A DNA stretch of 64,000 bases from Rhodopseudomonas palustris HaA2 (GTDB lineage: Bacteria > Pseudomonadota > Alphaproteobacteria > Rhizobiales > Xanthobacteraceae). Shown here in pieces: positions 1-64,000 of this stretch (position 1 is the stretch's first letter; each line of letters opens with the position of its first letter). Where the stretch lies: NCBI RefSeq assembly GCF_000013365.1, contig NC_007778.1, forward strand, positions 2,170,001-2,234,000, written 5' to 3'. Under the pieces are notes generated by a model. The model was not told the origin of the DNA and made no database searches. It saw nothing but the letters and a program-made list of their open reading frames with translations. The position numbers and the translations under genes are program-made.

Positions 1-2
1 TC

Positions 3-245
3 TTCAATACACGGATCGGTGAGGAACTGATCCCAGACCCGGAAGGCGAGGATCTGCGCGATGCGGATCACGCCTGGCAAGTCGCGCGCGCGACGATCAA
101 GGAAATCGTCAAGACCGAGGCCGCTCAGGTCGATCTGATCCGCGCCAGCCTCGAAGTCACCGACGAGGACGGCGACGTCGTGCTGGATTTTCCGTTCAGC
201 GAAGCGCTGATCGATATGCCGCCCTTGCCGCGGAACAGGCATTGA
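3..245 (+). CDS. DUF6894-like small protein, 5' truncated
   Basis: An open frame runs in from the left edge and stops at TGA 243-245, giving 80 visible residues. The visible start (FNTRIGEELIPDPEGEDL) matches the pattern of the DUF6894 family, in which a short N-terminal strand is followed by an acidic D-x-E-G-x-x-L segment and an alanine-rich helix; here the helix is ADHAWQVARATIKEIV. The end, DGDVVLDFPFSEAL, fits the final strand of that fold. These are small cytoplasmic proteins of unknown function, common in Bradyrhizobium relatives. Only about ten N-terminal residues seem to be missing. The family call rests on resemblance alone. Confidence 0.6.
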   Translation, partial: FNTRIGEELIPDPEGEDLRDADHAWQVARATIKEIVKTEAAQVDLIRASLEVTDEDGDVVLDFPFSEALIDMPPLPRNRH

Positions 246-313
246 TGCGGGTGGATTCACGGTAGCGCCGCATCGGGGGCCGCGCTATCACGTCATTGTC
301 AACCGAGGGGAAC

Positions 314-1711
314 ATGCAGGAAATCTGGCGATTGTCCGCGGCCGACCTGGCCGCATTGATCCGTGCCCGCAAGGTGTCTGCGCGCGAAGCAGCACAGGCG
401 GCGCTGGATCGGCTCGATTCCGTCAATCCGGCGATCAATGCGGTGATCGACCATCGCCCCGACGTGACGCTGGCGCAAGCCGACGCGGTCGACGCCGCGC
501 TTCAGCGCGGCGACGACGCTGGTCTGCTGGCCGGCGTGCCGGTCACGGTCAAGGTCAATGTCGATCAGCAAGGCTTCGCCACGACCAACGGTCTGACGCA
601 GCAACGCGACCTGATCGCTGCGTCCAACAATCCGGTGGTCGACAATCTGCGCAAGGCCGGCGCCGTGATCGTCGGTCGCACCAATACGCCGGCGTTCTCC
701 TATCGCTGGTTCACGTCGAACAAACTCCACGGCGAAACGCTGAACCCGCGCGATTCCTCGATCACGCCGGGCGGCTCGTCGGGCGGCGCCGGCGCGGCGG
801 TCGCGGCCGGCATCGGCCATATCGCGCACGGCACCGATATCGCGGGCTCGGTCCGCTATCCCGCCTATGCCTGCGGCGTTCACGGCCTGCGGCCGACGCT
901 CGGGCGGATCGCCGCCTACAATGCCTCGTCGCCGGAGCGTCCGATCTGTCCGCAGATCAGCGCGGTGTCGGGCCCCTTGGCGCGGACGATCGGCGATCTG
1001 CGGATCGCGCTCGCGGTGATGTCGCAGCCGGACGCGCGCGATCCGTGGTGGGTGCCGGCGCCGCTGGACGGCCCGCCGATGCCGAAGCGCGCCGCGCTGT
1101 GCATCGCGCCCGATGGACTCGAGGTCGTCCCCGAGGTGCGCGACGCGGTGGTCGACGCCGCGCGCCGGCTGGAGCAGGCCGGCTGGAGCGTCGAGGAATT
1201 GCCGAACACGCCGCCGCTGCGTGAGGCTGCCGATCTGCAGGCGCGGCTGTGGCTCGGCGACGGCTATCAGGCGATGCTCGCGGCCGCCGAGCGCGAGGGC
1301 GACGAGGGCGCGCTGGCCTGCCTCAACGGCAATCGCGACCGGGAAATTCCCGATGCTGCGGCATTCTCCAAACTCCTGGTGCGCAGGGCGACGCTGACGC
1401 GCGACTGGCAGCTTTTCTTCGAGCGCTACGCGGTGCTGCTGATGCCGGTGTCGGGCGAATTGCCGTTTCCGCAGCGGCTGGATCTGAAGGACGAAGCCTC
1501 GTTCAAGCGGGTGTGGGCGGCGCAGATGCCCCAGGTCGGCATCCCGTTCATGGGTCTGCCCGGACTGACGGTTGCGACCGGGCTGGTCGGCCGGGTACCG
1601 GTCGGCGTGCAACTGGTCGCCGGCCGCTATCGCGAAGATCTGTGCCTGCTCGCCGGCGAGGCGATCGAGGCCGGCGGCACGCCGGCGTCGCCGATCGATC
1701 CGGTGCGGTAG
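314..1711 (+). CDS. amidase signature family protein
   Basis: This is a 465-residue enzyme of the amidase signature family, which hydrolyses carboxamides through a Ser-cisSer-Lys triad. The Lys lies in VTVKVN (about residue 80), the Gly/Ser loop GGSSGG at about 153-158, and the nucleophile Ser in DIAGSVRYPA at about 179. Length matches the family. An upstream in-frame start at 296 exists, but GAGGGGA directly precedes the ATG at 314, so I use 314. The neighbours do not point to a substrate. The gene stands alone, 10 nt before the glutathione peroxidase gene. It could also be called a GatA-like paralogue, but no GatB or GatC partner is present, so a role in tRNA amidation is unlikely. Confidence 0.9.
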   Translation: MQEIWRLSAADLAALIRARKVSAREAAQAALDRLDSVNPAINAVIDHRPDVTLAQADAVDAALQRGDDAGLLAGVPVTVKVNVDQQGFATTNGLTQQRDLIAASNNPVVDNLRKAGAVIVGRTNTPAFSYRWFTSNKLHGETLNPRDSSITPGGSSGGAGAAVAAGIGHIAHGTDIAGSVRYPAYACGVHGLRPTLGRIAAYNASSPERPICPQISAVSGPLARTIGDLRIALAVMSQPDARDPWWVPAPLDGPPMPKRAALCIAPDGLEVVPEVRDAVVDAARRLEQAGWSVEELPNTPPLREAADLQARLWLGDGYQAMLAAAEREGDEGALACLNGNRDREIPDAAAFSKLLVRRATLTRDWQLFFERYAVLLMPVSGELPFPQRLDLKDEASFKRVWAAQMPQVGIPFMGLPGLTVATGLVGRVPVGVQLVAGRYREDLCLLAGEAIEAGGTPASPIDPVR

Positions 1712-1721
1712 GGCGGCGACG

Positions 1722-2198
1722 ATGGCGTCGATTTATGATTTTTCGGCCAGGACGCTTGCGGGCGAAGAGCTGCCGCTGAAGCGGTTCGAGGGGCAGGTGC
1801 TGCTGATCGTCAACACCGCCAGTGCCTGCGGATTCACGCCGCAATACAAGGGCCTCGAAGCACTACAGCAGAAATACGGCGCGCGCGGATTTTCGGTGCT
1901 CGGCTTCCCCTGCAACCAGTTCGGCGCGCAGGAATCCGGCAGCGAGGCGCAGATCGCGCAATTCTGCTCGACCCATTACGGCGTCAGTTTCCCGATGTTC
2001 GCCAAGATCGACGTCAATGGCGCGCAGGCGCATCCGCTGTACACATTTCTCAAGGACGAGAAGGGCGGGTTGCTCGGCTCGGCGATCAAATGGAATTTCA
2101 CCAAATTTCTGGTCGATCGGTCCGGCCATGTGATATCGCGGCACGCGCCGACGACCACGCCGGAGTCGCTCGCAAAGGATATCGAGACCTTGCTATGA
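1722..2198 (+). CDS. glutathione peroxidase family protein
   Basis: The product is a 158-residue thioredoxin-fold peroxidase that reduces hydroperoxides with glutathione or thioredoxin. The peroxidatic Cys36 sits in NTASACGFTPQ. The family signature GFPCNQFGAQE follows at 61-71, and KWNFTKFLVD near residue 125 supplies the conserved Trp and Asn. The length is typical of bacterial, non-selenocysteine forms (BtuE/GPx). The ATG at 1722 aligns with the family start; a longer in-frame extension back to 1572 overlaps the amidase gene and is not homologous. There is no signal peptide, so it is cytoplasmic. The stop codon overlaps the ATG of the next gene (ATGA), suggesting translational coupling. 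Confidence 0.94.
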   Translation: MASIYDFSARTLAGEELPLKRFEGQVLLIVNTASACGFTPQYKGLEALQQKYGARGFSVLGFPCNQFGAQESGSEAQIAQFCSTHYGVSFPMFAKIDVNGAQAHPLYTFLKDEKGGLLGSAIKWNFTKFLVDRSGHVISRHAPTTTPESLAKDIETLL

Positions 2199-2464
2199 CC
2201 GATAAAACCACGACCGCTGCGCCTGCTATCGAATTCCCGGACCGTCTCTCGATCGAGCCGAACAGCCCGTACTACAATGAAGCGATCCTCGAACTCGACG
2301 TTGGTATCCGCTTCAAGGGGCAGGAAAAGACCAACGTCATCGAATATTGCATCAGCGAGGGTTGGGTCCGCGTCGCGGCCGGAACGGCGAAGGACCGCTT
2401 CGGCAATCAGCTCGCGATCAAGGTGCACGGCCCGGTCGAGCCCTATATCCGTCCGCGTAGCTGA
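2195..2464 (+). CDS. DUF3297 family protein
   Basis: This 89-residue protein matches the DUF3297 pattern. FPDRLSIEPNSPYYNE lies near residues 14-29, followed by VGIRFKGQEKTNVIEY and a C-terminal block KVHGPVEPYIRPR. Its function is unknown. It starts inside the stop codon of the glutathione peroxidase gene, so the two are probably translated together; a link to peroxide or thiol stress is inferred from position only. There is no signal peptide, membrane segment or metal-binding motif. The family is short and highly conserved across proteobacteria, so the reading frame is almost certainly real even though its role is not known. Confidence 0.88.
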   Translation: MTDKTTTAAPAIEFPDRLSIEPNSPYYNEAILELDVGIRFKGQEKTNVIEYCISEGWVRVAAGTAKDRFGNQLAIKVHGPVEPYIRPRS

Positions 2465-2719
2465 CGCACTGAACGCGTGACGCGCCGGTGAGATTTGTTA
2501 CTGATCGCGTCTTGATGACTGTGCTGCGACAATCTTGTGCTGTTTTGGCCGCAAAGCTGCGGCATTTGCGCAACTTTGCGATGGTCAATTGAAGGTTCGG
2601 GCCGGAGCCTGCCGATTGGGCTTGCGGCCGCGCGTCGTTCCCGGCAGCATCCGGCCGAATTCGTTTGTTCTCCGCCCGTCAGACTTCGTGTCACGACTGC
2701 ATTTGCAGGAGGATAGCTG

Positions 2720-4495
2720 GTGTCGATCGCCGAGAGCCGGCCGAAGCGGCGTTTTCAACTGCTGCTGATCAAGCCGTCGCACTATGGCGAGGACGGCTAC
2801 GTGATCCGCTGGTGGCGCGCCACGATCCCCTCGAATTCGCTGGCCAGCGTCTACGGCATCGCCCAGGAAAGCGCTGCGCGCCAGGTGCTCGGCCCTGATG
2901 TCGAGATCGACATCGAGGCAATGGACGAGTTCAACACCAGGATCGATATTCCGAAGCTGTTGAAACGGCTCGCCGCGCACGGCAATTTCGGCATGGTCGG
3001 CCTGATCGGCGTGCAGTCGAACCAGTATCCACGCGCGCTCGACATCGCGAAGCCGTTCCGGGACGCCGGCATTCCGGTCGCGATCGGCGGTTTTCACGTC
3101 TCGGGTTGTTTGTCGATGCTGGACGGCAAGGCGGTCGATCTCGACGCCTGCCGCGACCTCGGCGTGTCGATCTTCGCCGGGGAGGCGGAGGGCCGGATCG
3201 ATCTGCTGCTGCAGGATGCGGCGAAGGGCCGATTGCAGCCGCTGTACAACTACCTCGACGATCTGCCCGGCATCGAAGGCACGCCGGTGCCGTTTCTGCC
3301 GATCGCCAACGTCAAGCGTACGCTCGGCCTGTCGACCTCGTTCGATGCCGGCCGCGGCTGCCCGTATCAATGTTCGTTCTGTACGATCATCAATGTGCAG
3401 GGACGCAAGTCGCGCTACCGATCGGCCGACGATGTCGAGGCGCTGGTGCGCGCCAACTGGCAGCAGGGCGTCTCCAAGTTCTTCATCACCGACGACAATT
3501 TCGCCCGCAACAAGGATTGGGAGGCGATCCTCGACCGGCTGATCTGGCTGAAGGAAGAGCAAGGCATCCCGCTCGGCCTGATGATCCAGGTCGACACGCT
3601 GTGCCACAAGATCCCGAACTTCGTCGAGAAATCCAAGCGCGCCGGCGTCACCCGCGTCTTTCTCGGCCTCGAAAGCATCAACCCGGAGAATCTGCTGCAG
3701 GCCAAGAAGCGGCAGAACAAGATCACCGAATATCGCGCGATGCTGCTGGCCTGGCGGGCCCAGGGCGTGATCACGCTGGCGGGCTACATCCTCGGCTTTC
3801 CGGCCGACACGCCGCAGAGCATCCTCGCCGATCTCGATATCATCAAGCGCGAATTGCCGATCGACATTCTGGAGTTCTTCTGCCTGACGCCGCTGCCGGG
3901 CTCGGAAGATCATCAGACGCTGTGGAAGGCCGGGATCGCGATGGATGCCGACCTCAACAAATACGATATCGAACACGTCTGCACCGCCCATCCGAAGATG
4001 TCGCGGCAGGCGTGGGAAGATATCTATCAGCAGGCCTGGCGGCACTATTACGAACCTGCACATATCGAGACGCTGCTGCGCCGCGCCGCAAAGAGCGGGA
4101 TCAAGCTCGGCAGCATGGTCAAGCTGCTGCTGATCTTCTCGCTGGCGGTGTCGCTGGAGAATGTTCATCCGTTGCAGAGCGGTATCTTCCGACTGCGGCA
4201 TCCGTCGGAACGGCGGCCCGGCCTGCCGGCCGAACATGGGCTATTGTTCTGGCCGCGGCTCGCGCTCGAACTGGCGCGCAAGAGCGGCGTGGTCCTGTCG
4301 ACCGCGTTCGGGCTGAGCAAGGTCGCCTACCGGGTGGCGCGCGACCCGATGCGTCATGACTACACCGATGCGGCGCTGACGCCGGTATCGGACGACGACG
4401 AGACCGAACTCGAGATGTTCACCCAAACCACCGCTGCAAAACAGGCGGTGGCGCACCGGAACAAGGTGCTGAGCCTGACCCGCGGCGCGGCGTAG
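2720..4495 (+). CDS. B12-binding-domain radical SAM protein
   Basis: The 591-residue protein has an N-terminal region like the cobalamin-binding domain (about 10-180; AIGGFHVSG at 121-129 is typical). The radical SAM core follows, with its 4Fe-4S motif at Cys214, Cys218 and Cys221 (GRGCPYQCSFC), then a long C-terminal extension with DUF4070-like features. Such enzymes use SAM cleavage and often methylcobalamin for methyl transfer or rearrangement. The substrate cannot be told, and no biosynthetic neighbours lie beside it. The start is GTG at 2720 with AGGAGG at 2708-2713. A 550-codon open frame on the other strand is a composition shadow. The His-containing B12 loop DxHxxG is not evident, so cobalamin binding is unproven. 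Confidence 0.88.
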   Translation: MSIAESRPKRRFQLLLIKPSHYGEDGYVIRWWRATIPSNSLASVYGIAQESAARQVLGPDVEIDIEAMDEFNTRIDIPKLLKRLAAHGNFGMVGLIGVQSNQYPRALDIAKPFRDAGIPVAIGGFHVSGCLSMLDGKAVDLDACRDLGVSIFAGEAEGRIDLLLQDAAKGRLQPLYNYLDDLPGIEGTPVPFLPIANVKRTLGLSTSFDAGRGCPYQCSFCTIINVQGRKSRYRSADDVEALVRANWQQGVSKFFITDDNFARNKDWEAILDRLIWLKEEQGIPLGLMIQVDTLCHKIPNFVEKSKRAGVTRVFLGLESINPENLLQAKKRQNKITEYRAMLLAWRAQGVITLAGYILGFPADTPQSILADLDIIKRELPIDILEFFCLTPLPGSEDHQTLWKAGIAMDADLNKYDIEHVCTAHPKMSRQAWEDIYQQAWRHYYEPAHIETLLRRAAKSGIKLGSMVKLLLIFSLAVSLENVHPLQSGIFRLRHPSERRPGLPAEHGLLFWPRLALELARKSGVVLSTAFGLSKVAYRVARDPMRHDYTDAALTPVSDDDETELEMFTQTTAAKQAVAHRNKVLSLTRGAA

Positions 4496-4727
4496 CGCGG
4501 ACCGTGGGCTGCGCCCGCAGCCAAGCGTCTGGCCCTAATTCACGATCGCGGTGCGACGGCGGCGAGCGGCGCAGCGCATTCCCGGCCATGTCCAGAACGC
4601 GCGCTGATCTGCCACGTCCCCCTGTGCGACGAAATCACCCTGAAACAATCGATCGTTAAGCACGGGCTCGTTTCGGCTCGGCCTGATGCCTGCGGCCCGA
4701 GCTGCGACGGGTATTCTGGAGCAAATG

Positions 4728-5381
4728 ATGGCGAACGCCACGCTGACGATCAGCAGCAGGAACTACTCATCCTGGTCACTGCGAGGCTGGCTTCTCACCA
4801 AATTCGCAGGGCTCGATTTCGACGAGATCGTCGTTCCGCCGGATGACGCCGCGGCGCGGGCCGAGATCCTGCTGTTGTCGTCCTCGATGCTGGTGCCTTG
4901 CCTGCGCCACGACGGCGCGGAGATCTGGGATACGCTGGCGATTGCGGAGTATCTCAATGAGGTCAGGCCCGATGCCGGATTGCTGCCGGCGGAGCGGATC
5001 GCGCGGGCGCATTGCCGCTCGATCTGCGGCGAGATTCATTCCGGCTTCACCACGCTGCGCGCCTCGCTGCCGGTCAATCTGAAGGGACATTTTCCCGGTT
5101 TCAAGATTTGGCCGCGCGCGCAGGCCGATATCGACCGGGTCTGCACCATCTGGCGCGGCTGCCTGAGCCGATCCGGTGGACCGTTCCTGTTCGGCGCGCG
5201 GACAATGGCGGACGCGATGTACGCGCCGGTGGTGACGCGGTTCGTCACCTACGACGTCGCACTCGAGCCGGCGCTTGGGGCTTACGCGGGGACGATCATG
5301 GAGATGCCGGAGATGCGCGAATGGATCGCGGCCGCGCAGCAGGAGCCGGCCGAGATCGAAGAACTCGCGGTTTCACAGTGA
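4728..5381 (+). CDS. glutathione S-transferase family protein
   Basis: The product is a 217-residue cytosolic GST. An N-terminal thioredoxin-like domain (about 1-80) begins LTISSRNYSSWSLRGW, where a Ser of the SSW stretch occupies the usual catalytic position. The cis-Pro region LVPCLRHDGAEIWDTLAIAEYL covers the glutathione contact. The all-helical C-terminal domain contains the N-capping pattern MADAMYAPVVTRF near residue 165. Two ATGs (4725, 4728) follow TGGAG; 4728 gives the better spacing. Substrates of this class are normally electrophiles, but nothing nearby indicates one. The gene is isolated, with a 232-nt non-coding gap upstream. Confidence 0.88.
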   Translation: MANATLTISSRNYSSWSLRGWLLTKFAGLDFDEIVVPPDDAAARAEILLLSSSMLVPCLRHDGAEIWDTLAIAEYLNEVRPDAGLLPAERIARAHCRSICGEIHSGFTTLRASLPVNLKGHFPGFKIWPRAQADIDRVCTIWRGCLSRSGGPFLFGARTMADAMYAPVVTRFVTYDVALEPALGAYAGTIMEMPEMREWIAAAQQEPAEIEELAVSQ

Positions 5382-5476
5382 ACGTGGTCCGGCAAATGTT
5401 AACGTTTGGGCGCTTGCAGCGGTGGTAAGGTAGGGAGGTCGCCATAGATGTCGTGCCCCTGCACGCAGCCTCGCCG

Positions 5477-5584
5477 AGATCTGGGGCGTGAACGCGCTGA
5501 TCCCCCGATTCGCAGTGATTCGTCGGCGTTTCGTTCCGTCACTGTTCCAGATCTTAAGATCAGTCAGGGAAACTGTCTCAACAC
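5477..5584 (+). repeat. dispersed direct repeat, copy 1
   Basis: The segment opens with GATCTGGGGCGTGAACG and contains CGCAGTGATTCG, a GTTCC motif and a TTAAGAtcaGTCAG block in the same order as a second copy 267 bases downstream. Similarity is interrupted by short divergent stretches, so the copies are old. Read on the minus strand, both copies give a similar peptide ending FTPQI, which could tempt gene callers, but there is no start signal. Confidence 0.55.
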
Positions 5585-5743
5585 GGGACAATTATCCTGC
5601 GCGGCCGTCGGAGACCGCGGCGGCTGCGAAACGCAGCGAAGAGTTCCCATGGCCGCACTGCTGTTAACGATTTGGAGAGCCGGCCGCGTCGGGCGCGCGC
5701 GTCGGCCGTGGGATGTTGTGGGCCGACGAGCGAAGCGTGCCCA

Positions 5744-5850
5744 GATCTGGGGCGTGAACGGTCGGAACGGGCGACTCGCAGTGATTCGGCCATGATCCGT
5801 TCCGGCCGCGTTCCAAACGTTAAGACGGGTCAGTAATCCTGTCGCAAACC
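5744..5850 (+). repeat. dispersed direct repeat, copy 2
   Basis: This second copy shares GATCTGGGGCGTGAACG, CGCAGTGATTCG, GTTCC, TTAAGACGGGTCAG and CTGTC with the copy starting at 5477, in the same order and spacing. It ends about 30 bases before the stop codon of the minus-strand GIY-YIG gene. Confidence 0.55.
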
Positions 5851-5880
5851 GGCACAGCGCGTCCGTCCGGCGCCTGGGCT

Positions 5881-6162
5881 TCAGCCTTTCAGGCCTCGCG
5901 CCTTGGCGGCCAGGCTGCGGCGGAAGGCGCGGTCGCGCTTCAGATGCCATTCGCGGCTCATCGCCTCGCGGCGGCTGGTGAAGCGCTCGCTGTGGATCAG
6001 CACCCAACGTCGGCCGCGGGTCGATCGCGCGCCTGTGCCGGCGTTGTGCTGCGACAATCGGCGGTCGAGATCGAGCGTCCAGCCGACATAGGTCAGATAG
6101 CGGTTCGGGCCGGCACAGCCGAGCACATAGACGAAGCACTCTTCGACGCCTGGGTCCTGCAT
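5881..6162 (-). CDS. GIY-YIG nuclease family protein
   Basis: The product is a 93-residue single-domain protein of the GIY-YIG superfamily (UPF0213/YhbQ-like). The motif pair is seen as YVLG near residue 12 and YVGW near residue 24. The catalytic-type Arg follows in DLDRRLSQHNAG, with RWVLIHSERF and a Glu in SRREAMSREW, and a basic C-terminus. Such stand-alone domains are predicted DNA endonucleases with unknown targets. The start at 6162 aligns with the family; longer in-frame starts upstream lie in unrelated sequence. It lies beside the repeat copies at 5477 and 5744, but a link between nuclease and repeat is speculative. Confidence 0.85.
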   Translation of the reverse strand: MQDPGVEECFVYVLGCAGPNRYLTYVGWTLDLDRRLSQHNAGTGARSTRGRRWVLIHSERFTSRREAMSREWHLKRDRAFRRSLAAKARGLKG

Positions 6163-6271
6163 CGGGCGAAACTTGCACGCAGCGGTGAGTCCGGCAATCC
6201 GCCGCGGCCTCGGCGCGTTGACAGCCGCGTGCCGAACCCGCTTGCTGGTTCGATCAAGGATGGAGATCAGG

Positions 6272-6634
6272 ATGACCCGCCGAACGATGACGATGGCGAT
6301 GCTGATGACGCTCGGTTGCGGCGGCGTGGCGGCGGCGCAGGACGTGCCCGGCATCGAGATCTGCACCGCCGAGAAGACCATGGAGCGCCGCACCAGTTGT
6401 CTGCAGAGCAACGTCGAGTTCCTGCACAGATCCCTCGACAAGACGCGGCGCGATCAGCAGCAGAGGCTCGACGCCGCCAATCGTCAGATCGAGGCGCTAA
6501 AATCGGCGCTGGCCGAGATGCAGACGACGCTGACCGCGTTACGGGCCGCGCCGAAGCAGCCCGAGCCCGCAGCCGCGGCGGCCAAGGACTCGGCCCCGGC
6601 CAAGAACGCCGCGCCGAAGCCCGATGCGAAGTAG
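6272..6634 (+). CDS. small exported coiled-coil protein, unknown function
   Basis: This 120-residue protein begins with a signal peptide (MTRRTMTMAMLMTLGCGGVAA, likely cleaved near AAA-QD). A short Cys-containing segment follows (EICTAEKTMERRTSCLQ, two Cys able to pair), then a helical coiled-coil stretch of about residues 45-85 and an Ala/Pro/Lys-rich tail. It is probably periplasmic. GGAG at 6262 precedes the ATG at 6272; the longer in-frame start at 6173 has no such site. The family is not recognised. Small exported coiled-coil proteins of this shape are frequent in Bradyrhizobium relatives. Confidence 0.7.
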   Translation: MTRRTMTMAMLMTLGCGGVAAAQDVPGIEICTAEKTMERRTSCLQSNVEFLHRSLDKTRRDQQQRLDAANRQIEALKSALAEMQTTLTALRAAPKQPEPAAAAAKDSAPAKNAAPKPDAK

Positions 6635-6784
6635 TGCGCAACGTGCGCGCGTTTCCATTCTGCGGAATTACGAAGTGCCGCGCGGGTTGGCAATGCGCGC
6701 CGACATGACCTAACATCCCCGTCAATCAGCAGCGCGTGCGCGACCTCGTCCGCCCTGCGATAATAACAACCATCGGGAGGAACC

Positions 6785-7714
6785 ATGTCCGACATCCGCG
6801 TGCTCGCCACCGACCTGGCGTTTCCCGAAGGCCCGGTGGTGATGCCCGACGGCTCGGTGGTGCTGGTGGAAATCCGCGCGCAGCAGCTCACGCGGATCTG
6901 GCCCGACGGCCGCAAGGAGGTGGTCGCCAGGGTGCCGGGCGGTCCCAACGGCGCGGCGCTCGGCCCCGACGGCAAGATGTACATCTGCAACAATGGCGGG
7001 TTCGGCTGGTTTCCCTCGCGCGGCACGATGATGCCCGGCGCGCCCGAGCCGCACGAATATATCGGCGGCTCGATCCAGCGGATCGATCTGGTCAGCGGCA
7101 GGGTCGAGACGCTGTTCGACAAATGCGGCGAGCATCCGCTGAAAGGGCCGAACGATCTGGTGTTCGACAGGCATGGCGGGCTGTGGTTCACGGACCTCGG
7201 CAAGCGCCGCGCCCGCGACATGGATGTCGGCGCGGCCTACTACATCAAGCCCGGCATGACCGAGATCACCGAACAGGTGTTCGGCACCCTGCCGCTGAAC
7301 GGCATCGGCCTGTCGCCCGATGAGGCCACGATGTACGCCGCCGAGACGCCGACGGCGCGGCTGTGGGCCTTCGACATCGTGTCGCCCGGCGAGGTCAAGC
7401 CGCGCGACGTGATCTATCGTGGCGAGAAGGGCAAGCCGATCGCCGGGCTCGGCGGCTACCAGATGTTCGACTCGCTCGCGGTCGAAGCCAACGGCAATGT
7501 CTGCGTCGCGACGCTGGTGTCGGGCTGCATTTCGGTGATCGCGCCGGACGGCACGCTGGTCGAGCAGGTGCCGACCGGCGACCGCGTCACCACCAACATC
7601 GCGTTCGGCGGCCCCGAGCTGAAGACTGCCTACATCACGCTGTCAGGCAAGGGCGAACTGATCGCGATGGACTGGCCGCGGCCTGGTCTGCCGCTGAACT
7701 TCCTGAACAAGTAG
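6785..7714 (+). CDS. SMP-30/gluconolactonase family protein
   Basis: This 309-residue six-bladed beta-propeller enzyme belongs to the SMP-30/gluconolaconase/LRE family. Metal-binding residues are visible as FPEGPV (Glu, about residue 15), PNGAALGPDGKMYICNNGG (Asn, about 60-80), GPNDLVFDRHGGLWFTD (Asn and Asp, about 122-138) and the blade repeat LSPDEATMYAAE. Members hydrolyse lactones or related esters using a divalent metal. There is no signal peptide, so it is cytoplasmic. The start is supported by GGGAGGAACC just upstream. No sugar-catabolic operon surrounds it, so the substrate is open. Confidence 0.9.
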   Translation: MSDIRVLATDLAFPEGPVVMPDGSVVLVEIRAQQLTRIWPDGRKEVVARVPGGPNGAALGPDGKMYICNNGGFGWFPSRGTMMPGAPEPHEYIGGSIQRIDLVSGRVETLFDKCGEHPLKGPNDLVFDRHGGLWFTDLGKRRARDMDVGAAYYIKPGMTEITEQVFGTLPLNGIGLSPDEATMYAAETPTARLWAFDIVSPGEVKPRDVIYRGEKGKPIAGLGGYQMFDSLAVEANGNVCVATLVSGCISVIAPDGTLVEQVPTGDRVTTNIAFGGPELKTAYITLSGKGELIAMDWPRPGLPLNFLNK

Positions 7715-7879
7715 TCACGCCGTCGAGGGGACAAACCGGGCGGCGGCGCGCCGGGGCTTTGGCCTGAGGTAAGCCTATTGTTTCAGCAAATCGCTCCTGA
7801 ATTCACCGTCGATGACCGGGACAAGCCCGGCCCTCGCGGAGTAAGGGAGAGCGGAAAAAGTCCACCAAGGAAAATGGCA

Positions 7880-8494
7880 ATGCCCTGGCTCGAACCGATC
7901 ACCCTCAGCGGCCCCCACGCGACGTTGGAGCCGCTTCAGCCGGCGCATCGCGACGGGCTGATCGAGGCGGTGCAAGACGGCGAGCTGTGGAAACTTTGGT
8001 ACACGGCCGTGCCGTCGCCGGAGAAGATGGACGCCGAGATCGCCCGGCGGCTGGCGCTGCAGGCGCAGGGCGCGATGCTGCCCTGGACGGTGAAGGACGC
8101 CGACGGCCGGATCGCCGGCATGACCACTTACATGAACGTCGATGCCGCCAACCGCCGGGTCGAGATCGGTTCCACCTGGTACGCGCGGCGCGTGCAGCGG
8201 ACCGGGCTGAACACGCAATGCAAGCTGTTGCTGCTGCAGCACGCCTTCGAGGCACTCGACTGCATCGCCGTCGAGTTTCGTACACACTTCTTCAACCATC
8301 AGTCCCGGCGCGGGATCGAGCGGCTCGGAGCCAAGCAGGACGGCATTCTGCGCAATCATCAGATCGCATCCAACGGGACGTTGCGCGATACCGTGGTGTA
8401 TTCGATCGTCGCCGCCGAATGGCCGACCGTGAAGGCTCATCTTAACTATCAGCTCTCCGGCAAGCCTCGGCCGGAAGCAGCAGGCGCCCGTTGA
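7880..8494 (+). CDS. GNAT family N-acetyltransferase
   Basis: The product is a 204-residue GNAT of the RimJ/RimL-like type (Acetyltransf_3). The opening ITLSGPHATLEPLQPAHRDGL, the mid-region DGRIAGMTTYMNVDAANRRVEIGSTW, and the acetyl-CoA strand-loop region around NTQCKLLLLQHAFEAL all fit. FRTHFFNHQSRRGIERLGA matches the conserved block where N-x-x-S-R contacts the cofactor. AAGGA at 7867-7871 supports the ATG at 7880 over 7874 or the far upstream start at 7778. Members acetylate alpha-amino groups of small molecules or proteins; no specific substrate is implied here. Confidence 0.86.
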   Translation: MPWLEPITLSGPHATLEPLQPAHRDGLIEAVQDGELWKLWYTAVPSPEKMDAEIARRLALQAQGAMLPWTVKDADGRIAGMTTYMNVDAANRRVEIGSTWYARRVQRTGLNTQCKLLLLQHAFEALDCIAVEFRTHFFNHQSRRGIERLGAKQDGILRNHQIASNGTLRDTVVYSIVAAEWPTVKAHLNYQLSGKPRPEAAGAR

Positions 8495-8609
8495 TATCGA
8501 TCAAGTTCCGACCTGCTATCAGCTTGCCGGTCGAAAGAATGATCGGCCAAATCGCCTCTGTTTGATCTACGTCATTCTGTGACCTGCATAACACCGCCAT
8601 CATGCAGCC

Positions 8610-8894
8610 ATGCCGTTTTATCGCTTCCACGTCCGTGATCCGATCAACCGCGTCGATGGCCCGGGCCACGACGGGGCGGCGCTGGCTGACGATATCGACG
8701 CCACCCTGTTCGCGGCCGGTGTGATCCAGCGGCTGGTGCAGTTGCAGCCGACGGTGCCGCTGACCTGGGCGATCGAGATCATGCAGGATCAGCGCACGGT
8801 CTGCGCGCTGCCGTTCGACAAGGGCTGCCAGGTGATGCTGCGGCCGGAGTGGGTCTGCGATCAGCCGACCGACGTGCATGAAGGCTGGCGCTGA
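8610..8894 (+). CDS. small hypothetical protein, weakly DUF6894-like
   Basis: The product is a 94-residue soluble protein that starts MPFYRFHVRDPINRVDG, like the opening strand of DUF6894 proteins. The rest (TWAIEIMQDQRTVCALPF) fits that fold only loosely. There is no export signal or membrane segment. The upstream region has only a weak ribosome site. If related, it is a second member of the family seen at the left edge of the window. I do not claim a function. Confidence 0.6.
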   Translation: MPFYRFHVRDPINRVDGPGHDGAALADDIDATLFAAGVIQRLVQLQPTVPLTWAIEIMQDQRTVCALPFDKGCQVMLRPEWVCDQPTDVHEGWR

Positions 8895-8912
8895 GTCGCA
8901 GGTTGGCGGTTC

Positions 8913-9005
8913 TCGTCATTGCAAGCCGAAGGCGAAGCAATCCAGGGGCTCCAAGCACGGGGCTCCTGGATTGCTTCGTCGGCTTCGCCTCCTCGCAATG
9001 ACGCG
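8913..9005. repeat. palindromic intergenic repeat
   Basis: A roughly 92-base imperfect inverted repeat lies between convergent genes. Outer arms are CGTCATTGC (8914-8922) and GCAATGACG (8995-9003). Inner arms contain GAAGCAATCCAGG and CCTGGATTGCTTC. It resembles the BIME-like elements common in Bradyrhizobium and Rhodopseudomonas and may also act as a bidirectional terminator. Confidence 0.8.
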
Positions 9006-9017
9006 AGAGATGCGCTG

Positions 9018-10010
9018 CTACGCCGCCGCACCGGGCAACTGATCCGGCCGGTACAGCGTATCCACCGTCACCGTGCCGCGGGCGCGTGACACGCAGGCAC
9101 ACATCTTGGCGCTGGTCTGCTTTTCATGCGCGCTGAAGAACACGTCGCGATGGTCGATCTCGCCCTCGACGGTGGTGACGTCGACGGCGCAGACGCCGCA
9201 TTCGCCGCGCTGGCAGTCCGAGATCACCTCGTAGCCGGCGGCGTTCAGGGCGTCGAGCATCGAGCGGTCGCGCGGCACCATGATCTCATTGCCGGTCGAG
9301 GCGATCCGCACGCGGAAGTCGCTGGTCGGCAGCCGGCCGCTGGAGCCGAACGTCTCGAAGCACAGGTCGGTCGGGCGCCGGCCGGCGTCTCGCCAGGCCT
9401 GCCGCGCCGCGTCCAGCATCCGCAACGGGCCGCACACAACGGCGATCGCATCGGCGGGGAGGGCGCGGAAGGTGGCGTCCAGATCGAGCCGCTTCCCGAC
9501 ATCCGCAGCGTGCAGCAACAGCCGGTCGCCCAGCAGGTCGGCGAGTTCCTCATGCAACGCGGCGTCGGCTCGCGATTTCACCGCGTAGTGCACGATCGGA
9601 TCGAGGCCCTTGCGCGCCAGCGCGGCGGCGATGCCGAGCATCGGCGTGACGCCGATGCCGCCGGCGATCAGGCAGTAGGTGTTGCGGCTCCAGTCGATCT
9701 CGAACAGCGATGTCGGGTTGGTGATCTCCAGCCGCTGGCCCGCCTGCAGCGCCCACATTGCGCGCGAGCCGCCGCGGCTGTCGTCGGCAAGCCGGACGGC
9801 GATCCTTAGCGTGCCCTCGACCATGGATGGCACCAACGAGTAGCTGCGTCGCTGCGGCCGCCCGTCCACCAGCACGGCGATGTTGATGTGGCTGCCCGGC
9901 GGCCAGGTGCCGACCGGCGCATCCGGCTTCAGCACGATCTCGCGGATGGTCGGGGCAAGATCGCGCGTCGCCATGACGGTTGCGAAACTCCAGTGTTCGG
10001 CGAAGCGCAT
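9018..10010 (-). CDS. vanB: PDR/VanB-type oxidoreductase (FMN, NADH, 2Fe-2S)
   Basis: This 330-residue reductase has three domains in the class IA order. A flavin domain contains RRSYSLVPS near residue 65, a NAD-binding domain contains LIAGGIGVTPMLG near 115 and VVCGPLRMLDAAR near 200, and a C-terminal plant-type ferredoxin domain has Cys266, Cys271, Cys274 and Cys304 (CQRGECGVC then C). It would pass electrons from NADH to the Rieske oxygenase encoded at 10781-11824. The start has GGAGG upstream. It is last in the operon, 11 nt after the GntR gene. The vanB label is by analogy with vanillate demethylase; phthalate or other aromatic substrates are equally possible. Confidence 0.85.
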   Translation of the reverse strand: MRFAEHWSFATVMATRDLAPTIREIVLKPDAPVGTWPPGSHINIAVLVDGRPQRRSYSLVPSMVEGTLRIAVRLADDSRGGSRAMWALQAGQRLEITNPTSLFEIDWSRNTYCLIAGGIGVTPMLGIAAALARKGLDPIVHYAVKSRADAALHEELADLLGDRLLLHAADVGKRLDLDATFRALPADAIAVVCGPLRMLDAARQAWRDAGRRPTDLCFETFGSSGRLPTSDFRVRIASTGNEIMVPRDRSMLDALNAAGYEVISDCQRGECGVCAVDVTTVEGEIDHRDVFFSAHEKQTSAKMCACVSRARGTVTVDTLYRPDQLPGAAA

Positions 10011-10021
10011 GCGGGCCTCCG

Positions 10022-10777
10022 TTACTTGTCGACCGACGCCGTCGCCAGCGCCAGCGCCGGCAGCAGGTCGAGATGCGTGCGGTTGCGCAGCGCCAGCCGC
10101 AGATTGCGTACCGCGAGCCGGGCGTGTTCGCGCATCACCGCTTCGGCGCGGGCGCCTTCGCGGTTCTCGATGGCGTCGACGACGGTGCGGTGATGGTCCT
10201 GCGCGATGACCAGGATCTGGTGGGCCTCCGGCAGCGCCGACTGCGCCATCACGAAGGCGCTCGGCGACGCGAAGGGCAATGCGGCGACGCGGTCGATCTG
10301 CCGCATCACCGGCGACGAGCCGGACAATTCGTTGAGCAGCGCGTGGAATCGGGCGTTGAGCGCGACGTAGGACGAGAACGCGTCGACCGAGACCGGATCC
10401 TGTTGCACCAGCTGATCGATGTCGCCGAGGCACTCCTTCAGCGGTTCGAGTTGTCGGGCGCTGACGCCGCGCTCGGCGGCGAGCCGTGCAGCGAGGCCCT
10501 CCATCGTGCCGCGCAGCTCGATCGAGTCGAGAATGTCGCGCTCGGAAAACGCCTTCACCATGAAGCCGCCGGACGGGATCGCCTGCAGCAGGCCTTCGTC
10601 CTCGAGCCGCACCAGCGCCATCCGCACCGGGGTGCGCGACACGCCGGTGATATCGACCGCCTGTAATTCGGAAATCCGCTCGCCGGCGCGGAGCTGGCCG
10701 GACAGCACCATGTCGCGCAGCGCGAGCTGCGCCCGCACCGTCTGCGACATTGAGCGGTCGGCGATCTTCTCGTTCAT
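10022..10777 (-). CDS. GntR family regulator, FadR/FCD subfamily
   Basis: The 251-residue regulator has an N-terminal winged helix (about 10-75) with the signature ELQAVDITGVSRTPVRMALVRLEDEGLL. A C-terminal all-helical FCD ligand domain (about 90-235) shows metal-binding type residues, including Asp in VALNARFHALL and His in MREHARL. VanR-type regulators of this subfamily repress vanillate demethylase genes and release DNA on binding the aromatic substrate. It lies between the oxygenase and reductase genes, 3 nt after the first, so it is probably expressed with them and autoregulated. Palindromes upstream of the operon at 11860 and 11923 are plausible operators. Confidence 0.9.
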   Translation of the reverse strand: MNEKIADRSMSQTVRAQLALRDMVLSGQLRAGERISELQAVDITGVSRTPVRMALVRLEDEGLLQAIPSGGFMVKAFSERDILDSIELRGTMEGLAARLAAERGVSARQLEPLKECLGDIDQLVQQDPVSVDAFSSYVALNARFHALLNELSGSSPVMRQIDRVAALPFASPSAFVMAQSALPEAHQILVIAQDHHRTVVDAIENREGARAEAVMREHARLAVRNLRLALRNRTHLDLLPALALATASVDK

Positions 10778-10780
10778 CGC

Positions 10781-11824
10781 TTACTCCGCCGCTTGCAGCC
10801 GCGGCGCGGCTTCCTTCGCGACCATGCGGTCGATCAGCTTGCGCGACCACATCGCGCCGGCATCGATATTGAGATTGTAGAACACGCGGTCCGGGTTTTC
10901 GCTGATGGCGCGCTGCTGAGCTTCGAGAATGATCTCGTCCTCGCCGAAGATACCCGACACGCCTTCGCGAATTTCAGTGGTGAGGCGCTGGTCGCCGAGC
11001 CGATAGTTGCGCACGAACGCCCAGAAGTAGTGGCAGGTCGTGTCGGTCTCCGGCGTCATGGTGTTGAGTACGAAGCCGTTGACGCCCTGCGAGCGGTCGC
11101 CTTCCGGCGCCCCGCTGCCGGCGGGCGCGACCCCAACGTCGATCGTCACGGTGCCGGGCGCCTCGAACCGGATGATCTGCCAGCGATCGACCGGACCCGG
11201 CTTGCGCAGCTGCGCCGCCCAGAACGGCGGCGCCTCGATGCCGCGCATCCACCGCGTCACGGTGACGGTGCGGTCGCCATGGGTGACGTCGAACGGCGCT
11301 TCGGCGACGGCTTCGTTGCCGATCGACGAGCCGTGGACGTAGGTCTCGTGGGTGAGGTCCATCAGATTGTCGACCACCAGCCGCCAGTCGCATCTGGCGT
11401 GGATGGTCTTGCCGTCGCCGGCCCAGGCCGGGTCGTCGTTCCAGTGCATGTCCGGCACGAGTGCCGGATCGGCCAGCGCCGGATCGCCCATCCACAGCCA
11501 GACGAAGCGATGCCGCTCGACCACCGGGTAGCTGCGCACGCAGGCCGACGGATTGATCGTCTCCTGCGACGGCATGTAGGTGCAGCGGCCCTGCGGACTG
11601 AATTTCAGCCCGTGATAGCCGCAGACGACGGTGTCGCCTTCGAGCCGGCCCTTCGACAACGGCACCAGCCGGTGCCAGCAGGCGTCCTCGAGCGCGGCGA
11701 CGCTACCGTCGGCCTTGCGATACATCACCACGTGCTTGTTGCAGATCGTGCGCGGAAACAACGCGTGCTTGATGTCGGCGTCCCACGCTGCGGCGTACCA
11801 GGCGTTGAGCGGAAAGGCGGGCAT
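10781..11824 (-). CDS. vanA: Rieske non-haem iron oxygenase (VanA-like)
   Basis: This 347-residue oxygenase component has a Rieske 2Fe-2S domain with Cys49, His51, Cys68 and His71 (ACWHR, CGYHG). The catalytic domain carries the mononuclear iron motif DNLMDLTHETYVHGSS (Asp/His/His) near residue 150. Sequence style and length match vanillate O-demethylase oxygenase subunits and related demethylases of methoxylated aromatics. The reductase at 9018-10010 is the likely electron donor. GGAGG stands before the ATG at 11824; an in-frame start at 11848 is less well supported. It is the first gene of the three-gene operon. The exact aromatic substrate is inference. Confidence 0.85.
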   Translation of the reverse strand: MPAFPLNAWYAAAWDADIKHALFPRTICNKHVVMYRKADGSVAALEDACWHRLVPLSKGRLEGDTVVCGYHGLKFSPQGRCTYMPSQETINPSACVRSYPVVERHRFVWLWMGDPALADPALVPDMHWNDDPAWAGDGKTIHARCDWRLVVDNLMDLTHETYVHGSSIGNEAVAEAPFDVTHGDRTVTVTRWMRGIEAPPFWAAQLRKPGPVDRWQIIRFEAPGTVTIDVGVAPAGSGAPEGDRSQGVNGFVLNTMTPETDTTCHYFWAFVRNYRLGDQRLTTEIREGVSGIFGEDEIILEAQQRAISENPDRVFYNLNIDAGAMWSRKLIDRMVAKEAAPRLQAAE

Positions 11825-11859
11825 CGTGGCCTCCCTGAAGATTATCATTGGGTTCAGAC

Positions 11860-11867
11860 TGTATACA
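11860..11867. promoter_or_regulatory. TGTATACA palindrome, candidate GntR operator
   Basis: An 8-bp perfect palindrome lies 36 bases upstream of the vanA-like start codon. FCD-type GntR regulators often bind sites with this GTATAC core. A related palindrome is centred 63 bases further upstream, a whole number of helical turns. Functional assignment is inference. Confidence 0.45.
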
Positions 11868-11922
11868 TTAAGAGGTCACATGCAATAGAATTTCAAAAAT
11901 CTGCATCATGAGATCCTAAGCT

Positions 11923-11930
11923 GGTATACC
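11923..11930. promoter_or_regulatory. GGTATACC palindrome, second candidate operator
   Basis: This second palindrome with the same GTATAC core as the site at 11860 lies in the same divergent intergenic region, centre-to-centre 63 bases away. The pair could allow looping or cooperative binding by the GntR regulator encoded at 10022-10777. Confidence 0.4.
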
Positions 11931-12022
11931 GAACTCCTATTGATCTCACGGACGGGAAAATCCTGACTGGACTGTTCGCTCTTTGTTCCGGTAGCCTCTG
12001 GTTCGCATCCGGGGGGCGGGGC

Positions 12023-13207
12023 ATGAACGAGCTGGATGAACGATCCGATACTGAATTGCTGCAGGCGTGGCTGGACAGGGTCCGCGTAACCGGCGCCGTC
12101 GAGCATGTCGGAGCGTTCAATCGTCTCCAAGCTGAACTGGCAAGGATCGAGCGGGAACTGATCGCGCGCGGTCGCGGCATTGAACAGCTTCGCTCCTTGC
12201 TGACATACACCGACCCGGAGATCACCCGGAGTGCCGAGCTGGCGCTCGCCAGGGCGGAGGCATCCGCAAGCGCGGCGCGCGGCGGATGCCGTGCGTCCAG
12301 CGGGTGCGACGACGCGCACTCAGCGGCCGCGGGCCGACCGGCAGGCGCCGGCATCCTCGATGATCATCCGATATTCTGGCCGGCGCGACATCCGCCCCCA
12401 GCGGCGATGGAGCTCTCCGAGATCGCGCAGCGCCTCATCGCCGCGTTGCCGCTGGAGGCCGCGGCGCTGCTGCGCCAGCTTCGTCCCGCGATCGGGCTGT
12501 GGCCGCAGGCGGCGCGCGCCGACGCGCCGATCGACGGTTCCCGGCTCGGCGGCATGCCCTGCGCACCGCCGGATTGGCGCTGGCCGGTCGCCGCGACCGA
12601 GCCGATGCTGTTTCTCGGCCAGATCAACTGCGCCGACCTGCGCGGTCTGCCGGGCGCGGAGGCGCTGCCGTCGCAAGGCCTGCTGTCCTGCTTCGGCGAC
12701 CACGACACGGTGATGGGGTGTCTGTTCACCGGGCAGGGCGGCGCCTTGTACCATTGGCCGGACACAGAGCATCTGATCCCGGCGCAGCCGCCGCTGGAGA
12801 TGCTCACGGTGTTTCCTCGCGCCGAATTGTCGTTCCGGCCGATGTGGGACCTGCCGGACCCGGACAGCAGCGTCGTCACGGCGATCCTGCCGGATCGATC
12901 GCGCCAGGCGCTCTACAAAAGCCTGCACAGCGACTTGCGGCGGCACGGCCTTCCCGCCGTGCTGGACTATCCGTGCAATCGCAGCAAGCTGCTCGGCTGG
13001 CCGGATCTGCTGCAGGGTGAGAGTTTCGAGTTCACCCTCGATCAGCCGTTCGATCAGTACCGATTGCTGCTGCAGCTCGACGGCTACACCAACGGCAGCG
13101 AGATCGCCGACTGGGGGCCGGGCGGCTTCCTCTACTACTTCCTGTCCAAGCAAGACCTCGCCGGACGGCGGTTCGAGACGGCGGAACTGGCAATCCAGTT
13201 CACGTGA
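12023..13207 (+). CDS. DUF2019-like/DUF1963 (YwqG-type) fusion protein
   Basis: This 394-residue protein appears to join two domains. Residues 1-80 (LDERSDTELLQAWLDRV, FNRLQAELARIERELIARG, LLTYTDPEITRSAELALA) resemble DUF2019. After an Ala/Gly/Ser-rich linker and residues 110-175, the part from about 180 to 394 resembles DUF1963/YwqG: GSRLGGMPCAPPDWRWP, PMLFLGQINCADL, GLLSCFGD and the closing LLLQLDGYTNGSEIADWGPGG. Both families have unknown function; DUF2019 can be found near toxin-type genes. There is no signal peptide. The ATG at 12023 is preceded by GGGGGGCGGGGC, an acceptable site. The gene diverges from the vanA-like operon. Confidence 0.8.
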   Translation: MNELDERSDTELLQAWLDRVRVTGAVEHVGAFNRLQAELARIERELIARGRGIEQLRSLLTYTDPEITRSAELALARAEASASAARGGCRASSGCDDAHSAAAGRPAGAGILDDHPIFWPARHPPPAAMELSEIAQRLIAALPLEAAALLRQLRPAIGLWPQAARADAPIDGSRLGGMPCAPPDWRWPVAATEPMLFLGQINCADLRGLPGAEALPSQGLLSCFGDHDTVMGCLFTGQGGALYHWPDTEHLIPAQPPLEMLTVFPRAELSFRPMWDLPDPDSSVVTAILPDRSRQALYKSLHSDLRRHGLPAVLDYPCNRSKLLGWPDLLQGESFEFTLDQPFDQYRLLLQLDGYTNGSEIADWGPGGFLYYFLSKQDLAGRRFETAELAIQFT

Positions 13208-13248
13208 GTTGCGGTGATCGCCGTGGCCTGCAGGTCGCGAAAACGGCA

Positions 13249-13267
13249 ATGCCCGGGGCCCGGGCAT
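13249..13267. terminator. perfect palindrome between convergent genes
   Basis: ATGCCCGGGGCCCGGGCAT is a perfect 19-base GC palindrome placed 42 bases after the DUF1963 gene and 46 bases before the end of the convergent MoxR gene. It could act as a bidirectional terminator, although there is no clear T-run on either side. Confidence 0.45.
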
Positions 13268-13312
13268 CGCGAGCTTAGTTCGAAACCGCGAACGAGCCGG
13301 CGGCTGCGCGCC

Positions 13313-14155
13313 TCACACCTCGCGGCGGCTGAGAAACGCCAGCCGCTCGAACAGGTGGACGTCCTGCTCGTTCTTGAGCAGCGCGCCGTGCAGCGGCGGG
13401 ATCAGTTTGCGCGGGTCGCGTTCGCGCAGTTGCTCCGGCGACATTTCCTCGTTCAGCAGCAGCTTGAGCCAGTCGAGCAGTTCGGAGGTCGACGGCTTCT
13501 TCTTCAGGCCCGGCACGTCGCGCACCTCGAAGAAGATCTTCAGCGCCTCGGCCACGAGCCGTTGCTTGATCCCGGGGAAGTGCACGTCGACGATCGCCTG
13601 CATAGTGTCGGCGTCCGGGAACTTGATGTAGTGGAAGAAGCAACGGCGCAGGAACGCGTCGGGCAGTTCCTTCTCGTTGTTCGAAGTGATCATCACGATC
13701 GGGCGCTTCTCGGCCTTGACGGTCTCGCCGGTCTCGTAGACGTGGAATTCCATCCGGTCGAGTTCGAGCAGAAGATCGTTCGGAAACTCGATATCGGCCT
13801 TGTCGATTTCGTCGATCAGCAGCACCGGGCGCTGGCCGTGGGTGAAGGCTTCCCACAGCTTGCCACGCTTGATGTAGTTGGAAATGTCGGAGACGCGCGG
13901 ATCGCCGAGCTGGCTGTCGCGCAGCCGTGACACGGCGTCGTATTCGTAGAGGCCCTGCTGCGCCTTGGTGGTCGACTTGATGTGCCAGGTCAGCAGCGGA
14001 GCGTTGATCGCCTTGGCGACTTCCTCGGCCAGCACGGTCTTGCCGGTGCCGGGTTCGCCTTTCACCAAGAGCGGCCGTTCGAGGACGATCGCCGCATTGA
14101 CGGCGATCTTGAGATCGTCGGTCGCCACGTAATCCTTGGTGCCGGTGAATTTCAT
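13313..14155 (-). CDS. MoxR family AAA+ ATPase
   Basis: The product is a 280-residue AAA+ ATPase of the MoxR class. Walker A GEPGTGKT is at residues 33-40, Walker B VLLIDEIDKA at 111-120, sensor 1 MITSNNEKELPDAFLRRC (with arginine finger) at about 155-172, then a C-terminal lid. MoxR ATPases act as chaperones for metal-centre insertion and usually pair with a von Willebrand factor A protein. The likely partner is the CoxE-like gene at 16730-17905, separated here by two unrelated minus-strand genes. The start is at 14155; a longer frame in another reading phase is spurious. Confidence 0.92.
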   Translation of the reverse strand: MKFTGTKDYVATDDLKIAVNAAIVLERPLLVKGEPGTGKTVLAEEVAKAINAPLLTWHIKSTTKAQQGLYEYDAVSRLRDSQLGDPRVSDISNYIKRGKLWEAFTHGQRPVLLIDEIDKADIEFPNDLLLELDRMEFHVYETGETVKAEKRPIVMITSNNEKELPDAFLRRCFFHYIKFPDADTMQAIVDVHFPGIKQRLVAEALKIFFEVRDVPGLKKKPSTSELLDWLKLLLNEEMSPEQLRERDPRKLIPPLHGALLKNEQDVHLFERLAFLSRREV

Positions 14156-14260
14156 GCGTTTTCTGCCTCGTCTGGATCAGGCGCGCGCGCCCGTTGTTGT
14201 TGCTTTTGTCGTGAGCGCGCGGCCGCGGACGGCGGCCGCACATCGCTGCGATCTTCGGTA

Positions 14261-14515
14261 TCAGGCTCTGCGGATCATGGCCAGCAGCACCAGGACGATC
14301 ACCGCGCCGATCGCCGCGTTGATGATCGCGCGGAAGATGCCGGTGCCGAGATTGACGCCGAGGAACGGCAGCAGCCAGCCGGCGACCACGGCGCCGACGA
14401 TGCCGATCGCGATGTTGCCGATCAGGCCGAAGCCGCCGCCGCGCACCAGCAGTCCGGCGAGCCAGCCCGCGATCGCGCCGACCAGCAGCCAGACGATGAT
14501 GGAATCGATCCCCAT
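14261..14515 (-). CDS. GlsB/YeaQ/YmgE family membrane protein
   Basis: The 84-residue protein consists of three hydrophobic helices with glycine-rich faces. The pattern SIIVWLLVGAIAGWLAGLL, then GNIAIGIVGAVVAGWLL, then AIIGAVIVLVLLAMI is the signature of the transglycosylase-associated/GlsB/YeaQ stress membrane family. It acts in the inner membrane and often responds to general stress, though the molecular role is unknown. It lies between the MoxR gene and the diguanylate cyclase gene on the same strand with about 100-nt gaps, so separate transcription is possible. Confidence 0.88.
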   Translation of the reverse strand: MGIDSIIVWLLVGAIAGWLAGLLVRGGGFGLIGNIAIGIVGAVVAGWLLPFLGVNLGTGIFRAIINAAIGAVIVLVLLAMIRRA

Positions 14516-14630
14516 GACAACCCCCAGGTCATTCGAGTGCTCAGCCCGCCGAGTGGGTGGCCGGGCCGGGCGACTTTAGTCGAAAAACCCGCGAGGTCTA
14601 GGCACCGGCGCCGGCGGATGGCGTGGCCGA

Positions 14631-16559
14631 TCAGGCCGGCGTGCCGGTCCGGGTGGCGACGTCGGGGACCAACGATCCGGCGTCGCCGACAAAGGCAGGG
14701 GCCGCAACGCTGCAATCGCGGCCGCGCCGCTTCGCCTCGTAGAGCGCGATGTCGGCACAGCGGAGCAGCGTGGCCGGGTCGCAGATACTGGCGATCTTGT
14801 CGGCGATGCCGATGCTCACGGTGAGTCTGCCGCGCGCCGCGCTGGGGTTGACGATGCCGAGCGCGCGGATGGCTGCCTGCAGCTCTTCGGCGAAGGCGAT
14901 CGCGACGGCCTTCCCGGTGCCGGGCAGGACGATGGTGAATTCCTCGCCGCCGTAGCGCGCAGCGAAACCGCCTGCGCCGGCCGCAGTCCCGGCCAGCAAT
15001 CGACCGAGTTGCCTGAGCGCGTCATCGCCGGCGTGGTGGCCGAGACGGTCGTTGAAGCCTTTGAAGTCGTCGACGTCGATCATCAGCACCGACAGGTCAT
15101 GGCTCGCCTCGAATTCGCCGGCGATGAAATCGTCGAGCGCACGGCGGTTCGGCAAGCCGGTGAGGGCGTCGGTCCTGGCCATTTCCGCAAGGCGGGAATT
15201 GAGTGCCTCGACTTCGTCCTCCATCTCCTTGCGGCGGGTGACGTCGCGCAGCGTGCAGACGATACTGCGCCCCGGCCGGCCATCCTGGCGGGTGAACCTG
15301 AAATTGGCCTCGAGCCAGACCATCGTGCCGTCGGCGCGTTCCATCCGGAACTCGGCGCGCAGCCCGTTGGGGACGTCAGGCAGACGCTTGCCCATCGCCT
15401 GGAGGCCCGCGACGTCGTCGGGGTGCATCATGTCGAAATAGACGCGGCCCAGAACCTCCTCCGGCCTGAAACCGAGCACGGTCTCGATCGACATCGACAC
15501 GAAGGTGACGACGCCCCGGCCGTCGAGCACGACGACGACGTCGCCGATGTTCGCGTCGATCAGACGGTGACGCGCGTCACGCTCGCGCAGCAGCCTCTCG
15601 AAGCGCTCGCGGTTGCGCAGTTGCACCGCGAGCCCGGCCGCCAGCAGCACGATGCAGGCGAGCGCCGCCGTCGCCACCACGGCATCGGAGCGGACCGCCT
15701 CGCGCCAGTCGGCCAGCACCGACACCTCGGTGCGCGCGACCGTGACGACCAGCGGATAGCGCGATAGCTGCTCGTAGGCATAGTATTTCTGAAGGCCGTC
15801 GAACGGCGAGATTGCGAGATTGTATCCGACCGGGCTGCGCGGCAGCATTCTCTCGAAAAGCCGGCTCTTCGACAGGTCGCCCGCCGCCGTCGGCCAACGG
15901 ACCAGGATATGGCCGTCGCCGCCGGACAAAGTGATGCCGCTGCCGGCGCCGAGATCGAAAGTCTTGTAGAATTCGGTGAAATAGTCGCTCTCGATGGTTG
16001 CGACGACGATGCCCGCGAAGCCGCCGTCTGCGGTTTCGAGTCGTCGCGTCACTGCAATCACCGGTTGACCCGAGGCGCGCGAGACGATCGGGCCAGTAAT
16101 CCGCAGCTTCGGGTCGGCATGATCGCGGTGGTAGACGAAGTAGTCGCGGTCGGCATTGTTGATAGCGGGAGGCGGCGTCACCGACGCATGGTCGACGTCG
16201 CCTTTCGCGTCGAGGGTCGCGAGTTCCTTGATCTGGGGCAGCTTCTCCGAGACCTCGCGCAGCCGCGCGTCGAACCGAGCGCGATCGGGAAACGGCTGGA
16301 ACCGGATGAAGGCGACGAGATCGTCCATCACCACGTCGGCCGATTGAATCGTGTGGGAGGCGTGTTCCGCCAGCGAATGCGCCAGATTGCGCATCTCCGT
16401 CTCGCTCTGCGCGAGCGCATTGCGTCTGGCGTCGTAGCCCTTCCAGACCACGAGCGCGAGCACGCAGGCGCTCATCGCCAGCACGAACATTGTGACGATC
16501 AGCGCCGGCGTCGACAGTCGGGCGATCGGATTGGACGATGGGAGGATGCGGGATTTCAT
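14631..16559 (-). CDS. diguanylate cyclase with Cache and PAS sensor domains
   Basis: This 642-residue inner-membrane signalling enzyme has a first membrane helix near residues 17-40, a periplasmic Cache-type sensor (about 45-290; NADRDYFVYHRDHADPKLRI is typical), a second helix near 295-320, a PAS domain plus PAC segment (about 335-465) and a GGDEF domain. The active loop is RYGGEEF, with GGEEF at 537-541, so c-di-GMP synthesis is expected. The RxxD inhibitory site is absent upstream of it (AGAGGFAA), so simple product inhibition is unlikely. The start is set at ATG 16559; a GTG 39 bases upstream is also possible. The gene diverges from the CoxE-like gene. Confidence 0.9.
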   Translation of the reverse strand: MKSRILPSSNPIARLSTPALIVTMFVLAMSACVLALVVWKGYDARRNALAQSETEMRNLAHSLAEHASHTIQSADVVMDDLVAFIRFQPFPDRARFDARLREVSEKLPQIKELATLDAKGDVDHASVTPPPAINNADRDYFVYHRDHADPKLRITGPIVSRASGQPVIAVTRRLETADGGFAGIVVATIESDYFTEFYKTFDLGAGSGITLSGGDGHILVRWPTAAGDLSKSRLFERMLPRSPVGYNLAISPFDGLQKYYAYEQLSRYPLVVTVARTEVSVLADWREAVRSDAVVATAALACIVLLAAGLAVQLRNRERFERLLRERDARHRLIDANIGDVVVVLDGRGVVTFVSMSIETVLGFRPEEVLGRVYFDMMHPDDVAGLQAMGKRLPDVPNGLRAEFRMERADGTMVWLEANFRFTRQDGRPGRSIVCTLRDVTRRKEMEDEVEALNSRLAEMARTDALTGLPNRRALDDFIAGEFEASHDLSVLMIDVDDFKGFNDRLGHHAGDDALRQLGRLLAGTAAGAGGFAARYGGEEFTIVLPGTGKAVAIAFAEELQAAIRALGIVNPSAARGRLTVSIGIADKIASICDPATLLRCADIALYEAKRRGRDCSVAAPAFVGDAGSLVPDVATRTGTPA

Positions 16560-16729
16560 CGGCCTGCGGGGGGCTTCGTTGCGCGCACAGCAGTGCACCG
16601 CCTTTGCTTACCCAACCGATAATCCGATCGCTGCGATTGATGGCATCTGCGGTTCCTGCGGAGTTTTCAACAGTCCCTGCGAAGGGATTGCACCTTGACG
16701 GGCGCGCAGGGTCGGGCAATCTGTCGGGC

Positions 16730-17905
16730 ATGTTCCTTCAATTCTTCACGTCGCTGCGCGACGCTCAGGTCCCGGTCACGCTCCGCGAATATCTGACGCT
16801 GATGGAGGCGCTCGACGCCGATCTCGCGGATCAGAGCGTGGAGAATTTCTACTATCTGTCACGCGCCGCCCTGGTGAAGGACGAGCGCAATCTCGATAAG
16901 TTCGATCGGGTGTTCGGCAGCGTGTTCAAGGGGCTGGAGAATCTGCTCGACGCCATGGAGAAGGCGGAGATTCCGGCCGAGTGGCTGAAAAAGCTGGCCG
17001 AGAAATATCTCACCGAGGAAGAGAAGAAGCAGATCGAGGCGATGGGCTGGGACAAGCTCATGGAGACGCTGAAGAAGCGCCTCGAGGAGCAGAAGAAGCG
17101 ACACCAGGGCGGCAACAAGTGGATCGGCACCGCCGGAACCTCGCCGTTCGGCGCCGAGGGCTACAATCCGGAAGGCGTTCGGATCGGGCAGGAGAAGAGC
17201 CGCCATCAGCGCGCGGTCAAGGTGTGGGACAAGCGCGAGTTCAAGGATCTCGACGGCAATGTCGAGCTCGGCATCCGCAACATCAAGGTGGCGCTACGCC
17301 GCCTGCGCAAATTCGCCCGCACCGGCGCGCCGGACGAACTCGATCTCGACACCACGATCCGCGAAACCGCCAATCACGGATATCTCGACGTGCACATGCG
17401 GCCGGAACGGCGCAACGCCGTCAAGGTGCTGGTGTTCTTCGACATCGGCGGATCGATGGATTCGCACGTCGCCCAGGTCGAGGAGCTGTTCTCGGCGGCG
17501 AAGAGCGAATTCAAGCACATGGAATATTTCTACTTCCACAACTGCCTCTATGAAGGCGTGTGGAAGCAGAACAAGCGGCGCTTCACCGACCGCACGCCGA
17601 CCTGGGACGTGCTGCACAAATTCCCGCACGACTACAAGGTCGTGTTCGTCGGCGACGCCTCGATGTCGCCTTACGAGATCATGGTGCCGGGCGGCTCGGT
17701 CGAGCACGTCAACGAGGAGGCCGGCTCGGTCTGGCTCGACCGGGTACTGCGGACCTATCCGCACGCCGTCTGGCTCAATCCGGTGGCGCAGCGGCATTGG
17801 GACTACTCGGAATCGACCACGATCATTCGCCGCCTGTTCTCGGATCGGATGTATCCGATCACGATCGAGGGCCTGGAAGGCGCGATGCGGGAGTTGGTTC
17901 GCTAA
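16730..17905 (+). CDS. CoxE-like VWA domain protein
   Basis: The product is a 391-residue cytoplasmic protein of the CoxE/VWA class. A helical, Glu/Lys-rich N-terminal region (about 1-130, with a charged coiled coil at 95-125) precedes a C-terminal von Willebrand A domain from about 225. The metal site reads D238-I-G240-G-S242, with Gly instead of the first Ser of DxSxS, a common variant in this family. Such proteins work with MoxR ATPases; the one at 13313-14155 is the nearest candidate. The ATG at 16730 gives the family-typical start MFLQFFTSLR; the longer frame from 16538 overlaps the divergent promoter region. Confidence 0.9.
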   Translation: MFLQFFTSLRDAQVPVTLREYLTLMEALDADLADQSVENFYYLSRAALVKDERNLDKFDRVFGSVFKGLENLLDAMEKAEIPAEWLKKLAEKYLTEEEKKQIEAMGWDKLMETLKKRLEEQKKRHQGGNKWIGTAGTSPFGAEGYNPEGVRIGQEKSRHQRAVKVWDKREFKDLDGNVELGIRNIKVALRRLRKFARTGAPDELDLDTTIRETANHGYLDVHMRPERRNAVKVLVFFDIGGSMDSHVAQVEELFSAAKSEFKHMEYFYFHNCLYEGVWKQNKRRFTDRTPTWDVLHKFPHDYKVVFVGDASMSPYEIMVPGGSVEHVNEEAGSVWLDRVLRTYPHAVWLNPVAQRHWDYSESTTIIRRLFSDRMYPITIEGLEGAMRELVR

Positions 17906-17944
17906 CCCGAGCTGCTATCAATCAAGAACGAGGGATCCGAGGGA

Positions 17945-18370
17945 ATGCCCCAGACCATCACGCGCGGCATCAAGGCGCTGCTCGACGAGGCCAACGCGCA
18001 GATCGAGACGATCGGCATTGCCGACGCGGTCGCGCTGCACAAGGCCGGCCCGGCCAGCGACGTGGTGATCGTCGACATCCGCGATCCGCGCGAGATCGAA
18101 CGCGACGGCCGCATCCCGGGATCATTCGCCTGCACCCGCGGCATGCTGGAATTCTGGATCGATCCGGAAAGCCCCTATGCCAAGCCGGTGTTTCAGGGCG
18201 ACAAGAAATTCGTGTTCTATTGCGCCGGGGGCCTTCGCTCGGCGCTGGCGGCGAAGACCGCGCAGGACATGGGGTTGAAGCCGGTGGCGCATATCGAAGG
18301 CGGCTTCGCCGCCTGGCGCGACGCCGGCGGGCCGGTCGAGGCCTGGGTGCCGAAAAAGCCGAAAGGCTGA
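17945..18370 (+). CDS. rhodanese-like domain protein
   Basis: The product is a 141-residue single rhodanese domain with an N-terminal helix. VIVDIRDPREIERDGRIPGS lies at about 41-60, and the active-site loop FYCAGGLRSA (Cys93) carries a persulfide-type cysteine. EGGFAAWRDAGGPVE is the usual C-terminal helix block. It would accept or transfer sulfane sulfur in the cytoplasm. It begins 39 nt after the CoxE-like gene, and a second sulfurtransferase gene follows 114 nt downstream, suggesting a small sulfur-handling group. Specific partner unknown. Confidence 0.9.
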   Translation: MPQTITRGIKALLDEANAQIETIGIADAVALHKAGPASDVVIVDIRDPREIERDGRIPGSFACTRGMLEFWIDPESPYAKPVFQGDKKFVFYCAGGLRSALAAKTAQDMGLKPVAHIEGGFAAWRDAGGPVEAWVPKKPKG

Positions 18371-18484
18371 GCCGCGATCGGCGCGCGCGGACTTGACCGG
18401 CGTCGCTGTTTTCTCAATGACGATGCCGCGCCGCAGAGTTTCCGGCGATGTTGTGTTTCATTCGCCTGCGGCGGAGACTTCCCG

Positions 18485-19342
18485 ATGACTGCCATTGAAG
18501 ATCCGTTGGTCTCCACCGATTGGCTTGCCGCGCATCTCGGCGATCCCCAGGTCAAGGTGCTCGACGCCTCGTTCAAGATGCCGGGCGTGCTGCCGCGGCC
18601 CGGCGACGATTATCTCGCGGCGCACATTCCCGGCGCGGTGTATTTCGACGTCGAGGAAGTCTGCGACCGCGCCGATGCGCGGCCGCATATGTATCCGGAC
18701 GCGGCGCAGTTCGCGCGCGACGTCGCGGCGATGGGCGTCTCGTCTGGCGATACCGTAGTCGTCTACGATGCCGGCGGCTGGGTCGCAGCGCCCCGGGCGT
18801 GGTGGATGTTCCTGTCTTTCGGCCACGCCGACGTTCGCATCCTCGAGGGCGGCCTGAAGAAGTGGCAGGCGGAAGACCGGCCGACCGAGTCAGGAAAGCC
18901 GTCGCCGAAGCCGGGCGTCTTCACCGCAACGCTCGATCCGACCTATCTACGCAGCAAGGAGCAGTTGGTCGCCAATTTCGACAGCGGCGCCGAGCAGGTG
19001 ATCGACGCTCGTGCCGCCGATCGGTTCGAGGGCCGCGTGCCGGAGCCGCGCCCCGGCCTGCGCGCGGGCCATATCCCGGGCAGCCGCAATCTGCCTTACA
19101 ACGAACTGTTCGACGCCGCGACCGGGCTGATGAAGTCACGCGATGAGTTGCGGAAGGCTTTCGTCCGGGCCGGCGTCGATCTCGACGGCCCGATCGTCAC
19201 CAGTTGCGGCTCGGGCGTGTCGGCGCTGGTGTTGACGCTGGCATTGTACCGGCTCGGCGTCCGCGGCACCGCGCTGTACGACGGCTCTTGGTCGGAGTGG
19301 GGGATGCCGGATGGTCCGCCGATCGCGACGGGGCCGGCTTAG
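18485..19342 (+). CDS. sseA: 3-mercaptopyruvate sulfurtransferase-type protein
   Basis: The 285-residue protein has two rhodanese domains. The first (about 1-135) is the inactive, structural one. The second carries the catalytic loop CGSGVSA at Cys241, the Gly/Ser pattern typical of 3-mercaptopyruvate sulfurtransferases rather than thiosulfate rhodaneses (CRKGVTA). Linker residues GRVPEPRPGLRAGHIPGSRNLPY also fit. It would move sulfur from 3-mercaptopyruvate to thiols or cyanide. No signal peptide is present. The start ATG 18485 follows GGAGACTTCCCG. Its position after another rhodanese gene supports a shared sulfur role, but no operon proof exists. Confidence 0.9.
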   Translation: MTAIEDPLVSTDWLAAHLGDPQVKVLDASFKMPGVLPRPGDDYLAAHIPGAVYFDVEEVCDRADARPHMYPDAAQFARDVAAMGVSSGDTVVVYDAGGWVAAPRAWWMFLSFGHADVRILEGGLKKWQAEDRPTESGKPSPKPGVFTATLDPTYLRSKEQLVANFDSGAEQVIDARAADRFEGRVPEPRPGLRAGHIPGSRNLPYNELFDAATGLMKSRDELRKAFVRAGVDLDGPIVTSCGSGVSALVLTLALYRLGVRGTALYDGSWSEWGMPDGPPIATGPA

Positions 19343-19354
19343 GCCTAGCCCGCC

Positions 19355-20362
19355 TCAGGTCGGCGGCAGGCCGAACGGCGATTCCTCGGAAGACGGCCGG
19401 GCGACGACCGGACGCCGGCGCCGCTCCTCGGCCTGACGGCGCCGATTGATCTTGCTCCTGGTCTTCGCCGGCTTGTCGGCCTTCGGCTGCATCACCTTCG
19501 GCTGTTCAGCTTTCGATGCCGGATCGCCGATCGACCCGGTCGATTCCGGGTCGGCTGGCTTGGCGGCCGGATCGACAGTCGCCGCGGAGCCTGACCCGGC
19601 CGGTTGACCGGGTGACTGTACGATCGGTTTGATGGTGGGCCGCGGGTCGCGCTTCGGCGTCGGGATCGGGCCGGTGAGCGCGGTGACCTGCGGCAGATCA
19701 TTCGCTGCGGGGGCGCTGTCGGCCGGCTGCGGCGTCGCGGTTTCGACGGAGGCGGCGGCTGGGAGCTGTTCGGTCGCCGTTGCAGTGGGCTTTTCAGCTT
19801 CCACCCTGGCGGCTTCCGAGTGGGCGGGCTCGGGCTTCGCCGCGGTGTCGATGGCGCTCGCGGTTGCAGACGGCTCCGACGTTGCCGCTGGCGCCATTGC
19901 AGGTTGTTGGTTGGCGCCTGGCTGTGCGTCCTGCTCGGCCACGACCGATCCTGCCGCCGGCCCGGCGGTTTGATCGGGGGCTTTGTTGTCTGGAGCCTTC
20001 AGTTCGGCCGCGGGCGGCGTCGCGATCGTGGTGTCCGGCGTAGCCGTCTCGGCGGATTCGGGCACGCTTGTCACGGCGGCTTGTGGCGCCGACTCGGTGG
20101 CCTGAACGGGCGGCGCCGCAATCGACTGTTCGTCGGGCACGACCGGTTCAGCCGCCGGAGGTTCGACCCGCAGCAGGCTGAGGGTCGGCATCGCCGGCTC
20201 GGCCGGCCGGAGGGCGAGCGCGATCTGGGCCGGCCGGCTCGACCGGCCACTGGCGAACTGCTCATGCGCGGCGCGCAATAACGCCGCGGCGCCAAGCCCA
20301 AACACCAGCATCGAAACCGCAAGCACGACCGCCGCGAAAAGGAACCGGACTCCGGGAAGCAT
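19355..20362 (-). CDS. membrane-anchored Ala/Pro-rich protein, unknown function
   Basis: The 335-residue product starts with a single hydrophobic anchor (about residues 5-30, FLFAAVVLAVSMLVFGLGAA) followed by a long low-complexity Ala/Pro/Glu/Thr region. It ends in a strongly basic stretch (KTRSKINRRRQAEERRRR) and ESPFGLPPT. It probably spans or projects into the periplasm. The open frame continues far upstream past 22 kb without a stop, but the ATG at 20362 begins the hydrophobic anchor and has GGAATG upstream. It converges with the sulfurtransferase gene. Family not recognised; such proteins are usually conserved only among close relatives. Confidence 0.65.
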   Translation of the reverse strand: MLPGVRFLFAAVVLAVSMLVFGLGAAALLRAAHEQFASGRSSRPAQIALALRPAEPAMPTLSLLRVEPPAAEPVVPDEQSIAAPPVQATESAPQAAVTSVPESAETATPDTTIATPPAAELKAPDNKAPDQTAGPAAGSVVAEQDAQPGANQQPAMAPAATSEPSATASAIDTAAKPEPAHSEAARVEAEKPTATATEQLPAAASVETATPQPADSAPAANDLPQVTALTGPIPTPKRDPRPTIKPIVQSPGQPAGSGSAATVDPAAKPADPESTGSIGDPASKAEQPKVMQPKADKPAKTRSKINRRRQAEERRRRPVVARPSSEESPFGLPPT

Positions 20363-20833
20363 CTCGGGTTCATTCCGTCTTCGGCGACCATCGCGCGAAG
20401 ACACTTGAGCAACACCAACGCGGTGACCACACGGGCTCTGTTCGACGGTAACGCGATGCGCACTGCGAATCAGAGCAGATCGAGAATAGCGCAATGGATT
20501 CACAGTGCCGTGCGAAAATTTCAGGGACTCGTCTTGTCGCTGCGCGATCGTTTGCGATGCGGATACAGCGACCACGGCGCTGCCGCGCGCGGGATCCGGC
20601 CCGGATATCGCTCGTGCGGCGGAGGCGCCGAAATATCGCGCAATAACCGGAAAGCCTGCACAAAGCGCCCCGCGGATTGGACCTCGCCGCATCGAAGACG
20701 CGACAAATGCAGCACAGACCTTCAAATACCGTCGAATTTGGCGTGAATGTGCCGGTCTTGTCTTGAATGTGCCGCGATCCTGCGGCATCTGCCCATGAGC
20801 GATCCGGTCTCGGCTGCGGTTTACAAACGGGCG
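20363..20833. other. divergent intergenic region
   Basis: This 471-base stretch lies between the anchored Ala/Pro-rich gene (minus) and the L,D-transpeptidase gene (plus), so it must hold two promoters. No open frame with a credible ribosome site or family match was found. A short tandem TTGAATGTGCCG-like motif (near 20742 and 20763) is the only repeat seen. Confidence 0.5.
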
Positions 20834-22054
20834 ATGATGAACAATCGAATCTTGACGTTGTTGGCGACGGTTGCGGCGATCTCGGCCGGAACGTCGGTGG
20901 TGCACGCGCAAAACTATCCGTCTGCGCCCGGATCCTATGTAACGCCGGCGCCGGGCGATTATCGCCAGGAGATGCCGAATTTTGACAATGTCGACGACGA
21001 GGATGGCATCGGATCCTCTGCGGCGCTGCCGCCGCCGGGTTTGGTGACCTCGCCGGACGATCCGCGCTACGGACGTCCCTCGAGCGCGCCGGTCTATTCC
21101 GATCGCGCTCCCGTGCCGCAGGGCCCGGTGATGTCGCCGGACGACCCGCGCTATGGTCGCCCGATGGGCGCCCCGCCGGTCTACTCGGAGCGCGCTCCGG
21201 TGCCCCAGGGGCCGGTGATGTCGCCCGATGATCCGCGCTACGGCCGGCCCGCCGGTCCGCCGTCGGTGATCTACTCCAATCGCGGCGACGGTTCGCTGCG
21301 CCCGCCCGAGGGTGTTGCCGGCGCCGGACAGCCGGGCGTTCCCCAGGTCGCGACCGGCTCGGTCCCAGCGGCTCCGCAGATCGGCGCCGACGGCCGGCCG
21401 CTTCAGGTGGCGGCGCTGCCGCCCGAGGAGCAGCCGGACGCCGATCAAGAATTCCAGTTGCCGCAACATCTGCGCCGGCAGGAGGTTGCGTTCCCGACCA
21501 AGGAGCCGGCCGGCACCATCGTGGTCGATACCGGCAACACCTATCTGTATTACATACTCGGCAACGGCCGCGCCATGCGCTATGGCGTCCGCGTCGGGCG
21601 CGACGGTTTCACCTGGAACGGCGTACAGAAAGTCAGCCGCAAGGCGGAGTGGCCGGATTGGCATCCGCCGACCGAGATGATCGAGCGCCAGCCCTATCTG
21701 CCGCGCTTCATGGCTGGCGGCCCCGGCAATCCGATGGGCGCGCGGGCGATGTATCTCGGCTCGACGGTGTACCGAATCCACGGCACCAATCAGCCTTCGA
21801 CCATCGGCAAGTTCGTGTCGTCGGGCTGCATCGGCATGCTGAACGACGACGTCAGCGACCTGTTCGAGCGCGTCAAGGTCGGCACCCGCGTCGTCGTGTT
21901 GCCGGGCGGCGCGCCGCCCACGCCGACCGCGAGTGCCCAGTCGCCGCAGCCGGTTGCATCGGCCCAGCCGCCGCAGCAATCGCTGCAGATGTCCGTTCCC
22001 GGAACGCAGCCGACATCGGTGGCGCCGCTGCCGCCCCCCGTGACGATCCGCTGA
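20834..22054 (+). CDS. L,D-transpeptidase (ErfK/YbiS family) with N-terminal repeats
   Basis: The 406-residue exported enzyme has a signal peptide (MMNNRILTLLATVAAISAG, cleavage near AQN), a Pro-rich linker with three copies of a V-x-SPDDPRYGRP motif (about residues 70-145), then the YkuD catalytic domain. The active motif is HGTNQPSTIGKFVSSGCIGM with catalytic Cys332. It would make 3-3 cross-links in peptidoglycan or attach proteins to it. Two adjacent ATGs (20834, 20837) are possible. The C-terminal 45 residues are Pro/Gln-rich. A paralogue without the repeats is encoded at 62853-63554. A strong terminator follows at 22071. Confidence 0.9.
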   Translation: MMNNRILTLLATVAAISAGTSVVHAQNYPSAPGSYVTPAPGDYRQEMPNFDNVDDEDGIGSSAALPPPGLVTSPDDPRYGRPSSAPVYSDRAPVPQGPVMSPDDPRYGRPMGAPPVYSERAPVPQGPVMSPDDPRYGRPAGPPSVIYSNRGDGSLRPPEGVAGAGQPGVPQVATGSVPAAPQIGADGRPLQVAALPPEEQPDADQEFQLPQHLRRQEVAFPTKEPAGTIVVDTGNTYLYYILGNGRAMRYGVRVGRDGFTWNGVQKVSRKAEWPDWHPPTEMIERQPYLPRFMAGGPGNPMGARAMYLGSTVYRIHGTNQPSTIGKFVSSGCIGMLNDDVSDLFERVKVGTRVVVLPGGAPPTPTASAQSPQPVASAQPPQQSLQMSVPGTQPTSVAPLPPPVTIR

Positions 22055-22070
22055 CATCGAGAAGCTCGCC

Positions 22071-22106
22071 AAAAAGCCCGCGCAGAGCGATCTGCGCGGG
22101 CTTTTT
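22071..22106. terminator. bidirectional intrinsic terminator
   Basis: A perfect 16-bp stem (22071-22086 with 22091-22106) around a GCGA loop starts with five A and ends with five T, so it gives a T-run on either strand. It lies between the convergent L,D-transpeptidase gene and the small gene at 22140 and would end transcription of both. Confidence 0.9.
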
Positions 22107-22139
22107 GCTGAGGTCGATCGGCCGGCTTCGCGGTGAGCT

Positions 22140-22349
22140 TCAGATCTGGCGCGGCGGTTTGCCGTGGCCGTGCTTGGCACGCCAGGCTGGACCGGGGCCG
22201 CGCATGTAGTGCAATTCGGGGCGATAGGGTTTGAACGCCTGGACGAAGAACTGGCCCCAGAATTCGCGGATCTCGCTGATCCATCCGTGGCGGCGCGGCT
22301 CGCCGATGGCTTCGCGCTGGACAGGCGCTTGCGATGTGAGGCTTGCCAT
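22140..22349 (-). CDS. small basic hypothetical protein
   Basis: The 69-residue protein starts MASLTSQAPVQREAIG after a strong GGGGGAG site, which sets the start at 22349 rather than 22400. It carries Trp and aromatic residues (WISEIREFWGQFFVQAF) and a basic end HGHGKPPRQI. No export signal. The family is not recognised. It shares the bidirectional terminator at 22071 with its convergent neighbour. Confidence 0.65.
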   Translation of the reverse strand: MASLTSQAPVQREAIGEPRRHGWISEIREFWGQFFVQAFKPYRPELHYMRGPGPAWRAKHGHGKPPRQI

Positions 22350-22584
22350 GGGGCTCCCCCTGCGGTCTGCCATTGCGGCGGGAAGGGCGCACCGGCGCAT
22401 CCTTCACGGCCAGTGTTGGCCGGGGTCATTAAGACTTTGTGCGAATTGTCCTGATTTGGGCTCAATGGCGCGGGCAGGCTGAATCATTGCTTAACGTCGC
22501 GCCTGCTCGGGTTGCCCTTTGCCGGACGCACCGTTACATCAACCTCGACCAATTCCCCCGCACGCATCGCTTTCAAGGACGCCG

Positions 22585-24234
22585 ATGGCTCGCCAGTTCG
22601 TTTACTTCATGCAGGGCCTGACCAAGGCCTATCCGACCCGCAAGGTGCTGGATAACGTCCATTTGTCGTTCTATCCCGACGCCAAGATCGGCGTGCTCGG
22701 CGTCAACGGCGCCGGCAAATCGACCCTGCTGAAGATCATGGCGGGGATCGACAAGGAATACACCGGCGAGGCCTGGGTCGCCGACGGCGCCCGCGTCGGC
22801 TATCTCGAACAGGAACCGCAGCTCGATGCCGCGCTGAACGTGCGCGAGAACGTCATGCTCGGCGTCGCCAAGCAGAAGGCGATCCTCGATCGCTACAACG
22901 AGCTGGCGATGAACTACTCCGAGGAAACCGCCGACGAGATGACGGCGCTGCAGGACCAGATCGAGTCCGCCGGGCTGTGGGATCTCGACAGCCAGGTCGA
23001 TCAGGCGATGGACGCGCTGCGCTGCCCGCCGGACGACGCCGACGTCACCAAGCTGTCGGGCGGCGAGCGCCGCCGCGTCGCGCTGTGCAAGCTGCTGCTC
23101 GACCGGCCCGAACTGCTGCTGCTGGACGAGCCGACCAACCATCTCGACGCCGAGAGCGTGTCGTGGCTCGAGAACCATCTGCGCAATTATCCGGGTGCGA
23201 TCCTGATCGTCACCCATGATCGCTACTTCCTCGACAACGTCACGTCCTGGATCCTCGAACTCGACCGCGGCAAGGGCATTCCCTACGAGGGCAATTACTC
23301 GTCCTGGCTGGTGCAGAAGCAGAAGCGGCTGCTGCAGGAGGGGCGCGAGGACGCGGCCCATCAGAAGACGCTGGAGCGCGAGCAGGAGTGGATCGCCTCA
23401 TCGCCCAAGGCTCGGCAGGCCAAGTCCAAGGCGCGCTACCAGCGCTACGATGAACTGCTCGCCAAGGCCAGCGAGAAGCAGACCCAGACCGCGCAGATCA
23501 TCATCCCGGTGGCCGAGCGGCTCGGCAACAACGTCGTCGAGTTCGACCACCTGACCAAGGGCTTCGGCGACAAGTTGCTGATCGACGATCTGACCTTCAA
23601 GCTGCCGCCCGGCGGCATCGTCGGCGTGATCGGCCCGAACGGCGCCGGCAAGACCACATTGTTCCGGATGATCACCGGGCAGGAGAAGCCCGACGGCGGC
23701 ACCATCACCGTCGGCGAGACCGTGCATCTCGGCTATGTCGATCAGTCGCGCGACAGCCTCGACGCCAAGAAGACGGTGTGGGAGGAGATTTCCGGCGGCA
23801 ACGAGCAGATCCTGCTCGGCAAGAAGGAAGTCAATTCGCGCGGCTATTGCTCGTCGTTCAATTTCAAGGGCGGCGACCAGCAGAAGAAGGTCGGCTCACT
23901 GTCGGGCGGTGAGCGCAACCGCGTCCACCTCGCCAAGATGCTGAAGTCGGGCGCCAACGTGCTGCTGCTCGACGAACCGACCAACGACCTCGACGTCGAC
24001 ACGCTGCGCGCGCTCGAAGAGGCGCTGGAGGATTTCGCCGGCTGCGCCGTGATCATCAGCCATGACCGCTGGTTCCTCGACCGCATCGCCACGCATATCC
24101 TGGCGTTCGAGGACGACAGCCATGTCGAGTGGTTCGAGGGTAACTTCCAGGACTACGAGAAGGACAAGATGCGGCGGCTGGGGCAGGACGCCATCATCCC
24201 GCACCGCGCGAAGTACAAGAAGCTGACGCGTTGA
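22585..24234 (+). CDS. ettA: ABC-F energy-dependent translational throttle protein EttA
   Basis: The 549-residue protein has two ABC ATPase domains and no membrane segments. Walker A motifs are GVNGAGKST (39-47) and GPNGAGKTT (about 352-360), with signature [15 protein letters not shown] in the first and [15 protein letters not shown] in the second. Both Walker B segments read LLLDEPTN. The linker near 240-310 is charged and helical, as in ABC-F proteins, and overall length and order match EttA, which binds the ribosomal E site and gates entry to elongation by ATP/ADP ratio. The start follows AAGGAC; the upstream in-frame extension to 22519 lacks support. Confidence 0.95.
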
Positions 24235-24240
24235 GGCGCG

Positions 24241-24642
24241 TCAGTCCGGCGTGATCAAAGCAACGTCCGGGAAGTAGCTGTGGTAGCGGCCGGTATCGCG
24301 CGTCAGGATGGGAATTCCCGCGGCAGACGCGTGCGCGCCGATGAAGAAATCAGCCAGAATGCTGGTTCGAACGCCGCCGGCGCGGCGATAGTCGCTGAAC
24401 ACCCGGCCGGCGATATGCAAAGCCGGTTTGGAGAGCCACTCGAAGTCGAGGTCCAGATTTTCGACAACGGCATCGAGCGCGCTCTGGCTCGCATATCGGC
24501 TCGCCAGTTCAGCGTAGATGATCTCGTTGATCAAGAGTGGGCCGTGCTGAGACTGCTGTCGGAGCGCCTTAGTCGACCACAGCTGCCAAGTCTGATCCAT
24601 CGACAGAATATCGATCAGAACATTGGTGTCGACCAGCGTCAC
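24241..24642 (-). CDS. vapC: PIN domain toxin, VapC-like
   Basis: The 133-residue PIN-domain ribonuclease has acidic active-site residues at Asp5 (MTLVDTNVLID), Glu45 (IIYAELASRY), Asp98 (TSILADFFIG) and Asp116 (ILTRDTGRY). In VapBC systems this nuclease cuts specific RNAs when freed from its antitoxin. Its ATG overlaps the TGA of the upstream AbrB-type antitoxin gene by 4 nt, the usual antitoxin-first arrangement. It is convergent with ettA. All four acidic residues are present, so activity is likely; the RNA target is unknown. Confidence 0.9.
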   Translation of the reverse strand: MTLVDTNVLIDILSMDQTWQLWSTKALRQQSQHGPLLINEIIYAELASRYASQSALDAVVENLDLDFEWLSKPALHIAGRVFSDYRRAGGVRTSILADFFIGAHASAAGIPILTRDTGRYHSYFPDVALITPD

Positions 24643-24893
24643 TTCTTGTAGTCGTCCGCGGGATCGCCGCGCAATTCGCGCATAATCTCGTCCGTGTTGC
24701 CGCGGATCGGATAGCGCTTCGCGATCGATTGCAGTTTTGTCAGGTACTCACGCTCCGAGCCGGATTTTCCAATGTAGATCCCGCCCGACGCGGTGTTGCG
24801 GATTTCGACCTTGTCACCGGGTTTGATGCCGGCTGTATCCCGCACCTTTTTCGGCAGAGTGACTTGCCCCTTGATGGTGACGGTCGAACTCAT
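24639..24893 (-). CDS. vapB: AbrB/MazE-type antitoxin, VapB-like
   Basis: The 84-residue protein has an N-terminal swapped-hairpin AbrB DNA-binding domain: STVTIKGQVTLPKKVRDTAGIKPGDKVEI. The C-terminal tail would wrap the toxin. The start at 24893 fits the family; the longer frame to 24962 crosses the operator. It should neutralise the PIN toxin encoded 4 nt into its stop codon and repress its own promoter. A GTATTACT/AGTAATAC inverted repeat lies directly upstream at 24904-24930, consistent with autoregulation. Confidence 0.9.
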   Translation of the reverse strand: MSSTVTIKGQVTLPKKVRDTAGIKPGDKVEIRNTASGGIYIGKSGSEREYLTKLQSIAKRYPIRGNTDEIMRELRGDPADDYKK

Positions 24894-24903
24894 GCTGAAC
24901 CTC

Positions 24904-24930
24904 GTATTACTCTTTGCAAAAAAGTAATAC
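24904..24930. promoter_or_regulatory. inverted-repeat operator of the vapBC-type pair
   Basis: Arms GTATTACT (24904-24911) and AGTAATAC (24923-24930) form an 8-bp perfect inverted repeat with an 11-base AT-rich spacer. It begins 11 bases upstream of the antitoxin start codon, where an AbrB-type antitoxin or toxin-antitoxin complex would bind. Confidence 0.7.
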
Positions 24931-25050
24931 TCAAGCGCCGGACTGTCAACTCGGCTTTCCAAGGGGGCCTGGGCAGATGCGCAGCCTCAGTTGCAAAATC
25001 CCGCCGGATCAATAGGTTTCCAGCCACGCGGGGGCGCGAGGGTGGAGTGG

Positions 25051-25821
25051 ATGGCCGACTGGAGTGCCGAGCAATATCTGAAATTCGAGGACGAGCGCAC
25101 CCGCCCGGCGCGTGAGTTGCTGGCGCAGATCCCTGTGGTCGCGCCCGGTAAGGTCGCCGATCTCGGTTGCGGGCCGGGCAATTCGACGGAGCTCCTGGTC
25201 GAGCGTTGGCCCGATGCGTCCGTGATCGGCGTGGATACCTCCGCCGACATGCTGCGCCAGGCCCGCGAGCGGCTGCCGCAGCAAAAGTTCATCGAGGCCA
25301 ATGTGGCGCATTGGGCGCCGCCGCCGGGCACCGAGGTGCTGTTCGCCAACGCGGTGTTCCAGTGGGTGCCGGATCATCTGAAACACCTCAAGCGGCTGAT
25401 CACGGGACTCGACGAAGGCGGCGTGCTCGCAGTCCAGATGCCCGACAATGTCGACGAGCCGTCGCACGTGATGATGCGCGAGGTCGCATTTCAGGAGCCG
25501 TGGCGGCACCAGCTCTCTCAGGCCGCCGAGCTTCGCGACCTGCTGCCGAAACCGGGCGCCTATTACGACGCCCTGCGGCCGCTGTGCAGCCGTCTGGATA
25601 TCTGGCACACGGTCTACAACCACGTGCTCGACGACGCTGCGGCGATCGTTGAATGGGTCAAGGGCACCGGCCTGCGCCCGTTCATCGACCCGCTCGACCT
25701 GCACGAGCGCAAGGCGTATCTGGCCGCCTATACCGCGCGGGTCGCGGCCGCTTATCCGCCGCAGTCCGACGGCAAAGTTCTGTTACGCTTCCCGCGTATT
25801 TTCATCGTCGCGATCAAGTAA
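25051..25821 (+). CDS. tam: trans-aconitate 2-methyltransferase
   Basis: The 256-residue class I SAM-dependent methyltransferase has the SAM motif [15 protein letters not shown] near residues 35-50, acidic loop GVDTSADML, and post-motif [12 protein letters not shown]. The opening [20 protein letters not shown] and the internal [15 protein letters not shown] block are those of trans-aconitate methyltransferase (Tam), which methylates trans-aconitate to relieve its inhibition of aconitase. The start ATG 25051 follows GTGGAGTGG; the in-frame ATG at 24991 is too far from the family start. The gene is monocistronic by spacing. Confidence 0.92.
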
Positions 25822-25940
25822 CGGCCCGCGCATTCGCGAATCGCCAGCTGCGGTTAATCGCCGCTCCCCGGCGTCTCGACAGAATCGCACGGAGTTCCCA
25901 CTTGAGAGGTCCCCGATTTCCCCCGCCTGGAGCTTCCCCC

Positions 25941-26534
25941 ATGTCGATGACGCCCGAGACGCCGCTGCCGCCGAAAGGCGTGGGGCTGCGCCCGATTCCC
26001 ATGCTGATCTTCGGCTCGCGCTGGTTGCAGCTGCCGCTCTATGTCGGGCTGATCGTCGCCCAGGGCATCTACGTCGTGCTGTTCCTCAAGGAGCTGTGGC
26101 ATCTGTTTCAGCACTCGTTCGATTTCAGCGAGCAGCAGATCATGCTGGCGGTGCTGGGGCTGATCGACGTGGTGATGATCTCCAACCTGCTGGTGATGGT
26201 GATCGTGGGCGGCTACGAGACCTTCGTGTCGCGGCTCAACCTGCAGGGGCATCCCGACGAGCCGGAATGGCTCAGCCACGTCAATGCCAGCGTGCTGAAG
26301 ATCAAGCTGGCGATGGCGATCATCGGCATCTCGTCGATCCATCTGCTGCGCACCTTCATCGAGGCGGGGACCCTCGGCGCGCCGGGTCGGGCCGGCGGCT
26401 ACACCGAGACCGGTGTGATGTGGCAGACCATCATCCACACCATCTTCATCCTGTCGGCGATCGGCATCGCGGTGGTCGACCGGATATCGAACCAGGCGAT
26501 CGACGAAGCGAAGACTCATTCCGGGAAACATTGA
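25941..26534 (+). CDS. YqhA/UPF0114 family inner-membrane protein
   Basis: The 197-residue protein has four membrane helices: about 30-52, 72-95, 125-145 and 165-185. The sequence [19 protein letters not shown] and the loop [12 protein letters not shown] fit the TIGR00645/UPF0114 family of unknown function, related in shape to small ion channels or transporters. TGGAGC at 25928 precedes the ATG at 25941. The stop lies 2 nt before the start of the next gene (transglycosylase), so the two are probably cotranscribed, but no functional link is known. Confidence 0.88.
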
Positions 26535-26536
26535 CG

Positions 26537-27772
26537 ATGCGGGTCGTCGCCGCTGTCGCCGCGATTGGCGCGGCGCTGTGGTTGACGCTGGTCCCGGCCG
26601 CCGCACAGGCGGCCGATGCCGGCTTCACGCGCTTCGTCGCCTCGCTGTGGCCCGAGGCGCAGCAGGCGGGCGTTTCCCGCGCGACCTTCGATGCCGTAAC
26701 GGCGGGGCTCGAGCCGGACTACAAGTTGCCGGACCTGATCCTGCCGGGACGGCCGAAGACCGGGGCGCCGTCCCAGGCCGAGTTCGTGCAGGTGCCGGCC
26801 GACTATCTCAAGGAAGCGCGGATCGAAAGTCTGGCCGCATACGGCCGCGGCCTGCTGCAGAAATATCGCCCCACGCTCGCCGCGATCGAGCAGCGCTTCG
26901 GCGTGCCGGCGACGGTGGTTCTGGCGATCTGGGGTCGCGAGACCGATTTCGGCCGGCACAGGCTGCCCTATGATGCCGTCCGCGTGCTGGCGACGCAGGC
27001 CTATGTCGGACGTCGCAAGGAGCAGTACCGCCTCGAGCTGATCGCGGCCTTGAAGCTGATCAGCGACGGCGTGGTGACGCGCGCCGACATGCGCTCGTCC
27101 TGGGCCGGCGCCACCGGGCTGACGCAGTTTCTGCCGACCGAACTCGACAAGCACGGCGTTGATTTCGATCGTGACGGCCGCGTCGATATCTGGCGCTCGG
27201 TGCCGGATGCGCTGGCGTCCGCCGCGCAGCAACTCGTCAACAAGGGCTGGAAGCCGGGCGTGCGTTGGGCTTACGAAGTCCGCGCACCGGCCAATGCCGA
27301 TTGCACCCGGGGCGTGCCCGAAGTCAGCCAGCCGATCGGGCAGTGGCTGCGCGAGGGATTTGCGCTGGCGCGCGGCGGCAAGCTCGGCGCCGGCGAACTG
27401 GCGGAGCCCGCGTCGCTGCTGCAGCCGGAGGGCATCTACGGTCCCGCCTTCCTGACGACGAACAACTATTTCGTCATCAAGCAGTACAATTTCTCCGACC
27501 TCTACGTGCTGTTCGTCGGCCATCTCGCCGACCGCATCACCGATCCGCGGCCGTTTGCGACGCCATGGGCGGCGACGAAGCAGCTCCGCACCGCCGATGT
27601 CGAAACGATGCAAAACGAGCTGACGCGGCTGGGCTTCTACAACGACAAGATCGACGGCAAGGCCGGGATGCTGACCCGCGCCGCGCTCGGCGCCTATCAG
27701 AAGTCCGCGCGACTGAAGCTCGATTGCTGGCCGAGCGAAATGGTGCTGCGTTCGCTTCAGACCGCGCGGTAA
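26537..27772 (+). CDS. lytic murein transglycosylase, MltB family
   Basis: The 411-residue exported protein has a signal peptide (about 1-26, cleaved after AQA). The SLT_2/MltB catalytic domain follows, with catalytic Glu135 in IWGRETDFG and SSWAGATGLTQFLP near 190. A C-terminal peptidoglycan-binding domain (about 345-411, MQNELTRLGFYNDKIDGKAG) completes it. It would cleave the glycan strand to 1,6-anhydro ends in the periplasm. No lipobox Cys is present in the signal, so it is soluble rather than a lipoprotein. It starts 2 nt after the UPF0114 gene. Confidence 0.92.
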   Translation: MRVVAAVAAIGAALWLTLVPAAAQAADAGFTRFVASLWPEAQQAGVSRATFDAVTAGLEPDYKLPDLILPGRPKTGAPSQAEFVQVPADYLKEARIESLAAYGRGLLQKYRPTLAAIEQRFGVPATVVLAIWGRETDFGRHRLPYDAVRVLATQAYVGRRKEQYRLELIAALKLISDGVVTRADMRSSWAGATGLTQFLPTELDKHGVDFDRDGRVDIWRSVPDALASAAQQLVNKGWKPGVRWAYEVRAPANADCTRGVPEVSQPIGQWLREGFALARGGKLGAGELAEPASLLQPEGIYGPAFLTTNNYFVIKQYNFSDLYVLFVGHLADRITDPRPFATPWAATKQLRTADVETMQNELTRLGFYNDKIDGKAGMLTRAALGAYQKSARLKLDCWPSEMVLRSLQTAR

Positions 27773-27781
27773 CCGCCGCGG

Positions 27782-28600
27782 TCAGATGATCGCCCGGCGG
27801 ACTTTCGCGGTGATCCATTCGCTGACGACCACGGTGGAGAGGATCATCAGCAGGATCAGCGAGACCTGCGGCCAGGCCAGGGTGTTGAGCGAACTCTCCA
27901 GCGCCAGCCCGATGCCGCCGGCGCCGACCAGGCCGAGCACGGTGGATTCCCGGATGTTGATGTCCCAGCGGAACACCGCGATGGTGGCGAAGGCCGGCAG
28001 GATCTGCGGCCAGATCCCGTAGCTGATCACCTGGCCGGGACCCGCGCCGGTGGCGCGGATCGCCTCGACCTGGGTGTCGTCGATTTCCTCGATCGCCTCG
28101 TACAGCAGCTTGCCGATGAAGCCGATCGAGCGCAGCGCGATGGCGATGATGCCGGCGAGCACGCCGGGGCCGAGCACCGCGACCAGCAGCAGGCCCCAGA
28201 TCAGCGCGTTGATCGAGCGCGAGCCGACGATGATGAACAGCGCCAGCGGGCGCACGAAAGCCACGCTCGGCGTGGTGTTGCGCGCCGCCAGAAAGCCCAG
28301 CGGCGTCGCGATCACGATCGCGATCAGGGTGCCGAGGGTGGCGATGTTGAGCGTGTCCCACAGCGGTTTCCAGAGCTGGCCGGCATAGCTCCAGCGCGGC
28401 GGCAGCATCCGGCCGAAAATGTCGACGGCCTGCTGCGGGGCATTCTCGACAAACGCCCAGATGGTGTCCGCGGTCATGATCCGCCAGCACAGCACCGCGA
28501 CGGCGACCAGCGCCAACCAGCCGAACCAGCGCCAGCGCTGTTCGTCGGGCGTCAGCCTGCGCCAGTGTTGTGCGCCGTCGGCGCCGATCGTCACCGCCAT
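27782..28600 (-). CDS. phnE: phosphonate-type ABC transporter permease PhnE (second copy)
   Basis: The 272-residue permease has a cytoplasmic N-terminal segment, one lone helix (about 28-45), and a five-to-six helix BPD_transp_1 domain. The EAA-type loop reads EIDDTQVEAIRATGAGPGQV near residue 175, and FRWDINIRESTVLGLVGAGGIG near 215 is the PhnE signature. It forms the membrane pore with the other permease at 28602-29411. One nt separates the genes, and the order phnD-phnC-phnE-phnE is typical. The solute may be phosphonate, phosphite or a related oxyanion. Confidence 0.92.
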   Translation of the reverse strand: MAVTIGADGAQHWRRLTPDEQRWRWFGWLALVAVAVLCWRIMTADTIWAFVENAPQQAVDIFGRMLPPRWSYAGQLWKPLWDTLNIATLGTLIAIVIATPLGFLAARNTTPSVAFVRPLALFIIVGSRSINALIWGLLLVAVLGPGVLAGIIAIALRSIGFIGKLLYEAIEEIDDTQVEAIRATGAGPGQVISYGIWPQILPAFATIAVFRWDINIRESTVLGLVGAGGIGLALESSLNTLAWPQVSLILLMILSTVVVSEWITAKVRRAII

Positions 28601-28601
28601 C

Positions 28602-29411
28602 TCAGGCCACCTTCCTGCGGATCCAGCCGGAGGCGTATTCGCACAGCAACACGATGGCGATGATGATCAGGAGGATCGCCGCGGCGCTGTCGAATTCGTA
28701 GCGATCGAGCGCGGTATTGAGCGTAGCGCCGATGCCGCCGGCGCCGACGATGCCGATCACCGAGCTTTCGCGAAAATTGATGTCGACCTGATAGGCGGTG
28801 AGGCCGACCACGCGCGGCGTCACCTGCGAGGCGACCGCGTAGTCGATCACCTGCCAGAAGCCGCCGCCGGTGGCGCGGATCGCCTCGACCTGCGCGGGGT
28901 CGATCTCCTCGATGTCGTCGGCGATCAGCTTCGACAGGAAGCCGATGGTCGACAGCGACAGCGTCAGAAAGCCCGCGAAGGTGCCGAAGCCGAACATCGC
29001 GACGAAAAGAATCGCGACGATGATCTCCTGAAACGACCGCGCCAGCGCGATCACCGCGCGGCAGACGCCGTAGAGCCACACCGGCGCCAGGTTGCGCGCG
29101 GCGCCGAGCCCGATCGGCAGCGCCAGGATCACGCCGAACACGGTCGCGCAGACCGTCATGGTCAGGCTTTCGATCAGGCCCTGCTGAATGTCGCTCCAAC
29201 GCGACGTGAAGTCTGGCTGCAGGAATCCCGCGAACAGCCGCGCGGCGCGCGCCATCCCCTCGACCACGCGGGTCCAGTCCACGTCGACGCTCGACAGCGC
29301 CAGCCAGAGATAGCCGAGCACGGCGGCGGCGACGGTGATCCGCAGCCAGCGGTTCTCGATGAGTTGCGGCCGGTGCCAGACCGGCGCCGGTGATCGGGCG
29401 ATGGCGTCCAT
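28602..29411 (-). CDS. phnE: phosphonate-type ABC transporter permease PhnE (first copy)
   Basis: The 269-residue permease is paralogous to its neighbour. It shows the EAA loop EIDPAQVEAIRATGGGFWQV and the signature YQVDINFRESSVIGIVGAGGIG. An N-terminal helix at about 30-50 precedes the permease domain. Its ATG shares one base with the TAA of phnC (TAATG), so translation is coupled. The start at 29411 is firm; an extension to 29516 would overlap phnC widely. With PhnC and PhnD it forms a complete importer. Confidence 0.92.
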   Translation of the reverse strand: MDAIARSPAPVWHRPQLIENRWLRITVAAAVLGYLWLALSSVDVDWTRVVEGMARAARLFAGFLQPDFTSRWSDIQQGLIESLTMTVCATVFGVILALPIGLGAARNLAPVWLYGVCRAVIALARSFQEIIVAILFVAMFGFGTFAGFLTLSLSTIGFLSKLIADDIEEIDPAQVEAIRATGGGFWQVIDYAVASQVTPRVVGLTAYQVDINFRESSVIGIVGAGGIGATLNTALDRYEFDSAAAILLIIIAIVLLCEYASGWIRRKVA

Positions 29412-30253
29412 TACAGTCGCGCCAGCGCCGGATCGAGCTTGAGCGAGGCGGGCAGGTCGGCGGCGCGCGGTGGCGCATCGACAGAGTCGGCGTCTTCGTC
29501 GGAGGTTTTCGACCAATCCTCTTCGCCATAGATGCGGGTGAGGACATCGGGCGTGAGGCCGGAGGCGGGTCCGTCATAGACCACTTCGCCGGCGCGCAAC
29601 CCGACGATGCGCGGCAGAAACAGCTGTGCCAGCGCGACGTCGTGGATGTTGACGATGGCGGCGAGGCCGCGCTCGGCGCAGAGTTCGGTGATCAGCCGCA
29701 TCACCTGCCGCGAGGTCTTCGGATCGAGGCTGGCGGTGGGCTCGTCGATCAGCAGCAGTTCCGGATCCTGCGCCAGAGCCCGCGCGATGCCGACGCGCTG
29801 GCGCTGGCCCCCGGACAGCGCGTCGGCGCGCTTGTCGACCTGTTCGCTGAGCCCGACCCGGGCGAGCAGTGCGAAGGCGCGCTGCACATCGGCCTGCGGA
29901 AACCGCCGGAACCAGCTCGCCCAAAAGCCGACATAGCCGAGCCGGCCGGACAGCACGTTCTCCATCACGGTGAGGCGCTCGATCAGCGCGAATTCCTGGA
30001 AGATCATTCCCATCCGGCGCCGTGCCTTGCGCAGTTCCGTGCCACCGAGTCGGGTCAGTTCGGTGTCGCCGAGCCGGATCGAGCCGCCGGTCGGCTGCAC
30101 CAGCCGGTTGACGCAGCGGATCAGGGTGGATTTTCCGGCACCGGAGGGGCCGATCAGGCCGACGATGTCACCCGCGCCGATGCTGAGCGAGACGTCCTTC
30201 AGCGCCCGATCACCGGTCTTGTAGCGCTTGTCGAGGTTTTCGATTCTCAGCAC
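29411..30253 (-). CDS. phnC: phosphonate-type ABC transporter ATPase PhnC
   Basis: The 280-residue ATPase carries Walker [10 protein letters not shown] near 35-43, the Q-loop [19 protein letters not shown], signature [15 protein letters not shown] and Walker [13 protein letters not shown], followed by the PhnC-type NIHDVALAQ His-loop. A C-terminal tail beyond residue 245 is acidic and not conserved in the family. I choose the GTG at 30253, preceded by GGGGAA, over an ATG at 30274 that lacks a ribosome site. It energises import by the two PhnE permeases. Confidence 0.9.
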
Positions 30254-30344
30254 GGTGATTTCCCCGAATCGCATTGGCCGGCGCCCGACATGCGTCGCGC
30301 CGCCCGGATTTCAATCCGGACGGCGCCGCTCGGCAAGGGGGGTG

Positions 30345-31304
30345 TTACTTGCAGGCGTAGCTGACGCCCATCGCCTGATCGATCTGACGCACCACCTGCC
30401 ACTTGTCCTTGAACGAGATCTCCATGAACTTCTGCTGCGGCGGATCGGACTTCTCGAACTCCTTCAGGAGTTCGGTGCCTTCCCACGGGTAGGAGAAGAA
30501 CGCCTGCTTGATCTTGGCCTGCAGTTCCGGCTTCAGATTGTAGACCATCCCGTAGCCGGTGGTCGGAAACGGCGCCGAGGCGTAGATCACCTTCAACTGA
30601 TCGGCCTTCACTACGTTGCGCGCGATCATCCGGTCCTTGACCGAGGAGGCGATCGCGGCGGCTGGATAATCCTTGTTGGCGACGCCGAGAATCGAATTGT
30701 CGTGCTTGCCGGAGAACACCGGCTCGTAGTCCTTCTGCGCTTCCATCTTGAACTGATCGCGCAGCAGGGCCGAGGGCGCCTTGTAGCCGGAGTTCGAAGT
30801 CTCCGAGGTGAAGGCCATCTTCTTACCCTTGATGTCCTCGATCTTCTCGATGCCGGACCCCGGATAGGTGATGATCTCCATCTTGTAGCCGAACTCGTCC
30901 TTGTTCGACGCCATCATCGCGAACGGGCGGAAGCCGGCGCAGTTCACCGCGATCGGATTGGACCCGGTGTTGAAGCCCGCGACATGCAGGCGGCCGGCGC
31001 GCATCGCCTCGATCTGGGCGGCGTTGGACTGCACCGGGAAGAACTGCACGCGTTTGCCGGTGACCTGCTCCATATGCTTCAGGAAGCCTTCCCAGACCTT
31101 GGCGTAAACGGCGGGGTCTTCCACGGGCGTGTAGGCGAACACCAGCACCGGGGGATCGATCTGCTCCGACGCGTTGGTCGGAACGTCGGCCAACAGGTCG
31201 CCGTCGGCATCGGTGAAGCGGGGATCGAGGGCCCACGCGCTGCTCGACAGAGACATGCCGACAGCGGCGCCGAGGGCCAGGGTCCGAAGAACAGAACGGA
31301 TCAC
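30345..31304 (-). CDS. phnD: phosphonate-type substrate-binding protein PhnD
   Basis: The 319-residue periplasmic binding protein has a signal peptide (about 1-27, ends SSAWA) and the PhnD-family core: VLVFAYTPVEDPAVYAKVWEGF, ARRAGRLHVAGFNTGSNP-like segment near 110, and MAFTSETSNSGYKAPSALL near 170. The start is GTG 31304 with AGGAGA 6 nt upstream. It leads the operon phnD-phnC-phnE-phnE. No C-P lyase or phosphonatase gene is in this window, so the carried solute is uncertain. Confidence 0.9.
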   Translation of the reverse strand: MIRSVLRTLALGAAVGMSLSSSAWALDPRFTDADGDLLADVPTNASEQIDPPVLVFAYTPVEDPAVYAKVWEGFLKHMEQVTGKRVQFFPVQSNAAQIEAMRAGRLHVAGFNTGSNPIAVNCAGFRPFAMMASNKDEFGYKMEIITYPGSGIEKIEDIKGKKMAFTSETSNSGYKAPSALLRDQFKMEAQKDYEPVFSGKHDNSILGVANKDYPAAAIASSVKDRMIARNVVKADQLKVIYASAPFPTTGYGMVYNLKPELQAKIKQAFFSYPWEGTELLKEFEKSDPPQQKFMEISFKDKWQVVRQIDQAMGVSYACK

Positions 31305-31522
31305 GAATTTCTCCTGAGGGTCGAGGGGAATGAAATGTCGGTCCAGACGGACCGCGACGATGCGGTCGACGAGAGGACAACGAAGGATCGGCCCGGAGGT
31401 GCAACCCAGAGACAATCCACGGCATCATGGACCGAAGGCGCGATGGTTATGTGACAGTCCGTGCGAGACTTCCGGTGGGGGGCCGAGCGAGATCGCCCTG
31501 CGCCGGGAGTGCAGCCAAAAAG

Positions 31523-31548
31523 AAACCGGCCGAAAAATCGGCCGGTTT
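31523..31548 (-). terminator. intrinsic terminator of the 31602-31886 gene
   Basis: An 11-bp stem with AAACCGGCCGA (31523-31533) pairing TCGGCCGGTTT (31538-31548) surrounds a 4-base A-loop. On the minus strand it is followed by TTTCTTTTT, which fits termination of the small secreted-protein gene ending at 31602. Confidence 0.85.
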
Positions 31549-31601
31549 GCAGATATTCGGAACGCTGGATCGTGCGATCGACTAGCGCAATCGCAGATCG
31601 A

Positions 31602-31886
31602 TCAATCGCAGACTTCGACCGGGCGCGAGCGCCAGACGCCGCGATAGTCGTCCCAGAAGCGCTGGCGAACGATGCGGCAGGCCGGTTCCTCGACATACAC
31701 CGGCGCGGGCGCCGCATAGGCGGGACGGCTGGCCGCGATTGCGCCGCCGAGCAGGGCGCCGCCGATCAGGCCGCCTGCAACACCGGCCGCGATCCGGCCG
31801 CCATCGGCCTTGGCCTGCGGAACGGCGATGGCCAGTGAACCGGCGAGGGTCGCGACTGCAACCAGGATCGAAACAGTCTTCTTCAT
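31602..31886 (-). CDS. small exported glycine-zipper protein, paralogue 1
   Basis: The 94-residue protein has a signal peptide (MKKTVSILVAVATLAGSLAIA, cleaved near AKA-DG). A glycine-zipper-like hydrophobic segment follows (AAGVAGGLIGGALLGGAIAA, about 31-50) and a conserved C-terminal module (CRIVRQRFWDDYRGVW...VCD) with two Cys. GGAGAGAC precedes the ATG. It is likely periplasmic or membrane-associated; function unknown. The next minus-strand gene encodes a paralogue with the same end module, RQRFWDGYAW...VCE. An intrinsic terminator follows at 31523-31548. Confidence 0.85.
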   Translation of the reverse strand: MKKTVSILVAVATLAGSLAIAVPQAKADGGRIAAGVAGGLIGGALLGGAIAASRPAYAAPAPVYVEEPACRIVRQRFWDDYRGVWRSRPVEVCD

Positions 31887-32117
31887 TTGTCTCTCCAGAG
31901 TAGCGCCGCGACCGGCGCGCGTTGATATGAACTCGCAAGGCCAACCGCACAGCACCAAAAAAGCGCAATGCCGTCAATCGTCGCAGATCGGCTGCCGATC
32001 ACTGTCCCTCAAAAGCGGTCTTTTTCGGGCCACCCAAGCTCAGGCCCCAAGGCTTCTCCGTCCGGTCAGGACAAGGGGAAGACTGGTTAGTCGGCGCAGG
32101 AGCCCGAAGGTTCAATC

Positions 32118-32432
32118 CTATTCGCAGACGCGCACCCGGCGGATTCGCCAGGCATAGCCGTCCCAGAACCGCTGGCGCTGCCAGTAGCAGTCGGCATCGT
32201 AGCCGGGTCCGACGACATAGGCCGGCGCGGGCCGGTAATAATAGCCGGGACCGTATCCGTAATAGCCCGGATAGCCCGGACCAGCCACCGCGCCGCCGAC
32301 GATCGCGCCGCCGAGCAGCCCGGCGGCGAGTCCCACGCCGAAGCCGTCATGCGCCTGTGCCGGGGCCGGCGCGCCAACCGCTGCCACTCCCAGCGCCGCC
32401 GCTGCGGCCAGCACCATCAATGGTTTCCTCAT
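32118..32432 (-). CDS. small exported glycine-zipper protein, paralogue 2
   Basis: The 104-residue paralogue of the preceding gene has a signal peptide (cleaved near AQA-HD), a Gly-rich hydrophobic stretch (GLAAGLLGGAIVGGAVAG), a Pro/Gly/Tyr-rich linker (PGYPGYYGYGPGYYY) and the terminal module CYWQRQRFWDGYAW with a final VRVCE. It is absent from well-known families but common in the Bradyrhizobium group. GAAGGTGA supports the start. The Tyr/Gly/Pro linker is the main difference from the neighbour. Tandem duplication is the likely origin. Confidence 0.85.
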   Translation of the reverse strand: MRKPLMVLAAAAALGVAAVGAPAPAQAHDGFGVGLAAGLLGGAIVGGAVAGPGYPGYYGYGPGYYYRPAPAYVVGPGYDADCYWQRQRFWDGYAWRIRRVRVCE

Positions 32433-32868
32433 GGCGTCACCTTCGCTTCCCGCCCGTCCGTGACGGGCCCTCTGCTCCAACGTCGCGGGGAAGGTTCCAC
32501 GATACTGTTGAACGATCGATGAATGGAGACGTCCAAGAGTTGCCATGTTCACAGGTCGCCGCTGCCCAGCGCCGAGTTCAGACGTCGCGATGGTTCACCA
32601 GACCGCCCCGATTCACCTGCATTCGCTGCAGCGCACCGTGTTGCCGCCCGGGTCGAAATCGGTCGACTGCGGAACGCGACGTCGAACAAGATACGTATCG
32701 CTACCGAACTAACCGGCCGCCAGCGTCCAGGGCGGCGCGCGCTTGAGCGAGATCAAACCGGCTCACCGAGTTTGGAATAGCTTCAAAACAGCCGTTTTCC
32801 TTTTGCTTTCGACCTATCTCCTGACTATCCAGAGTTTGCACCGCCATCATTGGGACTGCTGAAATTCC
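32433..32868. other. intergenic region upstream of bfd
   Basis: This 436-base stretch holds the promoter of the small exported protein (minus) and that of bfd (plus). No further gene is supported. TTTGGAATAGCTTCAAA at 32771-32787 resembles a weak iron-control (Irr) box and is listed separately. Confidence 0.5.
32771..32787 (+). promoter_or_regulatory. weak candidate Irr/ICE box before bfd
   Basis: TTTGGAATAGCTTCAAA compares with the alphaproteobacterial ICE consensus TTTAGAAnnnTTCTAAA. The left half has one mismatch, the right half three. It lies about 80 bases upstream of the bfd start. A fair but unproven site. Confidence 0.35.
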
Positions 32869-33078
32869 ATGATCGTCTGTTCCTGCAACGTCCTCACCGA
32901 TCACGACGTCCGAAGCGCGTTGAATCCCGATGGCGGGAACGCACGCAGCGCCGGAGAGGTCCATCGATGTCTCGGCTGCAGCCGCCAGTGCGGCCGCTGC
33001 ATGCATACGATTCGGAAGATCATGAACGACACCGGCTGCTCGGCCGCCCACGCTCACGCGCACGCCCACGTCTCCTGA
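32869..33078 (+). CDS. bfd: bacterioferritin-associated ferredoxin
   Basis: The 69-residue BFD-like 2Fe-2S protein carries the expected ligands Cys4, Cys6, Cys41 and Cys44 (VCSC, QCGRC), plus two extra Cys at 34 and 37. Bfd donates electrons to bacterioferritin to release stored iron. It lies directly upstream of bfr on the same strand with a 136-nt gap that contains an iron-type box. The His-rich tail HAHAHAHVS is unusual and could bind metal. The size fits the family. Confidence 0.9.
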   Translation: MIVCSCNVLTDHDVRSALNPDGGNARSAGEVHRCLGCSRQCGRCMHTIRKIMNDTGCSAAHAHAHAHVS

Positions 33079-33136
33079 GCCCTCAAATGCAGCCCTCCCT
33101 CGCGATCGCGGGGATTGCGAGTCGTTGGGATTCTGA

Positions 33137-33153
33137 TCTAGAATTATTCCAAT
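33137..33153 (+). promoter_or_regulatory. candidate Irr/ICE iron-control box before bfr
   Basis: TCTAGAATTATTCCAAT matches the ICE consensus TTTAGAAnnnTTCTAAA at 11 of 14 defined positions and is an imperfect palindrome. It lies about 62 bases upstream of the bfr start codon, where Irr normally controls iron storage genes in Rhizobiales. A second overlapping AT-rich palindrome (ATTCCA...TGGAAT, 33147-33167) follows. Confidence 0.55.
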
Positions 33154-33214
33154 TCTAATCTGGAATTCCCGCGCCGGTGAATCGCCGGATGCGTGGCGTG
33201 CGACAGGAGAAGTC

Positions 33215-33694
33215 ATGAAGGGCGATGCCAAGGTCATCGAATATCTCAACCGCGGTTTGCGGAGCGAGTTGACGGCGATCAGCCAGTATTGGTTGCATTA
33301 TCGTTTGCTCGACAATTGGGGGCTGAAGGACCTCGCCAAGGTCTGGCGCAAGGAATCCATCGAGGAGATGGAGCACGCCGACAAGCTGACCGACCGGATC
33401 ATCTTCCTGGATGGGTTCCCGAACATGCAGGTGCTGGATCCGTTGCGGATCGGCCAGAACGTCAAGGAAGTGCTGAATTCCGACCTGCAGGCCGAGATCG
33501 GCGCGCGCGAATTGTACCAGGAAGCGGCGACCTACTGCCACAGCGTCAAGGACTACGTGTCGCGCGACCTGTTCGAGCAGCTGATGAAGGACGAGGAACA
33601 TCACATCGATTTCCTCGAGACCCAGATCGAACTGGTCAGCCGGATCGGCGTCGAGTTGTATCAGCAGCACCACATCGGCGAACTCCACGACTGA
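33215..33694 (+). CDS. bfr: bacterioferritin
   Basis: The 159-residue haem-containing ferritin has all ferroxidase ligands at the usual numbers: Glu18, Glu51, His54, Glu94, Glu127 and His130. The haem-binding Met52 is also present (IEEMEHAD). It forms a 24-subunit shell that stores ferric iron. Bfd is encoded just upstream, and the ICE-like palindrome at 33137 suggests Irr control. A GC-rich hairpin (33703-33730) lies just after the stop. Confidence 0.97.
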
Positions 33695-33702
33695 TGTGAG
33701 CG

Positions 33703-33730
33703 CGGCGCGCCTCTGAACGGGGGCGCGCCG
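33703..33730. terminator. GC-rich hairpin after bfr
   Basis: CGGCGCGCC (33703-33711) pairs perfectly with GGCGCGCCG (33722-33730) just after the bfr stop codon. No T-run follows, so termination activity is uncertain. Confidence 0.45.
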
Positions 33731-33772
33731 ATCTCCCGTTGCGGCTTGATCGAGCGACGGTCTCGAGGGCTG

Positions 33773-34336
33773 CTATGTCGTCCGGCGCGCCTGCGTCGTT
33801 GTCAGCGGGCAGGCCGCATAGGCCGCCTCGAGCGCCGGCTCGGCGCCGGCGACCTTGAACTCCACCGAACTGACCCCGGCATTGAGCGAGCGGATCCGGA
33901 CGTAGAGCCGGGTCGAACCGCGCAGATCGTCGATGAACTGCTGCAAGGCGGCGGTGTCCTCGATGACGATCACCCGATAGCCGAGCAGAACGCGGGACTC
34001 GACCGCATCGCGGCCGGGCTTGTCGTCGAAGCGATAGCCGAGACTGGTGTTGCGGTCGGAGCCGATCTTGAACTCGAAGGCGATCTTCGCGATCGGACGA
34101 TTCTCGAAGCAGGTGAGTTGCAGGAGGGCGTTGCGGATCACCCCGTCGTTGCTGTTGGTGGCGCCCCAGACCCGCGTGATCGCGCCGGCGACCGGGGTGC
34201 CGGTGATGCGGTCCGGCTTCTGATCGATCAGCCAGTTGCCGGACCGGGTGGTGCCGGCATCGGTGACGCACCCGGCCAGAACCATGGTCGCCGCACCTGC
34301 CGAGACCTGCATCAGGATACGCAACGAGCGATGCAA
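33773..34336 (-). CDS. predicted lipoprotein, unknown function
   Basis: This predicted outer-membrane or periplasmic lipoprotein is about 187 residues long. The N-terminal signal ends in the lipobox LAGC (MVLAGCVTD), so Cys would be lipidated. The mature part contains LTCFENRPIAKIAFEFKIGSDRN and VKVAGAEPALEAAYAACP-like strands; no known domain was recognised. The start is unclear: TTG 34336 has GGGAGG with good spacing, while ATGs at 34360 and 34399 lack one. The downstream neighbour on the other strand is bfr; no functional link is suggested. Confidence 0.6.
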   Translation of the reverse strand: MHRSLRILMQVSAGAATMVLAGCVTDAGTTRSGNWLIDQKPDRITGTPVAGAITRVWGATNSNDGVIRNALLQLTCFENRPIAKIAFEFKIGSDRNTSLGYRFDDKPGRDAVESRVLLGYRVIVIEDTAALQQFIDDLRGSTRLYVRIRSLNAGVSSVEFKVAGAEPALEAAYAACPLTTTQARRTT

Positions 34337-34423
34337 CGCAGCCTCCCATCTTGGTTCCATTCTGCAACCGTGACGGGTAGCAAGCAAGAGAATTTGCAAC
34401 CTGGTCGTATCGTCCGCGCTGCG

Positions 34424-34858
34424 TCAGGCGCGTCGGCGCCGGAACGGCCAGTCCACAACGCCGGCGGCATACAGCGATGCCCAGATGATCAGCGGCTGCG
34501 CCGCGAGCCGCGGGCCGTGATACCACCAACTACTCGGCAGCCCCGGAATTTCGATGCCGTCTACCGCGTGCATGATATTCGCCGGCCACACGCACAGCGA
34601 ATACAGCGCGAGCGCGACGCCGGCCCACCAGCGTAGCGGCCGCGTCACCAGCGCAGCCGCGCCGGCGAATTCGCACAGGCCGGTGAGCAGGATCACCTGC
34701 GGTGCGAACTGCACCCAGCCGGGCGTCATCGCGAGCAGCTTGTCGGGCACGGCGAGATGCGCCACGCCGGCTGCGACGAAGAACGCAGCGAGGATCCAGC
34801 GCAAAACGGCGCGCCACGGATTCGACGAGTGGCCGCCGCTCTGCGCCGCCTCGCTCAT
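34424..34858 (-). CDS. DoxX family membrane protein
   Basis: The 144-residue protein has four membrane helices typical of the DoxX/DoxD family: AVLRWILAAFFVAAGVAHL, PQVILLTGLCEFAGAAALV, WWAGVALALYSLCVWPANI and AAQPLIIWASLYAAGVV. The conserved pattern GLCEFAGA and WPANIMHA fit. Proposed roles include quinol handling; unproven here. Its ATG overlaps the TGA of the SOUL gene by 4 nt (34855-34858), indicating translational coupling and possibly a shared haem or redox theme. Confidence 0.85.
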   Translation of the reverse strand: MSEAAQSGGHSSNPWRAVLRWILAAFFVAAGVAHLAVPDKLLAMTPGWVQFAPQVILLTGLCEFAGAAALVTRPLRWWAGVALALYSLCVWPANIMHAVDGIEIPGLPSSWWYHGPRLAAQPLIIWASLYAAGVVDWPFRRRRA

Positions 34859-35481
34859 CGCGCCGTCACCGTCACCGCGGCTTCGTTGCGGCGCAGAAAG
34901 GGAATCGTGAAGGGGGCGTCGTAGAACAGGCCGTAGGGCGCGCCGGCGGGCTGCCATCGCGAATGGTCCAGCGCCGCGATCAGTTGCCGCTGACGTTCGG
35001 CGAGGTCGCGGCCGGTCCAGGTGAAGCGCAGCGTCGCGATCGTTTCCTCGGGCACGGTGACGATCCTGACCCGGTCGTCGGCCGGCGTCGGCGCGGTATC
35101 GGGCGTGAGCGTCGCCGGCAGGAAGAACCGCATCCGGACGGCGCCGTTGTTGCGCTCGGTCTGCACCGGCGCGGTCATCGCGATTTTCTCGGACCGCGCG
35201 ACATCGACCGGCGTCGTCATGGCGACGCGCTCCGATTGTCCCGACGCGTTGCGATTGGCGCCGGCGATGTAGTTGAACAGTAGCCTGAAGGCCTGGCCGT
35301 CGGCGCGGTCCTCGCGATCGAGCGCGACCTCGGCGGCGACGCGCGGCGCATAGCGGCGGATTTCGACGGCGTCGGCGGGGCGGTCGAGCACCGTATAGGG
35401 CGGTTGTTCGTAGATCCGCAGCCCGAACACGCCGATCACGGATTCGAACACCAGCACGGTGTAGTACCAAATCGCCGACAT
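34855..35481 (-). CDS. SOUL family haem-binding-type protein
   Basis: The 208-residue protein of the SOUL/HBP family begins with one hydrophobic segment (about 3-22, WYYTVLVFESVIGVFGL). The SOUL core follows: YTVLDRPADAVEIRRYAPRVAAEV, FNYIAGANR, RVAMTTPV and KIAMTAPV, which is the family's repeated hydrophobic motif. SOUL proteins bind tetrapyrroles, but bacterial functions are not settled. Anchored in the inner membrane with the domain probably periplasmic. It is the first gene of a two-gene unit with DoxX. Confidence 0.9.
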   Translation of the reverse strand: MSAIWYYTVLVFESVIGVFGLRIYEQPPYTVLDRPADAVEIRRYAPRVAAEVALDREDRADGQAFRLLFNYIAGANRNASGQSERVAMTTPVDVARSEKIAMTAPVQTERNNGAVRMRFFLPATLTPDTAPTPADDRVRIVTVPEETIATLRFTWTGRDLAERQRQLIAALDHSRWQPAGAPYGLFYDAPFTIPFLRRNEAAVTVTAR

Positions 35482-35627
35482 GTACGTCCTCGCAGCGGGT
35501 GACCTGCAGCCTCAGCTAAGCACAGGGACGGCGATCACAAGAGCTGCGTGCGAGATCGGTTCCACATTGCGCGCCCGGCGTTCGGCGTTACGCTCGCACG
35601 CGAGCGTACCAATGTCGGAGGTCGAGC

Positions 35628-35894
35628 ATGTGCCGGAATATCAAGACGCTGTTCAACTTCGAGCCGCCGGCGACCGAGGATGAAATCCGCGCCTCGGCGC
35701 TGCAATTCGTCCGCAAGCTGTCGGGGTTCAACACGCCGTCGCAGGCCAACGCAGCGGCGTTCGCGCGCGCGGTCGACGACGTCGCCGATGTCGCGCGGAC
35801 GTTACTGGCGTCGCTGCAGACGCAGGCCGAGCCGCGCAACCGGGACGTCGAGGCAGAGAAGGCAAGAGAGCGCTCGCGCGCGCGATTCGGTTAG
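35628..35894 (+). CDS. DUF2277 family protein
   Basis: The 88-residue protein begins MCRNIKTLFNFEPPATEDEIRAS, the nearly invariant opening of DUF2277, and continues with ALQFVRKLSGFNTPSQAN and an Arg-rich tail. The fold is helical and the function unknown; it is widely conserved in bacteria, so the call is firm. The GTCGGAGGTCGAGC sequence upstream includes GGAGG. It converges with the collagen-like gene, the two stops lying about 15 nt apart. Confidence 0.92.
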   Translation: MCRNIKTLFNFEPPATEDEIRASALQFVRKLSGFNTPSQANAAAFARAVDDVADVARTLLASLQTQAEPRNRDVEAEKARERSRARFG

Positions 35895-35909
35895 CGCGCG
35901 CGGCTTCAC

Positions 35910-36569
35910 TCAATCCTTGTGCTTGCGCTTCTTCTTTTTCTTGCCGTCGGGCCGCTCGTCGTCGTCGTCGCGTTCATCGTCGTCGGCGTGCTCCGACTCG
36001 TCGAGCGCAGCTGCGACCTCGCGCTCGGCGGCTTCGCGTTCGATCGCTTCGCGCAGCTCCGTGGCCTCGCGCTCGGCGCGTTCGCGCGCCTCCTGTTCGC
36101 GCTTCGCCTTGTAGTCCTCATAGGCGTCGAAGATCAGGTGCAGCCAGGGCATCACCTGCTCGATCGAGGGGAGGGCGCCGGCAGGGCCGGGCTCGCCGCG
36201 CGGGCCCTGATCGCCGCGCAGTCCCTGTTCGCCACGGGGGCCCTGGTCGCCGCGGGGACCCTGCGGTCCCGGCTTGCCTTCGGGCCCAACTGGACCAGCC
36301 TTGCCGTCGGGGCCGGGCTTGCCTTGCGGGCCCTGCGGGCCCTGCGGGCCCGGTTTGCCGTCGGCGCCGGGCTTGCCCTGCGGGCCGGCCTTGCCTTGCG
36401 GACCGGGTTTGCCGACCGGCCCCGGCTTGCCGCGCGGGCCTTCCGGTCCCGGCCGTCCCGGATGTCCCTGCGGTCCGGGACGTCCCGGTTCGCCCGGACG
36501 TCCACGCGGTCCTTGCGGTCCCGGACGTCCACGGCGGGTTACTTCTGTATCGGCCACACGCGCCCCCAA
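35910..36569 (-). CDS. collagen-like (Gly-X-Y) protein without export signal
   Basis: The 219-residue protein has 39 uninterrupted Gly-X-Y triplets (residues 14-130), rich in GKPGPQ and GPRGDQ types. A short hydrophobic joint ([20 protein letters not shown]) follows, then a coiled-coil Glu/Arg helix (about 150-190) and an Asp-rich then Lys-rich end ([11 protein letters not shown]). No signal peptide or membrane segment is present. Collagen-like bacterial proteins usually form triple helices, here perhaps trimerised by the coiled coil. The start may be TTG 36569 (AGGAAT upstream) or GTG 36557. Role unknown. Confidence 0.8.
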
Positions 36570-36613
36570 ACGATTCCTATCCCCCCACCTTTAGCAGAGG
36601 TGAGGTGACGGCT

Positions 36614-37795
36614 TCAATTCGGCGCTGCGCTGTTCCAGACGACCGGCAGATTGAGCAATCCGCGAAACGCCCAGCCGCCGATCCGCACCGGCTCGCGCGG
36701 ATCGAGCCGCAGATCCGTCAGCCGCGCGAACACGCCCGGCAGCGCGACGTCGGCGACCATCGCGCGGGAGGCGAAGGCGCCGGCGCAATAATGCGGCCCG
36801 GCACCGAAGGCGATGCTCTTGGCGTGATCGCGGCCGACGTCGAACACATCCGGATCGCTGAAGCAGGCCTCGTCGCGATTGGCCGAGCCGAACATGAAGA
36901 ACACCCGGTCCTCCGGCTCGAAATCGACGCCGCGATAATGGAACGGCTGCGCCACGCGGCGCGGCGACATCCCGATCGGCGCGATCCAGCGGGCGTATTC
37001 CTCGAACACGTCGAGCCAGCTGGCTTCGCCCGCGACCACCCGGGCGTATTCCGACGGATGGGTCAGCAGCGCCCAGACGCAGCCCGAGATCGCGTCGCGC
37101 GGCTCGTTCTGTCCGCCGGAGATCGCGAGCTTGATATTGGCGCGGATCGAATCCATCGCCATGCCGGCAGCGATCAGCACGCTCAGCATCGAGTGGTCGG
37201 GATGCTTGCGCACCACCGGGGCCATGTCGTCGATCGCGGCGTCGATTCCCGCGGTCGCGGCGTGACAACGATCCTCCACCGCTCGGTCGCCGGTGTAGTT
37301 GGCGATGCCGTCGATCATCGCCTGCGACCACGCATCCATCTCGTGATAGCTGATATTGGTGAGGCCGGTGACGTCTTTGAGACATTCGCCCGACAGCGGC
37401 AGCGCGAACGCCTTGACCAGATCGGCGGCGCCCCGCGGCGCGAGATCCTCGAGGATGCGATCGGCGTGGGCCTGAAACTGCTTGCGCCAGACCTCCTTCA
37501 CGGTGCGCGGCGACACCGCGGGAAACATCGCGGTGCGTTCGGCGAGGTGCGCGTCGCCGTCCTTGCGCATCATGTTGTGGCCCATCAGCCGGTTCATCAA
37601 ACCGGCTGGCTGATGCGACGAGAACACGTCGATGCGCTTCTCGTTGACGAAGATGTCGTCGCGCCGGGTGAAGATGGTCGAGCCGAGCTGCGGCACGAAG
37701 GCGATCGGCGCTTGCGCGCGCATCTTCGCCAAGGCCGGATAGGGATCGGCCCAGAACGCGGCGACATTGATCTCGAAGTGGGGAGCGTTGCTCAT
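36614..37795 (-). CDS. cytochrome P450
   Basis: The 393-residue soluble P450 shows the haem-thiolate loop FGAGPHYCAGAFASR with Cys337 and the ExxR helix region EYARWIAPIGMSPRR. The I-helix motif reads SGGQNEPRD, where the usual A-G-x-[DE]-T has no Thr, an unusual oxygen-activation loop. Such bacterial P450s oxidise small hydrophobic molecules and need a ferredoxin partner; none is encoded nearby. The start ATG 37795 gives the typical short soluble N-terminus; a further in-frame ATG at 37840 lacks support. Confidence 0.9.
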   Translation of the reverse strand: MSNAPHFEINVAAFWADPYPALAKMRAQAPIAFVPQLGSTIFTRRDDIFVNEKRIDVFSSHQPAGLMNRLMGHNMMRKDGDAHLAERTAMFPAVSPRTVKEVWRKQFQAHADRILEDLAPRGAADLVKAFALPLSGECLKDVTGLTNISYHEMDAWSQAMIDGIANYTGDRAVEDRCHAATAGIDAAIDDMAPVVRKHPDHSMLSVLIAAGMAMDSIRANIKLAISGGQNEPRDAISGCVWALLTHPSEYARVVAGEASWLDVFEEYARWIAPIGMSPRRVAQPFHYRGVDFEPEDRVFFMFGSANRDEACFSDPDVFDVGRDHAKSIAFGAGPHYCAGAFASRAMVADVALPGVFARLTDLRLDPREPVRIGGWAFRGLLNLPVVWNSAAPN

Positions 37796-37970
37796 GCGAT
37801 GATCTGCTGCAGTGCGGGAGAAGTTGCGAGGCGACTGCAAGCGTGATGAACCGGGCTGCGGCTGTCAAATACAAATGCTCGTGCCGACGGCGTGATCCAT
37901 GTCGCCCATTGTTCGAAGGGGATCGGTTTCACCGATTGCGGAGCACATATTTCAAACTCGGAGAATTGCC

Positions 37971-38315
37971 ATGGAAGCGAAAGACGTCGCAACGATGAAT
38001 GCGTTGCCCCAAGCGAGTTCGTGCCGGCTGATCGACTTCGACGAAGTCGTCGTGGTCCCCGGGTTCGTACCCAAGACCTTCATCCTGATCGTCAGCGGCA
38101 CCAAACCGTGGGTCACGATGACGGTCGAACTTCGGCCGCTGGTCTACATTCGACAGCCGGAATACTGGGGAATCGAAGTTGTGGGCTGTCAAAGCGGAAT
38201 CGGATTGCCGCAGACGGCGCCGTACTCCGTCACCCTGGATATCACCTCGGTGCTCGGGACAAAGGGGATCGAGGTGATCGGCGCGACGGGAAAAAAGAAG
38301 GTCGACGTTTCGTAG
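37971..38315 (+). CDS. hypothetical protein, beta-rich
   Basis: The 114-residue soluble protein starts MEAKDVATMNALPQ after GGAG at 37960. It is rich in predicted strands (FDEVVVVPGFVPKTFILIVSG, WVTMTVELRPLVYI, WGIEVVGCQ). No signal, membrane segment or cofactor motif was seen. It sits between the P450 gene, from which it diverges, and the zinc-ribbon membrane gene, with which it converges. Family not recognised. The frame is supported by GC-rich third positions and the ribosome site. Confidence 0.7.
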   Translation: MEAKDVATMNALPQASSCRLIDFDEVVVVPGFVPKTFILIVSGTKPWVTMTVELRPLVYIRQPEYWGIEVVGCQSGIGLPQTAPYSVTLDITSVLGTKGIEVIGATGKKKVDVS

Positions 38316-38358
38316 CAGGCCGCGACGGGCCGTTGCAATCCCGACGGCTCGTTCGCTA

Positions 38359-39384
38359 CTACTCGGCCGCGTCGCTGCGCGACGGTGCCGCGGCCGGAGC
38401 GCTGCTTGCGGGCAGGAACACCAGGCCGTCGTCCTTGCGGCAGATGCCGTAGGTGCCGGCGCTGTTCGAGGTCAGCACGATCGCCGGCTCGCTGCAGGTC
38501 TCGCACACCAGGCTGCCGGCGGCGTTGAAATGGCCGGGCAGGCGGTCCTGCTTGCTGATCAGCGTGCATTCCTGCCCGAGCGGATCGATCGAGACCTTGG
38601 CGCCGCAAGAGAAGCAGAACCGCGTCTCCGAATGCTGCTTGCCCTGGTCGATATTCGCCGGGATCTTGCTGGCGCAGACCGGGCAGCTCACCGACACCGC
38701 GCGGGTGAATTGCGAGGCGCCGGGCATCCGCAGGAAAATGCCGCCGGTGGTCGAGCGGTGGGCGTGGAAGCGCTGGCCGCAATGCTGGCAGGTCGGCTTG
38801 GCGCTGTCGCCGGGGAGGCTGCCGATCTGGAATTCGACCGGCTTCTTGCAGGCCGGGCAGTTCTCGGTCTCGGTGGCGAGCTTGCGCTCCGGGGCGCGGG
38901 CGTCGGTGATATGCGCCTCGATATGCAGCGTGTCGCGTGCGGTCAGCATCTCGATCACGTCGAACGGCAATTGCCGGCCGGTGATCTCACCGATCTCGTG
39001 GGTGACGCCGATCAGATTGTCGATGCACTGTTCGATCTGGGCGAGATACACCGCGGAGGGCAGCGACTCGTCGCGGCCACCCTTGACCGATTTGTGGATC
39101 TGGCTGATCGAGGTCTCGAGCTGGCGCGCCAGCACGTTGAGATGGGCGGCGGTGCGCGCTTCGGCGGCGCGCTGGCGCACCGTCCACACGATGGCGAGGG
39201 TGGTGAGGCTGGCGCCGCAGATCGCCGAGACCTGGCCCCAGAACCAGACCCAGCCGGTCTGGGTGCCGAGCGCGAAGCCGAGCACGATCATGAACAGACC
39301 GGTGCAGGCGGCGATGGTCTCGACCGGATGGGCCGAGAACACTCTCATGAAAGCTTTGCGCAGCACCGCTAATCCCCACATCAT
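38359..39384 (-). CDS. membrane protein with several zinc-ribbon Cys pairs
   Basis: A roughly 341-residue protein has two N-terminal membrane helices (about 20-40 and 45-70, TIAACTGLFMIVLGFALG and VWFWGQVSAICGASLTTLAIVW). A helical linker with the Gln/Glu-rich IEQCIDNLIGVTHEIGEITG follows, then at least three CxxC pairs or quartets (CPACKKP..CQHCGQ; CPVCASK..CFSCGAK; CETCSEP). These suggest stacked zinc ribbons. Start probably ATG 39384, though an earlier GTG at 39474 stays open. Family not recognised. It could be a membrane-tethered nucleic-acid or protein adaptor; unproven. Confidence 0.7.
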   Translation of the reverse strand: MMWGLAVLRKAFMRVFSAHPVETIAACTGLFMIVLGFALGTQTGWVWFWGQVSAICGASLTTLAIVWTVRQRAAEARTAAHLNVLARQLETSISQIHKSVKGGRDESLPSAVYLAQIEQCIDNLIGVTHEIGEITGRQLPFDVIEMLTARDTLHIEAHITDARAPERKLATETENCPACKKPVEFQIGSLPGDSAKPTCQHCGQRFHAHRSTTGGIFLRMPGASQFTRAVSVSCPVCASKIPANIDQGKQHSETRFCFSCGAKVSIDPLGQECTLISKQDRLPGHFNAAGSLVCETCSEPAIVLTSNSAGTYGICRKDDGLVFLPASSAPAAAPSRSDAAE

Positions 39385-40211
39385 GGTTGCCAGCCTACCG
39401 CCAAACAACCGCCGCCGAAAGCCGGACCTGTGGCGGAGCATGGGTTTTACCCACCGATCATGGCCATCGGGCACGCGAAAATGGTTGAGCGCAGCGAGCG
39501 ACTTTGACCGGTATCAAGGACGAAACGGTACCGACGTCCGCGGTGTCGCGATGCGCGATTCGACCAGCCAACAGCCACGCGCCATCCGTCTCGCGGCTCA
39601 CTGAGCCCGAGTTGTGCACCCGTCGCTGTCACAGCGAGGGGTGGGGGCGCGCCGGTCGGCGCGGGTTGGTGGTGGTTCTCGCGATGACTTGCGAAGTCAT
39701 CGCGCAACGCCGTCTCGGCGCGCCCACCGCGGCGCTTTTTTGTCTTCGGGCCCGTGCTTCCGTTGACAGGCAAGGGTAATGAAACCCCACGGTCCGGCGG
39801 ATTTCGCCGCCTTCGCCTGCCCCCGTGCAGCGAACTAACAAGTCGCAGAGCCTCGTAGTAGGCCCGGACGGGTCCCCGAAGCCTCCCGGACGTGTGCTTG
39901 CGAGGCACAGCGCGCAGGACGCCGCGTCCGCCCGACTTCGCCGACAAGTGTCGGCTTCGCCGGGCCATCGTTCCGGGCTGGTTACCCAACCCGCCGATCT
40001 GTCCCGCTTGTACGACGCCTCGCGAAGCGCCCCTCACGGACAGGACGGTGCGGATTATAATCTCAATAGGATTATTGTCAAGTGGCGCTCTGGCGCAACG
40101 CGGCGACGATCGCGCCTCGCGATCGGCCGGGCGACCGCGGATGGCCGTCACGACCCATGAGCAGGTGCGCGTCGCGATTGTGTCCGACGGCCGTGATGGC
40201 CGCCGGCGGCG
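39385..40211. other. long intergenic region with structured sequence
   Basis: An 827-base gap between the zinc-ribbon membrane gene and the porin-like gene. Open frames exist on both strands, including a 235-codon one on minus, but without ribosome sites or domain sense. The stretch 39620-39741 is highly structured and is listed as a candidate ncRNA. From 39742 to 40200 there are GC-rich hairpins and no gene I can support. Confidence 0.5.
39620..39741 (+). ncRNA. candidate structured RNA with terminator
   Basis: Nested pairing is visible. TCGCTG-TCA-CAGCGA is a short hairpin (39623-39637). GGTGGGGGCGCGCCG (39640-39654) can pair with CGGCGCGCCCACC (39716-39728). Between them lies a perfect 11-bp hairpin CGCGATGACTT-GCG-AAGTCATCGCG (39680-39704). 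GGCGC then TTTTTT (39736-39741) closes it like an intrinsic terminator. No promoter was recognised, and a palindromic repeat element remains an alternative. Confidence 0.35.
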
Positions 40212-40976
40212 TCAGAACCGATAGTTCACGCCGGCCTTCACCAGGCTCACGCTGGTCTTGACGTCGAAATTCGACGTGCTGCCGCCGTCCGCCAGATTGG
40301 TGAAGGTATAGGTCCTGGTGCCGAAATCCATGTAGTTGTATTCGCCGAACACCGACCAATGCGGCGCGAACGCCCATTCGAGACCGACGCCGACCGTCCA
40401 GCCGGCGCGGGTGGTGGTGACGTCGCTGAATGGGACGATGCCGGCGGCGCCGAAATCGGCGAAGCCGCCATGGACACTGTGAATCCAGGCGGCGCCGCCC
40501 TTGCCGTAGGCCAGCAAATTGCCGAAGGCATAGCCGACCCGGCCGGTCGCGGTCGCGTACCAGTCGGTCTTGGCCTGGGTGTGAACCTGCGCGCCGGGAA
40601 CGAGAAGGCTGGCGGTGACGGTATCGACCTTGGCGCTGGTCCAGGAGAAATCGCCGGCGATGCCGATCACCCAGTTCTGGATCTGGTAATTGTAGCCGGC
40701 CTGCACGCCGCCGAGGAAGCCGCTGTGATCGATCGGGTACGAGGTGCCGAGCGGATCGATCAGATTGATCGACGTGCTGCTGACGAAGGTGGCGGTCTCG
40801 TCGACCCAGCCGCCGCCGAGATGGCCGCCGACATAGAGGCCGGTCCAGCTGGGGGAGGGCGCGTAGGGCACCGCCTTCACGGGCGCCTTCATGGCCATGT
40901 CGGCCGCGAGCGCCATCGAGCTGCCGAGCCCGCAGGCGACGACGAGGACGGCGAAACCGTAGCCAAGCTGAGCCAT
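40212..40976 (-). CDS. outer-membrane beta-barrel (porin-like) protein
   Basis: The 254-residue exported protein has a signal peptide (about 1-25, ends ALAADMAMKAP) followed by an eight-strand barrel of the OmpA-like/Omp25/RopB class. SWTGLYVGGHLGGGWVDE opens the first strand, then repeated amphipathic strands, closing with VSLVKAGVNYRF ending in Phe, the usual BamA recognition residue. It acts in the outer membrane, structural rather than enzymatic. The start at ATG 40976 is clear; GGAGATCG lies upstream. Confidence 0.92.
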   Translation of the reverse strand: MAQLGYGFAVLVVACGLGSSMALAADMAMKAPVKAVPYAPSPSWTGLYVGGHLGGGWVDETATFVSSTSINLIDPLGTSYPIDHSGFLGGVQAGYNYQIQNWVIGIAGDFSWTSAKVDTVTASLLVPGAQVHTQAKTDWYATATGRVGYAFGNLLAYGKGGAAWIHSVHGGFADFGAAGIVPFSDVTTTRAGWTVGVGLEWAFAPHWSVFGEYNYMDFGTRTYTFTNLADGGSTSNFDVKTSVSLVKAGVNYRF

Positions 40977-41272
40977 TGAAAATCGATCTCCATCGAGTAT
41001 GTGCGAAAGAGAACACAGTAACGGGTTCCACCCAAGACGTTTATAGTGAACTACGTGCGTTTCCGGGGCATTGTTGCTGCGATGCCACATCGTTGCCGTC
41101 GCCGCCTGCAGGGACATCTCCGTGCCGCGCCGAACGAGCGGCGCCTCATGTTGTTGCGCCGATCGTGCGTTGCGGCATTGCCTGGTCTGCTATGGTCGCG
41201 GCATCGAATCGCCGCGCTGTTGGCGCGCGACGGCCGGCTGCGAGGCCGCGCGCCGATTGGGAGGAGACAACC

Positions 41273-41701
41273 ATGCGTCGACTGTTCGGAATTGCGTTTG
41301 CCCTGATCCTGGCCGCGACCGCCGGCGCCGGCGCGGCGCGCGCCGCGGAGGGCCGGATCGCGCTCACCATCTTCAAGGGCGGCTGGATCATCGGCGGCTC
41401 GGGCGGCTCCGGCACGTTGAGCTTCAACGGCCGTCGCTACCCGCTGTCGATCGGCGGGCTGTCCTACGGGCTGGTGTTCGGCGGCTCCAAGGCCGAACTG
41501 GTCGGCCGCGTCAGCAACATCCGCAGCGCCAGCGACGTCGCCGGCATCTACGGCGCCGCCGGGGCGGGCGCCGCGATCGGCGTCGGCGCCCGCGCCATCG
41601 TGCTGCGCAACGAGAAGGGCGCCGTGCTCGAACTGTCCGGACGCCAAGTCGGCCTGATCGCCAACCTCGACCTCAGCGGTCTGGCGATCGGGCTGCGCTA
41701 G
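41273..41701 (+). CDS. exported Gly-rich protein, unknown function
   Basis: The 142-residue exported protein has a signal peptide (MRRLFGIAFALILAATAGAGAARA, cleaved near ARA-AE). The mature part is Gly/Ile-rich with repeated short strands (TIFKGGWIIGGSGGSGTLSF, YPLSIGGLSYGLVFGGSKAEL, GRQVGLIANLDLSGL). This suggests a small beta structure in the periplasm or outer membrane. GAGGAGA precedes the ATG at 41273. The family was not recognised with confidence. It diverges from the porin-like gene. Confidence 0.8.
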   Translation: MRRLFGIAFALILAATAGAGAARAAEGRIALTIFKGGWIIGGSGGSGTLSFNGRRYPLSIGGLSYGLVFGGSKAELVGRVSNIRSASDVAGIYGAAGAGAAIGVGARAIVLRNEKGAVLELSGRQVGLIANLDLSGLAIGLR

Positions 41702-41766
41702 GCGAGGCGCGGCGGAACGCAGGCGAGCGCATACTGGGGCGGGCGCTAGCGTGGCAGGGGGCATCG

Positions 41767-42207
41767 TCACGCCGCGGTGCCTCGCAATTCGGCGAGCCGC
41801 GCATCCTGCACGATGATCGCATCGTAGATGGCGAACGCCTCCGCGGCGAGCGGGGTGCCGATCACCTCGGCGCGCAGCAGCGTTCGCGTTACCAGACGAT
41901 CGAGCCCGCCGCGTATCGCGGCGTCCTGCACCATCACCCCGTCCGGGTTCACGACGTGATGCAGCCGCACCACGCAACGATCCGCCGCGCTGGTGCCGTC
42001 GCCCCAGCGGCCGATGATCAGGTCGAGATCGGCGCCGACCTCGGCGACGTGGCCGACGCTCCAGTGCACGTAGTACGCGGCGAGGCCTGCATCGTCGGTC
42101 GACACGGTGCCCCACACACAGCGGCTGACTCTGCCGCAGCAGGCGCAACGGCCGGTGACATGGTCGCCCTCCGGCGTCACGATCAGGGCGGTGGCGGCGT
42201 TGCTCAT
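41767..42207 (-). CDS. hypothetical protein with CxCC motif
   Basis: The 146-residue soluble protein has an N-terminal Cys motif (CACCGRVSRCVWG, about residues 18-30) that could hold a metal. YYVHWSVGHVAEVGADLDLIIGRWGDGTS follows in the middle. The DUF2314 gene upstream overlaps it by 4 nt (ATGA, 42204-42207), so the two are coupled. Start ATG 42207 is set by that overlap; the open frame to 42300 lies inside DUF2314. Family not recognised; a metal- or nucleotide-binding role is a guess only. Confidence 0.75.
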   Translation of the reverse strand: MSNAATALIVTPEGDHVTGRCACCGRVSRCVWGTVSTDDAGLAAYYVHWSVGHVAEVGADLDLIIGRWGDGTSAADRCVVRLHHVVNPDGVMVQDAAIRGGLDRLVTRTLLRAEVIGTPLAAEAFAIYDAIIVQDARLAELRGTAA

Positions 42208-42734
42208 CGCGGCGCTGCGGATGGTGCGTCGTCGCAATCGAGGCCGAATTGCTCGCGGGCGATGCGGCGGTCCTCCGGCACCGAGGCGGTCATGGCGCAC
42301 AGCGTAGCGTTGCCGATCATCCGGTCGCCTTCGAGATAGAGCCAGTCGGCGATCTCGTCGCGCTTGAACACCAGATAGCCGCCGCGTTTCAGGTTTGGCA
42401 CCAGCCGCGGCTCGTTATCGACCACGCCGATGAAATCGTCGCCCTGGTTCGCGAAGCGCGTGACCCACAGGAATTCGCTGCGGCCATCGGTGAGCCTGAC
42501 CTCCACCTTCAGCGCGAAGGCGCGCTGGTTGATCCGCGGGCGCGCGGCCTTTGCCAGGAAGTCGGGCAGGGCGGCGCGGGCCTTGGCGATCGCCGCCTGC
42601 ATCACCGGGTCGTCGTCGGGCACGTAGCGAAGTTCGTCGCGCTCGACCCGCTCGAGCAAATTGCCCGCACCGGCAGGCGGGAGGGCCGAGAGCAGCAGCC
42701 CGACGGCCGCCAGCGCAAAAGTCCGGCGCGTCAT
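42204..42734 (-). CDS. exported DUF2314 domain protein, copy 1
   Basis: The 176-residue protein has a signal peptide (MTRRTFALAAVGLLLSALPPAGAG) followed by a DUF2314 domain: PVMQAAIAKARAALPDFLAKA, FALKVEVRLTDGRSEFLWV, GDDFIGVVDNEPRLV and ADWLYLEGDRMIGNATLCAM. DUF2314 function is unknown. RBS GGAGG precedes the ATG at 42734. It ends 4 nt into the CxCC gene. A paralogue is encoded at 44683-45177, and both keep a Cys near the end. Confidence 0.88.
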   Translation of the reverse strand: MTRRTFALAAVGLLLSALPPAGAGNLLERVERDELRYVPDDDPVMQAAIAKARAALPDFLAKAARPRINQRAFALKVEVRLTDGRSEFLWVTRFANQGDDFIGVVDNEPRLVPNLKRGGYLVFKRDEIADWLYLEGDRMIGNATLCAMTASVPEDRRIAREQFGLDCDDAPSAAPR

Positions 42735-42911
42735 GGCGCCCTCCAGAAACAAGCAACAACAAATGCATCAAGGAACTGCTGCTATTTTGTTTCCGATTTG
42801 TTCCTGTCGTCAAGTCGGTCATTCCCCGGACTTCTTGATACCGGGCCGGTTGCCTCGCCGGTCGTGGCTGGCTACAGCAAGTCGCAATCAGAAGCAGGTT
42901 GGGGCGTGCTC

Positions 42912-44204
42912 ATGAGCGACAAGGTCATCATCGCCGGCGGCGGCATCGGCGGGCTGGCGACGGCGCTGACGCTGCATCAGATCGGCGTGCCCTGCGTGGT
43001 CTATGAGGCGGCGCGCGAGATGCGGCCGCTCGGCGTCGGCATCAATCTGCAGCCCAACGCGGTGCGCGAGCTCGGCGATCTCGGCATCACCGAGGCCGAT
43101 CTCGACCGCGTCGGCCTGCCGGCCAAGGAATGGGCGCTGGTCGGCCTCAACGGCAACGACATCTACGCCGAGCCGCGCGGCCGGGACGCCGGCTATGCGT
43201 GGCCGCAATATGCGGTGCATCGCGGCGCCTTCCACATGTTGCTGCACGACGAGGTGGTGAAGCGGCTTGGGCCGGATGCGGTGCGGCTCGGAAGCCGCGT
43301 CTCCGGCTATCGCAAGACCGCCCACGGCGTCGCTGCGACCGTGGAGCAGGCCGATGGCGGCCGCGCCGAGGTCGACGGCGCGCTGTTGATCGGCGCCGAC
43401 GGCATCCACTCCGCCATCCGCGCGCAGATGCATCCGGATCAGCCGCCGATCCATTGGGGCGGCGCGGTGATGTGGCGCGGCACCACCTGGGGCAGGCCGA
43501 CCCGCTCCGGCGCCTCCTTCATCGGCCTCGGCACCCATCGCCAGCGCGTGGTGATCTATCCGATCTCGCATCCCGATCCTGCGACCGGGCTGTCGATGAT
43601 CAACTGGATCGCCGAAGTGACGCTTGATAACAGCGAAGGCTGGAAGCAACAGGGCTGGTTCCGGCAGGTCCCGACCAGCGACTTCGCGCATCATTTCGAC
43701 GGCTGGGTGTGGGACTGGATCGACGTGCCGGCCTTGATCCGCGAATCCACCAGCGCATTCGAAAATCCGATGATCGACCGCGACCCGGTGTCGACCTGGC
43801 GCGACGGCCCGGTGCTGCTGATCGGCGACGCCGCGCATGCGATGTATCCGACCGGCTCCAATGGCGGCAGCCAGGCGATCATCGACGCCCGCGAACTCGG
43901 CGCCGCGATGGTGGCGCACGGCGCGAACGAAGCCGCGCTCGCGGCGTTCGACGAAAAGCTCTGCGGCCCGATCTCGCAACTGATCCTGCGCAACCGCGGC
44001 GCCGGGCCATTCGGCCTGTTGAACCTCGTCGACGAGCGCTGCGGCGGCACGTTCGAGAACATCGACGACGTCATCCCGCCGGCCGAACGCGCCGCCTTCA
44101 TGGCCGGCTACAAGGCCGCGGCGGGCTTCGCCATCGAGAAGCTGAATGCGTCGCCGCCGACGATTGCGCCGGGCGCGAGGGTCAAGGAGCGGGTCGGGGT
44201 GTAG
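42912..44204 (+). CDS. FAD-dependent aromatic-ring-type monooxygenase
   Basis: The 430-residue group A flavin hydroxylase has the GxGxxG dinucleotide motif at 8-14 (IAGGGIGGLATA), the DG motif LIGADGIHSAIRAQM near residue 160, and GD motif VLLIGDAAHAMYPTGSNGGSQAIIDA near 300. This is typical of 3-hydroxybenzoate/salicylate-type hydroxylases and related FAD oxidoreductases. It uses NAD(P)H and O2. The start is ATG 42912; a much longer in-frame extension is unrelated. Substrate uncertain; no adjacent ring-cleavage gene. Confidence 0.9.
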   Translation: MSDKVIIAGGGIGGLATALTLHQIGVPCVVYEAAREMRPLGVGINLQPNAVRELGDLGITEADLDRVGLPAKEWALVGLNGNDIYAEPRGRDAGYAWPQYAVHRGAFHMLLHDEVVKRLGPDAVRLGSRVSGYRKTAHGVAATVEQADGGRAEVDGALLIGADGIHSAIRAQMHPDQPPIHWGGAVMWRGTTWGRPTRSGASFIGLGTHRQRVVIYPISHPDPATGLSMINWIAEVTLDNSEGWKQQGWFRQVPTSDFAHHFDGWVWDWIDVPALIRESTSAFENPMIDRDPVSTWRDGPVLLIGDAAHAMYPTGSNGGSQAIIDARELGAAMVAHGANEAALAAFDEKLCGPISQLILRNRGAGPFGLLNLVDERCGGTFENIDDVIPPAERAAFMAGYKAAAGFAIEKLNASPPTIAPGARVKERVGV

Positions 44205-44240
44205 CGACGCGACCGTCGCCCGCAAGCCTGTAGCAAGCCG

Positions 44241-44320
44241 GTAGCCCGCATGAGCGCAGCGATATGCGGGGGCTGCCACAAAGCAACAACCTGGGTGTCG
44301 CTTCGCTCACCCGGGCTACA
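44241..44320. repeat. intergenic palindromic repeat, CCCGCATGAGC type
   Basis: GTAGCCCGCATGAGCGCAGCGATATGCGGG opens the element and TCGCTTCGCTCACCCGGGCTAC closes it, giving complementary ends. A partial copy (CCCGCATGAGCcAAGCGATATGCGGG) is present at 47845-47873. These belong to the dispersed repeats frequent in this genus. Confidence 0.7.
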
Positions 44321-44339
44321 CCTTGCGACCAGCTGATCG

Positions 44340-44531
44340 TTACCGGCTCGACGTCTTCGCTGCATCGTGGCTCGCGCTCTGGTCATCGCGATCCGCCGCC
44401 GCTTCGGCGTCCGGCTCCAGCTGCGCCAGTCCCCGCCGTCGGCCGTTGACGCGAAACAACGTATGCACCTTGCTACCAACCGTCGCGCAGCCGCCGCGCA
44501 TGTTCGGCATGATCAGAAGCGCTTCGCTCAT
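44340..44531 (-). CDS. small hypothetical protein
   Basis: The 63-residue frame starts MSEALLIMPNMRGGCATVGSK after GAGGAG. It is rich in charged residues in the second half. No domain recognised. The ribosome site is good, so it may be real, but short frames arise easily in this composition. It sits between two repeat-rich gaps. Confidence 0.45.
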   Translation of the reverse strand: MSEALLIMPNMRGGCATVGSKVHTLFRVNGRRRGLAQLEPDAEAAADRDDQSASHDAAKTSSR

Positions 44532-44682
44532 CGTCTGCTCCTCGTCGCTGTCGAGGCGATAATTAAAATGCAAGCGATCAGTTCGGTGCCGTTGCGGGCT
44601 TGGTTAACACCTCGTGAAGGGAACGCGAATGGTGGGGGGGCGGTCGAACGCCAGCCGCGTCCGACCAGTGTCCTCCCGATGC

Positions 44683-45177
44683 TCACTCGCAATCGATCCC
44701 GTATTGGTCGCGGAACGCGGCGCGCTGATTTGCCGGCTCGCGCGCGATCAGCACACAGGCGGTGAAATTGCCGATCACGCGATCGTCCTGCTTGTAGGAC
44801 CAGTCTGCGATGTCCTTGCGTTCGAAGGCGAGGCGGTCGCCGTATTTCAGTTTGGCGATGTTGCGCGGCGTGTTGACGACGCGGCCGATGAAGCCGTCGC
44901 CGTCGCGAACGAACGGGCGCAGCCACAGATACTCCGCATTGGCGCCGAGCGGGACTTTCACCTTGACCGCGAAGTCGCGCTGATTGCCGGCCGGATGATC
45001 GGCGCGGGCGAGAAACCCATCGAGCCCGGCGCGCGCCTTGGCGATCGCCGCGGCCATCTCCGGATCGCCGCTCTTGACGCGGGCGATCTCGTCGCGCGCG
45101 GCCTTGTCGATCAGCGACTGCGCCCGACTCGGCGCGGCGACAACGGCAAGTAACGAAATCAGCACCCACAGCAACAT
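44683..45177 (-). CDS. exported DUF2314 domain protein, copy 2
   Basis: The 164-residue paralogue of 42204-42734 has a signal peptide (MLLWVLISLLAVVAAPSRAQS) and domain matching DUF2314: PEMAAAIAKARAGLDGFLARA, FAVKVKVPLGANAEYLWLRPF, GFIGRVVNTPRNIAK and ADWSYKQDDRVIGNFTACVL, with the final Cys near the end (YGIDCE). GGAGG upstream of ATG 45177. Both copies share the same length and order, so they arose by duplication. Function unknown. Confidence 0.88.
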   Translation of the reverse strand: MLLWVLISLLAVVAAPSRAQSLIDKAARDEIARVKSGDPEMAAAIAKARAGLDGFLARADHPAGNQRDFAVKVKVPLGANAEYLWLRPFVRDGDGFIGRVVNTPRNIAKLKYGDRLAFERKDIADWSYKQDDRVIGNFTACVLIAREPANQRAAFRDQYGIDCE

Positions 45178-45370
45178 CGACGCCTCCAAGAAAAACTTCG
45201 TTTGAAAACTTGCCAAGCTAATTGTTCATGATATGTTCCGATTGTCAAGAAGGGCGAGTAGTTAAGAATTTTACCGTTTTGCGGGTGTCGCCGACGTCAT
45301 CGCTCGGCGGCAGGCCGCGCATCGCCGGACCGCGGTCGCGCGCCGCCGATGCGGATCAGGAGCAACCGAC

Positions 45371-45835
45371 ATGTCGATGGAAATCTACGTGTTCTCGGAC
45401 CAGAGACTGACCACGATCGAGGACTGGCAGCAGGCGCTCGATCGCCGCGGCGCGCCGCTGCGTCTCTCCGCCGCCCGGCCGTTCGCGGAGCTCAACGGCG
45501 CGCTGCCGGCGGTGCTGCGCGATCGACCGACGGCGTTCGAATGCGATCATTTCGACGCCGGTGAACTGATGGACGAGGCGGAGGACGTCGCGTTCGACCA
45601 TCGCTGGCGCCACGCGCTGGCGTTCCGCTGGGGCGCCGATCTGGCGGCCGGCGAGGCGGCCTATCTGGCGGCCGCCGCCTATGCCGACGCCACCGGCGGC
45701 TGCATCTTCGACTGCGAAGAGGGCGCGCTGATCACGCCGGATCGTGCCACCGAAATCGCCGCCGAGCTGCAGAAGAGCGGACCGATGATCGAGGAGGTGA
45801 TCCGTCGGACGCAACAACGCTTCGGCGAGCCGTGA
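45371..45835 (+). CDS. hypothetical protein, unknown family
   Basis: The 154-residue soluble protein starts MSMEIYVFSDQRLTTIEDWQQALD. It is mostly helical, with FECDHFDAGELMDEAEDVAF in the middle and GGCIFDCEEGALITPDRATEIAAELQ near the C-terminus. AGGAG lies upstream at the usual distance. No signal peptide, membrane segment or known domain was seen. The next plus-strand gene follows after a 151-nt gap. Nothing more can be said from the sequence. Confidence 0.72.
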   Translation: MSMEIYVFSDQRLTTIEDWQQALDRRGAPLRLSAARPFAELNGALPAVLRDRPTAFECDHFDAGELMDEAEDVAFDHRWRHALAFRWGADLAAGEAAYLAAAAYADATGGCIFDCEEGALITPDRATEIAAELQKSGPMIEEVIRRTQQRFGEP

Positions 45836-45986
45836 GAGCGTCGCGTCGTCGCCTGCGTGGAGCGAAGCGAACGCGCGGGTGGGCGCGGCGGTGGGGAACT
45901 CGCGCAGCACCGCAACGGCATCGCACGGAAACAATCCAGGCCGTCGCATCGGCTGATGCCGGCGGCGATGCTCGCTGGGGGATGGC

Positions 45987-46406
45987 ATGACGAAGAGCTT
46001 CTCGGTGATTACCGGCGGCCGCGACGGACAGGACCGTATCGCGATGTCCATCGTTCATCCGCGCGAGCGGATCGATGTCGCGCTGGACGAGGTGCTGGCG
46101 ATCGAGGCCGTGGCCGAGCACACCTTCGCGGTGTCCGATGGCACAACCATGACGGTCGCCGCGCCTCACGTTCAGGTGACGCTGGCCCCGAACATCGGCG
46201 CGCGCCTGTACCGGCTGACGTCGCACATCATCGATGAAGCGGCCGACTACGTCGTAGGCGGCGAGATCGTCTGCAGTCCGATCGTCCGCGAACCGATCGG
46301 CCTGCGCGGGACCTTTTTCATCAGCGCGAGTAGCCTCGCGGAGGCCGAAGCCCTGGCGGCGAAACTGCGCCAGGGCTGGGTCCGGCCGCAGCTGCGGGTG
46401 GTGTGA
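45987..46406 (+). CDS. hypothetical protein, unknown family
   Basis: The 139-residue soluble protein alternates short strands and helices (FSVITGGRDGQDRIAMSIVH, AVAEHTFAVSDGTTMTVAAP, RGTFFISASSLAEAEALAAKL). No domain was recognised. GGGGGATGG precedes the ATG. It faces the nucleotidyltransferase-like gene convergently. Confidence 0.7.
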   Translation: MTKSFSVITGGRDGQDRIAMSIVHPRERIDVALDEVLAIEAVAEHTFAVSDGTTMTVAAPHVQVTLAPNIGARLYRLTSHIIDEAADYVVGGEIVCSPIVREPIGLRGTFFISASSLAEAEALAAKLRQGWVRPQLRVV

Positions 46407-46448
46407 GGGCGCGCAGCGACCGGCATGCTATGCTCCCGGCGACGCTCG

Positions 46449-46970
46449 CTATCGCGGCAGCTCGGCGATCAGGATCGCCTCGACATCGGCCGGCAATTCG
46501 GTGCGGCGGATCAGTTTCGGCCACAACTCCAGCGGCGGCTCGGCGATCAGTTGCGGCGACAGCGTGACGTCGTGCAGATCGTCGTTGAGATGATTGCGGG
46601 CGCCGCAATGCTGTGCGCGACACAGCATGCGCGTGTGGCATTCGCGATAGTGGCAGATGCGGCCGAGATAGACGCCGTCGTCGCCGGCCAGAAACACCTC
46701 GCCGCCGAGATTGACTCTGTTGGCCTTGCCCTGCATCTGCCGGCCGGTGCGCGCGAGATCGTCGAGATCCATCGCCGCGTCGATCGTCACCAGCAGGTCG
46801 ATGTCCTTCGGCGCCGGCTTGTCGGTCACGAGCGAGCCTATCAGGGCGATGCGCCGCACGCCCTCGATCTGCGCCGCCGCCCGCACGAAATCCCGCGCCG
46901 CCGCCAGCAGCACCGGGCGCGGCGCGGCAGTTGAGGGGCGGGGACCGTAGTCACGGGTGCGTCGGCGCAT
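46449..46970 (-). CDS. nucleotidyltransferase-fold protein
   Basis: The 173-residue protein has the MNT-type motif ALIGSLVTDKPAPKDIDLLV near residues 42-61, with GS followed by D-x-D metal ligands in a minimal polymerase beta fold. A C-terminal half with His/Cys residues (CHYRECHTRMLCRAQHCGA) may bind zinc. Family members add nucleotides to proteins or act in toxin-antitoxin pairs (MNT with HEPN). No HEPN gene is adjacent. The start is at 46970 (ATG). Role uncertain. Confidence 0.75.
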   Translation of the reverse strand: MRRRTRDYGPRPSTAAPRPVLLAAARDFVRAAAQIEGVRRIALIGSLVTDKPAPKDIDLLVTIDAAMDLDDLARTGRQMQGKANRVNLGGEVFLAGDDGVYLGRICHYRECHTRMLCRAQHCGARNHLNDDLHDVTLSPQLIAEPPLELWPKLIRRTELPADVEAILIAELPR

Positions 46971-47325
46971 GAGCGGGGCGGTGGCTGGGATGGATATTCA
47001 TGTGTAGCGCGAGCGGAGGGCGGGACGCAAAGCAGGTTCTCTGGCGTGAGCTGGACCGTAGGGCGGGTTAGCCGAAGGCGTAACCCGCCGAGCGACTGAG
47101 CTTGTGCCGGAGAAAAGGCGGATGACGCTGCGCTGATCCGCCCGATGGGCTGCAGGACGCGCGGGTCACGCGAGGGTGGGTTGACCCAGATCGACCGCGA
47201 CGAGATCGGCGGGGCGACGCCGGCCCGTCGGATCGCTGCGACCTTCGGCGAGCGTGCACTCAGATCAATGCCGCGGCCGGCGGCCTTGCTAGGTTGCCGC
47301 CGCTGTCTCGGATTCGGAGGGTGTG
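46971..47325. other. intergenic region, repeat-bearing
   Basis: This 355-base gap lies between the divergent nucleotidyltransferase-like gene and the small exported gene. It contains a palindromic repeat at 47057-47148 (GTAGGGCGGGTTAGCC...). No gene was supported. Confidence 0.5.
47057..47148. repeat. GTAGGGCGGGTTA-type palindromic repeat, copy 1
   Basis: GTAGGGCGGGTTAGCCGAAG, then AACCCGCC, and later AGGCGGATGACGCTGCGCTG with GATCCGCC. Reverse complement of this order occurs at 50425-50504, so the two elements are inverted relative to each other. Confidence 0.7.
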
Positions 47326-47838
47326 ATGATCGCGCGTCGTCGTCTGTTTGGCTTGGCTGTCGCGCTGCCGGCGCTGGTCGCGGCGGCGCTGGCGCCGTCG
47401 TCCCCGGTGCGCGCCGGGGACGGGCTGGAGCCGTACGCGCCGCTTCTGGTCGAACTGCCGGGCTGGAAAGCCGGCAGGCTCGGCGGCATGGCGATGCAGG
47501 ACGGCGGCAGCCGGATTGTGGTGGTGCAGCGCGGCTACGCGCGCGGCGAGATCCATGTCAGCGTCCAGTTGCTCGCCGGCGCGCCGGCGCAGAGCCGGCT
47601 TGCGGCCGGCGGCACCGGGATGAAGACCGAAGCCAGCCACGGCCCGGCCACCACCGCGACCATCGACGGCTTCAAGCTGACGCGAACGTTTCAGGCCAGC
47701 GACAAGTCCGGCACCATCCTGATCGCCCTCGGCCCCGCCGCCGCGCTGTCGCTGGCGTTCAAGGGGCTGGGCGAAGACGAAGCGCTGGCGACGGCGAAGA
47801 GTTTTGACTGGAAGGCGATGCGGGCGGCGGTGAAGTAG
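47326..47838 (+). CDS. exported protein with Tat-like signal, unknown function
   Basis: The 170-residue exported protein has an N-terminal signal with adjacent arginines (MIARRRLFGLAVALPAL), similar to a Tat signal, and AGA-type cleavage near residue 31. The mature part has strands (RIVVVQRGYARGEIHVSVQLL, GTILIALGPAAALSLAF) and no known domain. GGAGG at 47316-47320 supports ATG 47326 over the GTG just before it. It lies directly upstream of the RAYT gene but the palindromes between them argue against an operon. Confidence 0.75.
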   Translation: MIARRRLFGLAVALPALVAAALAPSSPVRAGDGLEPYAPLLVELPGWKAGRLGGMAMQDGGSRIVVVQRGYARGEIHVSVQLLAGAPAQSRLAAGGTGMKTEASHGPATTATIDGFKLTRTFQASDKSGTILIALGPAAALSLAFKGLGEDEALATAKSFDWKAMRAAVK

Positions 47839-47844
47839 CGGGGG

Positions 47845-47873
47845 ACCCGCATGAGCCAAGCGATATGCGGGTT
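47845..47873. repeat. partial CCCGCATGAGC-type repeat
   Basis: ACCCGCATGAGCCAAGCGATATGCGGGT matches the left half of the element at 44241-44320. Its short arms CCCGCAT and ATGCGGG are complementary. Confidence 0.6.
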
Positions 47874-47901
47874 CTGAGGTCACCAGCTACGCGAGCCATC
47901 G

Positions 47902-47938
47902 TGTAGGATGGGTTGAGCTCTTGCGAAACCCATCGCCG
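47902..47938. repeat. half REP element upstream of the RAYT gene
   Basis: GTAGGATGGGTTGAGCTCTTGCGAAACCCATCGCC is the reverse complement of the right arm of the full palindromes at 48492 and 49403. It lies just upstream of the transposase start. Confidence 0.8.
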
Positions 47939-47954
47939 CACCACGGGCCTTTCG

Positions 47955-48491
47955 ATGACGAATTATCGGCGTAACGCCATCGCCGGCGGCCGCTTCTTCT
48001 TCACCGTCAATCTCGCGGAGCGCCGGCTGCGGTTGCTGACCGATCACATCGATCTGTTGCGCGCTGCCTTTCGCGAGACGCGGCAGCGCCATCCGTTCGT
48101 GATCGATGCGATCGTGGTGTTGCCCGACCACCTTCATGCGGTCTGGACGCTCCCCGATGGCGATCGCGATTTCGCCGCGCGCTGGCGGCTGATCAAGGCT
48201 GCGTTCTCACGCGGCCTACCGACGGGCGAACGGATTTCCGAAAGCCGCGCGCGCAAAGCCGAACGCGGCATCTGGCAGCGGCGCTATTGGGAGCATACGC
48301 TTCGCGACGACGACGATCTCGCGAGGCATATCGACTACATTCATTTCAACCCTGTGAAACATGGCCACGTCGCCCGCGTCGCGGACTGGCCGCATTCCTC
48401 GTTTCATCGTATGGTCGCGCGCGGCGTCTATTCGATCGATTGGGCTGGCGACATGGACGCCCCAAGCGACGCGTTCGGCGAACGATCGTGA
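47955..48491 (+). CDS. REP-associated tyrosine transposase (RAYT, Y1_Tnp)
   Basis: The 178-residue TnpA_REP-type protein has an HUH-type metal site LPDHLHAVW (about residue 59-67) and catalytic Tyr in RHIDYIHFNPVKHG (about residue 130-143). The opening YRRNAIAGGRFFFTVNL and end WPHSSFHRMVARGVY are family hallmarks. RAYTs are domesticated transposases that nick and join single-stranded REP hairpins rather than move as insertion sequences. It is flanked on the left by a half REP element and on the right by a full palindromic one, matching this role. ATG 47955 gives the family start. The gene starts 16 nt after the left repeat. Confidence 0.93.
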   Translation: MTNYRRNAIAGGRFFFTVNLAERRLRLLTDHIDLLRAAFRETRQRHPFVIDAIVVLPDHLHAVWTLPDGDRDFAARWRLIKAAFSRGLPTGERISESRARKAERGIWQRRYWEHTLRDDDDLARHIDYIHFNPVKHGHVARVADWPHSSFHRMVARGVYSIDWAGDMDAPSDAFGERS

Positions 48492-48589
48492 AGCGCCGTA
48501 GGATGGGTTGAGCCCTTCGCGAAAACCATCATGATGTGCAGCGATCGGGGCGATGGGTTTCGCAAGAGCTCAACCCATCCTACGGGCTG
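48492..48589. repeat. REP/BIME palindrome, copy A
   Basis: A 98-base imperfect palindrome has arms GCCGTAGGATGGGTTGAGC and GCTCAACCCATCCTACGGGC with a central GATGTGCAGCGATCGGGG. It begins at the RAYT stop codon. Copy B at 49403-49500 has the same orientation and differs at a single base (GAAAACC versus GAAACCC). Confidence 0.92.
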
Positions 48590-48646
48590 GCGAACCACGC
48601 CGGCCGGCGATATCGAATTGAATGGAATTTATTGTCGGCCAGTGTG

Positions 48647-49201
48647 CTAGTAGGTGACAGCAAGTCCTTTCATCGTGTGCTTTTCGGTGGATCTCGATAT
48701 ACCGCCGAGGCCGCTTTCGGTTTCCTCGATTGTCTCATACTCATGAGTGAAGTCGATAACTCTGAGACCATGCGGTTTCAAAGAGGCGGGCAGCGCTTCT
48801 CGCATCCCCTCGAGCGACTGATTCCATTCGACAGAGATCGTATTGATCTTCTTGATAAGCGCCGACCAAAGGAAATCTGTAATATCTAGCGGCCGCTTAT
48901 CTCCAGCAGAGATCCGGCGTCTCAAGTCCTTGAGTAAGGAGTTGATGAAATCAGGATCGGTGCAAAGTGAAACGCCGGCCGCATAGGCGGCCTTCTCGCG
49001 AGACAGCTGCTCCTCCTGTTCTCGTCGTCTACGGAGCACGGCAGCTTCGACCCTGCGTGCTTCTTCTTGCCTACGTTTGATCTCGGCTTGCAGCTCAAGC
49101 TCACTCCATTCCGACGATCCCGACAAACGAGATTCTGTTGCTATCAAAGGAGCCGAATCTTGAGGGTCGACCGGTCTATTTCGTTTCCACCAGGCCACCA
49201 T
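48647..49201 (-). CDS. hypothetical protein in the REP-bounded interval
   Basis: The 184-residue soluble protein is visibly richer in A/T than its neighbours. A Glu/Arg-rich coiled coil (about 35-75, IKRRQEEARRVEAAVLRRRR) precedes a mixed region containing FINSLLKDLRRRISAGD and WNQSLEGMREALPASLKPHG. AAGGGG precedes the ATG. No family recognised. It lies wholly between two near-identical REP palindromes, and its composition suggests recent acquisition. Confidence 0.75.
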   Translation of the reverse strand: MVAWWKRNRPVDPQDSAPLIATESRLSGSSEWSELELQAEIKRRQEEARRVEAAVLRRRREQEEQLSREKAAYAAGVSLCTDPDFINSLLKDLRRRISAGDKRPLDITDFLWSALIKKINTISVEWNQSLEGMREALPASLKPHGLRVIDFTHEYETIEETESGLGGISRSTEKHTMKGLAVTY

Positions 49202-49782
49202 TGCACCCCTTGGAGATTTGTAGCGAACGGACCGTATTGTAAGTGGTTTCGTTTTGAAAGAGAGTCAAACGCTCGATGGTAATATTGTAGTTAGCGAGTC
49301 TACCAAAGACCAAAAAACAAAGGGCAGCACTTCAACCGGAATGGTTGGTGCGCGAAAACAGGATGTCCGGCAGGGCCACCGCCTTTTCGAATAGCTGCCT
49401 CCAGCGCCGTAGGATGGGTTGAGCCCTTCGCGAAACCCATCATGATGTGCAGCGATCGGGGCGATGGGTTTCGCAAGAGCTCAACCCATCCTACGGGCTG
49501 ACGACAGTGCGTTACATTCGACGAAATGTGGCTGAGTTGCACGCTGTCTTATGATGCCGGAGAAGAGAGAATGAGTGGAGTTTGGCAGCGATGCGCATGG
49601 TACGATGTTGTGTCATGGAAAAATCCACATCTGATCTCTTGCATTGTTTCTAAGGGTATTGAATCATCACTAACTGATCGATCAACCAAGGCTGTACGAT
49701 AATCCTTGTCGCTGTTTATTTCTTCGCTGAATGTGATTGAAGTCTCGTTCGTGCGTCCAAAGCAAAGTGGAGCATTGTTGAG
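49202..49782. other. intergenic region with REP copy and AT-rich sequence
   Basis: A 581-base stretch, much of it AT-richer than the window average. It contains the second REP palindrome (49403-49500) and short open frames such as 49572-49703 (43 codons, start near GAGAAGAGAGA) that I do not call. No promoter motif is clear. Confidence 0.5.
49403..49500. repeat. REP/BIME palindrome, copy B
   Basis: A 98-base palindrome identical to copy A (48492-48589) except for one base, in the same orientation. Together with copy A it brackets the gene at 48647-49201. Confidence 0.92.
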
Positions 49783-49944
49783 ATGGGCAAGGAAGAGGAA
49801 TTATCTAATAGCAATGTGAGCCGACTAAATGAGGGTTTAGATTTATCGAAAATAGAGAAACAGGGAGAATCTGAGACGGTTCTGAAGCCGGCAATTCACG
49901 GCGCGGCGAAGGGGGTAGCATTGGCTTGGCTGTTGGTCGAATAA
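49783..49944 (+). CDS. very small AT-rich orphan ORF
   Basis: The 53-codon frame begins MGKEEELSNSNVSRLNEG and ends with a hydrophobic GAAKGVALAWLLVE. TGGAG lies about 10 bases upstream. It directly precedes another AT-rich orphan gene by 39 nt. Composition is unlike the rest of the window. Could be part of an acquired pair, but shortness makes it uncertain. Confidence 0.4.
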   Translation: MGKEEELSNSNVSRLNEGLDLSKIEKQGESETVLKPAIHGAAKGVALAWLLVE

Positions 49945-49983
49945 TTAGCAAGATTCTAAAATAGTCATGGGGTCGATAGGGCA

Positions 49984-50346
49984 ATGGCGAAGTTCTTCCA
50001 CTACAAGGGCACCGTTTATGGGGGCGCGATCCGACGGGAGAAAAGCGGAAACGCAATCTACAAAGTGACCTCATTCTTCCTGCAGCGAGGCGGGAACCTC
50101 AGCGACACCGAGATAACGCTTTGGGGCTACCAAGTCCCTATAGCTAACGGTCAGGAGGTAGCTGTCGTGTATGGCAAGGCAAACAACAAAGATAGTGGCC
50201 CCCCGTTGTTCTATTACAACTACAACTTGCGAAAAGGAATCAAATTTACTGACAACATAAAGAAATTAAACCGTCAAGAATCCGGATGGCTAAGTTACGA
50301 TACTCACGTTGATAGAGAGTTAGATGCGTACTTGAAGAATATCTGA
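49984..50346 (+). CDS. AT-rich orphan protein, unknown function
   Basis: The 120-residue soluble protein is rich in Tyr, Asn and Lys (FFHYKGTVYGGAIRREKSGN, LFYYNYNLRKGIKFTDNIKK). It has strand-rich character and no recognised domain. Codon use differs strongly from neighbouring genes, pointing to transfer. GGTCGATAGGGCA precedes the ATG at 49984. The upstream mini-ORF at 49783 may share its transcript. A palindromic repeat follows at 50425. Confidence 0.75.
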   Translation: MAKFFHYKGTVYGGAIRREKSGNAIYKVTSFFLQRGGNLSDTEITLWGYQVPIANGQEVAVVYGKANNKDSGPPLFYYNYNLRKGIKFTDNIKKLNRQESGWLSYDTHVDRELDAYLKNI

Positions 50347-50424
50347 AAGAGGATCAGTCATGTCATGTGACTTTCATTCTTTGGACATACTGTGTGTGCA
50401 GTGAGAGTAAGGAACTGACAGCCC

Positions 50425-50504
50425 GTAGGGCGGATTAGCGCAGCGTAATCCGCCGACTGATCGCGTGGAAGAGGCGGGTTACGCCTTCGGCTAACCCGCC
50501 CTAC
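50425..50504. repeat. GTAGGGCGGATTA-type palindromic repeat, copy 2
   Basis: GTAGGGCGGATTAGCGCAGC ... GGCGGGTTACGCCTTCGGC then TAACCCGCCCTAC. The element is the inverted counterpart of that at 47057-47148. Confidence 0.75.
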
Positions 50505-50523
50505 AGGTGTCATTAACAAAACA

Positions 50524-50541
50524 GCCGGGCTTTCGCCCGGC
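50524..50541 (-). terminator. hairpin after thiC
   Basis: GCCGGGC-TTTC-GCCCGGC is a perfect 7-bp hairpin followed on the minus strand by TGTTTTGTT. It lies about 70 bases after the thiC stop codon and fits an operon terminator. Confidence 0.7.
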
Positions 50542-50557
50542 CGTTTGTGTCAGATGG

Positions 50558-50579
50558 ATGCCCGGGTCGAGCCCGGGCA
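50558..50579. repeat. short ATGCCCGGG inverted repeat
   Basis: ATGCCCGGG-TCGA-GCCCGGGCAT forms a near-perfect palindrome followed by GACG. The same motif is a frequent dispersed element in this genus. Confidence 0.6.
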
Positions 50580-50610
50580 TGACGTTTGTGGCGTGGAGAG
50601 CCGCGCCGCC

Positions 50611-52572
<1,962 letters not shown>

Positions 52573-52593
52573 TTATCGGGCCGCTTGGTTGGT

Positions 52594-52708
52594 CCGTCAT
52601 CCTGAGGTGCGCGCCCTTGCGCGCCTCGAAGGATGACCGCAACGAATTCAGTGCTCCCGCCGTCGCCCTTCGAGGCGAGCCGAAGACGGCTCGCACCTCA
52701 GGGTGACG
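52594..52708. repeat. palindromic repeat between thiE and thiC
   Basis: CGTCATCCTGAGGTGCGCG ... CTCGAAGGATGACCG on the left and CGCCCTTCGAGGCGAGC ... GCTCGCACCTCAGGGTGACG on the right form several complementary arms. It sits in the 179-base thiE-thiC gap and may influence message stability. Confidence 0.75.
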
Positions 52709-52730
52709 GCGACATCCTTTGTGCCGCGGC

Positions 52731-53339
52731 TCACGCCGTCTCCGCGACGAAATCGAGCCAGGCGCGGACGCGGGCGTCTGGATCGGGGTTCTGCGTCACG
52801 TCGCTCACCACCGCGATCGAGTCGGCGCCGGCGGCAAAGATCTCTTCGGCCTGTTCCAGCTTGATGCCGCCGATCGCCACCAGCGGGATGCTGCCGACGC
52901 GCTGCTTCCAGTCGGTGATCTTCGGGATGCCCTGCGGGGCGAAGCGCATCGATTTCAGCGTGGTCGGAAAGATCGGGCCGAGCGCGATGTAGTCCGGGCG
53001 CGCGGCCAGCGCGGTTTCGAGTTCGGCGTCGTCGTGGGTCGACAGGCCGAGCGTCAGCCCGGCGGCGCGGATCTCGTGCAGATCGGCGGTCGCGAGGTCT
53101 TCCTGGCCGAGATGCAGATGCTGCGCGCCGGCGACGATCGCGGCGCGCCAGTAGTCGTTGATGATCAGCCTGACGCTGGTGCCTTTCACCGCGTCGAGCG
53201 CGTCGGTGACGAGCTGCAGCGCGGCGCCGTCGTCGAGGTCCTTGGCGCGGAGTTGCACGGTGCCGACGCCGAGCGCGGCGAGGCGTTTGACCCACGCGAT
53301 GCTGTCGACGACGGGATAGAAGCGATCAGGATACGGCAT
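52731..53339 (-). CDS. thiE: thiamine-phosphate synthase ThiE
   Basis: The 202-residue TIM-barrel enzyme joins hydroxymethylpyrimidine pyrophosphate with the thiazole phosphate. Visible features are QLRAKDLDD near residue 35, [10 protein letters not shown] near 65, [11 protein letters not shown] near 82, PIFPTTLKS near 125 and AIGGI near 165, all ThiE-typical. ATG 53339 overlaps the last 14 bases of thiG, indicating coupled translation. Confidence 0.93.
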
Positions 53340-54108
53340 GCCAGAACGGGGTCCCAATCACGGGGGTTGAGGGGGAGGCGAAATCGCGGGCGCCCATCAG
53401 CCCGGCCTCGAATCCGGTGCGGCCGGCTTCGACCGCGAGCTTGAAGGCGCGGGCCATCGCCACCGGATCTTCGGCTTTGGCGATCGCGGTGTTGAGGAGG
53501 ACGGCGTCGTAGCCGAGCTCCATCGCTTCGGCCGCGTGGCTCGGCGCGCCGAGGCCGGCATCGACGACGAGGGTGATATCGGGCAGGCGGTCGCGCAGCA
53601 GCTTCAGCGCGTCGCGAGCGACGATGCCGCGCGCGCTGCCGATCGGCGCCGCCCACGGCATGATGACGCGGCAGCCGGCATCGACCAGCCGCATCGCCAC
53701 CGACAGATCCTCGGTGCAATAGGGAAACACCTCGAAGCCGTCCTTGGTCAGGATTTGCGCCGCTTCGACCAAGCCGACGACGTCGGGCTGCAGCGTGTCG
53801 TTGTCGGCGATGACTTCGAGCTTGATCCATGCGGTGCCGAACAATTCGCGCGCCAGCTTTGCCGTGGTCACCGCCTCGCGCACGCTGCGGCAGCCGGCGG
53901 TGTTCGGCAGCACGGTGACGCCGAGCTCGCGGATCAGCGACCAGAACTGATCGCCCGCCTTGCCGCCGGCGGCCTCGCGGCGCAGCGACACGGTGACGAT
54001 GTCCGCGCCGGATTCGCGGATGGAATCCTGCATGATCGCCGGCGACGGATACAGCGCGCTGCCGATCAGCAGGCGCGAGGAGATCTCGCGGTCGTAGAAT
54101 TTCACCAT
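53326..54108 (-). CDS. thiG: thiazole synthase ThiG
   Basis: The 260-residue TIM-barrel thiazole synthase has the Schiff-base Lys96 in [10 protein letters not shown]. The segment [14 protein letters not shown] near 160 and [29 protein letters not shown] near 190 bind the phosphate. It uses the ThiS thiocarboxylate, a glycine-derived imine from ThiO, and deoxyxylulose phosphate. It lies 154 bases after thiS with a palindromic repeat between, and overlaps thiE by 14 nt. Confidence 0.96.
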
Positions 54109-54131
54109 GCGTGGGTTGCTCCACAAAAGGC

Positions 54132-54232
54132 CGTCATCCCCGCGAAAGCGGGGATCCAGTATCCCAGAGAGTTAGCGGCTGAACGCCGGCGCTCTGGGAT
54201 ACTGGGTCGCCCGGACGGGCCGGGCGATGACG
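54132..54232. repeat. palindromic repeat between thiS and thiG
   Basis: CGTCATCCCCGCGAAAGCGGGGATCCAGTATCCCAGAG on the left has complementary partner CTCTGGGATACTGG and GGGCGATGACG on the right. It lies in the intergenic gap of the operon. Such hairpins often stabilise upstream message. Confidence 0.8.
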
Positions 54233-54262
54233 TCGATATTCGGGGCGAGGCCATCCTCATCC

Positions 54263-54460
54263 TCATCCGCCCTGCCGCGGCGTGAGGATTTCGATTTCGT
54301 CGCCGGCACTCACGGGCGTCTCGTCCCATTTGCCGCGGGGGACGACGTCGTAGTTGATCGCGACGGCGTAGTGGCCGCCGGTGCAGTCGAGTTCGCTCAT
54401 CAGCGCGGCGACGCTGGTGGCGTTCACCTCGCGCTGTTCGCCGTTCAAGGTCACAAGCAT
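54263..54460 (-). CDS. thiS: sulfur carrier protein ThiS
   Basis: The 65-residue ubiquitin-like protein ends in the required Gly-Gly (ILTPRQGG). MLVTLNGEQREVNATSVAALM opens the beta-grasp fold. The C-terminal Gly is adenylated and turned into a thiocarboxylate, the sulfur source for ThiG. Its ATG lies inside the end of thiO (10-nt overlap). Confidence 0.96.
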   Translation of the reverse strand: MLVTLNGEQREVNATSVAALMSELDCTGGHYAVAINYDVVPRGKWDETPVSAGDEIEILTPRQGG

Positions 54461-55569
54461 CGCATCACCTGATTGTCGACGACGCCGCGCTCGACATAGG
54501 CCAGCATCTTCTCGGCCAGCGCCGGCGCCAGCAGGAAGCCGTGGCGGTACAGGCCGTTGGTGGCGATGCGGCGGTTGCCGATGGAAATGCGCGGCAGATT
54601 GTCGGGGAAGGCCGGGCGGAGGCCGGCGCCGATCTCGACGATATGCGCCTCGCCGAACGCCGGATGCACCGCATAGGCGGCGCTGAGCAGTTCCAGCGCC
54701 GAGCGCACGGTGACGAGTTCGTCCTCGCTCTCGATCGAGGTGGCGCCCAGCATGAAGTGATTGTCTTCGCGCGGGATGACGTAGAGCGGCCAGCGCGGAT
54801 GCATCAAGCGGACCGGCCGCGACAGCGTCACCTCGGTGGTCTTGATCACCACCATCTCGCCTTTGACGCCGCGCAGTTCCGGCGCCTTGTCGCGCGCGGC
54901 GAGGCCGCGGCAATCGATCACCAGGCCGTCGAGTTCCTCCGGCGTCATCTCCGATTCGAAATGGATCGCGCCGCCGGCCTCGACCAGCCGCTCGTGCAGC
55001 CGCGCCAGCACCAGCCGCGGCTCGACATGGCCCTCGTCGGGGAAGTACAGGCCCTCGCGGAAGCGGCCGGCCAGCGCCGGTTCCAGCTCGGCGACGCCGT
55101 CGGCGTCGAGCCGCTTGTGGCCCGCGGTCATCTTGGCGAAGCGCTCGAAATCGGCGCGGTCGCGCGCATGCGCCACCACCAGCGAGCCGTTGAACGCGGT
55201 CTCGGGGAATTCCTTGCGCCACATCTCCAGCGAGCGCAGGCCCATCAGCCCGACCATCGGTTCGGCGGTCTCGGCCTCGCAATACGGCGCCAGCATGCCG
55301 CCGGCCCAATGGCTGGTGGCCTGGGTCATTTCGCGGTCGCCGCGCTCGTACAGCGTGACGTTGCGGCCGGCGCGCGCCAGCAGCAGCGCCTGCCAGGCCC
55401 CGGCGATGCCGGCGCCGATCACCGAGACCGGCGCGTCCTTGCGCAGGTCCGGCGGCGTGCCGCGCAATGCGGCGGCGTCGGCAGGAGCGGCGTCGTCGGG
55501 CGTGATTGATGCAATAGCAGCGTGATGAGCGGAATCGGCCCCGCTCTGGCCTTCGATAGTCTGATACAT
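54451..55569 (-). CDS. thiO: glycine oxidase ThiO with N-terminal extension
   Basis: The 372-residue FAD enzyme of the DAO family oxidises glycine to the imine needed by ThiG. GxGxxG appears as VIGAGIAGAWQALLLARAG near residue 50, and GAGLRPAFPDNLPRI with GLYRHGFLLAPALAEKML near the end. Compared with typical ThiO the protein has about 45 extra N-terminal residues (Ala/Asp-rich). It starts at ATG 55569 directly after the TPP riboswitch. A later Met at about residue 80 is too late, so the extension is probably genuine or an alternative internal start is used. It overlaps thiS by 10 nt. Confidence 0.92.
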   Translation of the reverse strand: MYQTIEGQSGADSAHHAAIASITPDDAAPADAAALRGTPPDLRKDAPVSVIGAGIAGAWQALLLARAGRNVTLYERGDREMTQATSHWAGGMLAPYCEAETAEPMVGLMGLRSLEMWRKEFPETAFNGSLVVAHARDRADFERFAKMTAGHKRLDADGVAELEPALAGRFREGLYFPDEGHVEPRLVLARLHERLVEAGGAIHFESEMTPEELDGLVIDCRGLAARDKAPELRGVKGEMVVIKTTEVTLSRPVRLMHPRWPLYVIPREDNHFMLGATSIESEDELVTVRSALELLSAAYAVHPAFGEAHIVEIGAGLRPAFPDNLPRISIGNRRIATNGLYRHGFLLAPALAEKMLAYVERGVVDNQVMRCL

Positions 55570-55574
55570 CCCTG

Positions 55575-55701
55575 TCCCTTCGCCGGCATGACCCGGATCA
55601 GGTTCAAAGGGTCACCGCGGTCCTGCTCAGAATGCGGTCTGATACGACCAGCATCGGCAAGCTTGCGGTATCTCAGCTCCTCGTCGGAGCCCCCCTCGGA
55701 A
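55575..55701 (-). promoter_or_regulatory. TPP riboswitch (THI element)
   Basis: On the minus strand the conserved CTGAGAT box is followed downstream by ACCCTTTGAACCTGATCCGG and CATGCCGGCGAAGGGA, the hallmark pairs of the thiamine pyrophosphate riboswitch. It lies immediately upstream of thiO and would repress the whole thiO-thiS-thiG-thiE-thiC operon, probably at translation initiation since the closing stem ends only a few bases from the ATG. Confidence 0.96.
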
Positions 55702-55849
55702 CGGACTCAATGTAGGCCGATCACCCCCGGTGTCAACGTGCCTTTCGGCGGGAGCTTGTTCCATCGGCCCGACAGCGCGGCCGGTTTACTTCAAATTATC
55801 CGGCCGCGTGTTTGATCGGCGTAGCTTCAGCCACGACCGGACACCGCCG

Positions 55850-57340
55850 ATGACGATCCTCACCGCCGATTCGAGCGACCTCGCCGGCGCACGGCACAGC
55901 GCCGCGCTGCCGCTGTGGATCGGGGTCGCGGTCTACGCCTTCCTGCTGGTCTCCGGCGACCGGCTGCTGAACGATCCCGATACGCTGTGGCAGGTCACGC
56001 TGGGGCAGTGGATCATCGACCATCGCGCGGTGCCGCAGGTCGACGTCTATTCCTTCACCATGGCCGGGCAGCCGTGGATCTCGACGCAATGGCTGTCGCA
56101 GGTGCTACTGGCGGCGAGCTACCAACTCGCCGGCTGGGCCGGGCCGGTGGTGCTGTCGGCCGCGGCGCTGGCGGCGACCTTCATGCTTTATGCGCGCTGG
56201 CTCGGCCAGCGGCTGCGCGGCAGTACCGCGCTGGTGTTCGTCGCCGCGGCGGTGGCGCTGATGGCGCCGCATATGCTGGCGCGGCCGCACGTGCTGGCGA
56301 TGCCGGTGATGGTGGCATGGGTCGGCGCGCTGATGGCGGCCGCCGATCGCCGCGCCGCGCCGTCGTTCTGGCTGCTGCCGCTGATGGTGCTGTGGGCCAA
56401 TCTGCACGGCGGCTTCGTGCTCGGCATCGCGCTGGTGGCGCCGATCGCGCTCGACGCGGTGCTGGCGGCGGCGCCGTCGCGCCGCGTTTCGCTGCTGCTG
56501 CGCTGGGGTGCGTTCGGCGTCGCCGCGCTGATCGTGAGCTGCGCCAATCCGTACGGCTGGAACGCGATCCTGGCGTCGCAGCGCATCCTGTCGCTCGGCG
56601 CGGCGCTGGCGACGATCGGCGAATGGGCGCCGGTGAATTTCTCGCGGGTCGGGGCGTTCGAGGTTGCGCTGCTGGGAGGTCTCGGCCTCGCTTTGTGGCG
56701 CGGCGTGACGCTGCCGCCGGTGCGCATCCTGCTGCTGCTCGGCCTCGTGCACATGGCGCTGAGCGCCAACCGCAACATCGAAGTGCTGGCGCTGCTCGCG
56801 CCGCTGATCATCGCGGCGCCGCTGGCCCGGCAGATCGGCGGCGCCGAAGCGCGCGGCGAGGCGCCGGCGCGCCTCTCGGTCGGCGCGGTGGCCGCGGCGA
56901 TCGCGCTCACGCTCGGCGGCACGCTGGCGTTCGCCTCGCTGCATCGCTTCGCGCCGCATCCGGCGAATTCGCCGGCGGCGGCGGTGGCCGAGCTGAAGAC
57001 GCTCGGCGTGCAGCGGGTGTTCAACGATTACGATTTCGGCGGCTACCTGATCGCCAACGGCGTCGCGCCGTTCATCGACGGCCGCACCGAACTGTACGGC
57101 GAGGCCTTCGTGGTCGAACAGAATTCCGCGGTGCGGCTGAAGCCGCCGGAGAAACTGTTCCGACTGCTCGCGGACTACGACATCGACGCCACGCTGCTCC
57201 GCACCGAGGACGCGGCCACCCATCTGCTCGATCACATCGACGGCTGGCAGAAGGTGTATTCCGACGACGTCGCGACCATCCATTTGCGCCGGCCGGGCGC
57301 GCTGCACGGCGCCGCGCCGAAGGTCACGCCCGCGAACTGA
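55850..57340 (+). CDS. multi-pass membrane protein, unknown function
   Basis: The 496-residue inner-membrane protein has about ten hydrophobic helices. LPLWIGVAVYAFLLVSGD opens the first; NDPDTLWQVTLGQWIIDH and DVYSFTMAGQPWISTQWLSQVLL form a conserved-looking periplasmic loop at about 35-75. A soluble C-terminal segment (about 400-490; FNDYDFGGYLIANGVAPFIDGRTELYGE) follows. The layout resembles GT-C type glycosyltransferase-like proteins without the clear catalytic DxD or DD motif. The start is ATG 55850. It diverges from the thi operon. Role unknown. Confidence 0.8.
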   Translation: MTILTADSSDLAGARHSAALPLWIGVAVYAFLLVSGDRLLNDPDTLWQVTLGQWIIDHRAVPQVDVYSFTMAGQPWISTQWLSQVLLAASYQLAGWAGPVVLSAAALAATFMLYARWLGQRLRGSTALVFVAAAVALMAPHMLARPHVLAMPVMVAWVGALMAAADRRAAPSFWLLPLMVLWANLHGGFVLGIALVAPIALDAVLAAAPSRRVSLLLRWGAFGVAALIVSCANPYGWNAILASQRILSLGAALATIGEWAPVNFSRVGAFEVALLGGLGLALWRGVTLPPVRILLLLGLVHMALSANRNIEVLALLAPLIIAAPLARQIGGAEARGEAPARLSVGAVAAAIALTLGGTLAFASLHRFAPHPANSPAAAVAELKTLGVQRVFNDYDFGGYLIANGVAPFIDGRTELYGEAFVVEQNSAVRLKPPEKLFRLLADYDIDATLLRTEDAATHLLDHIDGWQKVYSDDVATIHLRRPGALHGAAPKVTPAN

Positions 57341-57353
57341 TCGGGACGCCGGC

Positions 57354-58682
57354 TCACGCGGCGCCGCTGTCCTGCTGCTGTCCGGGGAGGTCGAGCCGCA
57401 CGATCAGGCCGTGCGGCTTGCGGTCGCGCAGCGTCAGTTCGCCGCCGTGATTCTGCACGATGGTCCGGGCGATCGAGAGGCCGAGGCCGAAGCCGGAGGT
57501 CTCGTCCATGTTGCGCGCATCGTCGCCGCGCACGAACGGCTCGATCACGTCGGCCTTGCAGGCTTCGGGAATGCCGGGGCCGTCGTCTTCGACCTCGATC
57601 GTGACGCGCCCGGGCGACGCTTCCAGCCGGACCAGGATGTCCTTTCCATAGCGAACTGCGTTGTCGACCAGATTGGTGACGGCGCGTCGGATATCGTCCG
57701 GCCGCGCCAACAATTCGGCATGTTCAGGCCCCAGATAAGTCACCTTGTGGCCCAGATCGGTGAACTGATCGGTGATCAGTTGCAGCGTGCTCGCCAGATC
57801 GATCCGCGTCATCGGTTCCAGCGCGCGGCCGGTGCGCAGGAACGACAGCACCGCGTCGAGCATCGAGCGCATCTGGTCGAGATCGCGCAGCATGTTGTCG
57901 CGCTGGGTGGCGTCCTCGATGAATTCGCTGCGCAGCCGCAGCCGCGTGATCGGGGTGCGCAGGTCGTGGCCGATCGCAGCCAGTGTCCGGGTGCGGTCGT
58001 CGATCAGCGCCGTGATCCGGTTGCGCGACCGGTTCATGGCCCGCGCCAGCGAGCGGATTTCGTCCGGCCCGCTCTCGGCCAGCGGCTCGTCGGTGCCGTC
58101 CAGCTTGAAGTTTTCCGCCGCGGCAGCGAATTCCGACAGCGGCGTCGACAGCGCCCGGTCGGCCCACAGGCCGAACATCGCGAGGCTGATGATCACGCCG
58201 GCGAACGCACTCATCCACGGCCCGTTCGAGATCGGAGGCCGGCCTCGCATCTCCGGAATCGCGGCGGCGATCGCGGTCCCGTCCGGCAACGCAATGCCGA
58301 CTTGCGGCGGCTCCGCGCCGGGCAGCGCGAACACCCTCGCCAATGGTCCGAGCGTGCGCGCGACGTCGCGAATTTCCGGCAGTTCGCGGTCGGACCGCGG
58401 CGGCACCGCGGCGGCGTCGAGCAGGCGGAGTTCGAGGTGAGGGAATGTCCTGGTGATTTGTTCGACGAGCTGCGGCCTCTGCTCCTCGGGAGTCGCCGCG
58501 ATCAGAAGGACCGCGATTTCGAACTGCTCGCGCCGATGTTCGGGCGGACCGAAGCGGTCCGGCCCGCGCAGCAGGAAAGTCGCCATGATCAGCAACTGCG
58601 TCCCGATGAGCGACGCCAACACCAGCACCGCGATCTGGCTGCGGATGCCGCTGAATCGAAACCTGCCGAGCCGCTCGAGCAT
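57354..58682 (-). CDS. sensor histidine kinase (EnvZ/OmpR type)
   Basis: The 442-residue sensor has two membrane helices (about 15-35 and 158-178), a small periplasmic region and HAMP domain, then the DHp helix with phospho-acceptor His239 (IGHDLRTPITRLRLR). The ATP-binding domain shows N-box NLVDNAVRYGK, G1 DDGPGIP and G2 GFGLGLSIA. It pairs with the response regulator encoded 26 nt upstream on the same strand (58709-59431). GGAGG precedes the ATG. The signal is unknown. Confidence 0.93.
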   Translation of the reverse strand: MLERLGRFRFSGIRSQIAVLVLASLIGTQLLIMATFLLRGPDRFGPPEHRREQFEIAVLLIAATPEEQRPQLVEQITRTFPHLELRLLDAAAVPPRSDRELPEIRDVARTLGPLARVFALPGAEPPQVGIALPDGTAIAAAIPEMRGRPPISNGPWMSAFAGVIISLAMFGLWADRALSTPLSEFAAAAENFKLDGTDEPLAESGPDEIRSLARAMNRSRNRITALIDDRTRTLAAIGHDLRTPITRLRLRSEFIEDATQRDNMLRDLDQMRSMLDAVLSFLRTGRALEPMTRIDLASTLQLITDQFTDLGHKVTYLGPEHAELLARPDDIRRAVTNLVDNAVRYGKDILVRLEASPGRVTIEVEDDGPGIPEACKADVIEPFVRGDDARNMDETSGFGLGLSIARTIVQNHGGELTLRDRKPHGLIVRLDLPGQQQDSGAA

Positions 58683-58708
58683 GAAGCCTCCGGCCGCAGC
58701 GGCCTCGA

Positions 58709-59431
58709 TCAAACCGTTTCGACGGCGGGCGTGAACATATAGCCGCCGGAGCGCACCGTCTTGATGATGCTGACGCTCTGCGGGTCGGGCTCGATCTTGC
58801 GGCGGATCCGGCTGACCAGCACGTCGATCGAACGCTCGAACGAGCCGGCGTTGCGGCCGTGGGTGAGATCGAGCAGCGCTTCGCGCGACAGCACCCGGCC
58901 GGGCCGTTCGCAGAACGCCTGCAGCAGGTCGAATTCGGCGCTGGTCATCGCCACCAGGGCGCCATCGGGGTTGCGCAGTTCGCGCAGCCGGAAATCGATC
59001 CGCCAGCCGAGGAAGGTGAGCGCGGTCGCGCCGGACGTGGCGCTGGCGGTCTGGGCGAGCGACTGGCGGCGCAGCACCGAGCGGATCCGCGCCAGCAATT
59101 CGCGCGGATTGAACGGCTTGGCGAGGTAGTCGTCGGCGCCCATCTCCAGGCCGAGGATACGGTCGACGTCCTCGCCGCGCGCCGTCAGCATGATGATCGG
59201 CAGCGGCGAGCTCGCCCGCACGCGCCGGCACAGGCTGAGGCCGTCCTCGCCCGGCAGCATCACGTCGAGCACGACGAGGTCGACGCGCTGGTCGGAGAGC
59301 CGGCTGTCCATCTCGCGGCCGTCCTGCGCGGTCACGACATGACATTCGTTGTTGCGAAGGTATTTCGCGATCAGCGCGCGGGTTTCCCGGTCGTCTTCGA
59401 CGACGAGGATATGGGGCGGGGCGGTGCTCAT
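58709..59431 (-). CDS. OmpR family response regulator
   Basis: The 240-residue regulator has a receiver domain with Asp56 as phospho-acceptor (LVVLDVMLPGEDG), Lys near 106 (LAKPFNP), and a C-terminal winged helix (about 135-235; RDIDVLVSRIRRKIEP-type recognition segment). It is the first gene of a two-gene unit with the histidine kinase. ATG 59431 is used; the extension to 59518 lacks support. No targets can be named from the window. Confidence 0.93.
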   Translation of the reverse strand: MSTAPPHILVVEDDRETRALIAKYLRNNECHVVTAQDGREMDSRLSDQRVDLVVLDVMLPGEDGLSLCRRVRASSPLPIIMLTARGEDVDRILGLEMGADDYLAKPFNPRELLARIRSVLRRQSLAQTASATSGATALTFLGWRIDFRLRELRNPDGALVAMTSAEFDLLQAFCERPGRVLSREALLDLTHGRNAGSFERSIDVLVSRIRRKIEPDPQSVSIIKTVRSGGYMFTPAVETV

Positions 59432-59598
59432 GACGCCGTTTACCGAAATTCCGCGCGAAGCTGAAACGAGTTTTTTGTTTCCCGATATGTCTCGTGGAAA
59501 CGCTGCAACATTCCGCAATCAGGCCGTGTGGGGCGGAAAGGTCTCGTTAACTCTATCAATCACATCGTGAACTGCGATCACAGCATCCGGAGCTTCTC

Positions 59599-60150
59599 AT
59601 GACCTCCATCTCCGCGACAAGCAGTTATCTCTCTCCCCTGCAGCAGCTTCAGAAGGAGCTGGCGGCCGAAGTCTCCGCCGGCCAGGTCAGCTCGACCGAT
59701 GCGACGGCGCTGTCGTCGGCGCTGACCGAAATCGATTCCAGCCTGCAGAGCAGCCGGACGAGCGGCTCCAGCAGCAGCACGCAAACGTCGCCCGAAGACA
59801 TGAAGTCCAAGATCGACGATCTGATCGACGAGCAGGTGTCGAGCGGCAATCTGACCAGCGAGCAGGCCGAAGAGCTGAAGAGCGTGTTCGAGAATGCGTT
59901 CGCCGGCGGGCCCGGTGGCGCCGGCGGTCCGCCGCCCGGTCCGCCGCCGAGCGACAGCTCGTCGTCGACGTCGACCGATTCGACGACGAGCACGTCCAGC
60001 TCCGGCACCGACATCAGCGAGGCGCTGCAGGAATTCCTGAAGCTGCTCCAGGAGCAGCAGTCGTCGACCGCGAGCAGCTATGGTTCCAGCGGAACCAGCA
60101 GCGCCAGCTCGGGATCGTCGTCTGCGATGGTGGTCAACTATCAGGCCTGA
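59599..60150 (+). CDS. Ser/Gly/Pro-rich low-complexity protein
   Basis: The 183-residue protein is dominated by Ser, Thr, Gly and Pro. It has an N-terminal helical part (SYLSPLQQLQKELAAEV), a middle region with DMKSKIDDLIDEQVSSGNLTSEQAEELKSVF (EF-hand-like acidic spacing but no clear calcium loop) and GGPGGAGGPPPGPPP. The end is Ser-rich. It lacks a signal peptide. It diverges from the response regulator gene. Function unknown; may be surface or matrix associated. Confidence 0.75.
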   Translation: MTSISATSSYLSPLQQLQKELAAEVSAGQVSSTDATALSSALTEIDSSLQSSRTSGSSSSTQTSPEDMKSKIDDLIDEQVSSGNLTSEQAEELKSVFENAFAGGPGGAGGPPPGPPPSDSSSSTSTDSTTSTSSSGTDISEALQEFLKLLQEQQSSTASSYGSSGTSSASSGSSSAMVVNYQA

Positions 60151-60354
60151 CCATCCGACGCCCTCGGGACCGGCGCGCCTCCGCGCCGTCCCGTGGCAGG
60201 TGCCGCGTCGTGTCGTCACGCGATGGAACCGGCGCGTCGGCCGACTCGATTTCGTCATGTGTAGTCGACCAATAAAAGCGATCCAGCTTCGGAACTGTGC
60301 GCTGACTCCCTCGTTTGTCCGGGACCATTCGACAAACATGGAGGGTCCTACACA

Positions 60355-60918
60355 ATGAAAACCAATACCGTTCTGGCCGGCCTGCTCGGCACCACGCTTC
60401 TCGCGACCGCCGCGTTCGCGCAGTCCCCCGCCACCACAGACAATTCCACCTCGATGTCGAAGTCGACCACGGTGCCGTCGCCGGCCTCCGACACCGGCCA
60501 ATGGCGGACGTCGAAGCTGATGGGGCTCGACGTTTACAACCAGGCCAACGAAAAGCTCGGCGACATCAACGAAGTGCTGATCGACAATTCGGGCCGGGTC
60601 CAGGCCGTCGTGATCGGCGTCGGTGGCTTCCTCGGCGTCGGCGAGCGTGACGTCGCGGTGTCGTTCGACAAGATGAAGTTCGTCAACACCCCGGTATCCG
60701 GCAATACCGCGATGAACCGGACCAACAACAACATGGCGTCCGGCACGACGGCCGCTCCGGGAACGGCAGCCGCTCCGGCGACCACCACCACCACCACCAC
60801 CGGCTCGGCGGCGAACACGGCGAATACGGCCGATCGCTGGTATCCCGACCACGCGGTGTTCAACGCCACCAAGGATCAGCTCAAGTCGATGCCGGAATTC
60901 AAGTACAACAAGTCGTAA
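60355..60918 (+). CDS. exported PRC-barrel domain protein
   Basis: The 187-residue exported protein has a signal peptide (MKTNTVLAGLLGTTLLATAAFA, cleaved near AFA-QS) and a PRC-barrel domain (about 55-115: KLMGLDVYNQANEKLGDINEVLIDNSGRV, VGGFLGVGERDVAVSFDKM). A Thr/Ala-rich linker precedes a short end WYPDHAVFNATKDQLKSM. GGAGGG lies upstream. PRC-barrel modules appear in stress and photosynthesis proteins; the exact job here is unknown. Confidence 0.88.
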   Translation: MKTNTVLAGLLGTTLLATAAFAQSPATTDNSTSMSKSTTVPSPASDTGQWRTSKLMGLDVYNQANEKLGDINEVLIDNSGRVQAVVIGVGGFLGVGERDVAVSFDKMKFVNTPVSGNTAMNRTNNNMASGTTAAPGTAAAPATTTTTTTGSAANTANTADRWYPDHAVFNATKDQLKSMPEFKYNKS

Positions 60919-60986
60919 CGGCATGATCTGACAGAGACCCGAACGCGACGACGCGTTCGGGCGGCTGTCTGGGATGTCTTGTGGTG

Positions 60987-61022
60987 AAATTCGCCTGGTG
61001 GCACGAGCCGCCGGGCGAATTT
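60987..61022 (+). terminator. intrinsic terminator after the PRC-barrel gene
   Basis: AAATTCGCC (60987-60995) pairs with GGCGAATTT (61014-61022) and is followed by TGTTT. An additional CCCGAACGCG/CGCGTTCGGG hairpin lies at 60938-60961. Either could terminate the PRC-barrel transcript. Confidence 0.65.
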
Positions 61023-61095
61023 TGTTTCGAGCAGCCGGGGTCTCATGCAGGAGACGGAGTCACGCTGCCGAGAACGTCGCAGATCAGCGCGGGAC

Positions 61096-62631
61096 TCAGG
61101 GCGCCTTCAGCTTGGTGATCGTGACTTCGAGAATGCCGTTGGCCTCTGCGGTCACCCGCAGCATGGTGGAGTCGAACGCCACATCGGTCAGCCGCAGGCT
61201 GGAGATCTCCGAGGAAATGCGCAGGCCGTCCTCGTTGCGCTGATACGCCGCGATCACCGCGCCGATCCGGCGCTGCACGTTGAGCGATTCCGGCTTGAGA
61301 TCGATCACCGCCCGTTCGGCGATCGCCTTCTGCAGATAGGGCACGGCGGCGCGCGCCGCCTCGCCGAGCAGGCCGAACGCCGCCTCGGATTCCACCGCGA
61401 GCTGCATGTCGGACAGCCGCAGCGTCTGATCCTCCTGGTTCAGGACCGGCCGCCCCCAGATGTGCAGCGTGGCTTCGCCGCCGAAGCTGAACAGACTCTT
61501 CTGGCCTTTGGCATCCACCAGCATCGAGATCAGCAGCCGGTCGCCGCTGGCGGCGACATTGACGCGCTTCACCGTGATCGCGGCGGCCCCACCGTTTTCA
61601 GGAAAGGTGCGGCCGACGAATTGCGGCTCGATGACGCGATCGAGCTCCTTGAACGGAATATCGATCGGCACCGCGACTTTGACGCCGGTGCTGTCGGGCG
61701 CGACCATTTCGAGCTGCGCGGGAAACGGACATTCCGGCTTGGTCGGCGCCGTGGTGATACGGCTGTCGGCGACGATCCCGAGCGTCAGCGCCACCGTCGC
61801 GCCGTCGATCTGCGGCTGCGCGGCCAGCGCCTTGGTCGGACGCAGTTCGAGCCAGAAGCCGTTCGGCACGCCGGCGCCTTGCAGCGGAATCGAGCGGCAG
61901 ATCCGCGCCCATTCGCGCCGCGCGCTGCGCTCCAGCGCGCCGTCGTCGCGGATGGTCCGTTGCAACTGGGCGATCTGGTCGTTGACGGCCTTGTCGATCA
62001 CCGGCTTGACCTGCGCCGGCACGTTGATGCGCGCGCCGCCGATCGCGACATTGGAGTCGGACAGGATCACCTGTGCGGTGAGGTTCGGGTCGACGTGCCA
62101 GTCCGGCAGCACTTTCGGACGGGCGGTGATCGCGATCATGCCCTTGATCTCGCCGCTGGCGTTGAACGACTTGATGTTGACGCCGACCTGCTTGGCGACC
62201 TTGTCGCCGAACAATTTGCCGAGCGTATCACCGACCTGGTTCTGGGCGCTGCTCGAGAGCGAGCCCCGGGCGGAGAGGGTGCCGATCAGCGGGGCGGTGA
62301 CGGTGACCTGCTCGGGTGCGCCCTTGGTCGCGACGGCGCCGCGCGCCACCGTCCAGCTGATATCGGCGTTCTGCACGAGCTGCGGCATCGGATTGTCGGC
62401 CCTGCCGGAAAAATTGCGCGGCGCGCTCCGGTCGACCAGATCGCGGATCGCGGTCAGCGGCACGCTCACGGGCACGACGACCGAGGACTGTCGGATCGCC
62501 GGCAGCGGCGGCAGGGCCTGCAGCGTCAGCGGGCTGACGGCGCGCGGCGACAGCCAGTCGAACGCCTTCAGCGTGACACCGAACGAGAGTGCTATGATCG
62601 CCAATGCGATCAGGATGGTCTTGAAACGCAT
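61096..62631 (-). CDS. DUF4403 family protein
   Basis: The 511-residue exported or membrane-anchored protein has an N-terminal hydrophobic anchor (about 4-22, TILIALAIIALSFGVTLKA). The body matches DUF4403: SSVVVPVSVPLTAIRDLVDRSAPRNFSG, AVNDQIAQLQRTIRD, FWLELRPTKALAAQPQIDG and GRPVLNQEDQTLRLSDMQLAVE. The fold is probably lipid-transfer or beta-rich, like a two-domain BPI-type shell, but that is inference. It probably works in the periplasm. GGGGATTTG precedes ATG 62631. Confidence 0.88.
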   Translation of the reverse strand: MRFKTILIALAIIALSFGVTLKAFDWLSPRAVSPLTLQALPPLPAIRQSSVVVPVSVPLTAIRDLVDRSAPRNFSGRADNPMPQLVQNADISWTVARGAVATKGAPEQVTVTAPLIGTLSARGSLSSSAQNQVGDTLGKLFGDKVAKQVGVNIKSFNASGEIKGMIAITARPKVLPDWHVDPNLTAQVILSDSNVAIGGARINVPAQVKPVIDKAVNDQIAQLQRTIRDDGALERSARREWARICRSIPLQGAGVPNGFWLELRPTKALAAQPQIDGATVALTLGIVADSRITTAPTKPECPFPAQLEMVAPDSTGVKVAVPIDIPFKELDRVIEPQFVGRTFPENGGAAAITVKRVNVAASGDRLLISMLVDAKGQKSLFSFGGEATLHIWGRPVLNQEDQTLRLSDMQLAVESEAAFGLLGEAARAAVPYLQKAIAERAVIDLKPESLNVQRRIGAVIAAYQRNEDGLRISSEISSLRLTDVAFDSTMLRVTAEANGILEVTITKLKAP

Positions 62632-62852
62632 CAAATCCCCGGGGGCAAACGAGCCGGACCATACAGGCCCGGGCCCGGCGGCGCCAGCAGGGGGCTGGGC
62701 GCGAACCGGGCAAAGCCCCTGAAATCGCGGCAATGTCGCCGCGCCGCCGCCGCCGTTGTGTCACAACGGACACGCCGGCAACGATACGACACAAGAAAAC
62801 GGCGCGGTCGCCCGCGCCATTCGTCCTCGAGTGCGTTGTCGGTCGTCGTTCG

Positions 62853-63554
62853 CTAACCGCGGCGGCCGCTTGAATTGTCGGCGCGGCGGTTGTCGGGCAG
62901 CACGATCACCTTGGCGCCGACATTGACCCGGCCATACAGGTCGGTGACGTCGTCATTGGTGAGCCGGATGCAGCCGGACGAGACGTGGGTGCCGATCGTC
63001 GACGGCGCGTTGGTGCCGTGGATGCGATAGATCGTGCCGCCGAGATACATCGCGCGGGCGCCGAGCGGATTGCCGGGGCCGCCGGCCATGTGGCGCGGCA
63101 GATAGGGCTGGCGGGCGATCATCTCCGGCGGCGGGGTCCAGTCCGGCCACTCCGCCTTGCGGGTGATCGACTGCACGCCCGACCAGGTGAAGCCGTCGCG
63201 GCCGACGCCGATGCCGTAGCGGATCGCGCGGCCGCCGCCGAGCACGTAGTAGAGATAAGTGTTCGGAGTATCGATCACGATCGTGCCCGGCGCCTCGCGG
63301 GTGGCGTAGCTGACGATCTGGCGCTTCAGACGCGCCGGCATTTCGGCGGCGGACGCGTCGTCGTCCTCGTCCTGCGGCACGGCCTGGACCTGCGGCGCCA
63401 GCGCCGCCGGCTGCAGCGCGGCCGGCTGCGGCAGCAGCGGCAGGAACGGGAAGGGCAGCGGCTGGGCGGCCTGGGCCGCTCCGGTCAGGGCGACGGCCCC
63501 GATCGCGAATGCAGCGATCGCGGCAGTGCGGCGGATCAGCTGGAAATGGGTCAT
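62853..63554 (-). CDS. L,D-transpeptidase (ErfK/YbiS family)
   Basis: The 233-residue exported enzyme has a signal peptide (about 1-29), a Pro/Ala/Gln-rich linker, and the YkuD domain. HGTNAPSTIGTHVSSGCIRL gives the catalytic loop with Cys195. It resembles the larger enzyme at 20834-22054 closely from residue 80 on, including EWPDWTPPPEMIARQPYLPRHMAGGPGN. It lacks the N-terminal SPDDPRYGRP repeats. Two paralogous enzymes suggest non-identical roles in peptidoglycan cross-linking. Confidence 0.92.
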   Translation of the reverse strand: MTHFQLIRRTAAIAAFAIGAVALTGAAQAAQPLPFPFLPLLPQPAALQPAALAPQVQAVPQDEDDDASAAEMPARLKRQIVSYATREAPGTIVIDTPNTYLYYVLGGGRAIRYGIGVGRDGFTWSGVQSITRKAEWPDWTPPPEMIARQPYLPRHMAGGPGNPLGARAMYLGGTIYRIHGTNAPSTIGTHVSSGCIRLTNDDVTDLYGRVNVGAKVIVLPDNRRADNSSGRRG

Positions 63555-63823
63555 GGTCGGTCCCCTGTTTGAACGCCCTGTTTGTTCGCCAGCGCCTGTT
63601 TCGGCGACTTGTTGGCGACATCAGTACCCGCCCAACCGTTTCAGGACGTTTTCGTGGAGCGCCGAATTTGGTTTCGTCGCGGTAGGGATTTGTTTCGCCT
63701 ACGGGCCCCCTGCACCGATTGTTAACGCTGCCGAGCGGCTGGATTGATCTGGCGCAATTGAGATTCCGGCGCTCCTCGATAAGCCCGAAGCCCTCGCGTG
63801 GTGCGGGTTGGGGAGTACGCGGT

Positions 63824-64000
63824 ATGGCGACGGTGAAGTTCTACGGCAACGAGACGGTGCCGCTCGAGATGCACAAGGTGCGGATCGTGCAGAAGCTCAG
63901 CCTGCCGCCGGTCGAACGCCGCCTCGAGAAGATCACCGAGGCCGGCAACAACACCTTCCTGCTGAAGAACGACGACGTCTTTCTCGACATGCTGACCGAC
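63824..64000 (+). CDS. tryptophanase/tyrosine phenol-lyase family protein, 3' truncated
   Basis: The first 59 residues are visible before the window ends. RIVQKLSLPPVERRLEKITEAG and NNTFLLKNDDVFLDMLTD match the N-terminal region of PLP-dependent beta-eliminating lyases (tryptophanase, tyrosine phenol-lyase), which split aromatic amino acids to pyruvate and ammonia. GGGAG lies upstream of ATG 63824. Which aromatic acid is used cannot be judged without the active-site part. Confidence 0.82.
   Translation, partial: MATVKFYGNETVPLEMHKVRIVQKLSLPPVERRLEKITEAGNNTFLLKNDDVFLDMLTD

Follow-up and report, generated by a model that had tools for sequence, protein, structure and literature searches.

A RAYT gene and its REPINs beside thiC

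The window analysed here is a stretch of 64,000 nucleotides from the genome of Rhodopseudomonas palustris HaA2 (NC_007778.1, positions 2,170,001 to 2,234,000 of the forward strand), and coordinates refer to it. Rhodopseudomonas genomes are designated G000, G001 and so on. The locus comprises a gene for a REP-associated tyrosine transposase (RAYT), two nearly identical direct repeats, a low-GC stretch and a conserved right anchor, presumably thiC, a name that we base on its sequence and on the adjacent thiE/thiG-like ORFs. The features are as follows.

47054..47153, minus strand: REPIN-II-like element to the left of gene 47323-47838 (comparison with relatives)
47903..47937, plus strand: lone REP-I unit preceding the RAYT gene, GTAGGATGGGTTGAGCTCTTGCGAAACCCATC... 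(complementarity to the REPIN right arms)
47955..48491, plus strand: RAYT/TnpAREP of 178 aa with an HLHAVW HUH motif (NCBIfam, PDB, orthologues)
48492..48588, plus strand: REPIN-I copy A, 97-nt hairpin (fold z score; homology to G003 stops at 48588)
48589..50419, no strand: species-specific low-GC stretch from copy A to the thiC-side REPIN-II (composition, blastn)
48647..49201, minus strand: orphan 184-aa gene of no known family, with predicted long helices and a C-terminal beta-hairpin
49403..49499, plus strand: REPIN-I copy B, within the low-GC stretch (differs from copy A at one base; matches the RAYT-side REPIN of G010 exactly)
49984..50346, plus strand: second orphan ORF of 120 aa, GC 0.47, to the right of copy B (no family match)
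50420..50507, plus strand: REPIN-II of the GTAGGGCGGATTAGC type, right edge of the variable stretch, adjoining thiC (homology to relatives resumes at AGCCCGTAG)
50611..52551, minus strand: presumed thiC (C-terminal part in genus genomes)

The product of gene 47955-48491 matches the RAYT profile NF047646 of NCBIfam (E = 2e-60, 202.9 bits for a cutoff of 80), and its residues 1 to 168 align with the solved TnpArep structure 4er8 (E = 3e-51). Together with the HLHAVW motif, these matches place it in the Y1/HUH family of REP-associated transposases. It is the only RAYT of this genome, and orthologues of 92 to 95% identity occupy the same site in G003, G010 and G001. REP sequences flank the gene on both sides, with the single unit upstream and copy A downstream, the latter beginning at the base right after the stop codon. 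Its activity on these REPINs is putative.

An earlier note on this DNA had reported two 98-base direct repeats at 48492-48589 (copy A) and 49403-49500 (copy B), spaced by 911 bases from start to start and differing at one base. All of this was confirmed, the single difference lying at 48525, where copy A has A and copy B has C. The 5,331,656-base genome contains no further full copy and has REP-like matches at two other places; other Rhodopseudomonas species harbor many related copies. The note had overlooked the inverted REP pairs within the copies, the third unit at 47903-47937, the RAYT gene and the continuation of the low-GC zone past copy B.

Each copy is an inverted pair of GTAG-type REP units, with GTAGG at its start, CCTAC at its end and 22-nt arms that are 95% complementary. 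In both, the 97-nt unit AGCGCCGTAGG...CCTACGGGCT folds into one long hairpin, with a predicted energy of -36.7 kcal/mol for copy A (z -10.3) and -39.5 kcal/mol for copy B (z -10.7); none of 200 shuffles was as good in either case, and the mismatch in copy A weakens the hairpin by about 3 kcal/mol. The upstream unit 47903-47937 is perfectly complementary (100%) to copy B's right arm, its complementarity to the right arm of copy A is 93% over 43 nt, and a REP-I unit is found at the equivalent place in G003, G010 and G001. With two inverted GTAG-tagged REP units forming a single hairpin, both copies are REPINs, in all likelihood of the group that belongs to the neighboring RAYT. We ruled out an insertion sequence or transposon with target-site duplications because the repeats are hairpins that match the REPs of the RAYT. 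The proposal that the repeats define a mobile unit is not supported in this respect, as they are non-autonomous RAYT hairpins rather than terminal repeats or target-site duplications.

The repeats and the RAYT belong to a known kind of system. REPIN clusters next to RAYTs have been described in Pseudomonas fluorescens (Bertels and Rainey 2011, PMC3116915), and the present locus resembles them in its inverted REP doublets of about 100 nt that form hairpins beside a RAYT gene, in the clustering of several REPINs at the RAYT and in the existence of a cognate REP type for each RAYT; here, however, the second copy borders an orphan gene. The REPtron/TnpAREP system of Escherichia coli (PMC8266576; 4er8) is similar in having an alignable transposase, GTAG-tagged REPs and C|T at the outer ends of the REPINs of the locus, whereas the system described here is alphaproteobacterial, with a different REP stem and a putative activity. 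GTAG-type REPs of R. palustris strains, including HaA2, are listed in the available part of a published catalogue (PMC3733652), which describes neither the RAYT-thiC locus nor its orphan gene and mentions no breaks at the ends of REPINs.

The bracketed gene and the low-GC stretch

As the earlier note had stated, one AT-richer gene (48647-49201) lies between the repeats, with a GC content of 0.53 compared with 0.63 to 0.72 in its neighbors. When the 813-base segment was shuffled 1000 times, a stop-free run as long as this 184-aa ORF arose in only 5 of the shuffled sequences, so that it is probably a real gene. A ribosome-binding-like site, AAGGGG, precedes its ATG. It is absent from 15 other Rhodopseudomonas species, and no relative was found among about 390 other genomes of the family, in plasmids, phages or viral contigs, or in 84,980 species genomes scanned by pattern, a method that detects close relatives only. 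The 396 other genomes of the order yielded only short matches to a helical stretch of 64 to 69 residues (E about 1e-3 to 3e-3), which we took as coiled-coil noise, like a TrpC-like NCBIfam hit with an E value of 0.057. Nothing significant was found in Pfam, NCBIfam, PHROGs or PADLOC. We rejected the idea of a defense or phage gene, given the lack of a PADLOC hit and a single weak PHROG hit (E 0.01) in a helical region. A single-sequence structure model (pLDDT 78) consists of long helices and a C-terminal beta-hairpin. It has no fold match in the PDB at E <= 0.001, the top matches being ribosomal-protein chains with a TM score of about 0.2.

The gene was not found elsewhere between such repeats, whether in the genus, the family, the order, the species-genome scan, plasmids, phages or viral contigs. 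Similarly, the genomes searched contain neither a second location of the 911-base unit nor an empty/occupied pair, and the species compared provide no clean case of a site with one repeat and the same flanks but without the gene. We thus have no instance of the bracketed gene moving with the repeats as a unit, as a composite transposon or cassette would. Recombination between copies A and B could delete the 911-base segment, as the earlier note had proposed, and no such deletion was seen among the species compared.

The compositional anomaly is not delimited by the repeats. The low-GC zone, at about 0.39 to 0.57 in 200-base windows, passes copy B and runs to about position 50420, and apart from the REPIN copies the stretch 48589-50419 has no blastn match to relatives. 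The species-specific DNA thus includes copy B, which also argues against a mobile unit bounded by the two repeats. Past copy B, the 120-aa ORF has no match in Pfam, NCBIfam, PHROGs or PADLOC, and the 295 other family genomes searched contain no relative of it.

The locus in other Rhodopseudomonas species

The C-terminal part of thiC is present in 15 of 16 genus genomes, at 92 to 100% identity, and the order of gene 47323-47838 (ORFX), RAYT and thiC is conserved in several species. Copy A has an orthologue in two of them, G003 and G010. Over 98 bases, copy B agrees at every position (100% identity) with the RAYT-side REPIN of G010, while the RAYT regions are 93% identical; at that level of identity, the probability of finding no difference in 98 bases by chance is about 0.0008 (0.93 to the power 98). 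REPIN identity is therefore no clock. To judge by these sequences, REPINs are constrained or homogenised, so the near-identity of copies A and B does not show that they are young, as had been concluded from it.

The DNA to the right of copy A differs completely between species. This, and the absence of the 184-aa gene from all 15 other species, supports the claim that the segment is recombination-prone. In other species, the interval between the RAYT, or its REPIN, and thiC mostly contains different ORFs, many of them of low GC (0.45 to 0.54). Because nearly every relative has different short AT-rich genes at this intergenic site, we regard the 184-aa gene as probably an orphan passenger of a variable site, and not as a cargo set by the two repeats. 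Low-GC genes are also found at the thiC sites of G012, G014 and G015, which have no RAYT, whereas ten other RAYT loci of the genus, read over up to 1.5 kb on each side, have no separate low-GC passenger gene. Among the ORFs of these ten loci, lower GC (0.56 to 0.58) is confined to the RAYT itself, to those that overlap it and to one of 100 codons, and we therefore rejected the idea that RAYT loci generally carry low-GC passengers. The passengers thus follow the thiC site.

Several unrelated low-GC genes on the thiC side (L059, L062, L063, L064 and L067), all on the minus strand in the orientation of the window, take their stop codon from the TAG within the REPIN's GTAG, so that their products end in ..SP*; different genes therefore border on the same REPIN edge. 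In G011, a low-GC gene at the thiC site (L068:1694-2542) encodes a DUF6602 / PD-(D/E)xK NucC-like protein (Pfam 2e-24, PADLOC 3e-35), a hint that the variable site can hold defense genes. The same site of G004 has an AAA ATPase gene (L063:2698-3762; Pfam AAA, 1e-7) and a 401-aa ORF that looks transposase-like by eye.

The REPIN that adjoins thiC (fold z -4.7) is of another type. In G005, G006, G004, G008 and G002, a RAYT of about 62 to 64% identity lies on the same side of thiC, with REPs of the GTAGGGCGGATTAGC type; in G002 it is broken into two pieces. The REPIN-II elements at 47054-47153 and 50419-50507 are orphan REPINs, since this genome lacks their cognate RAYT lineage (about 62% identity), which occupies the same locus in other species.

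The edges of the variable stretch coincide with REPIN ends. Among G000, G010 and G003, the homologous DNA breaks off at the GGGCT with which the RAYT-side REPIN ends (48588 in the window), and homology resumes at the AGCCCGTAG of the thiC-side REPIN-II (50420), with DNA in between that has no homology to that of the window. As this is the case in three species, the site is recombination-prone. The same sharp stop at the right edge of REPIN-II was observed between G006 and G015 and for most pairs among G004, G005, G007 and G011; in G005 and G007, homology picks up slightly further on. Small variable segments of E. coli, Staphylococcus aureus and Streptococcus pyogenes (PMC2884548) are likewise short, strain-specific and bounded by repeats, and some are linked to palindromic units. 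However, the repeats there are mostly under 30 bp, whereas the boundary here is the end of a RAYT-linked REPIN.

REPIN copies also multiply beside the RAYT in G010 and G001, some with a RAYT 3' tail. In these tandem units of RAYT 3' end and REPIN (L058, G010:C1:2204300-2208500; L060, G001:C40:1300-6300), the GGGC|T end of a REPIN is joined to a CT dinucleotide in the middle of the RAYT gene. Two of the joints are clear. The third, in G010, is unclear, as it has no CT in present RAYT-II genes, and thus two of three joints support C|T. From their sequence, the tandem units look like a fossil record of RAYT strand transfer.

At the RAYT-thiC locus, 18 of 27 REPIN right edges have the GGGCT end, and CT is found at +4/+5 in 20 of the 27, whereas at other places in the genus CT stands at the equal offset in only 9 of 35 dispersed REPINs of the group. 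We therefore dropped GGGCT as a general rule for REPIN ends and regard it as typical of the REPINs of the RAYT locus. One dispersed REPIN of G010 has no counterpart at the orthologous place in G000, and the flanks are too diverged for its exact ends to be read.

Origin of copy B and of the variable DNA

The account that we consider highly probable combines a resident REPIN, a RAYT-derived second copy and an orphan gene in a variable low-GC site. Copy A is the REPIN that resides downstream of the RAYT and is passed on together with that locus. Copy B would most likely be a RAYT-mediated, or RAYT-initiated, copy of A placed a short distance downstream, which landed in, or arrived together with, horizontally acquired low-GC DNA that fills the variable RAYT-thiC interval. 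The 184-aa gene would be a passenger of that site, gained here rather than lost by all the other species, and bracketed because REPINs accumulate beside their transposase. Because the DNA flanking copy B has no homologue, no empty target site can be demonstrated for it. TnpAREP enzymes cleave at C|T in vitro (PMC8266576), which makes RAYT action a reasonable inference, with recombination between REPINs as its main rival.

Copy B could instead stem from a local duplication or from homologous recombination between REPINs. Such recombination may also have exchanged the variable DNA, incoming REPIN-ended DNA replacing the resident RAYT-thiC stretch without transposition, in agreement with the arrest and resumption of homology at REPIN edges in G000, G010 and G003; the length of copies A and B suffices for RecA. 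This mechanism does not explain, however, why REPIN ends in G010 and G001 are joined, at CT, to the middle of the RAYT gene, and no donor with the same cassette was found, so that we regard it as unlikely. A segmental duplication of the RAYT tail and its REPIN, followed by insertion of the low-GC gene between copies A and B, has a parallel in the tandem units of G010 and G001. However, the window has no RAYT 3' sequence ahead of copy B, and the identity of the two copies starts at the hairpin edge, AGCGCC, which makes such a duplication very doubtful. That copies A and B and the gene form a composite unit moved whole by the RAYT, like a miniature composite transposon, might be suspected from the arrangement of two direct REPINs around one gene with a RAYT next door, and from the presence of cassettes exactly between REPIN ends in three species. 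We nevertheless hold it to be highly improbable, because the gene lies between REPINs at no other site and in no other genome searched, low-GC genes occur at RAYT-less thiC sites and not, over the up to 1.5 kb read on each side, as separate passengers at the ten other RAYT loci, and the foreign DNA extends to the right of copy B.

Placing the repeats in a known system removes a misleading clue, since nearly identical REPINs are no sign of a young mobile unit. The breakpoints at REPIN edges are the most interesting part of the case. Homology stops at the C|T of the same REPIN in several species and is followed by different DNA, usually with a low-GC gene, from which one might speculate that REPIN ends cut by the RAYT at C|T serve as joining points for swapping short foreign cassettes between RAYT and thiC. 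We consider this quite doubtful; if true, RAYTs would be domesticated enzymes that promote local gene turnover, beyond the copying of REPINs. In any event, one conserved locus of about 14 species provides a natural record of breaks at C|T REPIN ends, and as these breaks fall at the dinucleotide that TnpAREP cuts in vitro, the role of RAYTs in cells becomes testable in a laboratory phototroph.
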